The notes under the pieces are model-generated. The model saw only the letters and a list, made by a program, of their open reading frames with translations. It ran no database searches and was not told the origin of the DNA. A DNA stretch of 64,000 bases from Sphagnum magellanicum (lineage: Eukaryota; Streptophyta; Sphagnopsida; Sphagnales; Sphagnaceae): NCBI GenBank assembly GCA_021904315.1, contig CM038907.1, forward strand, positions 16,809,223-16,873,222, read 5' to 3'. Shown here piece by piece: positions 1 through 64,000 of the stretch (the first letter of the stretch is position 1; each line of letters starts with the position of its first letter). The translations under genes were made by a program, and so were the position numbers.

Positions 1-371
1 CAGATGGTGATGAGATAACTACATGTGAAGGACCATCAAGAGGTCATTTTGCAACTAAAATCACATAGCAAAAATATTAGATGTGGGATATTGGTGGCCA
101 ACTCTATACAAAAATGTGAATGATTATTATAGATCTTATGATGCATGCGAAAGAATAAAAGGATTGGCAATTCAAATCTTGCAAAGTTGGTCACAAGTCT
201 TTTAGAAGAACCATTTATGATATGGGGATTTGATTTTGTGGGGCCAATCAAACCAACATGCAAATATACAATAAATAAATACATTTTTGTAGCCATAGAT
301 TATGCTACCAAGTGGGTGGAAGCAAGAGCATTGAGAACCAATACTACAACATAAACAATCAAATTTCTATA
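1..371 (+). pseudogene. Ty3/gypsy integrase, 5' part (zinc-binding region and start of catalytic core)
   Basis: Integrase inserts retrotransposon cDNA into the host genome. Reading about 40-145 gives a degraded H2C2 zinc-binding region (GHFATKI, then YWWP, then SYDAC, where the first Cys of the usual CxxC is Tyr). The core follows from about 190: [11 protein letters not shown] and then [15 protein letters not shown], which are diagnostic of the gypsy integrase rve domain. A TAA at 352-354 breaks the frame shortly before the reading is cut at 371 by a CACTA insertion. The integrase resumes at 2860. The element is cut off by the left window edge, so its reverse transcriptase and 5' LTR are not visible. 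It is clearly a dead copy. Confidence 0.9.
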
Positions 372-784
372 CATTAGAAGAAAATTATTATTTTGCAACT
401 GTTGTATGCAATTAATTTTCAAATGCATGTGACACATGCAACTACTAGACCCCATAGTTGCATAAAACAAGTTGCACACAACTAGTAGTTACATATGACA
501 ATATGTATGCAGATAATATATACAATATGAATTTTTACTTTATACATTTACATTATTTTACAAAGGTTGCCCATGGTGACATGTGTTCGTTTGTGAAGCT
601 CAATTATATGGTGACATGTGGCACTTAAACATTATTTCAATATTCATCATTATTAATAAATTAATAATATTTTGGCCATTCAATAAATTGTGAATCAGAT
701 TTTGACATGTGTCCATTTGTGAAAGCCAATTATGTGGTTACACGCAACAATTTTAAAAGCCCATTGATTTTATTTTTTTAATTA

Positions 785-832
785 ATTAGGTATGTAGGTG
801 GTAGGTAGGTAGGTAGGTAGGGAAGTAGGTAG
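785..832. repeat. Short GTAG tetranucleotide tract
   Basis: A run of GTAG/GTAGGTAG units lies inside the CACTA element. The same tetranucleotide occurs as a much larger tract near 7.5-7.9 kb (as CTAC) and near 29.7 kb. Confidence 0.8.
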
Positions 833-1779
833 GCTAAGGTTTTAAATAATCCAATTTTGTTTTTGGGTTTAGCTTTTAGGGTTGAGCCTTTTTCATTGGC
901 CCATCCCAAATGGCATTTGGTATTTGGTTTGTGAACAAGTCAAATGCATTTACTTATATAGTGCGCACATTTGGAATCCATGGCAAAATATATTGGATAA
1001 AGAATTCAATTGTAAGTGCAACTAATGTAATTGCAACTTACATGCAACTAACCATATTAACCTAGTTTACCTACTATATAAATTAATTATATTGTAAGTA
1101 TTAAAAGTTAATAGGTAATAATAATATAATATTATGATAATATTATTAATTGGTTAATAAATATTAATTTTAATATTTATAATTATAATAACATTTTAAT
1201 AGTTATGATTGTTTATAATAATTAATGATCAATAATATTATATTATTATTAATTGATTTAAATTTGTAGATAAATTAAGTTAATAACTAACCTAAGCTAA
1301 AGTACTTATAGGCAAATTAATGTAACCTATTAACCATAAATATATCACCATAATTAATAATATTTAAAATTAAAATTATAGTTATTGAAGAATAATTATT
1401 ATTATGAACAACTAAGGATGAAAATAATAATAGTAATCAACATTAAAAAATTTATTATTATATTTACAATTAATTAATAATGCTACAATATTATTACATA
1501 GCCTATGCTAATAATTTGTAGGCTAGAATGTGTAACCTATTAGATATAAGTATATTATTATAATTAATAACAATATGGTAATACTAAAAAATAATTATTG
1601 ACGAATAAAATGATATTATAATAATAATAATAATAATAAATATTGAAAAGAAATAGTGAAATCATTAGTACGTAATAAAATTAATAATAATAAGTATAAT
1701 TATAATTATTTTTTAATCATTATATGTGATTAACTATAATGATAATCATATAATATAAAAATTGGGCTAAATTGATTTT

Positions 1780-2500
1780 TATTAAATTAACCACATGCTT
1801 AAATTATTTTTGGCTAAATTAACCATAGTTAAATTAATTACAAGGTTAAATTAATGATGAATTCAATTTTTTTCCTAAAATAATTCAGAAGTTAAATTTA
1901 AAGTAGTAAATTAATTTTGGGTCAACTAACCATAATTAAATTAACTACAAGGTTAAATTTATTAATTAATTTATCCATATTTAATTTAGTCATGTTAGTT
2001 TAGCCATTATTAGTTTAATTTAGCTTCCTAGTTAATTTGGTTTTTTATTTAATTTAGCCATAGTTAATTTAACAAAAGTTAGTTTAACCAACATTAGTTT
2101 AACTAAAGTTAGTTTACCCAATATGGTTAGTTTAACCAAATTTAATTTAGCCTCATAATTAATTTTGTTGTGGTTAGTTTACCAACACTAGTTTAACTAA
2201 AGTTAATTTACCCAATATGGTTAGTTTAACCAACATTAGCCTCATAAGTTAGTTTAACCTCATTAACCTCATAATTAGTTTTGTCATGGTTAGTTTAACC
2301 TCATAATTAGTTTTGTCATGGTTAGTTTAGCTTGATAATTAATTTTGCCATGGTTAGTTTAGCCAAAGTTACTTTGGTCTCATAATTAGTTTAGCAAAAA
2401 TTAATTTAACAAAGTTAATTTAATAATTAGTTTAGCCAAAATTAATTTAACCAAAGTTAATTTATCCTTGATTAATGTGAGTTTAACCTAAATTTAGCCA
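1780..2500. repeat. Degenerate TTAGTTTAACC-type array inside the CACTA element
   Basis: About 700 bp are built from variants of GGTTAGTTTAACC and AAAGTTAATTTAACC, with no constant period. Many units are near-palindromic (GGTTA...TAACC). There is no coding potential. It looks like a low-complexity expansion of a short motif within the element interior. Confidence 0.75.
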
Positions 2501-2742
2501 ATGTTTTACCTTGGGTAGCATTAGTTAATATGAGTTTAACCCTAGTACTAAAGTTATAAAACTACTATACATAGCCTAAGTAGATGTATTTAATATATTA
2601 ATGTAGGTATGTATTAACTTAGGTCATGATTTTTATGACATGTGTCCACTTTGTACACTACTAGTTGCATATTAGTTGCACACACAACCATTTGGCCTAA
2701 AATTATATTGTATCAATTTTGTAGTTGTAGACACAACCAATG

Positions 2743-2826
2743 TAGTTGCAAACGACACCTAGGTGCACACAATTGCATAGTGACTAGTTGCAAACGACAC
2801 CTAGGTGCACACAATTACATAGTGAC
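2743..2826. repeat. Two tandem 42-bp subterminal repeats of the CACTA element
   Basis: Two copies (2743-2784 and 2785-2826) differ at a single position (TTGCAT versus TTACAT). Each begins TAGTTGCAAACGACACC. A third partial TAGTTGCAAAC leads directly into the right terminus. This is the position and form expected of a subterminal transposase-binding repeat block. Confidence 0.85.
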
Positions 2827-2859
2827 TAGTTGCAAACATTAGGATTTCTACTAGTGATA

Positions 2860-3204
2860 TGAGTGCATATTTACTAGGTTTGGATGTCCTTTAATTATAG
2901 TCATCAATGAAGGGTTCATTTCATTAATGATGTTATCAAACATTTGATTAATCATTTTTTGTTGAAACATGTGAGGTCTACAAGCTATTATCCTCAAAGG
3001 AATGGGTTAGCTAAGTATACTAACATAATACTTGGGACTTTGTTGATCAAGTTAGTTAGTGAAAATAAAATAAATTGCGATGAGCATTTTTCAACAATGT
3101 TATTTTCATACAAAACTACATACAAAGTAGCAACAGGGTACACACCATATCAATTAGTGTATGGATTACATCTATTGATGCCCAAAAAGTACATAGTGCC
3201 AATT
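2860..3204 (+). pseudogene. Ty3/gypsy integrase, middle part (rest of catalytic core)
   Basis: Reading resumes directly after the CACTA target duplication with IFTRFGCPL, the next conserved block of gypsy integrases. A single-base frameshift lies around 2905-2920. The frame then gives HFINDVIKHLINHF, STSYYPQRNGLA (with the family's catalytic-Glu helix degraded: K in place of the usual E after GLA), and YKVATGYTPYQLVYG. It ends with MPKKYIVPI at 3204, where a second small insertion begins. It has no intact frame over its full length. Confidence 0.9.
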
Positions 3205-3352
3205 CATTAGTAGAAACTTATTTTTTGCAACTTGCCTATGCAACTACACGTGTCAGATGCATTAAAAACTAGTTGCATGCGACATTTATTAGTTGCATAT
3301 GACACTTGTAGTTCCATAAGACAAGTCACACAAGAGAGTTTTTCTTCTAATG
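3205..3352. mobile_element. 148-bp CACTA-like MITE in the integrase tail
   Basis: The ends are CATTAGTAGAAAC on the left and, in reverse complement, CATTAGAAGAAAAAC on the right, matching the left terminus of the 2,485-bp element. The interior repeats TAGTTGCAT and GCAACTA words shared with that element. The flanking triplets are ATT (3202-3204) and GTT (3353-3355), a target duplication with one mismatch. The 148-bp element minus or plus a triplet leaves the integrase frame continuing downstream. It is a deletion-type miniature of the same transposon family. Confidence 0.82.
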
Positions 3353-3459
3353 GTTGATGGTGGTAATCAAAAAGACAATACTTCAATGAGAGTTTTGATT
3401 ACTAGAGTTTCAGAATTTCCCTCATTTGATGATCTAGCTTTCAAAACCACTTTGTAAGA
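3353..3459 (+). pseudogene. Ty3/gypsy integrase, C-terminal tail
   Basis: After the miniature element the frame continues with DGGNQKDNTSMRVLITRV, matching the segment after MPxxYIVPI in plant gypsy integrases. It ends at a TAA at 3454-3456. The three integrase pieces (1-371, 2860-3204, 3353-3456) are collinear, so the order of events is gypsy insertion first and CACTA-type insertions later. Confidence 0.8.
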
Positions 3460-4200
3460 TCCCTTCCTTCAAGACTCAACCTTTGTCCTATGCCTTTTAG
3501 CTTCCTTGTCAATTGGTGGGATGTCATTACCATCAATAAGCAAGGTTGTTACCGTGCATGGCAACTCTTTAGAATTTCCCGCCAAAATTCCCCATGGTCT
3601 TGGCCTCACCACACCTCCCACCTGGTTCTTTTTTATGCCCATGATGGTAGTAACTAATAGTGCAATTGAATGATGAACCAACAAGCAATAAAAGTCTACC
3701 ATACATGTAACCAAGTCAAAGGGCCAACAAGCAATAAAAGTTTGCCATACATGCAACCAAGTTGAAGCAGATGTTAGTTTTATATTCATTTAGAGGTTTT
3801 CATTAGTTCCCCCCTACAACACTCTACAATCATATGCTAACATTAATAGGTTAAAGACAAGGTCAATAAATTACTTTAATGAAAGATATGTTGCTAATTT
3901 AGTTGAAGCTCCTCAAAAACATGACAACTTTGAAGTTCTTGGTAGAATTATTGAGACTGAAAGAACTTAGCTGTCATGAACCAAAATTTCTGAAAGGAAC
4001 TATTGAGGAGAAAAGGTATGCGGTTGTCATGTATTATAGAGCTTGGCCTTCCAGGTCTATTGTCTTTCCAAATGCTTGGTTTTCATAGGTCTATTTACTC
4101 CTAAATATAATTATAGTTAACTTAGGTCCAAACAATTTTCTTCTAATTATTAACAACATCAAACTACTTTCCAGTTTCCAGTGAAGTCAATGATATTGAA
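3460..4200. other. Gene-free stretch with a 46-bp-period direct repeat
   Basis: No gene is recognised. Two copies of a roughly 39-bp segment beginning CCAACAAGCAATAAAAGT lie at 3678-3716 and 3724-3762. The remainder is probably degraded retrotransposon sequence downstream of the integrase. Confidence 0.5.
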
Positions 4201-5241
4201 GTTATAACTGAAATGTAAAATTACATAAAGTTTCCACGTGTGCAAATATGAGAGATTGCAGAAACTTCGTCATGTTTATACTCTTAGTCTGTATAAACAA
4301 CTGACAAGGGAAAAATTCAAAAGAAATTACAGCCATGCGCAAGAAAGCCATGATTTGATTATTTAAGTTCATGAACATGTTGCACTTGTGAGTGAATCTT
4401 TCCTTGACCATGTTGTCTGGAAATCAATTGTAACATTCTACACAATTAGTATTGAACAAAGACTTATAAGTTTGTGTGCAGCTATTATATGCATCTGTCT
4501 ATATATCCTTAATGGGTATTGGAAGCCATACAAGCCCCCAATCTAGCTCAGTTGAAATGTCCATTACATTTAAATCATGATCATAAGGGGACATTCTATG
4601 ATCAATATTAGGAACTTATCAACCCCCACCTGATCTCTCTCACCAACACTCTTAAATATAGACTATGTAGGGAATAATATTTCTTGATTGCTTTCTGAAG
4701 GACCCTTTGCCAAATCAATATGTCCACATGGCAGTTTGGTTAGTTTTTCAAATTGGATTACATGTTTGCCAACAAGCCACAAGTTCAAAGTTTCAACATT
4801 GCACAGTCCATCTTTGCACAAATGTCAAGTCCACAATACCATGTCCACATTCCCAAGTTGCCATCTCCAAATTTTGTTGTTTGACCACATTGGGCTGTAC
4901 TTCACCCTGTGGAATGCCCCCAAACAAGTCTTCCATCTCAGATTAAATAGCTAAACAACACCACAATTTGTTTAATCAAAGCAATAAAACCTACAAACAA
5001 AGAATTGATATCAATTTTAAATGTTAATGTGACTCTCACCTCTACAATGTGAAGATATTGACCATGGACATTGCCTCCAAGGTTTCAAAAAAACTTTTCT
5101 TGACCTAATTGATAATAGCCATTCCACCTGGTACAACATGAACAAACACATCAGGAATTTGATATTTATAAAAGTAGGCTAGGACTGATTGCATGTAGAC
5201 AAGTTACAAACATGAATGGAGAACTACTACTGGCCCTAAAC

Positions 5242-5327
5242 CTGTCACCAACAACATCTGGTAGATTCCTTGTGATTTGCTTGTACATTCGGGCAGATCG
5301 GTTGCAGACTTTCATGGGATATTTATG
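5242..5327 (-). pseudogene. Exon-like segment of an unrecognised minus-strand gene
   Basis: On the minus strand, TTAAATGTGCAG precedes and GTTTAG follows an 86-bp open segment reading KYPMKVCNRSARMYKQ and then ITRNLPDVVGD. The charged, non-repetitive composition and the AG/GT borders look like a real exon. The family is not recognised. A further segment near 5170-5105 (minus) reads YQIPDVFVHVVPGG. No complete gene model could be closed over 4.2-6.15 kb, so this may be a decayed gene or one with exons I could not place. Confidence 0.4.
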
Positions 5328-5383
5328 CTGCACATTTAAGCAGGGACTTACAACAAGCTTATTTCAAGGTTTATAGGACTGAA

Positions 5384-5765
5384 CTTCCTTACACATTCTG
5401 TACAACATAAGAGCAGTTGAGAAAAGATGTTTCAAGAAAGGTGGTGCCTAGAAAACATTTTGAAAATAGTAGGACAAATTGTTTCATTGCTTGTTTCAAT
5501 GCTTCAACTACATGCATTGAAAGCTGAATATTTTCCTCCTCCAATATATAAGACTGGTTCCATTTACCTTTAGGATTATTTCCTTACATAATTTATAGAT
5601 ACAACATATTGACCACTGAGAAAGGATGTTCTAAGATAAGGTAGGTTCAGAGTTCACCTTTGAAAAAAGTATGACCAACTATTGCATTGATGTTTCATTG
5701 TTTCAGTTGCATGCATTGAAAGCCTAGTATTTTCCTCCTCTAATCTCTAGCCATCCACCTTTCAA
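5384..5765. repeat. Diverged tandem duplication (~200-bp unit) between the exon-like segments
   Basis: Two blocks (about 5384-5565 and 5590-5765) share, in order, TACAACAT, GAGAAAGGATGTT-type, ATTTTGAAAA-type, TTTCATTG, GCATGCATTGAAAGC-type and TATTTTCCTCCTC words. Divergence is high, so the duplication is old. It falls in the presumed intron of the minus-strand gene. Confidence 0.6.
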
Positions 5766-5910
5766 GAAGCTGATTGTGGAGGTGTGCAAACCCAGATTGA
5801 CAAAACTTGTAAAACACAAGGTCAAGCTACATTAAAAATTCCACTAAAAATTTGCATAGACAAAGTCATTCTCTATCATCATGTCTAACACAGTGATGTT
5901 AGCTAGCAAT

Positions 5911-6147
5911 TCAAAGGTGTAGATATGTCATTAAATACCTCCAAAACAAATGGGTCATGTTGGGCAACCAATTCCTACTAGCTTCTTGGTCTGAAGCATC
6001 AGAATCATAAAGTTCAGCCCACCATTCTTCTCTTTCCCTTTCATTCATTTCTCCATAATATTGTTCTTCATACAAGCATAACCTGCAATGTGCATATTCC
6101 TCACTACCATCAACTAACACCCTCCATGCCTGGTTACAATGGTGCAA
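5911..6147 (-). pseudogene. Exon-like open frame, unrecognised acidic protein segment
   Basis: A minus-strand open frame reads AWRVLVDGSEEYAHCRLCLY and then EEQYYGEMNEREREEWWAEL. The coding-like part runs from an AG acceptor at about 6130 to a possible GTAGGA donor near 5978. It is Glu/Arg/Trp-rich with two Cys. It probably belongs to the same gene as 5242-5327, 650 bp further downstream on the minus strand. No family is assigned and no start codon was found. Confidence 0.4.
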
Positions 6148-6654
6148 GGTAGATAATATGTCATGAAAATCCTTCTCTGGCCAAATAATTAATTATCAAT
6201 TCAAAAATTCAGATAACTAATTATTTGATAACTATTTTCCCAGTTTTAGTTTTATGGGGCAAGGTTGAAAAAAATGTAAATAACTAAACTTGGATGTGAG
6301 AAATATTTTTTCCAGGTCATATATTGAGCAATGGGGGTGTGTCTCTTACACATGGACCACCCCTAGTAGGGAGTGAGAGGGATGGTGGGAATTGGAGTGC
6401 ATCCACCATAGGAACCTCCCCCAAAAAAAAAATTCAATAAATTAATAATCATACGTATCCCTTCATTTGTATTTTTTCATTTTTCCTTTGTTCCCAATAT
6501 GTTCCCTTCAAGTTCCCAATGTGTTCCAAATAGCACCTTGCTTTAATCCCATACTAGTGTGAACCTTGTGCATAATGCACAGGTGTGTTATTTCAACAAT
6601 GTTTGGTTGATGTTTTTGGTTTTTTAAAAAAACTTTTCTTTTCAAACAACCGTT

Positions 6655-6870
6655 GGTCCCCCCCTCCCCCAAGTCTTTCACATTTCCCACTCCGGTTCTT
6701 TATCCCATCGACCCCCCCCACCCCGCCCGATCCTTCACATTTCCCACTCCGGTTCTTTAACCCGTTGATCCCCTCGCCCGGTCCTACACATTTCCCACTC
6801 CGGTTCTTTACCCCGTCGATCCCCCCCGCCCGGTCTTTCGCATTTCCCACTCCGGTTCTTTAACCCGTGG
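6655..6870. repeat. 51-bp minisatellite, about 4 units
   Basis: The unit contains CACATTTCCCACTCCGGTTC, then TTTAACCCGTCGATCCCC. The unit length is a multiple of three, so spurious repetitive open frames appear on both strands. These should not be read as a protein. Confidence 0.85.
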
Positions 6871-7524
6871 ATCCCGTCAAGTAGTAGTAGCAGTGGTTTT
6901 TTTCCCTTTTCTTTTTTTTTTGGTCTTTGATGGCCAATTTTGTGATGTCACCAAAGTGACCATCATCCCCAAAAAACAAAAAAAAGAGCCAAATTTGCCA
7001 ACATTACCAAATATGAAAGTTGAAAAAAGAAAAGAAAAAGGGGGTCCTTCCATATTCTTAGCTACCTAATAGAACTTATCATAAAAGTCTAGTGTTTTAG
7101 AATTATTTTTTCCCCAAAATCTGGCCAATTTGAGACCATTTCTTTTTCATGAGAAATCCTGCAGGACGGATGGACGGACGTACGTAAAGCTCTTTCATCC
7201 CATGGCTATTCAACCCTCCCTCAACGCCATCGCTCCGGAATCCAAAACTCCGCCAAAAAAGTAGAATTCTGCTATATTTAACTACTTTCCTAAAAGAACC
7301 GGCGAAGAACCACCGGTTGTGGTCCTTTGAACACACTCTCTCCCTCTCTCTCTCACTGTCCATACCGTTCGGAGTCAGGGGAAGTTACTTTGAACACTCT
7401 CTCTCTCCCACTGTCCGTAGCGAGCGGAGTTAAGGGAGGTTTCATCGTTCCTTGTGCCCCGTGCATAATGCACAGGTGAAATAAAAATCCCACTATCTCC
7501 CAAAACCACAATCTCCCAATCCCA

Positions 7525-7892
7525 CTTACCTACCGACCCACCCACCTACCTACCTATCGACCTACTTACCTACCTACCTACCGACCCACCTATCTACCGA
7601 TCCACCTACGTACGTACCTACCCACCGACCTACCTACCTATCGACTCACCTACCTATCGATCGACCTACCTACCTACCGACCCACCTACCTACCGATCCA
7701 CAACCTACCTACCTACCGATCCACCTACGTACCTACATACCGACCTACCTACCTACCTATCGACCTACCTACCTACCGACCTACCTACCTATCGACCTAC
7801 TTACCGACCTACCTACAAACCGACCTACCTACCTACCTACCTGCCTACCTATTGACCTACCTACCTACCGATCCACCTACCTACCTACTACA
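7525..7892. repeat. Large CTAC/CGAC-type tetranucleotide microsatellite
   Basis: About 370 bp of CCTA/CCGA variants (CTACCTACCGACCCACCTAC and similar) lie within the second repeat unit. There is no coding content. Confidence 0.9.
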
Positions 7893-8476
7893 CTGGAGGG
7901 CAGAAACCTGTATGTTCCCAAATAATTCCCAATAGCACCATTTTTTGACTGATCCTTTATTTTTGTGAGAAGCATGGGTCTGGGTCAAAACCAATTTTTC
8001 TGATTTTGGACAACCATTGGTGAACCCCGTGCATAATGCACAAGTGTATTATTTCAACAATGTTTGGTTGATGCTTTTGGTTTTTAAAAAAAACCTTTTC
8101 TTTTCAAACAACCGTTGGTCCCCCCCCCCCCCCCCTTCGTCGGCCCGGTAAACTGACCCCTGGGGGGCAGTTTCATCCCATCCATGAAATCTCAGAACGG
8201 GGTTTTTTGGATTGCTGCCAAACATTGGTTTCCATGGATCACACTGGGCCAGAGTGACTCAGCACGTGTCCGTGAGCGGAGTTAAGGGAGGCTTCATCGC
8301 ACGACTTCAGGGGCGGCTTCATCGCGCGGAGTTATGGGAGGCTTCATCGTTCCTTTAATATAACTAACTAGTGTGAACCCCGTGCATAATGCACAGGGGT
8401 GTTATTTCAACAATGTTTAGTTACTGTTTTTCATTTTTTAAAAAAACTTTTCTTTTCAAATAATTGTTGGTCCCCC

Positions 8477-8755
8477 CCTCGCCCCGGTCCTTCGCATTTC
8501 CCACTCCGGTTCTTTACCCTGGCCGATCCTTTGCATTTCCCACTCCGGTTCTTTACCCCGTCGATCTCCCCGGCTGGTCCTTCGCATTTCCCACTCTGGT
8601 TTTTTAACCCGTCAATCCCCCTGGCCGGTCCTTCGCATTTCTCACTCCGATTCTTTAACCCGTCGATCCCCCCGACCGATCCTTTGCATTTCTCACTCCA
8701 GTTCTTTAACCCCTCGAGCCCCCCGGCCAGTCCTTCGCATTTCCCACTCCGGTTG
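8477..8755. repeat. 51-bp minisatellite, second copy, about 5-6 units
   Basis: This is the same 51-bp unit as at 6.7 kb, for example GGTCCTTCGCATTTCCCACT followed by CCGGTTCTTTAACCC. Units differ at scattered positions. The long open frames across it are a consequence of the 51-bp period. Confidence 0.85.
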
Positions 8756-9229
8756 GTGTGTGCCACCTAGGTGCTTCAGTTACCCACTTACCTTGGGGTT
8801 ACACCCCTCTGTGGAGTCCAGCAAAACCCCCCGTTCCATAAGTTTGGCAGGGTTGCATCACATCCTGTTCCAGTTCTAAAATGTAAATTAGAATTGTTTT
8901 GATTCTGGTTGCAGTTCTGGTTACACACATAAATCGAGAAGCTGATCCTGGGTCCATCTGTTTTTGTTCTGTTCTGGTTCTAGTCCTTAACTACACTGCA
9001 GTCAGCAGTTACTGGCTTTAACTACTGGTTAACCCCCATTCTAGTTTTTTCCTTTTTTTTTAAAAATGAACGTTTTCAAAAGTCTTGGTTAACTTTCCAG
9101 TTTTCCACTGTCCGTCCGGAGTCAGCAGTTACTGGCACTGTCCGTACCGAGCGGAGTCAGAGGAGGCTGCCTTCGTCCGTACCGAGCGGAGTTAAGGGAA
9201 GCTTCATCCTTCCTTTACTATATGTAATA

Positions 9230-9955
9230 ATAATAATGTTTTGCCCAAAGTTCTCCCCTTCTCACCTAATAGGTGGGCCAAAGTGGAAGGCACTCCATCT
9301 TTCCATAGAATCTTCTATTTTTGGGAGCCTCCATATTTTCAATTTTCTTTTGCGATGGGCCAATCAAATTGGCCCATTGCAAAAAAAAGAAAAGTTGGAC
9401 TGTGAGGCACCCCCAACCAATTAATATGAAACAAAATTAGTACCAAAGTACTAGGTAGGGTGTTCTTTGCAAGGGGTATTAGCCCAGGCCAAAAATGGTA
9501 GACTAACTCCTTTGGGAAGTGAAATTTCATGCAGCCAATGGGAAGGCCCAAGCATGCATTGAAGGTGCCTTCCTATTAAGTTTGGAGTGGGGGAAGGATT
9601 GTTTTCATTTTTCCCTGGTTCCCAATGTGTTCCCACCATGTTCCCTTTAAGTTCCCAATGGGTTCCCATCAGGTTTTCAATATGTTCCCCAAGTTCCCAA
9701 TGTGTTCCACAACATGTTCTCCATAGCACCCCACTTTTATCCCATATGCTTTGGCAAATGTTGTCCTCCTTCCACCTATACAGCTAGGCCAAAGGCCAGG
9801 AACTGTATACTTCATGATTGAACCTTCTATTTTGGGGAGCATCCATAGTTTCAGATTGTTTGAGTGATGGGGCAAATTGGCTCGTTGCGGAAAGAATAAA
9901 ATTGAACTTGGGAGGCATCTCATCTAATTCGTAGGAGAGGTGAATAGGGGATGTG
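9230..9955. repeat. Dispersed repeat copy (TTCCCAATGTGTTCCC family)
   Basis: It shares long collinear stretches with 22150-22870: GAGGCACCCCCAA, TTAATATGAAA, GCAAGGGGTATTA, GAAATTTCATGCAGCCAATG, then a run of TTCCCAATGTGTTCC variants, then ATCCCATATG and CCACCTATA. A partial copy lies at 6485-6550. It has no open coding frame. Its type (MITE, SINE or LTR remnant) is not established. Confidence 0.75.
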
Positions 9956-10171
9956 ATGTAGTCTGATAGGTATTAATAAGTGCGATGCGAAGCGAAGGGG
10001 GGTTTCGTGACAAGCTCTGATTCGAAAAGAGACCTATGAGCTTCCATTGGGACCCATGCTGCTCACTCATCACGCCACAGGAACCACGTGCGTCGCGTGT
10101 TGCAAGGATTCTGTTTGCATGCACTGCACTGCAAACATCTGAATCGTGTTGTGTGTGATTTCGGGTATTTT

Positions 10172-10177
10172 TATAAA
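10172..10177 (+). promoter_or_regulatory. Possible TATA box upstream of the P450 gene
   Basis: TATAAA lies 182 bp upstream of the P450 start codon, within TTTTTATAAATTG. This spacing is compatible with a 5' UTR of about 150 bp. It rests on sequence alone in an AT-rich genome. Confidence 0.35.
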
Positions 10178-10358
10178 TTGATGGAGAAGAACAACGCAAC
10201 TAAACTAGTGCAAATCCATTGCAAAGAGTGGATGATGGATCATCACTCTGAAAATTAGCTGCATAGTACAGGTCTACTACATGATCTGTGCTAGGTACTA
10301 GAGAATTTACATTTCACACATTGTGTTTTTTTTGTTGGTGTTGCAAAGTGTAGCAACC

Positions 10359-13300
10359 ATGGATCGCATCCGGCTCATCTGGAGCACACTGGCAATAGCA
10401 AGTTTTGTAGCTCTTTTAGTGGTACTGGGTTGTTGGCTGTGGTGCAAGTACTACAAGCAACAGCAAGTTCTTCCAGGTCCAATGAATTGGCCGTTGCTAG
10501 GTGCTGTGCCAGAGTTGTTGTCGAATTGGGACAGGCTGCACGACTGGTTTCTGGACTATTTTCGCCACACTAGGAGCTTTCGCATTCCTTTCCAGTTGAA
10601 TTTCACAGGAGTGTTCACAGTGGATCCTGCATGTGTGGAGCAATTGTTGAAATCCAAATGTTACAACTACCCAAAGGTACTGATCAAAGCTTTTGCCTCA
10701 TCATGCCTCTTTCCCATACTGCAAGGAACACACTTTTACTATATGCAAATCAGCAGCAGCTCCACATGCTTGAAAACTGTCAAGCAGCCAGTCTCTCACT
10801 ATTTAGATTAGTCCCACTACTGCAGTTTCTATATGAGTTGACTTGTTGCAGAAATCTGTTTTTGGGAAGCTCCAAACTTTTTCCTCTCCCACCCAAACAG
10901 GCATTAATCCTGGCCAGGACTGTTCCTGCAAATCCCAATGCTATCACACTGCAGTGGGACAAACACAACTGTGTATTGCATCTTAGATGATAATGCAAAA
11001 TTGTATAATAGAATGCTGGGAAATCTTTGATCATGTCAATGGGAAACAATTGGTTTGATGTTGCAACACTTGATTGAATCTCATACCAGGACAAAGTTTT
11101 CAAGGGAAATAGTTCTGAAACATGGATTTGCAGTGTGGCACCATGAGAGTATTTGACTGCCTGAACTAACTTCCTCAGGAAATTTTGGTTTGCTGTGTGC
11201 TATGATGTGCTGTGACATGACTTTAGGGACCAGCAAATACTACAATATTTCAAGAGCTACTTGGCCATGGTATATTCAATGTGGATGGTGATGAATGGAA
11301 GCAACAGCGGCGTGTCGCCAGTTTTGAGTTTGCATCATCAGTACTGCGTAATTTCAGCACTGATGTGTTTCAAGAGTGTGCCTTGAAACTCATCTTCCAT
11401 GTGGCCCACAATGCTCAATCCTCAAGCACTTTTGATCTACAGGTGGTGGTGCAGTTTTTCTTATTTGATCCAACAAATCTTTCCTCTCACATTTCTGTAC
11501 TATTCCACCTCTTCTTTCTTGCAACAGATCATGTGTGCATCATCAACCTGGTTTTGTAAGGTAGGAGGATGACCAGTGTCTGTCTGTCTCCTGCAAATGG
11601 TTCTGTAAAATCATGAGATGGAGGGAAAGGGGGGTGGGGGGTGCAGGATCTTTGCATGCGGATGACCCTGGAGACTACTTGCAGAATAGGGTTTGGAGTG
11701 GAGCTTGGCTGCTTGTCAGCTTCTTTGCCAGACATTCCATTTGCAAGATGCTTTGATGATGCCAATTACATCTCTTTCTACCGCTTCACAGATCCATTTT
11801 GGAAACTGAAACAATTCATGTGTGTCGGGAAGGAGAGGGAGCTCAAAAATTGTATGCAGGTGCTTGATAACTTCACCTACAAAGTCATTCAGACACAAAG
11901 GACTGAAATGGCATCAGGTGAATTGTTCAGGCGCACAAAGGTTGGACTCATGCTCTTGATCATGTTTTCACACACACACACACACACATGGTTAGGGTTA
12001 AGGGTTTATTGTACTTTCTCTCTTCCTCCTTTCCTTTCCAATATGGTATAGTTCTGATTTGCCAATGTATGTCAAGAGGGAAATTGTCTTGTACAGGGGA
12101 AGAAACTGATGTTTGGGTGATCTCATAACATACTGCAGATAGTAAGACAAGACCTGTTGTCAAGATTCACACATTTGAGCTCAATGGGTGAAGAGAAGCT
12201 CACAGACAAAACACTCCGTGACATTATTCTCAACTTCATAATTGCTGGACGAGATACTTCGGCAGTAACCCTAACCTGGTTTTTCTATATGATGTCTTGT
12301 CATCCGGAGGTGGCTGACAAAGTGTTTGAAGAGGTTTGTTCAATTGAACAGCCAAACTCGGGTGCCCAAGGTAGGATATTTCATCAATATGTAGCTTTCT
12401 GTACTACTTGGCTGATTGGTTTAATACACATTGTGGATTTTTTCACAGCCAGCTTTTTGCATTTTTGAAGTTCCTGACATTTTTGGAAATGAAATTGTCA
12501 AATGACACTTTGATGCAGAAACTGATACTGACTTTGTAGATTTGGTGGAGGAGGCACAATTTGAAGCATTTGCCAAACTTTTGACATTTGAAACATTAGG
12601 AAAGATGGCATACTTGCAGGCAGCCTTATCAGAGACTCTGCGGCTATTTCCAGCAGTGCCCCTGGTACTGGTTTCTATCCTGTTGTCTTTCTTGTGGTAC
12701 CAAGTAGTTTCATTCCATATGTCTTTTGCATCCATGTAACCCCCAGTCTTTTAACTGTCTTCTGTTTCTGAATCTCCTAACAGTATTTTCAGGCTTTGGG
12801 AATCACTATAAGAGAGGCTCTATAATCCATAATCTTATGAGAAAGTCAGCTTCCAAAAGTGTTAGGCTTAGGGTATCAGATTAAGCCTACATTTGCTTGG
12901 AATTTTTTTCCATAGACAGTAAAGTTTTGTTGTCCAAGGTCTGGGGTGAAAAGGATGATCACCTCCAACCTGGTATCGACACAAAGACAAGGTGTTCTTT
13001 CCAACAGATATCTCAATGAACACAGGCCTTCACATTTTTCATCTTTGAGGAAATGAAAAGGACAAGTAAGCAAGGAATTGAAGAGAGCTAGACATTTGGA
13101 AATTTCAGCTAGGGGATGTAATTGCTTGAAGAGAGTGAAACATTTGGTGAATTTCAGATATTGAAGTCTGAAATACTGTATGGGAGATGCTAATCAATAC
13201 ACTGTTGTGATCTTTGTGGTGGCAGAACAGCAAGCAAGCAATAGCAGATGATGTGTTACCTGATGGCACAGTGGTTAAGAAAGGATGGGTTCTTGGGTAT

Positions 13301-13791
13301 GTTCCATATTCAATGGGTCGAATGAAGTTTATTTGGGGAGCTGATGCTCTTGAGTTCAAGCCAGACCGCTGGCTCAAAAATGGCATATACCAACCTGAAT
13401 CACCTTTCAAGTTTACTGCATTTCAAGTGAGTGCAACATATTAGCTGAGCCCTTGGAACTTTTTCTATCCAAACTGCAAATAGGATCATGACGAAAAAGC
13501 TATGTAAAGTCTGTAATTTTTTGTGCAAAGCCTGAGTAACATTGAGAGAATTCAAAGTTCATCATTGCAGTGTGATGGCTGCTGCAGGCAGGACCAAGGA
13601 TGTGTCTAGGCAAGGACTCCGCCTTCTTGCAAATGAAGCTGACAGCTGCTCTAGTCTTGCGCTTCTTCCACATCCACTTGGTACCTGGACACCATGTGAC
13701 ATACCGCACAATGCTGGTGCTTTCTATGCTGCATGGCCTCAAGGTCACTGTGAAAAAGCGAGATCTCCATCAGCATAAAACGTCACATTGA
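10359..13791 (+). CDS. Cytochrome P450, CYP704-type (CYP86 clan), 7 exons, 536 aa
   Basis: It is a haem-thiolate monooxygenase of the endoplasmic reticulum. CYP704/CYP86-clan enzymes are known mainly as fatty-acid omega-hydroxylases; members act in sporopollenin and cutin precursor synthesis. Exons: 10359-10676, 11227-11442, 11647-11940, 12139-12370, 12519-12664, 13226-13426, 13588-13791, all GT-AG and in phase. Visible features are an N-terminal membrane anchor (about residues 8-28), the proline-rich hinge LPGPMNWPLLG, the I-helix AGRDTS (312-317), the K-helix ETLR (392-395), FKPDRW, and the haem loop FQ/AGPRMCLG with Cys475, split by the last intron. NYPK, LLGHGIFNVDGDEW and RRVASFEFAS are typical of CYP704/CYP86. 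The start is the first ATG in frame, and the length is normal. It looks functional; the substrate is inferred only. Confidence 0.93.
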
Positions 13792-16107
13792 GGAAAGAAG
13801 ACACACAGAGGAGATCAGCATTTAGCATGGATTGTAAACTTGACAACAATCCTTATGAACAATCTAGGATTGAGGGATACATAGAAATTAACCCTAATAA
13901 TGTGCAGATATCAAAACATTAGTTGAGTACTGAGATTTGTGCAAGTGTATAGTATGCACTACTGACATGTGCATATGATATGTGAATAAGATAATGTGGT
14001 GATTGAGAAATTATTGATTTGAGCATGGCTCCAGCATAATACTGTCTAGAAATGCTAAATTGTTCCATGGCAAAAAAAATCTAGAGCTACATGCTTCATC
14101 TCCTCTTAGGTGGAATATATTGTCAGTTCTGTACCTTTGCTTTGTGTTCACATGTGATAGAACTTTTCTCAAATGTTTTTTATGGCTCTGAATTGCTATT
14201 GATAAATATGTCAAGATGAGATGTAGAAGATTGCATAAGAGTTCTCAATTTAAGGACAAGTGTTAGATGTGTGACCAAGTAGCCTGGTGCTACAATCCAA
14301 TAAAGCTTAATCCTTCATGGAGGTAGCATATGCAATGTAGGGAAGAGGTTCTCTACATCCAAAGTGGTGGATGGTCCTGACAGATTTGTAGAAAGAACAG
14401 TGCAAAAGATTCCAGGGCAGTTTTTTGAAGTAATCTGCTGCACACAGTACCCAAGTCAAGAGCCTTTCAACCAGACCTTAGTTTCATGTACATCGTCAAT
14501 GTTCTTATTAGTTCCAAATGCTGTCAAAAACAGGCCCTGGCCCTTCAGATTCTAGCTGAAAATCTTTGTTTATGTCTAATGGAACAATCTGCTATGTTGG
14601 AACTTTTTTTGCATGTACAGGATCAATTCAGCTGACAGGTGGAGTTCAGTTGCATGAGTGTAGTTAGTGTAGACATATCTATCTTATGATATATTGACTC
14701 CAAACATAACCACCACAAGAAGAAACCCCAAACTTTTCATCATGGGAGATTATATGGATAATTCCTCATCATTGTCTTGATAGGCTTGCACAGAAAGGAT
14801 ACAGGTTTGTTGATTCAAAATGTGTTACATTTGCTTAGCATATTCAATCTAGGTGTTGAAGAATGCAAAGCTTGAGTGTCATGTTGTGAGTTTTTTGTTG
14901 AGTTTTGTATCCACTGTACTTTCATAAACTAATCTCCAAAAGGAAGAGTACAGTATGTTCCAACTTATAAATAAATACATACCCTAGTAATTGAATGTTT
15001 TGTATCCACTATACTTTCATAATCTCATCTCCAGTACTCTAATATGATGGGTAGTAGAAATGTAATTTTTATCTTCTGGTCCAATTATTTTGATGCTATG
15101 GGAAAAATAGTAGTGAAAGAACATAAAGAATGCTTGGACACATTTTGAATCAGCAAACCTTTGTGGTACTTCTGACAAGTTGTACGCCACTATCTTGGTG
15201 AAGTTCCTCACATTCAAGTCCTTCAAAGATTTGTTAAAGCATGCAAGTACATTGACAGGAAAAGGCCCTTGCTGCCATTAAATATCCATGCAAAAAAATG
15301 GTTGAAGCTTTCATGGGAAACTATCCTGTTACATACAACCAACCTGATATAAGGTGCCATCGATTGCCTACGCAAAAAAATGGTTGAAGCTTTTGTCGGA
15401 AATTATCCCGTTACATACAACCAACCTGATAAATTGTTTCTAGACAGAGAAATGAAAGAAGCTCAGAGATGAAAATCGTATGCAAGCAGAAACTACATGA
15501 CCAATTTGGTGCTCATATACATCCCACATAAACCCCTAACCAAACTTTAGCAGTTCACAACCAATAGATGCTCTGGCGGAGATTGAGATTTATTTACCTT
15601 CAGACATAATAACTTCACAAATCCTATCTATGACTGACTCACAAAACTCAGTTAAGTTTCAAAAGCTCTGAACTGTTGCTAGGCAGAAGAAATACACTGA
15701 AAACAATAATTTCACAGATGCAACAAGTAGAACAAACCCTAAACACTTCATTTGTACAACTCAAGACTGGATCAAATTGCTCGCTCTCAAACTGTTGGCA
15801 ACCCATCCTCCACATAACCACCGCATGCATGCATCATGATGAACCCAGATAGAGGAAAAAACAAAGCAGTGAATCTCTCAAACAAAAACCAAATCCTCAA
15901 GGTGAATCAACCAAAGATCGACAAGTTGTGCAAATTGCAAGGCATTTTACTGATTCAGAGCTTAGTTGCTGCAATCACGTTGAAAAATACAACATGAAAA
16001 ACATCAAGATACAACTTGCAAGCGTTACAGAAGCCAACTAAGGCTAGCAGCCTTCAGAAAAAAGCCTATATGACCATCAGCAACGGGCAAGCTTTTTTGG
16101 GTGATGC
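13792..16107. other. Intergenic region between the P450 and polyubiquitin genes
   Basis: No gene is recognised. It should include the 3' UTRs of both convergent genes. The only structured element is a short tandem duplication at 15291-15431. Confidence 0.6.
15291..15431. repeat. 59-bp direct duplication, 82-bp period
   Basis: Copies at 15291-15349 and 15373-15431 both read CAAAAAAATGGTTGAAGCTT and continue to ACATACAACCAACCTGATA, with a few substitutions between. This could be coding remnants or a simple local duplication. Confidence 0.8.
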
Positions 16108-17367
<1,260 letters not shown>

Positions 17368-17461
17368 CTACAGAATTTCAGAAATCTAACAACAATACCA
17401 GAGCAGCAGGTCGAGAGCGTGAGAGGGAGAGAAGGTAATGGGTTTATTGACGGAGAGGCTA

Positions 17462-17468
17462 CTTTATA
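17462..17468 (-). promoter_or_regulatory. TATA box of the polyubiquitin gene
   Basis: TATAAAG on the minus strand lies 209 bp upstream of the start codon in a GC-rich context (GCGTGTATAAAGTAGCC). A pyrimidine-rich leader (CTTCTCTCCCTCTC) follows about 35-55 bp downstream. This is a convincing core promoter for a highly expressed plant gene. Confidence 0.7.
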
Positions 17469-17574
17469 CACGCAGCGCGAGCGATCGCGCACAACTCAAT
17501 CTGCCCGTCCCGTGACAACCAGGGTCTTCGGGACGATGGGGATTGGGTGTCCCGGGGGAAGCTGCCACTCCGAC

Positions 17575-17757
17575 AATTTGAGGACGGAATCGAGGAGCAA
17601 CAGATTTCGAGACCTCGAATTTGTTGAAATCGAGGGGCACCCTAGTTCGAGACTTCCAATTTGTTGGAACCGAGTCGCAACGGATTTCGAGACCTCGGAT
17701 TTGTTGAAATCGGGGGGGCGAAAGTTTTCGAGACCTCGAATTTGTTGGAACGGGTTT
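17575..17757. repeat. 40-bp tandem repeat, about 4.5 units, just upstream of the polyubiquitin TATA box
   Basis: Units read AATTTGTTGGAACCGAGTCG followed by CAACGGATTTCGAGACCTCG with substitutions. They start about 110 bp upstream of the TATA box and are CpG-rich, unlike the surrounding genome. They could act as repeated promoter elements or be a neutral minisatellite. Confidence 0.8.
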
Positions 17758-18170
17758 CCGATCGTGCCGACCGGGATGACGATTGTGTGGACGGTGGGCG
17801 CCCGAGTGGCGAAGGGTGTAGGAAAGTTGCAGACCGGGCAGAGAGGGGGAAAAAAAATTGGACTTCTTTAGTGGCCGGTTATGATGGGGGGTGGGGATCC
17901 AAGGTCGGTTGTAACTGGTGGGTAGCGTGGAATTTACGCATGGACAGGGTGAGCCTGTGGGAGGTAAATCCAGAAACTTCAATTCGGAACACGGCGGGAC
18001 TGTTCTGGGTAATTCCAGAAGCTTCACTTTCAGCATTCACTAATTGGAAGAGGGATAGACGGTGAGTACTAGGTAACTCCAGAAAATTTACGTGGAATCT
18101 ATGAATGGAATTCGTCCAAGAAAAACAACTTCTTGCCTCTCACATGGCCCAAGTTGAAGTTCCAGTGTTT

Positions 18171-18360
18171 TCTTTTTCAATTTTATGATGTAGCTGAATT
18201 GGCTACAGAACGATTTAGCCATATTTGACGATTAAAAAATATGAAAGTAAAAAACATTAAAGAATCGATTTATATATTTGGCTACCAACTGGAAGTTCGC
18301 ATATAATCTGGTGATTTTTAAATTAATAATTTTTTCAAATTTTGGCGATATAAACCCCAC
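18171..18360. repeat. Copy of the 'TTTGGCTA' dispersed repeat family
   Basis: It contains TTAGCCATATTTGACGATTA, then ATTTGGCTACCAACTGGAA, then AATCTGGTGATTTTT and AATTTTGGCGATATAAA. This order matches copies at 19800, 20320, 38935 and 39955. Confidence 0.55.
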
Positions 18361-19494
18361 AAAAAGAAATTTTCAGCATTTTGAAAAAAAATCATCGCCA
18401 AAAAAACACACGTGGCCACCCAACCCACACCAACCCGTCTTTGAAGAAGAAAACTTGCATAAGAAATTTTCAATTTTAATCATATTCACAACTTGGTCGG
18501 AAATTGATAGGGGATCTGGTGGCTGTTGGTGCGAGAGCCACCCACCCCCATTTCCAACCTCGTTTATTGCGGTCAAATGCCGTAGTGGGAGTGTTCCCAC
18601 GTGTTTCTTACTTTTCACGATTTGGCCCAAGAATTCAATGCCACATGCACTTAATCTTCAGTCATTTTGTTTCCTTCTGACGGCCAACTGCATGTAGAAC
18701 AAGGGGTGTGTCACACTGTGGCCTTGCCATTTACATCAAAAAGTATCTGAAGGCAAAAGAAGAATTATGAAAATTCAAATATTTCACCATGCAAAAATAT
18801 AATCTTTAAAGAAATCCTCTAAAAGAAACCAAAATCCTTCAAGATACCATCTACTTCTATAATATCTTTGGGTGGTTGTCCTTTCCATCCATCCGTCCCG
18901 TCCTTCTTCCATCCAAGGCAAAAAGGGGAGGGTGCGAGCCCTTCTTAAATTGTAAAACTCCATTGTTTCAGGGAATTACCCATTCCGCCCTATTTACATA
19001 GCACAATAGGTATCCATCCTGTTATGAAGGGGTATTGGCCCATAATAAAAATTTTAGGCAAGCACTGAGGAAGGCTCGGTGTGCAATCAGTGCAGCCAAT
19101 TTTTTCCTTTTTTTGGGTTTTAGGGAGAGGGGAAAAGGGAGAATTTTTTTCTTTTTTCTATTGGGGGTGGGGGTCCCGTCATCCATCCATAGAATGGAGG
19201 AGACAATCATGTGGCAATTTATCTCATAAAAAGGAGGTAGATGCTAGGAGCGACCGACCCCAAGTCGTCCCTAGCAGTAACTATATAAGCAGCCCAAAGG
19301 AGGAGATTCCAACATATCTATTTTGGGGTTGCCTAAAGTTTGATGAATTTTTTTGGTCATAGGCCAATCAAAGATGCCAATTACAAAGGAAAAAAAAATC
19401 AACTTTGGTGGTCTCCACAACTAATGAATATAAGTTACCACAAGATACTACCAAATTCACATACACATAAGGATGAATAGAATGTCACTTCCAA

Positions 19495-19785
19495 ATTAAT
19501 TTCATTCATTCATCCACCTTATCACCTCCAATAACACTCAAAATTTTTCATTTCATTCATTCATTCACCTAATGACTTAAATTAACACTCCAAATTCTCA
19601 TTTCATTCATTTGTTTACATTATAACCTAAGATGACACTCCAATTTGTTGTTTCTTTCATTCATTCATTGACATTATGACTAGAAGATGACACTCCAAAT
19701 TTTCATTCCATTCATTCATTCACCTTATGACCTAAGATGAGACTCCAATTTTTTCATTGCATTCATCCATTTCATTTACTGCATT
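19495..19785. repeat. Tandem TTCATTCATTCA...GACACTCCAA repeats, about five units
   Basis: Units of roughly 53-60 bp consist of ATTCATTCATTCACC, TTATGACCTAAGATGACACT and CCAAATTTT. The mirror image lies at 21209-21499 in the right arm. Confidence 0.8.
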
Positions 19786-19799
19786 CCCTAGCAGTGTTG

Positions 19800-20010
19800 T
19801 TTTTTATTTTATTTTTCTAAGATTTTTTGTTTGTAGCCACAGTGGGGATCTTCCATAGAAAAATGTGGCGACCTTCCTCAAGAAGATTGTGCCAAAATTG
19901 GCTATAAAGCTGGAAATGAAATAAACAATTGTAACCATGCTTTTAAATCTTTGACTACACATTCAAAACCAACCAAATATATTTGATAATTTTGTCTTTT
20001 TTTGCTCCCC
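19800..20010. repeat. TTTGGCTA-family copy inside the left arm
   Basis: It contains TTTGTAGCCACAGTGGGGAT, GAAGATTGTGCCAAAATTGG, CTATAAAGC and TGATAATTTTGTC, in the family order. It ends at a poly-C run. The mirror copy is at about 20984-21194. Confidence 0.7.
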
Positions 20011-20319
20011 CCCCCCCCCCACTTTTGGGGGACTTCATAGTGTCCGAAGGTCATGGGTACCCACTAGTAACTCTATAACTAATCTCAAGTTTCACCACAA
20101 GCCAAAATATCACCTTTCAAAAATCCTTGTATAAAAATAGACCTACTATTACCTTGGGGCCAAAATCCATTAAGCTATTATACTCTATAATGAATTTGAA
20201 CACAATATCCTTGCCTTGGTAGGCAAGGCCAAAAAGAGTTACCTATGACCAGACGCTGTCAGTATAATAGTGGGTCACTTCCCATTTTGGTTGGTGAGGG
20301 CATTACCATTTTCGTACCC

Positions 20320-20600
20320 ATCAGTGTTTTTTTAGAGGAATTTCTGTTTGTTGCTAAAATGGAGATCATTAATTGGGAGATTTAGAAAAAGTGGCGATCA
20401 TGCCTAGGAAGATTCATCCAAATTTGGCTATTAAATACAAATCTTTAATCATCTTTCTATATGTTTGGCTACACAAGGAAAACCACATATATGAATCTGG
20501 CAATTGTTACTTTCTTTTTCCCCTCGCTTCTAGCGATTGTAAAGTTCTATAATCATTGTATTTCGATTTTTTTATTTTGCATTTTGGCGATATATCGCCA
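20320..20600. repeat. TTTGGCTA-family copy in the inverted-repeat spacer
   Basis: GGCGATCATGCCTAGGAAGA is followed by CCAAATTTGGCTATTAAA, GTTTGGCTACACAAGGAAAA, ATCTGGCAATTGTT, and TTTTGGCGATATATCGCCAG at the 3' end. This is the most complete copy in the window. Confidence 0.75.
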
Positions 20601-20925
20601 GTAAAAAGACAGCTGGTATCCATCACCAAAATACTGGGCAAGCACATCAAAAAGTACCCCTGGTTCATAACGGGGTATTAAGTACCCCAAGTTGACGATT
20701 TTTATTTTTATTTTTCAAAATCCATTTTGACTATTTTTTCTAAATTATGAAATTTCGACAATAAATATAGGTAGTTTCTTTAGCAAGTTCTCTTGACTCT
20801 GAGCACCTAGCGTGATGAGGCCTTTTAAAACATTATTTAATATTTCTTTTTCTTTTAGCATAAACAAGGAAACATAACGTTCCATCAATTTACCGAATAG
20901 TGAAATGTTGTTAATTATTTGATAG

Positions 20926-22144
20926 ACTAGTGGGTACCCGTGACCTTCGGACACTATGAAGTCCCCCAAAAGTGGGGGGGGGGGGGGAGCAAAAAAAGAC
21001 AAAATTATCAAATATATTTGGTTGGTTTTGAATGTGTAGTCAAAGATTTAAAAGCATGGTTACAATTGTTTATTTCATTTCCAGCTTTATAGCCAATTTT
21101 GGCACAATCTTCTTGAGGAAGGTCGCCACATTTTTCTATGGAAGATCCCCACTGTGGCTACAAACAAAAAATCTTAGAAAAATAAAATAAAAAACAACAC
21201 TGCTAGGGAATGCAGTAAATGAAATGGATAAATGCAATGAAAAAATTGGAGTCTCATCTTAGGTCATAAGGTGAATGAATGAATGGAATGAAAATTTGGA
21301 GTGTCATCTTCTAGTCATAATGTCAATGAATGAATGAAAGAAACAACAAATTGGAGTGTCATCTTAGGTTATAATGTAAACAAATGAATGAAATGAGAAT
21401 TTGGAGTGTTAATTTAAGTCATTAGGTGAATGAATGAATGAAATGAAAAATTTTGAGTGTTATTGGAGGTGATAAGGTGGATGAATGAATGAAATTAATT
21501 TGGAAGTGACATTCTATTCATCCTTATGTGTATGTGAATTTGGTAGTATCTTGTGGTAACTTATATTCATTAGTTGTGGAGACCACCAAAGTTGATTTTT
21601 TTTCCTTTGTAATTGGCATCTTTGATTGGCCTATGACCAAAAAAATTCATCAAACTTTAGGCAACCCCAAAATAGATATGTTGGAATCTCCTCCTTTGGG
21701 CTGCTTATATAATTACTGCTAGGGACGACCTGGGGTCGGTCGCTCCTAGCATCTACCTCCTTTTTATGAGATAAATTGCCACATGATTGTCTCCTCCATT
21801 CTATGGATGGATGACGGGACCCCCACCCCCAATAGAAAAAAGAAAAAAATTCTCCCTTTTCCCCTCTCCCCAAAACCCAAAAAAAGGAAAAAATTGGCTG
21901 CACTGATTGCACACCGAGCCTTCCTCAGTGCTTGCCTAAAATTTTTATTATGGGCCAATACCCCTTCATAACAGGATGGATACCTATTGTGCTATATAAA
22001 TAGGGTGGAATGGGCAATTCCCTGAAACAATGGAGTTTTACAATTTAAGAAGGGCCCGCACCCTCCCCTCTTTGCCTTGGATGGATGGAAGGACGGGACG
22101 GATGGATGGAAAGGACAACCACCCAAGGATATTATAGAAGTAGA
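20926..22144. repeat. Right arm of the large inverted repeat (1,219 bp)
   Basis: It is the reverse complement of 18850-20068 (see that entry). The immediate flanks (CCA before the left arm, CAT after the right arm) do not form a clear target duplication, so the structure is not obviously one transposon bounded by the arm ends. Confidence 0.92.
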
Positions 22145-22149
22145 CATGC

Positions 22150-22870
22150 TTTTCAATGGTGCTTGGCCTGAAGCAAGGAGCTGATGAGTTTCCACCAATT
22201 TTTTACAATGTTTTTCTTTTGTTCCCAACATGTTCTTTTCAAGTTCCCAATGTGTTCCCAATAGCACCTTGCTTTAATCCCATATGTTTTGCCAAAAGTC
22301 CTCCGCTTCTCATCTATATAGGTGAGCCAAAGGGGGAGGCACTCATTGCAAAAAAAAAAAAAGTTGTACTTGTGAGGCACCCCCAACTAATTAATATGAA
22401 ATAGAATAATAGGTAGGGTGTTATTTGCAAGGGGTATTAACCCAAGCCAAAAATGGTGATGAACTCTTTTGGGAAGAGAAATTTCATGCAGCCAATGGGG
22501 AAGGCCCAATGCATTTAAGGTGCAGTTCTAGTTTTCCTTTTAAGTTTGAGGGGGGTGGGGAATTTTTTTTTCATTTTTCCTTGGTTCCTTATATGTTCTT
22601 TTTAAATTCCCAATGGGTTTTCAATATGTTCAGCAAGTTCGTAATGTGTTCCCCAACATGTTCTCCATAACACCTCACTTTTATCCCATATGTTTTTGGC
22701 AAATGTTGTTTTCCTTCCACTTATATAGGTGGGCTAAAAGGGAGGAACTTTAAATTTTAAAATAGAAACTTCTATTTTGGGAGGGCTTTTGTAGCTTCTT
22801 TTTTTGAGTGATGGGCCAATCAAATCAGCCAATTTAAATTTTAAAAATTTGAAAAAACTTGGAAAGCATT
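22150..22870. repeat. Second copy of the TTCCCAATGTGTTCCC dispersed repeat
   Basis: It is collinear with 9230-9955 (see that entry) and abuts the right arm of the inverted repeat. Shared words include TTAATATGAAA, GTAGGGTGTT, GCAAGGGGTATTA and ATTTCATGCAGCCAATGGG. Confidence 0.75.
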
Positions 22871-23079
22871 ATAATTTGATGTAATTATTTTATTATTTAT
22901 GTAATTATTTAACGGTTAAGTTTGTTGATTTACTTGTTGGTAGGATTTCATAGTTTAATTATGGTTTGGTCATAGTGCATCGACTTTCATATAATAATTC
23001 ATGTGAAAAATCATTTAAAAAATCTTTGGGTGTGAAATAGGCTTATGTATAGACACCTCAAAATATTATTTTGACCTTG

Positions 23080-23345
23080 TCACCCTCCTTCAATTACAAA
23101 TTGATGGTAATTAAAACACAAGTCCATGGTGTTGAAAACCTTGGCTTGTCCAAGGATGTCAAAAATCCATTTTGGTAAAGGCATGGCATATTTGTCAAAA
23201 TGGATTAATCGGTTCATTAGTTGGTAATCCTCACACATGCGATGTTTTGTCCAATTACTAAAAATATCCTTTTTGGTTAACATCATTATTGCGAAGACAT
23301 ATTCACTTTAAAACAACTCCACCAAACCAACACCCAATAGTTTTA
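23080..23345 (-). pseudogene. Ty3/gypsy reverse transcriptase fragment
   Basis: The minus strand reads NWTKHRMCEDYQLMNRLIHF, then PKWIFDILGQAKVFNTMDL and NYHQFVIEGG, the palm-domain start of gypsy reverse transcriptase (family pattern CVDYRxLN ... LDLRSGYHQ). Weaker similarity extends upstream to about 23345. A frame break follows the last Gly. The catalytic YVDD block is not seen. It is a short dead remnant. Confidence 0.85.
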
Positions 23346-26240
23346 TTGTTTGAACTTGAAACATGGTTCTTTCCACCTCAATAAGCTTGTAAGGTTGCTT
23401 AAAAATTGGAATATTGTCCTCTAATATGTTATGGGTTTATATCCTTTCCATTGGCCTAGTTTGTTCAAACTGAATGTGAAACATGTAATGTATCTTTGTA
23501 GTGGTCATCATATCTACTACACCTCACCTGTTAAAATTATTAGATCAATCTTTAGTTTTCATGTTTTTGCGGTATATCCAATATTTCAACCTAGGTTGAC
23601 AAGGTATCCCCAATATTTGAAGTCGAAGGCAAGGACTATGATTATTACATGGTTTGTGGGGAGGTGTTGAATTGTCTTGGTGCCTTCATATCACAAATGA
23701 ACTCCTTTCAACACCAAAATATTCTTCATGTTGTTCTTGATTCCTTAGTTGCCAAGGGTGTACAACCATTGCAACATCACCCCCCCCCCCCCCCCCCCCC
23801 TTTATGCATTAACATAGTTGTCCCAATTAAAAGTGCAATATGTGAAAAATGGGGTGGACTCAATGGGTGGGTGCAATTGGGTAAAACATATTTATTCAAC
23901 CAAAGCTAAAGTAAATACCCAAGTGAAACAATTGAAGTCCATAATTTGTTCCAAAATCCACCTATGAATTCTTTCTAAAATGTTTAACACTACAACAATA
24001 CAAGTTTAGAAACCATGGTTCACTTTTGTTCATCCACATTAAGCTCCTCCATATGAGATGAATTGGAATTCCAACTCATCCTTGGGCCTCTATCCCAAAA
24101 GGCATGAAAACATGAAAAATTTACAAATCTTAGTAAGGTTAATTATGAAAGTCTAACCTTATTGATGATCACTAATGGTGGTTGGTCATCATGATGAATT
24201 GCACAAGAAAGATTACTTGAATTTTAAATATCATCCACCCAACATTTGTGTGACCTCAAAATGAATTGGTATGCTTGTTGGATCACTTATAATGGTGTTA
24301 AGTTAATTCACATCCAATAGAACAAACGGGTGTGTGAACTAATTAATTGCTACAAAATTCACTTACATAAGTTTGTTGATCCAAGTCTTGATCTGGTACC
24401 ATGTTGTTAACACCCTTGGCCAAATATCTCCCAATGGGACAACATTCACCAACAAATATGCAAATGGGTGCATTTTTGTCATATATAATTATTACAAAAT
24501 GCAAATCAACTATTAAAAAAGTGATGACCTAGGGTCTAAAAGCCCATGGCCAATGACAACTATGAAAGCCCATGGCCCCAATGCCAACTTATGAAACGCC
24601 CTAACATAGTCAACTTGAACCAAATTTATTGATTTGGTCTTATCCAAGTTTAGCGCCCTTAACAATGTAACATTGTTTGGTAAGGTGTGATAACACCATT
24701 ATATCATGGATGTGGGCAAGAAAATAAGGTGTACACATGATCAAATAAAGAACATTCGTACCTGGCAAAATTCCCAAAAAATAGATTTCAAGTAGAGTTG
24801 TTTCTGGAAAAATTCAAACCATGTCCAACCTACCTTTTTCCCACCAACTATATGCTTTTAAGGTTCTTGAAAGTTGAAACCATGAATTAGGGGTTTTGGG
24901 GGCATGTGTCTTTCCTTATGTGCCATAATCAACATCACACCTAGATCTCTTATAGTGGGTCTTGTTAAATAGCCAGTAAACAAGCCTCTTTCCAAGTAAC
25001 TTTTGGTGGCATCAAACTCATATCAACAAACACCATCGCCCCAACAACTTATTTAAAGAACTAGGCCCTTGTAACTTCAACCATAATTGTTAGGTTTATG
25101 GTCAACTAATGTCCTTTCCTTCTTGAAGCCTAAACACGAGTTGACAACAACACCTTCCCTTTTCTAGTAACACTTCAAAGCAACATAAGATCTTGTATTG
25201 CCCTTAGCATGAACGTGTTTTCTTCCCTTTGAATAACAAATGGTTTGACTTCATGATTTCATCTTAAAGCATCTACACCATCTCACCATCTTTAGCATGT
25301 TTTCCAACATGATACTTGAAGCCCATCATGCCTGAATTTTATCATGTTTTAGCCTTAGGGTAGGTGTTTGACTTATAGTTCAACTAATCTTCCTAACCTT
25401 TCGATTATTTTCCCCAAATTTTCCACAACATTTCAAACACAATTAATATTACCACATCCTCTAATTGTAAGCCTCTCTCGATGTCCCCCAATGTGTGGAC
25501 ACATCCCACCAACCCTATGGATATCCACCTTGTACATTGCACCCATGGCAATGAACAAATAAGGACCCATGTAGTTTGTAACACTTTTGTTGCCATTGTG
25601 CGAGATGTTGGCTTCCACATGAGACAAAAATAATTACATGTGCGTCTTTTAACCATGTTCAATTCCTCCCATCGGTGAGTTGACATTGTGCTCACCAAAA
25701 ATGAAATTCCCACCTTAAGTAACATTGTCATAATTGATTTAATGCATGCGGATTTACACAATCCCTAATTTTGCCCAATTCAAGGATTTGTTGCCTCTAG
25801 CATAGATCAAGCCAAAGAAAGGAGCTATCACAACCAACACCCCATTGATCACTTCCTCCCTCTAACAATTGATGTATTTGGATGTCTACAGAAGTAGGTT
25901 GATGTGTTTTTACACAATTGTGCAAATGCCAGTTAGAGCCTCAAAGGGCCAAAAGGCCCTCCCTTTTCTGTTTTTGTTACTTTTCTTTGTCAAATAATTT
26001 CAATTATGTTGCAAAAGATGCAAACATCTTCCATTTCAAGTCAAGCAATAGTAATAGGCCTAGCTACTTCCCAACTTCCACCCCTTTAGGATGTGCACCC
26101 ATCATTGTGGCTAACCTATTACAAATGATCGATTATTGAGATGGAAAGTTTTGACATCTAGTTTGTGCTAACTTGACTTCCTTTAAATTCTCCCTCTCCC
26201 TTGATTCTAATACCTTTGTGCATTTTTCGAATCAGCAATG
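23346..26240. other. Gene-free AT-rich stretch
   Basis: No protein family, RNA gene or clear terminal repeat is recognised. A long poly-C run lies at 23781-23800. The overall texture is that of decayed retrotransposon DNA. Confidence 0.5.
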
Positions 26241-28009
26241 TGTTTACAAATAAAATTTTGCTGGGTTTTGATGATAGATGAAGACTGAGTTGTTACTTGT
26301 GTTGATGACAAATAACAACAACATAGGTTCATGTTGGATGGAGGATGATAACTTCAAATTGGAATTGTTTTGGAATGGAACAAGAAGTCTTGAGTTATTT
26401 AAAGCAAGTTCCATAAAACAAGTGATCCAAGGAAGGTATATTATGGTTTCATCCAATTGGGTTATTATGACCCAACACCTGCCAATGCACCAATTGTGGA
26501 TGAAATTTTTTTGGGCATTTTGGGATGAACCCAAACCATTTAACCTAAACCAAACCAAACATTGAGGTGGTTTTTTTTCTTATTTTTCAATTATTTGCCC
26601 TTCTTTTAGATTTCAAAAATTTCCCCCCTTTTTTTCCGGCCTCCACTTTCATCTTCTCCTCTTATTTTGTTATTTCTTTATTCTTTTTCTCTTCCACTAT
26701 CGCAAACCTAGCTTTGGGTTCGCAACCAAGGCAAAGGGGTTACAAGGTTGCAGGTCAAGAAGAAGCCCGAGAATCACATCACATACTCTTGGGAGTGTAA
26801 GAAAGTGTGAGGGAGTATGAGGGAGTGAACCCTCACACTCCCAAGCAACTCCCACTTTGGGAAATGGAGTCCCAGTGGACTTTCAAAACTTCAAAGAGCG
26901 ATTTCAGGGGTCAAAACTCAATGGCTTGTGGCGTTATTTATATCATTGGAAAACTCTTGGAACATAAATGTCTAAAATGGGCTTGCATTGCTCATTTGGA
27001 CATCTGAAACACAAGTTATGGCCAAAAGAAGGGCCAGGAGTCAAACTGTTAGTTTGACTCCCAACCAAAATAAGTCAAGAATCGATTTGATTTACTTGGC
27101 TGAAAAGGGCGTGTGACATACCATTGGAAAACTCTCAACAAGAGCTACAACTTTGCTTCAAACTGCATCTCAATCCAAGGTCTGCTAGCAAAGTTATGGG
27201 GATCCAAAGTTGTGGGAGTCCCAACTGGCACGATTTTGGGACTCCCACTTAGGAGTCCCGAGAGAAAAAAGCCATTTGGATGTGAGCTCCATGACTAGCC
27301 ACATAGTATACTATAAGGGGGAAGGTGGTGGCTTCCCCCAAGTCCAGGTTGTGGTGAGTCTAGTGTGTTCGTGTTGCCCGTGGTTCGTCTTAGCACCAAA
27401 GTTGCTCCAACTATGCACTAACCACTTTGTGTGGGTTATGTGTAGGCTCGTGTGAGTGAATGAAGCTTGTTAACTCTTCCTAGTCCCATCCCGGAGCTCC
27501 AACACGCCCCTCTACCCTTCAAAGTGTTGTGAACCAGGGAGTATGCCCCGACTCTTCACTCTTTTGATGTCTTCTACTTGGATTCACATTTGAGTCTTTC
27601 ACGGAGTTGGGAGTGCATCTCTACCATAATCTTATTTTTTTCCATTGATATTATAGTTTTTTTTTCATCATTTTTTCCCCTTTTTTGGGGGGGTTATTGT
27701 TATTGTTTTCTACCTTTTTTTGTTATTATTATATTAAAAAATTCTTATCATTTTTTTGGGTTGTTATATTTAATTAAATATTTTGTTTATTTTTTCTTTT
27801 ATATTGGTACAACTTTCTCATCATATCCTGGTTTTCCTATTTCCCTTCTCCTTATTCAAACATTTTCTTACTTTTTCACCACATCATTGCACTTATTACC
27901 ATTACTTGTTGCATCATCATTTAGTTATGCACATCACACCAAGTATGTATTTGGCATTTTCCTTGTCTTTTTAAGTTTTGGTTTATGAAATAAGAGCAAA
28001 AGCAAAAAC

Positions 28010-28041
<32 letters not shown>

Positions 28042-29654
28042 TAGAAAAATAAAAGAGAAGGAAATGAATTATTTTTAAAAAGTTGACAAGAAAAAAACTA
28101 GAAAATGACCAAAAAAATGATTTCCTAGTTTTTTAATTTCTTGAACTCTAGAAGAAGAAAAAAATAGATTTTTTTTCCTGATTTTCTGGATGTTTTTTTT
28201 AAAAATTCAAGAATAATAATTCTATTTTTATTTTCCTATTAAGGTTTTTTCCTTTTTCTAATTTTTTAAGAATAAGAATTTTTTTGGATTTTTTCCCACA
28301 AAATTTTCTTTTTTAAATGTCAAATTTTATTTTATTTTTTCCCTTATGTTTGTCCCAAATGTTTTTATATTCTCCCTTTTTTTCCTTCTTTTTTTTTTTT
28401 GAATTTCCTAAAGATGAAGTTTGTTATTCTATTTCCTTCATTTTCCATTTTCAAAAAAATTCCAAATTTTCTTTTTTTTCAAATCCAATGGATGTATGTT
28501 CATACACATGTAATTTTTTGGGGGTTTGGTTTACATTTTTTCAAACTTGCATATTAATGTGTATCATGTGTTTGATGCAAACTTTGAGTAACTATGCCAT
28601 TCAATTCCAATTGCATCATTATCAACTTTACACTCATCAACATGTTACAAGGTGGTTACAACAACACTAACTTATTGGTGAACACATGACATGGTGGTTA
28701 ATGAAAATAGTTTTAAAAACAAGTCTAATCTTGAGGTTAGAAAGTAGCATATATACTTTACTTAGGTTTCTTTGGCATAAACAATGCCATGGAGTTCATG
28801 TTTTCCACTTTTTGAACATTTTTTTAAAGTTTTGATAGATGTGATGTTTGTATCAATACATACAAATTTTGTCTTATTGCAAAATTGTAACTTCACATTT
28901 GTATTATGTTTACATGCCTTGATTATGAGCATTGCATTAATATTTTGTTGAAATTTTCCCTAAAAATACAAGTTTGGAACTATTGCAATGTTGCATTATT
29001 ACATTTTAAAAACTTCAAAAACATAAAGTTCAATGTGGAATACTTGCATAAGGGTCACAAAATAAACATTAGTTTTGTTAAAATGAATTTTCAATACCCA
29101 CATTTGAAGCATAAAATGTTGGTTGGTTTTTTTGGATGGTTTGTGCAATACCCAAATGTTGGGCATAAAATATGCATGTCCAATGACAAAAATCATGATG
29201 ATAAAAATTTAGAAAATTAGAAAAAAAAAATTGCAATAAATAATAGAAGAAAAAAATTAAGAACAAGAAGAAAAAAAAAGGAGAATTTAGAAGAATTTTT
29301 TTTAAAAAATAATTTTAAAAATAAATAAGAATTAAAAGAAAAAAAATGCTTGCACTTTGGTTTTAAAATATGTAACAATTATTAAGGTGTATTATATTTG
29401 AAATGACATTGTTTTCATATGTGGGTATTATATTTTGTGATTAGATTTTCAATTATTTTAGCTTTTAACAATAACAGCCAAAATATGCAATACCTTCCTG
29501 TGGGTCACAAAAGTTGATGGAATGTGTAATACCTGCATCCAAGGTTATTGTTTATGGACATCAAGGGGTCAAATATGATTAAAATGGTTGTTAGTTCATT
29601 TAATGCAACACTTTCATAATTTGTATATTATAGATTAACAAACATTAGCATAGT

Positions 29655-29805
29655 ATAAATGATGGGTAGGTCGGTGAATAGGTGGGTGGGTAAATATGTA
29701 AGTAAATAAATAGGTGGATTAGTAAGTGAGTGGGTGGGTAGGTGGGTAGGTAAGTAAATAGGTACGTATGTAGGTTGGTGGTTAGGCAAGTAGGTATGTA
29801 CAAAA
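29655..29805. repeat. Degenerate GTAG/GTGG tetranucleotide tract
   Basis: It contains GGGTAGGTCGGTGAATAGGT, then GGGTGGGTAGGTGGGTAGG and related units. It is the same microsatellite motif as at 7.5 kb on the other strand. Confidence 0.8.
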
Positions 29806-29859
29806 ATAAAAAACAAGTTTCATCAATAATGTAACTAGGTCAATAAGATAATAAGGTCA

Positions 29860-30195
29860 ATAGGGTAGCCAAAAAGTTTTGTGAAATGGTAGAGGTTTTG
29901 CCAATAGGTATAAGTTTATCCATGAATAAATTGAAGTTTTTCCAAAAGATAAATTTTTAGCCAAAAAAAAAAGATGTTTAACCAATAATAGAAGTTTCAC
30001 CATGAAGAGATAAAAGTTTAACTAAGAAGATATAAAATTTTTGGTAACATGTATAATTTTAGCCATGAAGTAGATGGAGGTTTTGCCTATATATATATAT
30101 AAATTTAGCCAAATAGAGTTAGAAATTGTGCCAAAAAGCAAAGGTTTAGCCTAAAATAGAGCTTTCGCCATGAAAAAATAAAAGGTAGATATGTA
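29860..30195. repeat. Irregular array of 'AGTTT-GCCA-TGAAG' motifs
   Basis: At least ten variants of AAGTTTNNCCAATA / TTAGCCATGAAGTAGA / TTTCGCCATGAA recur every 20-35 bp without a fixed period. It is non-coding. Confidence 0.55.
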
Positions 30196-31159
30196 AGGGT
30201 TGGTAGGTAGAGCCAAGATGTAGGTCAATAATGTAGTTAGGTCAATAATGTAACTAGGGAATTAAGGTGATTAAATTGGAGGGTATTATGGTCAAGGTTG
30301 GGAAAAAAACACCCCAAAAAAAAAGGGTTAAAGGTCAACATCCCAGAAAGGTCGACTATGGTACAATGTTGGGTTAACATAGGGTTAGGAATTGGATGAA
30401 GAAATGTAGCCCATCCTTTGGACAAAATAGCCAATTGGTGCATTAGTGGGTGTTGGTTTACTCTAGCCATCCAATTGATATAAGTCTATTATTTTAAATT
30501 ATTTCTATGTGTGATGCATGTGATTCTTATGAAAAGATTTCTTTTAACAAATTATTAATTTTTTAAAACATGATTAAAGAAAGTACTTCTTAAGTTGTTT
30601 AGGTTAACTATTTATTAGTTTTTAGTCCTTTGTTATAAAAAAATTTCAAGCTCAAGTTATTGTTGACTTGTGTGAAATCTTATGTTTTTCTATGGTGATT
30701 TCAAGTACATAATCATTGTTGACATAAATTTATATCCATGTTGATGTACTAGTTCACTCCCATTAGATTACAATTTGTTTTTCACTCACACCCAAATCCA
30801 TTTTTAATGATTTCAAATTCTTGATATGCATTAGTTTACCAACATCATTTTCCAATTTTATTTTTTCCATTTTTAGTTCAAATTTATTCTCTTGCATCCT
30901 TTTTTCCACCTTTTTTCCACTTCACAATTGTCCTTTTTTCCCTCCAATATTTTATCAATTCAACATATAAACATTCATAGTTCTGTTTTTTTAATTTCTT
31001 CCTACAAGGAAGATACTATAGAACCATGTACATCCAATAGTTTCATTGGCCATAACATTTTTTTTGGGAAGGATTGTTTATACTAATGGTGGTTTTTTTT
31101 CATTGAGTTTAAAGAATGTCCATGCACAATTTCAAAAAATCATGAAAATTAAGTGTTAA

Positions 31160-31910
31160 TAGGTTTCAATTTTGCTAAATGTGACATGGACAATATCATT
31201 TTTAGCATATTTTCAAAGGACCACATGCAACATTTGCAAGAAGTGTTTGAAAGACTTAAAAAACATAACCTTAAGTTGCACATGGGTCGAAATGGAAGTT
31301 CTTTCAAACTCAAGTGAAATACCTTGGGTCATGTTATTTATCGAAGTGTTTGCCATCAAATGTTAGTTAGTTGCAAACATTTTAATGTTTTTGTAACTAT
31401 TATCAACATTTTGTTAAAGGATTTAACATCATAGATAAACTTTTGACCCAATTGATGAGGTTCAATTAATAATACATTTGGGTAAGGTATAGGGGCAAGC
31501 CTTTCAAAAGTTGAAAGCTAGGTTCATTTCAAGTCCAATTTTGAATCAACCCATTCAAAGATGACCATTTCAATTACATATTGATTGGAAAGCCTTAGGG
31601 TTGGGAATGGTACTTACTCAACTTGATTATGATGGTCGGATATTGTGGTGGCATATGCCAATCGGCTTAACAACAAAATAGAGCAAAATGTAGTTCATAT
31701 GAAAGGGAGTGCCTTGCAATTGTTTAGGGTGTTTCATTATTCGATGTCATATCTATGGTAGCCAATTCATCTTGGTTATTAACCGCCATCTACCCAAGTT
31801 TTTGATGGAATCAAATCATTTCATAGGAAAATTTACTAGATGGGTTCTTATCTTACATGAGTATGATTTTGATATTGTCCATATGGTTATTAAGATGCCA
31901 ATGGATTGAA
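31160..31910 (+). pseudogene. Ty3/gypsy reverse transcriptase 3' end and RNase H fragment
   Basis: In shifting frames it reads HMQHLQEVFER, HNLKLHMGRNGSSF and LGHVIYR (thumb region), then FQLHIDWKALGLGMVLTQLD (start of the RNase H-like domain). From 31725 it reads GSQFILVINRHLPKFLMESN and ARWVLILHEYDFDIVH-like sequence. These are successive blocks of gypsy pol in the right order, broken by several frameshifts and stops. No intact product is possible. Confidence 0.85.
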
Positions 31911-34540
31911 TCAAAACCAAAGTTCCAACAAGGAAGATACCACTACTGCTCATTGGCATGGAAATGTGAATTTGGAGGCAATTTCATGATGGCATGTTTT
32001 CACATTTTTGGCACCTTGTTAGGGTGTTTTAAGTAATACCTTAATGTCATATGAGTAATGAGAATCCCGAGGATGTGGACAATTATCTAGATGGCAATAA
32101 TCCTTAAATATACATCAAGATGCACATGTTATTTTGTACTTAATTAAAACATGAGAAATTCCAATTGGAATAACACCCAAGGAACATGATTAGGTTATGC
32201 AAAAGGTTCAAGTGAGAAGGTAATTACTTTTTACAAGTGTGGAATGATGGACGAATGTAGGTTCTACTTTGCCCAAAACAATGTGAACGGTTGTATAACG
32301 TGAACACAATGAATTGGGCCATTTTGGTGTTAATTAAACTTATAATTTGTTCTAGTTATAATACTAATGGGAATTAGGGATGTAATTATAAGTTCAACAA
32401 TTTGTTTCTTAATGTGTCATGTGTGATTGAATGTGGGTGTCATTCAATGCACTTACATTTCATTTATAGTTATTGCCCATCATGGGTTTTGGTTGTTCGT
32501 GGAATTTGGATTTTGCCAACCCATCGAGTTTGATAGTATGACATAATTGGTACATTTTGGTTACGATCAAACATTCTCCTAAGTGGTTTGGATTGGCATC
32601 ATTGCCATATTATAATAGTGAAGGAGTTGCATATGCATTTTTGGATTGAATGTTTAATAGGTTTGACACTCTAACGAAAATATTCACCAATTGAAGTATG
32701 GAATTTTGTGAAATCGACCCCATGGAATTCAAAACATTCATCGACCAAAAACATTAATAGATCATCGCACGACTTTTCACAACCATTTAAAGGTATATTC
32801 GTTGATTAAATATTGGATGGTGCAACCAATGAAGTGAAGGTTGCTTAAATATGGGTTTCAAAAGGGCCATATTACATATTAAGTTCTACAACTACCATGG
32901 TTAGTTATGGGTTATAAGTATAGTTGGTAGGCTTCTTTCGTATCACTTTCACCATATTTCTTATTGTTTGGTCATGAGCCCAAATTACCATCCTCAATCT
33001 AATGCGATATTATGGTAGTAGAGAATTTGGATGATCCAAACATGTGGCTTCAAGTGTGAAAACAACAAACATCTTTGTTCCAACATATAATGTTAATGGC
33101 TATGAAAATTTCAACAATTGTTTAACACTAAGATATATTGTGATATGCAATTATTTGTGAAGGTGGTTACTAAACATAGATTCAAACTAAGAAATTATGT
33201 TTATTTACAATAGACAACACCAACTACTTTGGATGTGATGATACTTTGTGAGTATGGGAGTTGCTACCTTTTGAAGAACTATTGTTGTTGAAAAGACATG
33301 GTCAAACTTGAAAGGTACATGTGCATAATTATGTGCCATGTCATTTTCCACATGTTGATGGCCAAATTGACCCATCTTTGGTAATTGTTCTTGTCAAATT
33401 ACATTTTATTTTGTGTGGGTAATCCAAAGGTGTTGTCACTATGTTAATTTGTGATTAACAGTCTTGAAGATAACACATGGGATATATGTCTTTATGTCAC
33501 CATTGGAAGAAATACTAGTTAGAAGCTGGTTTGCCCTTGGTGCATTAAGTACACTTAGGTAACTATTCTTGTACTTAGATAATAGGAATGTATTGAGTTT
33601 TCTTTCATGAATAATTCACATTTGGTTAAAGATTTAGGAGATTGGAATTAGGTGTCTAATGATGGGGTTCACATTTGTACCTAATATATTTGTATCTCCA
33701 CCTTAAAACTAAGGTGTTCATTTTTGGTGGATTTACAAAAACAAAATCCTAAGTTATTTAGTTAGGGGGACCTTAACCCGAAATAGGAGGGTGGTTTGGA
33801 GGTGATGTGCAATTTAACGCAATTTTATGTTATTTGGTTATATTGTGGGGACAATGATAGTTATAGGTGTTGATATGGTATCACACAACAACTATTAGGA
33901 TTATTAGTTTAACTACCTAATTAAATCCCAATTATGTTAGTGCTAAGTCAACTTAATGTAATTGATTTTGTTTGAGCTTTGAATAGGTTCAAGTGTGAAT
34001 GCAGTTTGAATTATTTCATGTTTATGATATAATTCCAAGTTGTGTTTTCAAATCACTTTTGGTGATTTGAGGTTTTAGAACACTCATAGATTGCTTATTG
34101 TAGGTTTTTTGTGTTTATGCCAAAAAAATCTTTGCACATGATTAATGTGTGGTTTTTCTCTTTGTGTTTTGGGCTTGGATTCTTGTATGTTTACAAGTGA
34201 ATCATATTATGGTTTGGAGGTGATGCAATACTTAAAGTCATTTTATGTTATGAGGACAATGATAGTTGTAAACAACAATATGGTAGTGCATGACAACACC
34301 ATGAATGCTCATGTACACTTCTTTAAATGTGATAAGTTTAGAAATTTCCCTAAGTTGATGTAGTCCATGAAGCATGCAAGCAATTGCCTTGTGTGAATAG
34401 ATCTTCTATAAGTATCATTTCAACTTAGTTCTTCAACTTGTTTTTTTTGTGTATGTCATTAACATTGGATTCAATTCCATTGTTGATACTTGTTAGAATA
34501 ATATCATCATTATGTGGACTTGAAAACATTGCTTTTCATG
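31911..34540. other. Gene-free AT-rich stretch after the gypsy remnant
   Basis: No domain is recognised. Position and base composition suggest the decayed 3' pol region of the gypsy element and later insertions, but no diagnostic motif is visible. Confidence 0.45.
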
Positions 34541-36540
34541 TTGAGATGTTAAAGGAATTGAGAATGAAGAGGTTGAATCAACCACTTGTTGATGCATGAA
34601 GCCATTGGGTGATTCTTGAATTTCCAAATTAAAAACTTTTTTGAAGGGGCAACTTCACTATATGTTTTGTCAAATCTAACATGTATAGTAATTATCACTT
34701 TTCTAAACACTAGATCAAAACACCCAAAAGATTTAGTAGGAACATCATAACTTATAAACATACATACTTTTTGGTGATCTTAAATCTAATTTTGTTCAAT
34801 TGTTATTATAAACATGGACATATGCAATGTAACCAAAGGTACATAAATTTGAGATATGTGAGGTTGTTTTTCATAGTATTATAGATAAGGAGGTATACTT
34901 TTGGTTTGTTTGCAATTGTTGGTGAATAATTCATGAAATATATGCCAACAGTTCAATCCACAAACTCTAAGTACTTGAGTTTTGAAAATGAAACTTCAAG
35001 CCTTGTTGATGATGATTCAAAATTTCCTTTCAAAAACTTTGTTTTGTTGAAGAATGTGCATTTGAATCAAATGTTGTTGTATTCCTTATTTTGGGCAATG
35101 GTCAATGAAAACTTGAAACACAAATTCTCCACCATGGTCATTTCAAAAAAAATGATTCCTTTACCAAATTTGTTTTCAAGGTCATTCCCTTGAATATTTT
35201 GAATTTGAACAAAATATCAAGTTTTTCCTTTGTAATGTAAATCCATGTGTACTTGTTGTAATCATTTATGAAAAAGGTGAAATATCACGATCATGAAAAC
35301 AATGCAATTGGTTTTGGTCCACATAAATTGGTGTACATTAATTTATATTGTTGTTGAACTCAACTTGAACTACTTTTTGGAAATATATATATGTTGTGTT
35401 TCCCCATTAGATACAACATTTAGTATTAGGAGATTAAGTAGTCCAACAACAACCTAAATTGAAAAATTAGGTGATGAAGACATTGAAAATCCAACTGACC
35501 CATCCTTTGATGCCATAATTTGATGATTTTAGAAGTCTTAGTGATTGTCATGTGTGATTGAACATTAGGAAATGCTTTCATTTCCAATCTATAAAGATTA
35601 TTTGAAAGATCTCTCAATCTTATGGCTATTAACTACCTTTGGTTCATTTTTGTGAACAATTACACATTTTATAAATTGAAAATGGTGACAAAACCTTTGC
35701 CAAATATAAATTTAAGGTTCAAATTCTTTAAGGTGTACCACCCATGATGAAGTAGAGATAGTCTTGGATGTAGTCCTTAATTTTACCTTATATTTTGATT
35801 AATTCACATACACATTACTGAACAAAAACTTGTCATATTTTGAAGCATGATAGTTTAAACCACTTTAAATTTAAAAACCCATTATCATCCACTTTGTGTC
35901 CATGTTGATGGTGAAAAAAAACTAATACTTTTTTAAAAAGGTGATGATGTGATAAAATTTGGGGTACACCTTAAAGAATTTGGACCTAACACCTAGAAAA
36001 ATAGATTTTTAGTTAAACTAGAAATGTAAAAACATCATAGGCTTGCTTTATTGCACCATTGAACATTGTAAATTTTACAACTCCTTTTCCCTTGACAAAA
36101 TGTTTATGGCCCCATATTGGATGCACATTTTCAATCCTTATCTAAATGATTAAACAAAATTTACAAAATAATAAATTCTTGTAATGTGTTTTATAGCACA
36201 TGAATCTATGTACCGTCTTTGATGTTGATTTTAAACATTAAGTGGAGCAATAACTACATTCAATAATTGTATTTTCCATAGGGTTAAAGTCAATTGGTTT
36301 TTCATCATTTTTTTTTTCCAAACTTTAATTCATTTTGAATGGCATGAACATGTTGCCACCTTCTTGTGTTTTGTGAATCTCTTAGTGATTTGAACATTCT
36401 TGTTTGTCGAATGACCAATTTTGCCACAATTGTTGCACTATTCAATTTTTTTACATGAAAACCTCCTTGAAAGGAATTGTTGGAGTATATCCAAAAATCA
36501 TTGTATTTACATTTTTTTAACCAGGCCATCAAATTCAATT
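34540..36540 (-). pseudogene. Ty1/copia gag-pol remnant (zinc knuckle, GAG-pre-integrase, integrase)
   Basis: On the minus strand, in order: a zinc knuckle at about 36440 (CNNCGKIGHSTNKN, last Cys lost); a protease-downstream segment near 36110 (GHKHFVKGKGVVKFTMFNG); a pre-integrase segment near 35500 (LWHQRMGQLDF); the integrase core near 35110 (HHGGEFVFQVFIDHC, then QQNKVFERK in place of QQNGVAER); and the integrase C-terminal segment at 34761-34650 (DVPTKSFGCFD ... KVIITIHVRFDK). Many stops are present. The order is that of copia elements. Confidence 0.85.
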
Positions 36541-37723
36541 TGGCACCTTCTAGTCCTTGGACAATACCTTACAATCACAAAAAATACATCACCATGTTAT
36601 TTTACCTTCATCTTTTGTAATTGCTACCTTCCTATTGGGTATTTTATTATTGTAGCTACCTTCTTGCTAAGTTTATTTTTGTTGTAACAACTTTTTTGCT
36701 ACAATTACGTTCTTGTTGCATGCATTTACCTTCCTACCATAACTATCTTCTTGTTGCAATTATCATCTTTAGTGACTAATTTTCAACAAGCATTTTAGAA
36801 AATGAAAGATAAAGAAAAAAACTTAATTAAATTAAAATCTACCTTATTCTACATCAAATTAATACTAAATATTCTTTTTTGCATCCAAGAAATCAAGGCA
36901 AAACACCACACAAAAAATGTGACACAACCTTGGACCAAAATCCATTGTATTTTTTTCCCCACAAATATAATCTTCTTCTCCAACTTCATACACACCAAAT
37001 TTTCTTGAATCACACACATAGAATGGGAAAGAATAGATAATGAGGGAATGTGCTAAATTATAAGGTTTACGCACAAACAAATATTCTTGTATTAGAATTC
37101 TATTCTATAATTAATTTTCCAATTATTTTGTTATGAATGTAATTCATTAACGGTTCAAATAACATTTCCATTCCAAAATTATCTTTTCATTATATTGTGA
37201 TGTGACGATCCAACTATCATTAGTTAACAATATTGAATATAAGGAACTATACTTCACCTTGACATGTTACGTTTGATGATTGTCATGGCTCTACATTTCA
37301 ATTTAACTAATGTTTGAACATCTACAATTATACTTGTCTAGTTTGATTTTCTATTAAATTCTAAAAATCTCTCTATAAAATGCTTTTAATATGAATACAC
37401 CAAACATTACAAATTTTTATTCCTTCCAATTTGTTATAATGTTTATCATCTTGGACCTTATGAAGGTCTTGATTTCTTAATATGAAATTGACTCATTATC
37501 CACAAATGAATCAATGCTACAGTTGATTCAAGTTATACTTACAACATTTTATATTAAAAAATTCATTAGTCTTCACCAAATCAAAAATAAACCTTAAAAA
37601 ACTCCTCATTGGACAAATGGAACATTGCTCGCATTGAATCTCATTTTATTACTTACATTATCATATACTTTTGAAATTATTACTCAATTGAAGTCATTAT
37701 GTGATTAGAGGACCATTTCAACA

Positions 37724-37742
37724 CTCTTATTTTGATGCCATG
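37724..37742 (-). other. Probable primer-binding site and LTR end of the copia remnant
   Basis: On the minus strand TGGCATCAAAATAAGAG follows TTTTCA. It resembles the TGGTATCAGAGC-type site complementary to initiator-Met tRNA, and the preceding CA fits an LTR 3' end. It lies 1.3 kb upstream of the zinc knuckle, the right distance for gag. The 5' limit of the LTR was not found. Confidence 0.45.
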
Positions 37743-38934
37743 AAAACTTTAATAACTAATATCAATATACATTGAACACACTCAAACAAGTAGTAGGTTC
37801 AAAATTTGTAGCATGCAAGTCACATGCATAATTAAATGAGTTTTGAAAAACTAGCATATTGTTTAATCACATCAAAATTAGGATTAATTTAGAAGGATCA
37901 AGAATAATTTAGAAAACAATATGAAACCATAGATCTCAAAGATTTTAGATCTAGGTAAGATTTGACATCAATTGGAAGGTGTGTCATTTTAACAATTGTT
38001 GCCCAAATCTTTCTACCTCTCCAAAGAGGACACACAACTCCTTAATCAAAAAGGTTGTAACCCATGTCTTATGTGTGTGAAAGAGAGATGAAATCAAATA
38101 AACCAAGGGGCATGTCATAAAACCTATACCATAGTTCCAAAGGTCATAATTTCAAAGGTTGTGAAATAATATTTCAAGGGCAGTCTATTTAACATAAGCA
38201 ACATTTTGTTGTCATTGGCCTAAGATTACAAAACAACCACTAATCAACTCTACTTTAACACTTCCCAATGTCCACACTACCAAATAGCTACATTGTTTCA
38301 TTACCTACATGACCTAACCACGAGGAAAAACCCATCAACCGTCCTTAGATGCAATACACACATATCTATCACCAACACAAGTAACAAACACAACCTAAGA
38401 TTTAAGCCAACACAAAGTAAGCAAATAATGCTAAACCTTGTCAACCAAAATGTCAAATAGATAATGAAATGCTTGCATCAACCTTGGGGGTTCAAATAAA
38501 GACTACTAGGTACTAAAGAAGAAAGAACACGAAAACATATCACAAGTTGCTCCATGTTTTGTTGTGTCAAAAGGAGAACAAAAGGATATAGGTGATGCAC
38601 ATACTTGATATCCTTCATAGAAGCAAACTTGTTTCCTCCCTTGTTCCCTTTCGAGAGATTGCCAACAAACAAGTAGGAATGACCTTCATTGCAGGCACCA
38701 CGACAAAGGACACAAAGTTGCTTATGATTACCTTGTGCTAGGTTGTTGTAGAGCCATAATGTTGTGAAGGCCAAGAAACATTAAAAGATTATTACAGTGA
38801 ACACCAAATCCTAATTCTTCGTCCTACCATGGGTAGCTTCAGTAACAAAGATGTGTTAGGTGACATCCAATGGTTATTTTTGTTGCCATTTATACCCTAA
38901 TGTCTCTTAAAGAATGACGGGATCCAATGGTTTT

Positions 38935-39180
38935 TTAAAGAATTTTTTATGCAACCAACATGGTGATCATCCCTAAGAAGATTTAGCCAAATTTGGCTAT
39001 AAATCAAATATAAAATACAAAATTTTAATAATCTTGCTCTATTTTTGGCTACATACTTGAAAACCAAATATTAAAATATACTGATATTTACCCTTTTTTC
39101 CCTCATTTATGGTGATTGAAACCCTCAAAAGTCACTGCATTTTAAGATTTTAATTTTTCTTTTTAGTAAAATTTTGCTTT
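38935..39180. repeat. TTTGGCTA-family dispersed repeat copy
   Basis: GTGATCATCCCTAAGAAGAT is followed by TTAGCCAAATTTGGCTATAA, TTTTTGGCTACATACTTGAA and TTTATGGTGATTGAAACCC. The central 14-bp AGCCAAATTTGGCT is a perfect palindrome. Confidence 0.75.
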
Positions 39181-39954
39181 ATAAAAATAAAAAGGCCTTC
39201 CAAGCCTTAGGCAAGGACTAGAAGTAAACACGTAGTGAGGCATGGGAAAGGTGATTTGAATAAGCACACTTATAATAAACATTTAGTGTATGTTAATGAC
39301 CAAGAACAGGGTCATTCGGGGAATGAAGGCTTGGCATGGGCAATAGTACAGCGGACCAAATGCCCAAAATCACCCAATTTGAGGTCCTCACCCAACCTAA
39401 AAAATTGGTAGAATTCAACATTTGGAACGGATAGTTGTGATCGAATTTTACAAGAGAGGAGACACTGTAAGTTTAAGTGAGCTGTCTTTTGAAGGAAAAA
39501 ACTTCAATGAGAATAAGGAGCCCTTCATATACACTTGGAATTGTTTTGCTACTTCTTTATGTAATTTAGAACTAGCTTAAAAGGTTATAATTTAATGCTT
39601 TAGAAATAAGTATTTAGTAATTTAATATTAGTTTATTAGGTCAGATTTTAACATTTAAAAAGTAAGTAAGAGTAGGCAAATGCCTTTAGATTGTATTTAT
39701 TTAAAAGATCTGTTATAATTATTACCTAGTTAACTATTCCATTTATTTCCTTGTTCTATAATTTTTGCTTAGTTGCAATAGTAGTGCTTCATGGAATATA
39801 AGTTGTTATATATGAAGAAATTACAATAATGCAACCTGAATTTTAATTATAATTTTCCAAACTAAGTAAAAACAATGCAAATATTATGGCAGGGTTCTTG
39901 TAATTTACACTTTTATTTGGCTTTATGTCAGAAGGGAGGTACTACACAATGCCT

Positions 39955-40160
39955 ATGTTTTTAATTTCCAATTTTGTGGTATAGCCAAGATTGTGATCTT
40001 CAATGAGCTGATTTGCCAAATTTGGCTATTAAAAATTATGGAAGGAATTTTTTTTAACATCCTTTTTGTTGGCTACCTACTTGAACCATGTATTAGAAAT
40101 CTGGCAATTTTATAGATATTAAAAATTTTATTTTTGGTGATTTTGCTTCTCAAAAATTCA
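39955..40160. repeat. TTTGGCTA-family dispersed repeat copy
   Basis: TGTGATCTTCAATGAGCTGA is followed by TTGCCAAATTTGGCTATTAA, GTTGGCTACCTACTTGAACC, AATCTGGCAATTTTAT and TTTTTGGTGATTTTGCTTC, in the family order. Confidence 0.75.
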
Positions 40161-41026
40161 TTAAATTTGTGATAGAAACTTACCAATATTTGTTTGCAAC
40201 CGGGCAAGAATTGGCACACAAAAAGGGGTGACAGTGATGCAATTTCCATTTGGTGGGATATTTTGAGCATTCATCAAGTGTTATTATGAGCTTTGAGTTC
40301 ATTTTTTGAGACTTTTTTTTGGAACATTTCCTATTTCAAGTATTGTTGGTTTGAATTCACCATTATGCAATCAGCTTATTTCTTTTCATAAACTTTACCT
40401 TTCAATTATATACACAATGTATTAACTGGAAATTCACATTTTAAAATACCTCTACATCAATAACCTACTCCAAGTTCCACTGTATGTAATGTTAGAAGAA
40501 AAATGTATTCATACAAATGACGAAGTAAGTAAAATCCCAACCCTTGGAGTGATAATTATACATTGGAAGTTCTTAACAACATTTTAAACTATTTTGTTAA
40601 TGTAAAACAAGAAATTTTTGAAAATAATACAAAATTTACATTTAAAATGATGTTAAGTAAATGCTTTTGGGTAAAACATTGTTAATTAGAACATTTGATG
40701 TCAAATGAAGGTTCCACTTGATGTCAAATGACAATTCCTAGTTAATGTGACAGTTGCTTTGTGGCTATACATTAAAAATCTTTGAATCTCAAGTAATCTT
40801 TCACACCTACGCATCGATGTTTGGTAGACATTAGGGGAAGTGTTGAATCCTTCAATCAAGATTATTTAACAACTAAAAGGTTTTAGAATGTAATGGACAT
40901 TAAAATCAAAGGCTCAAAATCAAATTTGATGTTCTTGAACAAGCTTTTAAGACTTACATTTTAATAAAAACACCAAGCACAAATTCACCTTGTGTGCTTG
41001 GTTTTAAAACAGAAAAATATCTAAAA

Positions 41027-44000
41027 ATGGTGAACCTCAATAATCGACCGCATCACTTTGATTTCAACAACTATGACACCATTGCAAAAGACATAGAAAA
41101 ATATTTTGCAATGTTTCCAAACATGGGAAATATGAGCTTGGCTGAATACAAAAGAAGAACAAGCACAATTTATGATATCAAAGAAATACATAGTTGTGAA
41201 GATCTCTCTCAAGGTAATAAAAATTGTAAGATTTGACCAAGTATTGCAACGTGCAAGATTATTTCAAAAAGTCAGAAATGCCATTTTAGAGATTCCAAGG
41301 AAAAACTGTATATTTCAAAATAATAATTCTTAACAAAACCATATGTGAACTTTGGTCAATGAACATTTGAAGTTGACAAACATGAATTAGAAAAAAGAAA
41401 ATTGTGATTGCTCTATGTCCAGAAGATGCACCAGAATCAACGAAACCACTTCCATCAACTCCAATTTCACTTATATTGACACCACCACCACCTTTCCAAA
41501 ACATTGAACATCCTCCTCAACCTTTGGCAATTAAGTTTGAATTGGAAACAAAACCAAGAAAAGCAGTTGATATTGTAATGTCACGATTGGCCAACATTTA
41601 TGTGCCATTTCAACCCCCAATAGCTATTGAAGGCTCAGAGGATGTTTTAATCATTGTGAGGAAATCTCTTGTTAGCCAGGAAATTGAAAGGGTTTTGTGC
41701 CATTCCTACATTTTGAAAAAAAGTTGCAATGTTTATTATGAAATGCTCAATAAATATCAATATGATATGGAATTGCGAGAAGATTTTGACATTCATTTTG
41801 CCACTACTACAAGTTAGACATCTAACATGATCACATTTCCATTCATGTTGACAATTTCATCATATGGAAAAGGAAAGGTTTGGGTGCTAGAAATTCCACA
41901 ACGTTTACAATGTGTCTTCAAATCTTAATCCATGGACTTGTCAATTAGGTCCATTTCTTAACAAATTGGACATTCTTACTTAAATTTTGTCAACTTCATT
42001 GAGTAATATAAGGAGCAAAAATGTTGAAGATTTCCAAGGGAAAGGCAACATGATGAGATGTGGGATGTTGTTTTTAATAATTAATTTGTTTAAAAACATA
42101 TATCATGCAATGTGGTAATGAACCCCCAAAAAAAAATTGTTGAAATGCAGATGAAAATCATAGGAGGATGGGTGATGTTAGCAGAATGATTTACAAGGAA
42201 TGTCAAATCCATCCAAAGCCTAATGTAATACCTATTGTCAATAGGAAAATTATCCAAAAACAACCAATGGAAACTCAAGACACCAAAGAAAGTTTGGATG
42301 AAATTGGAGTTGAAATTCTTGCTGCACCTTTGAGTAGAACAAGTTCATCAAGAAGACCATCAAATGTGTCAGTTGAAAAAAGACTACCAACTAAAGAAAC
42401 AATTGATGATGTGGTCAAAGAGAAATTACCAAGAAAAGGCATGATTGATGATGTGGTGAAAGATAATGCTCCAGAAGAAGGGAACGAAACCAAAAAGTAT
42501 TTTACAATTGAAAAAATTGTTGAAGATTATATTGATTATTTAGCACCAAGAAAAGACCAACGTATTTGCGAAAGTGAACTTATGGTAATTTTGACAGTGA
42601 AACAATCAATAGGAGGAGAACAAAATGTTGTAAAAAGCCAACTCAATGATGAAAACAACAAGATTGTAGTTGAAGATGATTGTTTTTCGGTAGGAACATT
42701 TCTAGCATGTTATTCACAACATGTCCCTAACTTGTGTTTTGTCTAGAGGGACTCTAGGTGAACCATAGGACTTCAAAGCCCAAAAATAACCAATTGATGA
42801 CATCAAATGGTTTTTATCTTGGAAAATAGAAGATCCGAATTTTCAACTTGCATTTATTTAAAGTCAATTCTAAAAGCTACATGGTAAAACATGAAAGTCA
42901 CAACTCATATGAATGTATGAAATAGCTATGATAAATAATTTCAAACATTTAGTGAAAGATGTGGGGTTTCAAAAAGGGTCACCCCTTTTGCTATTTGCTT
43001 TCAAAAGTTGGATTGTTTTATATCATTTCATTGAAAGCTAAATGCTTGTTTATGGTTCTAAGTTGAGCCATGCATTGGGGGGAGGGGGGCTGAAATTATC
43101 ACATTTTTGAATAAACATAACCTTTTTGAAAATATGGAAAAACATTTTTCAGCATCGTAAAAAGTTGACAAAGTTTTCTTTTCCATCTCCAAAGAGTTAT
43201 GGGGAATGCTTTTTCCATTCACCACTTATAATCAATCATTTGTACTTCAATAAATCAAGGTTGCTCCCACAAGTTTTGATTTATTCCATTTGATCTAATT
43301 TTAACATACAATTAAAAGCTTTCAATTTTGAAATGGGTTGTGTAATATGTTCCAGTGCATTAAACCTCCAAAAAGAAAGTTTCCAATGAATATGAGGCGA
43401 GAACTGGATCTATGTTTGGACATTGAACCATGGGACCCATTAGAATATGAAGCTATACATTCAACACAAAAGGAGTTTATTGATTCAAAGGAAAAATTAA
43501 CTACAAAAAACCCAGAATCAAAAGTAGGTGGATGCAAAGACAGAAAGCAAACCATGTCTGAAACGGTTGTCATCCCACCTCCAGTAGAAACATACACAAT
43601 CATCAAGGGCGATTGGACATGCGCTACATTGCATCCAATTATGGAATATTTATATACAGAGAAATGCCATGTGCCATGTGAAGATGTTTGGCAATTGTGG
43701 GTGGCAGCTAATGATATTCTTTTAACTTCTCTCACAGAGTTAATTGTTCAACATCCCATCGTAGAATATCTTCGTTTGGCTCTCAAAACTGAGGCAAATC
43801 GGAGGTCTTTACTCAAGCTCACAATTGTTGCCGATTCAATATTAAACTCAAGTTAATGCATTACAAAATTGTTTTTTTTGACCTTTTGAATTCTTTTTGT
43901 GTAGCTCATGCCATGACAAGGTTTGATTTGATAGAAGAATGTGGCAATAATGATACTTAAACATTTGCCATGTGTAGAAAGTTGAAGTCTTAATGTCACC

Positions 44001-45422
44001 AATGAATGAATGACACCTATATAAAAGTATATGATTTGTTGGATATTCATGATGTTGAAGATTCGTAAATATTATGGTTGGTGGTTAAATGTTTAGGTTA
44101 CCGTGTATGAGACTGTGTAGGTCTCAAGAAGTTGCAAGTATTGTGCAAATCATTTGAATATGGAGGTGATGTTGATCGCATGCCATATACATTCACCCTA
44201 CTTACCGCTCTCAAGGCAAACCAAAATATGTCATTCGTAGAAGAAGGCATGCATGTATTTTCAAACCTTACGGTATGATGTGATTAGAGCACCAATCGCA
44301 AATAAGGTGGAGCACCCATAGTTTTGGGTATAAGTATTACAACAGAAAGTGGAGTAAAATAAATCTAATTGAACTTTAACTATTTTGGAATTTGTACATG
44401 AAATTATTTTCATTATTTCCAAATTTTATTTTATTTTTTGTGAACGATATTACTGTTTCCCTGGGGCATGGCTGTTTTCAAAATAATAAAATAATCGCTC
44501 TACATATTGTATGGGGTCACTGGATTGCCCCCAATGCATCATAAATGCCCACTCCAGTTGATTGTTTATTGACATATCAAAAGAAAAGCCATATGGTAAA
44601 CTTGCAAGAACTTCAAACTGTGTGATTTTTGGTCACTTAGAGGTAATGCAAGTTCATATTTTCAGACATTTCACTCTGATGTTGGTAGCCCTTTTCACTA
44701 GATGAAAAAAGTTTGCAGATTTATAGTGTTCACCAACAAGGTTTTGGATCCAATTAGGTGTGCATATTAAGGGTTCCTGAACTTGGGAAATTGTTATATG
44801 ACGAGGATGCCAACCATGTTGAATACCTTAAATTTTCAAAAAAGCCTTGTGACCAACTTAGTGGCATGCATGCAAAAGTCAAAAGCCACTGGCAAGGTAG
44901 GAAGGTATGTTTACATACAACATTCGTATGCCTTCATTTCATGACTTTGAAATCCAAATGGTTCAACATTACACTTGCACAATGTAACAACACATCAAAT
45001 AGTTCACAACTTCTTGTCAACTTCAACAAGTTTCAAAACCCACAAATGTTAGGTTTTACTAGGCTACTTGCAACTACAATAATAAGGAAAACAGTTGAGT
45101 TCTTTTGTGGTATTGATTTTTTGGCATTCAACTTTGAGGAAATTATGTTCTTCATTGGCAGAATATGGAACCATTCCTAGATGAAAATAGAAGGATGGCA
45201 TGGTATATCACAATTTTTGGCCCAAACATTGCTGAAGAATGCTATAAGTTTTATGCTCACATGGTTGGCCTCACCATTCGCATTTCTGAACCTGAGACTT
45301 GTAGCTTGCATGTGGCCACCCCTCTTCTCAAGATGCCAATTCTATTGGAGGCCATTAAGAAAGTACAATCTATCTCAAAACCTTGTTTGGAAGCATGCAT
45401 TACAACCATGAAGAGCTCTTAA
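41027..45422 (+). CDS. BTB-like protein with a long insertion between two BTB half-motifs, 7 exons, 723 aa
   Basis: BTB domains usually mediate dimerisation and cullin-3 ligase recruitment. Hand-built exons: 41027-41213, 41423-41812, 42151-42689, 43356-43851, 44121-44272, 44758-44904, 45162-45422. Every junction is GT-AG and all phases agree. Residues about 130-192 (SEDVLIIV, CHSYILKKSCNVYYEML, DFDIHFA) resemble the first half of a BTB fold. About 463-505 (HPIMEYLYTEKCHVPCEDVW, QLWVAANDILL) resemble the second half. About 270 residues of charged linker lie between, with an internal TKETIDDVVKEK / RKGMIDDVVKDN duplication. The C-terminal 180 residues are not recognised. The upstream start is uncertain; the ATG at 41027 is the first in that exon. 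An alternative is a decayed multi-exon gene. Confidence 0.6.
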
Positions 45423-45880
45423 AACTTTGTAGGAGAAAGGAAGGGCAGGTCTTGAGGCGGTTATGTATAGGAGAAGGGCTTGAGTACATGCCCTTCCATG
45501 ATTTGAGATCTGTGCCCCAGGCGGGTGGGCCGAGGGAACGGGTCGAAAAAATCGAGGGAAGGGCCTATACTCAGGTTCTTTTCCTCCGTAAAGCACTGCC
45601 TCTATTTTTTCACTTCTTAGAAATAGTGACAGGCTGGCTGGCTGGTACATTCCGCTGGTCAGAAGATCCCAGTGGAGCCTGGGTGGTACCTTCCACCGCA
45701 GAATATCCCGCTTGCTGAAAACAGGTTTCTTCAGGCAGGTAATGGAGCTGAAAATACAAAGGAAAAATCCAGGCAGAGCTTTACGTGTAGGGTAACACAC
45801 CTGAAGGGGCTGATGCTCCTGACAAATTCAGGCCAAACAAGTTTAAATGTGGCTAATTATTTAAAAGGATGAAAGAACCT
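45423..45880. other. GC-richer block after the BTB-like gene
   Basis: This 450-bp block differs sharply in composition from its neighbours (GAGGCGGTTATG, CCCAGGCGGGTGGGCCGAGG). No protein family is recognised on either strand. It may be an insertion separating 46053-46428 from the upstream gene. Confidence 0.4.
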
Positions 45881-46052
45881 TGCAATGGTGAATTTGGATC
45901 TGTGTCACAATTTGGCGAAATTTCACGCAAAGAAAGCTTGGTTGCATAGGAGGTGAAAAGAATTAGAAAGGAAAATCTTGAAAAGTTTATTTTTTCTATG
46001 GTCATCGTTTTGTTTGGCATCATGAAATGTGTGGTGTTTGGTGGAATTAGAG

Positions 46053-46428
46053 TTTTCCCAAAGAGCTTCACATCCAAGAGACAAGAAGCATGGATTTCTA
46101 CATTGGTGGTGAAACACATGGCAATGCAATCACCTTGAGCGGACGACCTCACCTCATACTGCAAGCTGCAAAATCCATCCCAAAAGACATGGTGGGTCGG
46201 ACATCGCTTCGATTCCAATCACCTTCCAAGACCACATTTGTGAAAGTGTTTTCCGTGACACAAAGCTTTGGAGTGGATCTCGAAAAGAACGCACTTTACC
46301 TTGTCAAGAACATGAAGAAACTGAAACTGGCATTAGAGTATTTCACCGATTTATCAGACACTGCATTCATTCCGTGGAATGTGCCTCGCGAGATCACAGA
46401 ATTAGTCGTACCCAGCAAGCCATTTTAA
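46053..46428 (+). pseudogene. Terminal-exon-like open frame, unrecognised product
   Basis: After GGAATTAG at about 46052 an open frame reads SFPKELHIQETRSMDFYIGG, then THGNAITLSGRPHLILQAAK, and ends with LVVPSKPF at a TAA. Codon usage is even and non-repetitive, like a real exon. It could be the last exon of the BTB-like gene displaced by the GC-rich block, an independent small gene starting at Met46090, or a fragment. No family is assigned. Confidence 0.4.
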
Positions 46429-46917
46429 GAGAGAATTGAACATGGACTTAGAGGGAACCAAAAATAAATAAATTGGTGTCCAAAAGGAAGCTTTTTTCTT
46501 TGTCTAAGTTTCCATCTTCCTTTGTAGGAGCTCATAGACTTGGAAAAGAACGCTCCACAAAACTTACACTTCTCTTTTGTTTTGAAATTTGAATCTGGTA
46601 TCTTTGAATTTTCCTCCTCTCTTTAACCTAACTATTTTCATTATCCATCTTTTTGTTTTTCTCCCGGACCCTTCCTCCCTCCTTCCCTTCTCCTACTGAG
46701 CGTGAAAGGAAGCGAAAGTTGTTGTTTGTTGTTGTGCTCGATTGTTGCTTTGTTTGCTTGCGCTAGATCTTGGTTGAAAGTTCAATACAGTAGAATTGAT
46801 TTAGCATTTCTTCGTGTTCTGGTCCTTTTATTTCTCCCCCTCTTTGAAAGCTTCAGGATTTTTAATATTTTATTATCAGTTTTAGTTTCTTTGGGGTAGG
46901 GTTTTGTCTGAGGGGAG

Positions 46918-49900
46918 ATGGAGAAGGAGGACGCATCCACGGGCATGAAGCCCTTGTTCAATTTCCTGCACGCGGAACATGGTACTAGTAATAAGGCCGG
47001 CGGTGGTTGTGGTGCTGGACACAGCAGCTTCACGAGTGCAGCGACTGAGCCCTTGTTCGATTTTCGTAACGACGATTTGCTTCTGAGTTCCGAGTTTCAG
47101 CCGGGTATGGAGACTAGCAGGTCGACGGTGCAGCCAGACGATCTTGCGCGCCGCTCTTTGCCCCGGCCTCCTCTTGTATGCAGCCTGTGTCTTTCTCCTC
47201 CCTTTTCTTGCATAGAACGGCATAATTGTCCGTGATATAGCATTGTTGTTGTTGCTTATGTTGCTCAATTGGGCCCTCTTTGAGTTCCCGTCCAGCCCCG
47301 GGGGGGGCAGATGCCTTCAGAACTTGTGATCACTTCCTTCAGCTGGTCCTCTCTCTGTACTCTTCTCTGCATTCTTGGACGATTGGCCGGGTTTGGGTTA
47401 GGGTTCAAAAACATCTCCTACATAACGTTCTTGCTCAATATCAGCACTTTTGTGACAGAAACATTGTAGGTTTTTTTGAAGTTTTGACATCCATTTACTT
47501 TTCCACTGATGTTTGATCATTGGAACCATTTCCAGCCGTGAGAACAATTGTCTGCTCTCAAATGTAAGCATGTTAATCCCCCATTAGGTCAAAATTGACA
47601 AAGAGAAATCAGGCATTGAAAGGTTGTCAATTGATGTACTCTTAGTTCAGGTGGCTCAATTTGTCTCCAATTCTCTAGCTGTATAGATGCTAATGAAAAT
47701 CTTGAATGTTTTTCTGACCTGAAACAGCAACTGAAGCAGGGTAGTCCATCAGTCAGGACAACACCCTGCAAGAGAATCTGTTGAATGGGCCACAGTGGTG
47801 GCAACAGTGGAATGGACAATGAAAAAGTATGCAGACAACTTGCTGCATGTGCTGGAGGGCATGAGTGGTCGTCTAACTCAGTTGGAGTTCAATAGCCAGC
47901 ACATTGAATATACTGTGGGGGAACTCAAGGTGGAGTCAGCTGATAATCATGGTGCAGCTGATGGCAAGCTGAGATCCTTAGAGAACATGATCAGAGAGGT
48001 ATTCCCATCCTCCTCCAATTCAGCCCTCAAACCAATTATGATCAGAGGACATTCTTCTAAGCCTTAGTGCACTATTGACTGCAAGCTAGCAATCTGGAAG
48101 CTAAAGGCACCAATAATACTGGTTTATAAGTATCATGAATGTATTGAGAAGGTTTTTATGAGTAGCACTATAACTGAGTTGAACTGGAGTTCATTGGCCA
48201 ATTCAACCATATGGACAAGTATCATTGGTAAGGCATCTGAATCAATCCTGTGACTAGAGTTAAGTTGGCAAGTGGCTTCTTTACCTTAGTCTTGTTTTAT
48301 GCTATCCAATATCATGATCCAATCTTCCTATTGTTTCCAGATATGCAACAGAAACTCAGGACGCATATGTTTGTATATGGATTTGTTTTGGGCGGATTAC
48401 TATATACTCATCTACACCCACCATTGGGAGCTGATGAAGTCTTCATCAGTGGGGGATTCATGCCAGCTTGTCACTGCTATTCATGATGAATGTAATGGTC
48501 TGGCACTTTGTGAGAGACTCTCATAAGGTTATGATGGTACTCATTGTTGTGCTACATAAGTGTTGTTCTGGAATATTCTCTGCGATTTCATAGATATGGA
48601 GTATGTCTCAAATATGAGCTAATTGCTAGGACCATGGGTGGTAGGACGAAATTCTGAGACCCAAGTTGGAGCATAATTGAGACTCTGAAAAGGAAAGCTT
48701 GCTGTTGGCAGGTACAGCGAGGTGTACAGGTCTTGCGTGATAAGCAGGAGATTTCTGAGGAGCAACTGAAGCTTGCCAAGCTTCAGCTTGATAGTAACAT
48801 GGGGGCACCTGTGAACTCAGCTGCGCCTGTCCAAGCTGTTATTGAATTGCAGCCATTGGCTCCCAAGCAAGTGGAGACGTCACTTGCCCTTGCTCTACCA
48901 TCCTCAGGACAGCAATCTGATCCTGCTATCTACCATCTTCAACAGGTACAGCATCAACATCAGCTACAACTCCAGCAACAGCAGTTGCAGACTCCACAGA
49001 TGTCTATGTCACCTACCCAACAACACGTGCCTCAACAACAGCAACCTCAATTACAGCCTCAGACCCAGCAGCTAAATGTTGTCTTGATGACTCAGCAGCA
49101 AGTACATCAGCAACTTGCACCTCAGCATCCTCAGCAGTTCCAAATACAAGCCATGCCACCAAGGTCACAGCCAGAGCCTCAATATCAACCTCGAACTTTG
49201 CAGCAAGCACCCCCATCCCAACCTCAGCAGCTTGCACATCAGATCCCTCAACAGCAAGCCAATCAACAAACCCAACTTCAGCTTCAGCTCCAGTACCAGC
49301 AGCTGCAGCAGCAGTCAGGACAACCTGATTCTCAACACCAGCCACAACAGCTGCGGCCTCCAATGCAAGCCTCTCACCGATCCCAGCTTCAGCATCAGCA
49401 GCCACAACAGTCAGAGATTCAGTATCAGCAGATTCAGACCAAGCATCAGCCACAGCCACAGCTGTTTTATAATCAACAACAATCAGGAGTACCACCTCTG
49501 ATGCAACAACAGTATGGAAATGTTCAGTCAGAGATTCCAAGCTACAGCCCACAGCCTCCAGCAAAGTATAGTCCAGAACAGCCTCCAGCAAACTTGCCTG
49601 AAGGCTATGGAAACAGACCTTTCCCACAGCCTCTACCTCAAATACAACAACAGTCTGCAAACTTGTTGACAGCTCAGATGTATGATCCCTCTTGCAACAA
49701 CAGAGGTGGGCAGTTGGCACTTCCACCTGCCTATCATCCTGGTCAGACCTCCCCTGTTTATGAAACCTATGCACCCTTTGGGTACCGGATGCCATCACCA
49801 AGTGCTAACCCCTTAGCACCTACTGCTGGAACAGGTGGCTACCCACAGTTGCCTACTGCCCATCTTGTAAGCAATAACAATAATAGCAATAGCACTAGCA

Positions 49901-50109
49901 CTAGCAATATGGGTTCCTTGTCAGGTACTCCTGTATTATCAACAAATCAGGTGGCCATCAATGAAATAATCACTAAAGTTGCAAGCATGGGATTCTCCAA
50001 AGATCAAGTCCACACAATTATAAGGAAGCTGATGGAGAATCGGCAGTCAGTTGATTTCAACATTGTGCTTGATGAATTGATGAAGGGTGGTGGGGGTGGC
50101 TATCGATGA
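46918..50109 (+). CDS. DUF1421-type Gln/Pro-rich protein with C-terminal UBA-like domain, about 641 aa
   Basis: Plant DUF1421 proteins combine an N-terminal coiled-coil core, a long Gln/Pro-rich disordered region and a C-terminal UBA-like helix bundle; their function is poorly known. Exons: 46918-47186, 47740-47998, 48712-50109. Exon 1 gives EPLFDFRNDDLLLSSEF, similar to the family's FDFGSDDIL start. Exon 2 gives the hallmark WTMKKYADNLLHVLEGMSGR and then LTQLEF. Exon 3 opens VQRGVQVLRDKQEISEEQLK, followed by about 340 residues of Gln/Pro-rich sequence. The C-terminus is VAINEIITKVASMGFSKDQV and then VDFNIVLDELM. The exon 2/3 junction is firm. The exon 1 donor and exon 2 acceptor were chosen by phase, so another small exon is possible. 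Confidence 0.85.
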
Positions 50110-50222
50110 AGTAATCATTAAAGTTGCAAGCATGGGATTCTCCAAAGAACAATTCAAGGCAGTATAAGGAAGTTGATGGAAGCAGTTGGTTGACCTCAAC
50201 ATTGCAATGGAGGAATCGAGGA
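50104..50222 (+). pseudogene. Tandem duplicate of the UBA-like coding segment beyond the stop codon
   Basis: Directly after the DUF1421 stop, ATGAAGTAATCATTAAAGTT and GCAAGCATGGGATTCTCCAA repeat the UBA-encoding segment at 49960-50090, with indels and a TAA. The reading VASMGFSKEQF and then VDLNIAMEE is still visible in shifted frames. It now lies in the presumed 3' UTR. Confidence 0.8.
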
Positions 50223-51289
50223 ATAATGGTTGGAATGCTGGTGAGCTTCAACCCTAGAATGCAAGTTTCAAAGACCAGGAGTTCCTGGAGTTCCTGTGGT
50301 GAAGTGCCAGAATGTATTTCTTCCCATCATTTGCAACTTATCAGTTTGTACATAAACAATATAGGTAATATCTCTATCCAATTTCAGTGCATACATGTGG
50401 TGCTCCTCCTTTGGATGTGGTGCAAAATTGCAGATATAAGGGCTATACACTTGTCAGTGGTTGTACATACTTTATAATGTGAAGTTTGCAAATGCACATT
50501 TGCATCCAGATTCCTTTTATTGCAGGGGTATCTGTGAATGTTAGGTCCATGCATTTTAGTTTGAGAAGATGACCGTTGGTGAAATGTAGTCTGTATGCCA
50601 GCTTTGAAATAAAGTATTCATATGCAATTTCACCAATTCTCGATAATATCATAGTACAATAACCAGTACATCAAGTATTGCTTTTAAAAAACATTGCTTG
50701 AAATCCTAGTGGTTTTAGCTAGTTTGTGTAGGCCTGAAACAAATCTAATGGGATATAACCTGACTTGGAATTGATATGGTTTTCACCATCTGATGACTTT
50801 AATATTTTGAGCTTAGGGTTTCTGTATTGATCACATGAAAATGTTTTTGATTGCCCAAAATAAAGGGCTGGAGGTCTTGAGAGAGTGATAAGTTGTTGGG
50901 TAGAGAGTTGGGGAGGGCCTAGAGGGTAGGCACTAAACATGTGTGCAAGCAGTTAAATGCAGTTGAGTCTCCAACACATGTTTGTGCATGCCCACTAGGA
51001 AAAAATTCCTCAACTTTTTTGCATGCAGCCAACTTGATGATCATACAGTAAATTTAGCTTGAAATTGAATGTATTTCAACTAAGGACATGTGATGCAATG
51101 GTTTAGCACTGATCTGGTTATTGGAAGGAGTGAATGTTCAAATCTACAGAGATTTTTTAATGACAAATTGGAGGTTGAATTCAATGTGGTTACCTGATAA
51201 ATTATTCATCTTCCAATCTAACCAATTTCTTTTGATGTTAGTTGTGCCAGATAGCTTTAAACTTTTGGGAAGGAAAGTTGGGACCATGG

Positions 51290-51720
51290 ATGAAATTGGA
51301 GTTAGTTGGAAAAGTTGGACAATAAATGAATAAGGGGAACTTGAACAATGGATGAAAATGGAATTAGTTGAAAAAGTTGGACAATAAATCAATCAAGGGA
51401 AGTTGGACAATGGATGCCCAACTTGGAAGTTGAAAAAATGAAAGTCAAAAACTGCAATCCAAGATAATTGGACAAACAATGGACTTAAGGAAACGAAACA
51501 ATGAGTGAACTTGTGAATTTGCTGAGGTTAGAGAACAAATGAATTTGGTGGTGTGAAACAATGGATGAACTGATGGAAGTGAAATATTGTATAAAACTGA
51601 AGAATTTGGCAAACGAATGAACTTGGGGTAGCAGACAATGGATGGACACAGGAAAGCTGGACAATAGATTGTCGCAAGGATGATGAACAATAGATGAAGT
51701 CAAAAAGCTGGGAAAGATGG
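51290..51720. repeat. Irregular array of 'GGACAATGGATGAACTTGG' motifs
   Basis: More than ten variants (TTGGACAATAAATGAATAAG, AACAATGGATGAAAATGGAA, GGACAATGGATGCCCAACTT and others) recur at 25-45-bp spacing. It is non-coding. Confidence 0.65.
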
Positions 51721-52554
51721 AACTTGTATTCAAGTTTTGAACTTTCATGGATTTATATATTGTCTGATTTTTTCAACTTTTTCACCTAAATCCCATTTTC
51801 ATCCATTGTGCAATTTTCCAAAAATTTCAAAGCATTTTATGCAAGTTGACATCTGAGAAAGTTGATCACTGAAAGCTTGAAAAAATGAATAAGCAATGAA
51901 ATTATTTCCAATCTTGTTCCTTTTCCCCAAGGATGAATCCTAAATCACTTGACCCCATCTCCTTCATTGAAAGAAATTCAATTTTACATAGCATGCAAAT
52001 GAGTTAATTTTAACATAAGTCACATTAAAAAAACTTGGGCTCCCCACTGTTTCGCACTACCAATTACAATCAACCATTTTTTTGCCCTTTATTTTCTCAT
52101 GTGGTTTTCAATAATTCATCATCATTTATCAATGTCCAATTTAATTTGAATTAATATAAATATCATGGACATGAAGAGGAACACATTAATTTGTCTTTTC
52201 ATATCCATGTAGGAGGGGAGAGCGAAAAGGAGTGAGAGAATTATAAAGATAAGAGGTTATGATTAGGGAAAAGGTACGGTAGTTAGGATTTGAATTGAGG
52301 TAGTTGTTTTTTGAATGTCTATGGAAAATTATATAAAAATTTATGCAAAATCTATTCCAAGGACAATTGTACAAAAGATTATGCAAAATCACCCATATAT
52401 GCCAAATCCTCAAAATTTCTCATCACTGAAATTTAGGGAAATTTTTCATGTTAGCAACCTTATCCTCTACCAGCACTGACTCTGTCTCCAGTTTAAATTT
52501 GTTGCACCTCGTTAGTACTTGTCAACCTAAAGGGCCACAGTGAATGTTGTTTAC

Positions 52555-52775
52555 TACAAAAGGAGTTCTGTGACAATAAGGACCAGGCAACCAAGAGGGT
52601 GCTGTGAGACCAATTTGAATTTGCAGTACCTGTTTCTCAACCAAGAGTTTCTGCTGTTCACTGCAACAAGCATTGTGACAACATGCACTAGGTAACCAGC
52701 AAGAGTGCACCGGTTCCCAACACAAGTTCTGTGACAATATGGAGCAAACAGCAAAGAGGGTGCTGGTTGCAGGGA
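52555..52775. repeat. Diverged repeat around AGTTCTGTGACAATA
   Basis: GTTCTGTGACAATAAGGACC followed by AGGCAACCAAGAGGGTGCTG recurs as GCATTGTGACAACATGCACT followed by AGGTAACCAGCAAGAGTGCA, and as GTTCTGTGACAATATGGAGC followed by CAGCAAAGAGGGTGCTG. Confidence 0.65.
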
Positions 52776-53808
52776 TTAATCAAGGTGCAAGAGCACCAAG
52801 ACTATTTCCCACAACCAGCAACCTCTTGCCAATTACCAGACATAACCAGCTACCCTTACATTCATAACCTGCTCAATGGAAGTAGATCACTTTTCCTCAG
52901 TACACAGCCTGAAATACTTCAATATGTGATATAACTGCAGCATGGAGGTCCAATCAGGAAAAGACTCGTGTGCATGTCAGCAGCTAGAGCTGGTTATAGT
53001 GTGTGGTATAAGAACAATCTAGACATTACAATATAGGGATATATGAGTATATTACAGATTCCTGTTGACAAATAACCCATCTCACTAGTAGGTGCATTCA
53101 GCATATTTCCTATGCAGAGAGCAGACTGACTTACCAGAAGATAATTTATTTCCTTGTGAAATGGCAAATTGTACTATGGCACAGATGTTGCGAAGTTGCA
53201 AATTGGTTAGTAGTCTTTGAACAGATTTCATCACCACAGTCCACAAATCTTACATAATAGGGAACTGTTTTACTAGATGGGTATTTGCTTTGATTAAATG
53301 GCATTATATCTTGTATAGCTACAAGGTGCCACAATAATACATGAACTTTCAAAACAGCTATTTAAAGCCAGGACACATCCAAGCTGCTCAATGAGCAGCA
53401 ACCCAGAAACTATCATGTAGTAGTAAACAACTTACTCACACTAAACATTTCTACATAAGCTTTTGCTTTTGCCCAATTCCATTGATGTTGGCCATATATT
53501 TCCAATGACACCGCAACTATAGCAAGAATCAAACTAGAAAGCTTGGTAGCAGAAGTACCTTGCCTCCTCAAGTACTGAACATATCACTCCAAACCTGATC
53601 TGGGACTAGCAAAACATTTGAGATGCAACTCGATGAAGGTAGGAGAGGTGACCCAATTCTGACAAATGCCCTTCTGGTAAGATAAAAGATCAACCACCCT
53701 TATTCACAGTTTTTGCATCAGAAAAGTCTCTTTAAATGTGTATACACAGAGAAAACTTAGAAGCCTTTCCCTAGAATAAACACACCAGGCACATATTCCA
53801 CCTGTACA

Positions 53809-56053
53809 TCATGTTTCCCTGATGGATTGCTGTTGGATCGGCATAGAAGATGTACTGAGTGCCCTTCGCTTTTCTTGTTCCCTCTGAATCAAAGCTTCAG
53901 CCTCTCTCAGCGACTTTTGTTGTTTCTGCTCTTCTTGTTGTGCTGCCAGCTTGATTGCTGATGCAAATGTGAAGATAGATTTTGCAGCCTTCAGCCTGTT
54001 CTCCACAACCACAGTGATGCATGGGAGTCAAACTCATCATTCCAAATTCACAGTCAGTCAGTCTCAGTTAGTCTCAGAGTTATCAATTATTAACCTCTAT
54101 GCATATGAAAAATTGAAGTGAAAGGGAGGTTGTAAATTGTCAACAGATTCACTCATGTCAATGTCCAATTTCTTTTAGTTGCAAAAAGATCTGCAGAATG
54201 CATAGGATGCAAGTCTATGGTTTCCAGGAACAATATACCCAACAAAATTGTTGATGCAGTACAGCTTATAAGCAGAAATGCATCTTGGAAACATAAAGTC
54301 CCAAACTTTTGGCAGGAATAAGGGTGAGTAAACAAATTGTGACTTACTGTGTATCACTATATTGGCCTGATGTCTCATAGCCTATTTTCACTACTCGTCC
54401 CACAAGTTCTCTGCACATTCTTTCAAATTCTTGCCAATTTCCTCCATACTCCTGCAAAGTTACCCACAAATTAACTTCAAGAATTATTGGGGTCGGTATC
54501 ATGCATAATTCAGCATCCCACAATGAGGCAAGTCCAGGAGGCAGAGACAATGAAAGCCAGACCTCTGAACAGATGAGTATTGCATAGTAAAGGTCATGCA
54601 CCAAAGAATCACGGTCATAGTGATCCTTTCCCATCTTTGACATGTTCATGTATTCTTGCAGACCCTGTAGAATGGAGCCCTTTTGAAACTCTCCATACTT
54701 CAGTGATTCCTCACTCATTGCACCTCCCAACACTATAACTGCATCCAGAGGAACACTACTCTTCTCTGCATCTGTCTGTGCACATTCAGTACATAGAGCT
54801 TAGAATCCCAATACTGCTGCTTAAGCGACCCTGCGCAGAGAACTTGAAAAGACAATCAGGCATCTTCACACTCAGAAACTAGTCATAAACTGAAGGCTAT
54901 TGTCTTTCCAGTCTACCATTTTGCAAAGACTTGCCTCATAGAAGTGACAACTTGGGAGATAAATCAATCTCTACCCTTACAATAACCTCATGCAAATGAT
55001 CTCCACAACGTACCAGTCTTTTTGCAGCTTGTTGGGAGACAGCAGTGATTTCACTGTTGTAGCCTGCCAGTGACAGATAGTCCAGTCTTTGCATTGCTGC
55101 CATCCCACCACACTCACAAATGTAAGTGCCTCAACAACTTGCAATCCACAGCATGGAATATTACCCACACAAGATGCAGCCATATGAACAAATGACAATG
55201 AATATTCATACGAATTTTACGAGTCCTAAGTTCTGTACAGTGCTGCTACTGCCACCCAGTTCTCAATTACCCCCAAGATCTACACCACTCAATTCTCAAA
55301 CTGCTCTTAAACCCTTTGAGTGAATCAACATGCCCAGTTCCACATGTCTACTTCTTGAGCATCAAACCCTATGAGTTCAAACACTGCTACATGCATGATA
55401 TGTACTCATAAAGGTCAACAACAGCCCTCTAATCAATCAATAACCTATGCTTTTCTGCATCCTTGCAAATGCTGAATTGGAGCAACATGAGCCATGCTAC
55501 CATGAACGTCACAAATCCTCTTTGTCATCATCTGTGAGAACATGTCAGTTTGAAAAGAGATTCATAGAGTAAAGAAAACCAAGGATAGGCAAGCTGTGAT
55601 GATGAGATGCTGACTGACTATCTATTGTTCCTGTAACAAACAAGGATCCCTGTGGATAATCTGTTCGGTGCCAGTTCATATCAACCCTGTGCAATCTGCA
55701 GCTGGTTCTTCTTAACATTATGTGGAACATCCATGAGTGCACTTGACTCGAGAGAACCAAGGGTGATTTTAGAGAGCTCTGCATGAACCACAATAACTTG
55801 TTCAGACAACAAATATCTCCAGAGCCTCAGACTAGATCTCTATTGCAAGTTGGAAATCCTCACCTGCGAAGAGAAGCTCTCGGGGATGCACGCCCTTGTT
55901 CTTCAATCCTGAGACCACATCGGCCTCATGCTTGGTGGCGTAGCTCTTCTTCATCTTGCTGAGTCCACTGGAGAGCACCGCCATCCCACTCTTGGAGGCC
56001 GTCATCATTTTACCAAACCCCTTCCACGCCATCGCTCCCGTGTCCGTCGCCAT
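53809..56053 (-). CDS. Unknown plant protein, 5 exons, 258 aa
   Basis: Exons on the minus strand: 56053-55864, 55096-55014, 54775-54563, 54451-54348, 53995-53809. All borders are GT-AG and all phases agree, giving a 258-residue protein. It starts MATDTGAMAWKGFGKMM with a basic Met/Ser/Lys-rich segment (residues 15-50), then GVHPRELLFAAMQRLDYLSL. The middle has LDAVIVLGGAMSEESLKYGE and DRDSLVHDLYYAIL. The C-terminus (about 200-258) is Gln/Glu/Lys-rich and coiled-coil-like (AAQQEEQKQQKSLREAEALI). No signal peptide or membrane span is seen. I do not recognise the family and assign no function. The leader carries a TC/GATC microsatellite. Confidence 0.75.
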
Positions 56054-56081
56054 CCCCCCCCCCACACCAACACAAACACCA

Positions 56082-56084
<3 letters not shown>

Positions 56085-56127
<43 letters not shown>

Positions 56128-56146
56128 CGATCGATCGATCGATCGA
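56085..56146. repeat. (TC)n-(GATC)n microsatellite in the 5' leader of the 258-aa gene
   Basis: About 20 TC repeats are followed by six GATC units, 30-90 bp upstream of the start codon. On the transcript strand this is a GATC/GA-rich leader. Confidence 0.9.
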
Positions 56147-56605
56147 GATTGCGATCAAGAACTCTAGAAACAACAGAACTCCAACCCCTTGAACCTCAAA
56201 AGCTTCAAATCCAACAGGTCGAGCACACTCTCGACAGCCTCATACACACGGAAGACAACCGTTGCTGGTTCTATCACAATGGCCGAGCAAATTGCAAGCA
56301 TGTAGAAGATGTTTGAGTTATACTTACAACAGTTTGTTTCTAGCTTTGATCACGTTCTCTCTGTTCGAGAAGTGTCGCAGCGGAATGAGCGCACGCGGCG
56401 GGGAATGATCCGGTGACCGTGGCGTCCTGGGGCCACATCGCTACTCGCCGTCCACGACGACGCGAGATATCGCGCCTCTCCGTCCCCACAGGAGTGGCGG
56501 TTCTACAGTCGTTGAGACGGAAAACGTTCAGAAGTTTGCAGAGACGGTACCTACTCTCTGCGAGTCGACAAATAGAACTCGATATTGCAAAAGGCCGAAT
56601 CTGAA

Positions 56606-56850
56606 ATTAGTAGCGAGAATGCCATATGCCTTCTTCAACTTGGAATCTCTTGTGGCTGTTCTTGCTGGTTTCAGAGTAGTCTCAAATTTCTAGCAAGAAT
56701 GTTATATCCCTTCCTCGACTTGGAATCTCTTGTGGCTGTTCTGTTGGCTGTTCTGTTCTTGCTGGTTTCACAGTCTCAAATTGCTAGCAGGCAAGAATGC
56801 AATATATCCCTTCTTTAACTTGGAATCTCTTGTGGCGTTCTGTTTTGAGA
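56606..56850. repeat. Tandem repeat, three units, with TTGGAATCTCTTGTGGC
   Basis: Units start near 56630, 56718 and 56816, each with CTTGGAATCTCTTGTGGC. The first two continue TGTTCTTGCTGGTTTCA, TCTCAAATT(G/T)CTAGCA and AAGAATG. Period is about 90-100 bp. Confidence 0.8.
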
Positions 56851-56859
56851 GTTCTGCAT

Positions 56860-59800
56860 GTAGGTCAACAGTTTTTGGTCACGTCAAAAGCAATCCAAAT
56901 GGCAGCTTCATGCCATTCATGCCATTCCTGTATTCCTCCCAAATGTCAACAACTTTTGTGTAAGAATGGTGGTAATCTTCTTCATGTTCTGGTGGTCCTT
57001 CCTTACAAATCCACTTAAGTCTTGTTTTCTGTCACAAGGTTTAGTTGCCATCTTCCAGCTACTATGGCTCAAAATCTCTGTTGAGCGTGCATTTTGTTTT
57101 AAATTGTTGAATCTGGCACCCCAGACCTCAATGTCATGGAATGGTCTCACCTTTGCCCAATATGTTGGGTGCATCACCAAGCTAGCCCAAAAGGGCTCGC
57201 GCAGCACCTCACCCAACATAATGGTTGTTGTCCATCCCATAGTAAATCAATATGAGTGGCACTCATAAAGTACTATGGAATGCCAGAGCCCTTGCCCATT
57301 ATGGACCAGGTCATCAGCTCAAGGTTGTTGGTTACCAGAAAATACCTTTCGTGCAGGAGCACTTGCACCAAAGAAAATATCTTTAGTGCAGGAGTGCTTG
57401 CACCAAAGGCATTTTCAGTGATCGATGGCCTCTCCATCCCATGCTGAAGGTATGTCTGGTGACCAACAACCCCAAGCTGGTTGCTTGACATAAATTATCA
57501 TGATTCAGTGTTTGAGAGTGATGGCATAACCCTCATGTCAATAGATGAAAAGTCGTGTTACCCTCTTCTCAATGGACAAAAACTCATATCCGACATTATG
57601 TCCAGATGATTGCATGCACAGGAAAGGGAGGGCAAGAGGTTATGTTTGGTGAATGCTGCTCAATGAGGACGAATCAGAAGCTTGAGAACCTTTGGACCAT
57701 TGGTTATGTTGGGTAAGGCACCAGGCAAATGCGTTCAGGTGAGCTTGGCAACACACCCAACATAAAGGGGCCAAGGGCAACAATTCTTTGAAAAATGAAT
57801 GTTCAACAGAGATTTTGGTCACTAATACAAGTGTAATGATTGTCACTGGAAGATTATTTCATATAATATGGTCAAGAAAATGACACAATCTGGTGCCCCA
57901 GACCTTAATGTGTGAGAGCAGTGCCTTCATCTAGTGGTGACAAGCTTCCATAACTCCCCAGTGATGGCATCAGCTCCTGACAGTATAGATGAGCGTATAA
58001 TAATCAGCACAAAATTTTGTGCAAACCCATTATTATACAAACAATCTGCATCCAGACTCTCTTGCACTTCTGGAAACAACGGGCAAGATGACTAAGTCGT
58101 GATGTTAGCTAGCAGCACTCAATGGACCTTCAACTTAGCAGGGACCAGCTTACATGACTCCCCCATAATTTGTGTTAGTTCCCAATAGGAAATTGGAAGT
58201 TACCAAAACTATCAGCAATAAGGAGTTACATAAAAAGACGCATTGCTTGCCATAAAGGCTCTTTGCTGGCAAGTGGTGTCACAAGCTTGAGCAATTGCCA
58301 CCTCCACTACCATGAATTTGACCCAGCTTTGGAACCCGCCAAGTTTGCATCATAAGTGTACTGATGAAATGCCCTGCAAAACCACCTTGTGTGAGGAACT
58401 TCGAGAAGAAATTTGAGAATTTGACAAACAGCCAGACTGTGGTCATTTTTCCTTGTGAAAGTCAAATTCAACAAATAAGACTCCCAACCAAAACACACTT
58501 TGCTACAAATGTGATACCACATCCATGCATCACACCATAGCAACACACAGTCCAAGAAAAGGGCTACAAAATACACTTGAAAAAGTCACCCACAGCATCA
58601 CTGCTGACACTGCTGATCACTGCTGATCATTCAGAGTTCAGCTCCAAATACTTGTAGTACCCAATCTTGCAAGTGCAATTAATGTGTTGGACAATTTGAT
58701 CTGCCTGCTGAGAGCTTTTAGTGTTGCCCGTTTGTAGACAATGATTTCAAGCGAAGGACATGGAAACAAATTCTACATTCTTTTTTCTGAAGGAAGATGC
58801 AACACTGTTATCTGAACTAGAAGATGTGTTTAGAGAAGACATATTTTTGTGACAAGGTCTTCACAATGTTCATGGTGACTGTGGTTTAGAGACAATCTTG
58901 AAAGAGAGGACGTAAGACAAAATGCATCTATCTACCTTGCAAAATAGATGATGTTCCAATCCAAATCAGGCACTTGAGAGAGGCCTTAATCTTAGGAGAT
59001 CTGCCAGAAAAAGCATGAGCAACTCTTAGTATGTTTCATGATAAAAGGTTGTATACTAGCACACTATCATAGGGCACCTTGATGAGAACACATGTGCCAT
59101 TCTAGCTTGTGGTTTGGCCCCAAAAGAATTTTCAACGCATCAAAAGGTTATTTGGGCACCAAAGCATGTGACATTGTCTTTGCCACCAAAAATGCAAAGG
59201 CTCATCATATGCATAGCTCATCATATAATTACATCCTCCACTTGTCCCAAAGATCCTTGTTCTTTCACAACACTTCTATGAAGGGAACACATTTCCTTCA
59301 TTGTGGATGTACAAAGGAAATTGATGCAAAGTTCTCAAAACCATTTACTGAAAATCCATTCTGGATGTCTTATAGTGTACCTAAATTGCACAAATTCATA
59401 AATTGATTAAAGAGAGTAGGTTTACACCACATATATAAACTCTAACATTGCAAATTTGGCAGATCAAAGCTCCTACAAGCCTAAGCATAACATTTCTAAC
59501 TCCCAAGAAATTTTTAAATTGACCGAATTCTAAGGATGTTATTGTGTAATGAATCTTTTCCTTAGACTAATGATAGTCATTGAGGCATTCTACATTTGCA
59601 AGGCTTGTAATACTGCAAGTCCTTAAATGTCAAGTTTAAAGAACTCAAAAATGTTCATCTTATTGATAAAACTTAACATGGAAAACAAGACTAACAAAAA
59701 CATAATATGACTTTTTGGAACATGTGAGAAATATGAAAATACATTTTTTTTAAATGACAAAGTAAAAAATATATATTTTCATTTAAAAGTTGTTTTCTAT

Positions 59801-60380
59801 CCAAATCCATATATTTAGTTTTTATATTTTAATATTTTAAAAAAAATTGGGTACAATGTATAAATTTAGCACCTAGTACTCATCATCATCACCTCTCCAA
59901 CTATAGAATTGGTCTTACATGTATGATAAAAATGAATTATTTTAGTCACAAATAACTAAATCAAATATTAAGTCTGATGTCCTTACACTTTTAGTCTACT
60001 TTATATTATGTATAAATGAAGAATAATACTCTTACCTTCTTGATTTTATTTTTTAGACTTTAACTATATTTAATAATTTCTTTAATTGTATTTTTGCATG
60101 GCTGAAATTACATTTGCTGATTCTTCAATAAACATTGTCAAAATACATGATTGAAGTCTCATCAGTGAGAACTCTAGTAAGCATCGTCTACAACAAAGTT
60201 CTTTTGGGATTGTCGTATGAGATCTCCATGATCATCATCATCCTCATCTGAGATCTCTAGTGACCACTATCATGTTTAGTTGATCATAGGTTTATTAATC
60301 AGTATTTAAGTTGTTCTTGGACCTCAATTCAAACAATCTTTTGTAACACTTCTTTGCAGTTATTTTAAAATAATATAATT
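56860..60380. other. Gene-free stretch with a diverged inverted pair, and the presumed copia LTR at its right end
   Basis: No protein family is recognised. 57075-57200 and the reverse complement of 57735-57830 share AAAATCTCTGTTGA, GAATTGTTG-type and TATGTTGGGTG words, suggesting two inverted copies of an unknown repeat. From roughly 59.9 kb to 60387 the sequence should be the 5' LTR of the copia element that follows; its left border was not found. Confidence 0.45.
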
Positions 60381-60387
60381 ACTTTCA

Positions 60388-60410
60388 TGATATTAGAGCT
60401 AGGTTTTTGA
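60388..60410 (+). other. Copia primer-binding site (initiator-Met tRNA type)
   Basis: TGATATTAGAGCTAGGTTTT matches the plant copia site TGGTATCAGAGC plus the usual AGG leader, with two mismatches. CA at 60386-60387 marks the 3' end of the LTR. Confidence 0.7.
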
Positions 60411-60569
60411 ATAGAGTGTCGGGTGCTAGAAAGGACAATTTAATATCAAACTACATACATTGATATCTAGAGTGTTTGATTTTTCCTTTGATTTTGCTAG
60501 AGTCTATAAGTTTATTATGCACACTAATGTTAGACAATTGACATTATTTTGATAAGATGGTAGGAAAAT

Positions 60570-61579
60570 TTTCTTTTTCCTTGGCTCACTCCAACAAGCT
60601 AGAAGGCTTAGCAAATTATGTTGTTTGGAAGGTCGAGATGAAAATGATTTTTAAAATATAGAAGTTTTGGGATGTGATTATTGCAAGTGGAATAACTGCA
60701 ACTACTATTGCAACAATTAGAATAACTACAACAATTAAGGCAATTGAAACAATTGTAACGACATCATCTTCATTTTCTTCCATGGTAGCACAATGACCTC
60801 CAACCAAAGCAAATTTGTGCACTCCAAGACCAAAAAGACAAGGCAATGGCCATACTTTAATTTTTTGTCAGAGACAAGATCATGTCATTCATAGTTAACC
60901 AAGATGACCCCACCATCTAGTGGAGTGTACTTCAAAAAATTTACGAAAGTAAGAACATAGTTAAAACATTGTTCTTGATGAACAAGTTGCACACTTTTAA
61001 GATGGAAAAAAAGAAGACGATTGCTAATTTGTGCGTAATGTCAAAAATATCACAATGCCCTTACGAATTGTAAGAGAACCAATCAATGACAACCATCATT
61101 CATCTAATGTTTAATGCATTACTAACAAGTTTTGAAAGTTTTGTATAAATGACAATTGGACAAGATCAACTTCCAACTCTTGACGAACTCATCAACAAGC
61201 TTCTATGTGAAGAACACCAATGTGAGTTCAAGTTGAGCAAATGCAAAAAAGATGAAGCCCTTATGCTTTGAAGTGGTCGTTTCAACAACTTTGGGAAAGA
61301 TCACAATGGACCAAGCAACACATTCAAAAAAAATCAAGGAGGCCAACATCAAGAGCAAAATTGAAAGCGTGGAACATATTGTCACAATAGTGGATAGTCC
61401 ATATATTGGGCAAAGGGGTGTCCTCATTCAAAAGGCTAGGTAGCCAAGATACTACATGAACAAACTTTCAATGTGGTGGAAGTAGAACCAACTCCAAACA
61501 AAGGAGAGGCAAGTACTTAACAAAATGAAAATGCAAATGCATTTGATGTGGCATTGTTGATGCCAATGGATGATTACAC
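60570..61579 (+). pseudogene. Ty1/copia gag (UBN2/DUF4219-type) fragment
   Basis: Reading frames with several breaks give NYVVWKVEMKMIF and FWDVI (start of copia gag). From about 60840 they give MSFIVNQDDPTI, IWSVLQKIYESKN-like sequence, FLMNKLHTFKMEKKK and NVKNIT. They then give PTLDELINKLLCEEHQ and, near 61540, AFDVALLMPMDD-like sequence. A CAATTG/CAAC-rich stretch interrupts the first block (60690-60760). The gag ends where a CACTA terminus begins at 61580. With the primer-binding site upstream it forms the 5' third of a copia element. Confidence 0.8.
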
Positions 61580-62734
61580 CACTACTACAAAAGTATGGTT
61601 TTTTTGTTATTAATATCATGTCTAAAATGTCAGTCAAGATTTAGTATAGATGACTAGTTTGAAATGACTAACTATGTACATTATGATTAACATGAAAAAT
61701 AGCAATGTCCATTATGACTTTTAAAACTAGCATTATAGTCATATCAAGCAGTTCATGTTTCACACATGGCAGAGTTGGTGCCCACATGGAGTTGCTTATG
61801 TTGACTGATATGTCTAACATGACTAAAAGTAATCATCATAGTATGACACATGTAACTATCATGATAATTTTTATATGATGTGATAATTTCGAAATTGAAA
61901 ATAGTATTCAATCATTATTATTTGACTCAATCATGAAAAAAATGATAACAACATGTTACAATTCACATGTTTTCAATTTTTATTCATAATTGTTTCATTA
62001 AATTATGAGTTTTAATAGGTAACATCAACTATAAAATAACAAATTACAATGATAAAATGGAGTAGTATAAATTATTTTTTAAAAAATTTACATATTAATA
62101 TTTTAAAATATGGATCATAACATTTATAACTAAATAACCATGTACATCTTAATGTTGAACCATTCAAATACCATGATTTAATTGGTATTTATGATGAACC
62201 AAATGAACACATACTTGTAGTTCCAAATTCAATTAATTAGCTCCAATATTAAATTAACTCCAACACCACCTAACCCTAAAGGCCTATATTTTTTTCTAGT
62301 TGAACATACTACTATAGAAAATTGTACATTGTGTCCACATTATGGACATTTGAAATAACATAAAAGGTTCAAATGAGGCCCATGATTTGTAAAATAACAT
62401 TGTTACATGGTTTTAAACTTTGTCCCCTTTAATTAAAACTAAAACCACCATAGTTTTAAGGCTAGGTTAACCATCGCTTTCAAAGCTACTTGACCCAACA
62501 AACTCATCATCTACAGTATGTGGATCACTATCATGACTATTAGGATCCTCTCCCATAGATCCAATAATTACCATCTACAAGCATGAGCGGAACCCCTCCA
62601 ACAACAGTGGTTACTACGGTTTTTTTGGAATTGAGATTGGAGCTTGTAAACCAACATACCTATCATCAATGTCAATTATAAGCATATCCAAGTCAATAGG
62701 CTAGATTCTAGACACCCCTTGTCACTCATCTCCC

Positions 62735-63235
62735 ATGGGGGTATTTGCATTAAACTATTTTCTACCCCCTTTCCTTTGGATTAGTAAAAAAAAAAACTTG
62801 TGCTACATGAATTGGGAAGGCAAAAGATTGATCAGAGATCGAAATCAAGGAATTGAAATTCTCAAGTGTGAAGCCATACTCATCTCTTTTGATTGTTGTG
62901 CGACTTCCAGTATAATTTGTTTTCACCCAATTACAGAAAAACACAATAGTTTACTTAAAATATTTTTTCAACCCAACCTACATATTCTAATTTTGCAAGG
63001 ATAGGTCTTTGATCATTTGGACCCGAAACACCTTCTTGTTCAAATGAAATAGCGATGCCATTATCACTTGTGGTTAAGTGTTCTTCCCCACTTGAAACAT
63101 GCAAATGGTTTCTAAAAACATACATTGCACAATAGGATGTAGTTTCCAAAGTTGGTTGCATGGACATATGCACAACATTTATGTCAATTGTCTCACCATT
63201 TTCACTAGATGAAGATATGGTAGCCCTCACACATA
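62735..63235 (-). pseudogene. CACTA DUF4216-type segment
   Basis: The minus strand reads HLHVSSGEEHLTTSDNGIAI, then LAKLEYVGWVEKIF. After a short gap it reads VLFCNWVK-like sequence, DEYGFTLENFNSLI and FPIHVAQVFFFTNPKERG. This is the usual order of DUF4216 found with plant CACTA transposases (F.CxWV ... GF..VNFN ... A.QVFY). It is broken by a frameshift around 62950. Confidence 0.8.
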
Positions 63236-63609
63236 TTGGAAAAGGGTCAACCTATGTTAGGTTGTTAGGGAAGACAATAATGCCTTTATGTCAAAATCAG
63301 CCAACAACTCATAGAAACCCTCGTCTCTCTTAATTTCATATCCTAGTTTCAACAATGTGTTTCCTACATCACAATTGGTAAAGGTTACTTCAAGCATATC
63401 AACCAAGGTATCAAAACATAACTATTGCAACTCAAGAGTTTAAATTGACTTATAAACACCATGGAGCCATAGCTCAACATTTTGAAGGACAAAAAAGTGG
63501 GCCATCTATCGGAAATATGCACTCATTTTTCATGGGCACCCATTTCCTTCAACCACTTCAACCATACCCAAATTTTCCTTTTCATCCCACATTTTTCATT
63601 TTGTGGTTG

Positions 63610-63990
63610 TAAAGTCTTGTAATTATTTTGTGTAAAACCTTAATGCCTCTTCTATTGCATAACCTTATGCCATGCTCCCTTCAAGCCTTGCTTTGTTTCT
63701 CACATAACCTTTTAATGTCTTCATGTAACGTTCCACAAGATACATCCAACATGTATGTATTGGACCACAAATTTCTAGTTCTTCATGGTATCAAAAAAAG
63801 GGGGGGAATTCTTTTTCCAATAGCAGCAGTGTGACTACCACATCACTTTTGAAATCAAACATTTTTTTTGGGTCCACAATTTTGGCACATAGTTTTTCGA
63901 ACATATGATTAAGGTAGTTGATAACCATTATACATCCCTTTGCCATTAAGTGTTTAATGCATAATGGTAGAATGTCTTGCATCATAACAT
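63610..63990 (-). pseudogene. CACTA transposase DUF4218-type segment
   Basis: The minus strand reads MMQDILPLCIKHLMAKGC, then KLCAKIVDPKKMFDF, VVVTLLLLEKEFPPFF, and in the next frame ICGPIHTCWMYLVERYMKTL then KGYVRNKARLEGSM. This is DUF4218, which lies C-terminal to the tnp2 transposase in plant CACTA proteins. A short deletion or frameshift follows FPPFF. It is truncated by the window edge. Confidence 0.88.
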
Positions 63991-64000
63991 GAAAGTCATG

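Follow-up and report, generated by a model that had tools for sequence, protein, structure and literature searches.

The question raised by this locus is what kind of structure places two nearly identical 1.2-kb sequences in opposite orientation, 857 bp apart. The locus lies in a window of 64,000 nucleotides of Sphagnum magellanicum DNA, the whole stretch analysed here (C1:16809223-16873222, in a genome of 439 Mb and 31 contigs), and positions below refer to this window unless a contig or locus is named. The first-pass annotation had described two closely matching, inverted arms of equal length (1,219 bp) with no coding capacity, and had proposed a candidate long hairpin RNA locus. Using BLAST of the window against itself, the arms were confirmed: 18850-20068 aligned with 22144-20926 at 98.85% identity over 1,220 columns, with 12 mismatches, two one-base gaps and an E value of 0.0, and the longest perfect run between the arms was 373 bp. 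Coding capacity is indeed low, the longest stop-to-stop frame being 97 aa in an arm and 61 aa in the spacer. The inverted repeat is real, ordinary in kind and unusually well resolved, and as a whole it is best explained, at a probability that we put at about 0.78, as two complete copies of a single non-autonomous Helitron, arranged tail to tail.

Several other features were observed in the surroundings of the pair. A polyubiquitin frame of five units occupies 16108-17367 (− strand), and the left arm begins upstream of it, ~1.5 kb from the 5′ end of the frame; fragments of a cytochrome P450 gene lie at 11617-12468 (+ strand; one of the two matches is below the Pfam cut-off); and 6553-8754 holds direct repeats of 51-52-bp tandem units together with a long TACC array. 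Together with the polyubiquitin frame and the P450 fragments, 67 WRKY domain matches in the genome, where 14 control genomes gave none, indicate a land plant.

Helitron features of the arms

Canonical Helitrons are described in PMC5148889 as starting with TC and ending with CTRR. Both arms start with TCTA and end with CTAG, which is followed by T, and they are delimited as follows.

18850..20067, + strand: left arm, probable non-autonomous Helitron with a nested insert, from 5′ TCTACTTC... to 3′ ...CCCACTAG (identity to the right arm; termini common to family copies)
20927..22144, − strand: right arm, probable second copy of the same Helitron in opposite orientation, 3′ end toward the spacer (arm identity; family termini)

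When the left arm was used as a genome query, at least 92 matches were found (best 40 of 832 first-look candidates scored). Twenty loci were fetched, one of which (L009) held the insert only and was left out, and the other 19 yielded the 22 family copies analysed here. Because arm positions 1-429 and 936-1219 adjoin in the fetched copies, each arm is an element of ~710 bp carrying an insert of 507 bp. An intact 5′ end was present in 13 of the 22 copies; all 13 start with TCTA, and 12 of them end with CTAG followed by T, the remaining one (L021) ending with CTAA. Several copies are joined head to tail with the junction CTAG|TCTA, and a G precedes the TC in five of the 13 copies with intact 5′ ends, at least three of these five being tandem junctions. 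Across the genome, the family 3′-end pattern occurred 620 times with up to three mismatches allowed, and the backwards control returned none.

These properties agree with those of canonical (Helitron1-type) non-autonomous plant Helitrons, which likewise start with TC, end with CTAG before a T, lack a target duplication and form tandem copies, and which share their 3′ part with Rep/helicase-coding elements of their own genome. Canonical Helitrons are also expected to carry a short hairpin ~10-12 nt before the 3′ end and to insert usually between A and T. The arms differ from them in that the predicted 3′ hairpin is weak (a 4-bp stem, -2.1 kcal/mol, with other folds competing), and in being near-identical neighbours of opposite orientation that both carry one nested insert.

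The relation to coding elements was assessed at six coding loci, fetched for a Helitron_like_N match near a family copy and drawn from the part of the family that was scored. At five of the six, long ORFs are followed by a 3′ tail made of element positions 47 to 713 or 723, and at the sixth (L066) the family 3′ end follows the ORFs and is itself followed by a complete tandem copy. Among the four ORF pieces scanned, Helitron_like_N was matched in two (one each of L061 and L065) and PIF1 in two (both of L065, one also with Pif1_2B), and one piece was without any match. Genome-wide, at least 150 PF14214 matches exceeded the cut-off (best 150 of 576 candidates scored). Element positions 1-46 were not found in L061-L065, where the 5′ ends of the coding Helitrons may lie outside the fetched stretches. 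These comparisons show the 3′ part of the arms to be common to Helitrons of the same genome that are predicted, from their ORFs, to be Rep/helicase-coding (autonomous-type).

The 507-bp insert and the repeats that flank it are located as follows.

19279..19785, + strand: nested insert, left copy, with a 51-bp minisatellite; absent from all 22 family copies
21209..21715 (limits within a base or two), − strand: same nested insert, right copy (converted from genome coordinates)
19269..19278, + strand: CCCTAGCAGT, 10-bp flanking repeat, first copy (11 bp when the T before it is counted)
19786..19795, + strand: CCCTAGCAGT, second copy of the 10-bp flanking repeat

The left insert junction, searched with up to three mismatches, was found at two places in the 439 Mb, both of them the arms. 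Outside the arms, the only full-length insert among the matches scored was at C12:17703290 (90%), where no flanking duplication was seen by eye. The first ~170 bp of the insert (19279-19450) belong to an abundant repeat matched at 75-81% (best 40 of 318 candidates scored), which starts near a TATA-like CTATATAAG.

Target sites and spacer

The DNA on either side of each arm was compared with the rest of the genome, and the resulting features are listed in order along the window.

18698..18849, + strand: host repeat 1, left part; a short, abundant repeat interrupted by the left Helitron
20068..20068, + strand: target T after the CTAG of the left copy; the host then continues TAACTCTATAAC (from uninterrupted host copies)
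20069..20235, + strand: host repeat 1, right part, within the spacer
20325..20615, + strand: older diverged repeat in the spacer, 79% to C18:17360545
20741..20925, + strand: host repeat 2, left part, split by the right Helitron
20926..20926, − strand: target base of the right copy, T (A when read on the + strand); CATG|T on the element strand
22145..22203, + strand: host repeat 2, right part (end approximate)

On the left, the segment 20069..20235 had at least 38 genome matches at 90-93% (best 40 of 3,155 first-look candidates scored). The joined left flanks were uninterrupted at all seven loci examined, reading GATATCA|TAACTC or similar, with an extra host copy in one of them (L032) carrying seven additional bases at the junction, and the left insertion site is A|T. 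On the right, 12 of 41 matches to the joined flanks cross the junction at 72-74% (best 40 of 1,277 candidates scored); six of these 12 loci were fetched and all six are continuous, the window being 1-2 bases longer at the junction. The right insertion likewise has no target duplication, and its target on the element strand is G|T, not the canonical A|T. Since uninterrupted versions of two unrelated targets occur elsewhere, each arm is a separate insertion into DNA that was already there.

As judged from its matches, most of the spacer is a mosaic of older repeats. The whole spacer was found at no other place among the matches listed (best 40 of 3,155 candidates scored), and 20392-20585 in the spacer and 19866-19972 in the arm each match the window from 38961 onward at 69-72%.

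In L021 (C11:7494700-7497500), a copy of host repeat 1 holds an insert-free Helitron at the left arm's position. This position may be a recurrent target: common ancestry of the left arm and L021 was considered and is not supported, L021 falling outside the arm clade in a tree that is poorly resolved beyond the arm pair.

Origin of the pair

Each arm diverges by 5-9% from the 22 family copies. In a tree of 24 rows, in which 17 of 21 inner branches are open and the bootstrap is unsettled, the arms form a clade with support 100/100 and a private branch of 0.038. The simplest reading is one end-to-end copying event of an insert-bearing Helitron. An older Helitron copy would first have gained the 507-bp insert; the insert-bearing copy would then have been duplicated end to end by rolling-circle machinery, and the new copy would have inserted again, in the opposite orientation, at a distance of 857 bp. 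The inner 1.07 kb may later have been partly homogenised by gene conversion.

The chance that one random insertion falls within 2.1 kb is ~1e-5, which points to a local hop. Among the best-matching 100 of the 620 family 3′ ends, 15 neighbour pairs lie within 10 kb, compared with 0.23 expected if the ends were uniformly placed. Thirteen of these 15 pairs share orientation, one is tail-to-tail (the arms) and one is divergent; the counts are partial, and at least one further tail-to-tail pair (L026) is missing from them. A hop onto the opposite strand would thus be atypical, because 13 of the 15 listed close pairs have the same orientation. The pair in L026 (1020-1670, + strand, and 3507-4174, − strand; C14:6828100-6833000) is a tail-to-tail pair of the same family, 90% identical and 1.8 kb apart. 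Also in L026, at 1631-1706, a Helitron 3′ end is immediately adjoined by its own last ~40 bp in inverted orientation, so that a nearly perfect palindrome is centred on ACTAAT.

Copies of one family lying close together are known from tandem Helitron insertions, which PMC5148889 cites for M. lucifugus, Drosophila, rice and maize. The family of the arms resembles them in also forming head-to-tail joins; the arms themselves differ in being tail-to-tail, 857 bp apart and without a CTAG|TC join. For Fusarium oxysporum, the same paper (PMC5148889) gives a model of composite Helitrons in which one copy is inserted in another in opposite orientation. The arms share with these composites, as there described, the opposite orientation of two copies of one family at one place, and differ in that neither arm is inside the other and each has a separate host repeat.

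The differences between the arms were then considered along their length; the MAFFT family alignment misplaces the arms at about positions 49-58, and the pairwise arm alignment was used there. As the first-pass annotation had noticed, the differences are concentrated in the outer part: eight of the 14 differing columns (seven substitutions and one gap) fall in the outer 150 bp and six in the other ~1,070, so that divergence is 4.7% in the outer 150 bp and 0.47% in the inner part. Seven or more of the 12 substitutions would fall in the outer 150 bp with P 5.6e-4, taking G/C sites as the denominator and given that the 150-bp boundary was picked after the data had been inspected. Substitution rates in plants are 7e-9 to 1.3e-8, and with these rates the outer 150 bp would correspond to ~1.8-3.3 Myr and the rest to 0.18-0.33 Myr. 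Partial gene conversion of the inner part after copying, which the first-pass annotation had already proposed, would fit this pattern and is possible, as are local mutation differences or assembly polishing behind the contrast between the outer and inner parts.

The same contrast bears on the main rival to a single copying event, namely that two independent insertions fell near each other by chance and that gene conversion subsequently overwrote one with the sequence of the other, which included the insert, and acted less on the outer 150 bp. The family is common (620 3′ ends), the 4.7% divergence of the outer 150 bp against 0.47% elsewhere is near the 5-9% of the family, and insertions evened out by conversion would look alike, because homology stops at the element ends either way. 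On the other hand, features private to both arms also occur in the outer 150 bp, where a ~24-bp deletion and a 2-bp insertion absent from all 22 other copies are found, so that conversion would be needed over nearly the whole element at least once. In the same outer 150 bp, the arm substitutions at 104 and 137 are each present in one of the 22 other copies. We therefore regard chance insertion followed by conversion as unlikely, if still the most serious competitor of the copying of one insert-bearing Helitron.

All 12 substitutions between the arms are transitions. Eleven could be polarised, and all 11 are C-to-T or G-to-A, which suggests that the pair is or was cytosine-methylated. By comparison with the family copies, eight were placed on the left arm and one on the right, and two right-arm substitutions inside the insert were polarised against the single C12 copy. 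The polarity of the left substitution at 18907, which adjoins a gap, is less sure, and the derived bases at 18987, 19263 and 20054 are also present in 4-6 of the 22 family copies. The twelfth substitution (18997), which is unpolarised, sits in an insertion absent from the family. Four of the 12 substitutions are in CG or CHG context (by eye), compared with 11% of cytosines (P 0.036).

Hairpin RNA and consequences for the family

The first-pass annotation had also reasoned that transcription through both arms would yield a long double-stranded RNA and possibly siRNAs against a repeat at 9.2 and 22.2 kb. The first part agrees with the predicted fold of the read-through RNA (3,295 nt), which is very stable at an MFE of -2,423 kcal/mol. 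The second part is not supported, since no 16-, 21- or 24-mer of the arms recurs at 9.0-10.1 kb, at 22.15-22.9 kb, in the spacer or elsewhere in the window. The repeat pair at 9375-9875 and 22344-22819 is 77% identical within itself and has no 16-mer in common with the arms. Arm 21- and 24-mers do recur in all of the 22 family copies sampled (median 147 common 21-mers), and siRNA targets, if any, would be Helitron relatives.

A working hairpin locus, in which read-through double-stranded RNA is cut by Dicer-like enzymes and the siRNAs act in trans on related Helitrons, is a reading of use and not of origin, and it is compatible with a pair of Helitrons. The arms are long and nearly perfect, offering a perfect duplex of up to 373 bp; the predicted MFE of -2,423 kcal/mol and the 21- and 24-mers common to the 22 sampled copies point the same way. 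Against it, two transposon insertions account for the arrangement, the window contains no Rfam family at the gathering score, and the proposed targets at 9.2 and 22.2 kb are without any common 16-mer. Rfam and tRNA scans of the window found nothing. We consider this use improbable; as an interpretation, a dedicated hairpin locus gives way to two insertions of a Helitron into separate targets that already existed, and read-through could yield hairpin RNA as a side effect. That one arm is a false inverted copy made in assembly is suggested by the near-identity of the inner arms and is very improbable, given that the two arms stop at Helitron termini within different host repeats, each of which has uninterrupted versions elsewhere, and that the arms differ at 12 sites and two gaps. 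A single transposon of the foldback or MULE-like type, its 1.2-kb terminal inverted repeats enclosing an 857-bp core, would accommodate equal inverted arms around a spacer and a minisatellite within each arm, and was rejected as barely credible, since no target duplication flanks the whole structure (AAGATACCA versus CATGCTTTT), each arm has its own target, and the spacer contains older repeats and occurs as a whole nowhere else among the matches listed (best 40 of 3,155).

Endogenous long inverted repeats are known to act as silencers, as in maize Mu killer, which switches off Mutator, and in the soybean CHS inverted repeat. The tail-to-tail Helitron pair has in common with these the long, near-identical arms, the spacer and the potential for double-stranded RNA if transcribed; it differs in that its arms are separate transposon insertions and in being known here from sequence alone. 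It is conceivable, if a long shot, that a Helitron hopping beside itself on the opposite strand gives rise, by that single event, to a natural hairpin that silences its own family. In the open-licence PMC text searched, which included PMC5148889, PMC13286980 and PMC4067079, near-identical Helitrons placed tail to tail were not found described as a source of hairpins, which is weak evidence of absence. If the idea were true, read-through siRNAs would match the family genome-wide, and local hopping would be a self-limiting switch-off of the family.

Apart from any such use, the locus cleanly records how a copy of a plant Helitron, together with its nested cargo, appeared close by and inverted, and both of its targets can be reconstructed. 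It also cautions against taking every long inverted repeat of a plant genome for a hairpin gene. Helitron pairs of this kind are one route from ordinary transposition to long inverted repeats, and hence to possible sources of double-stranded RNA.
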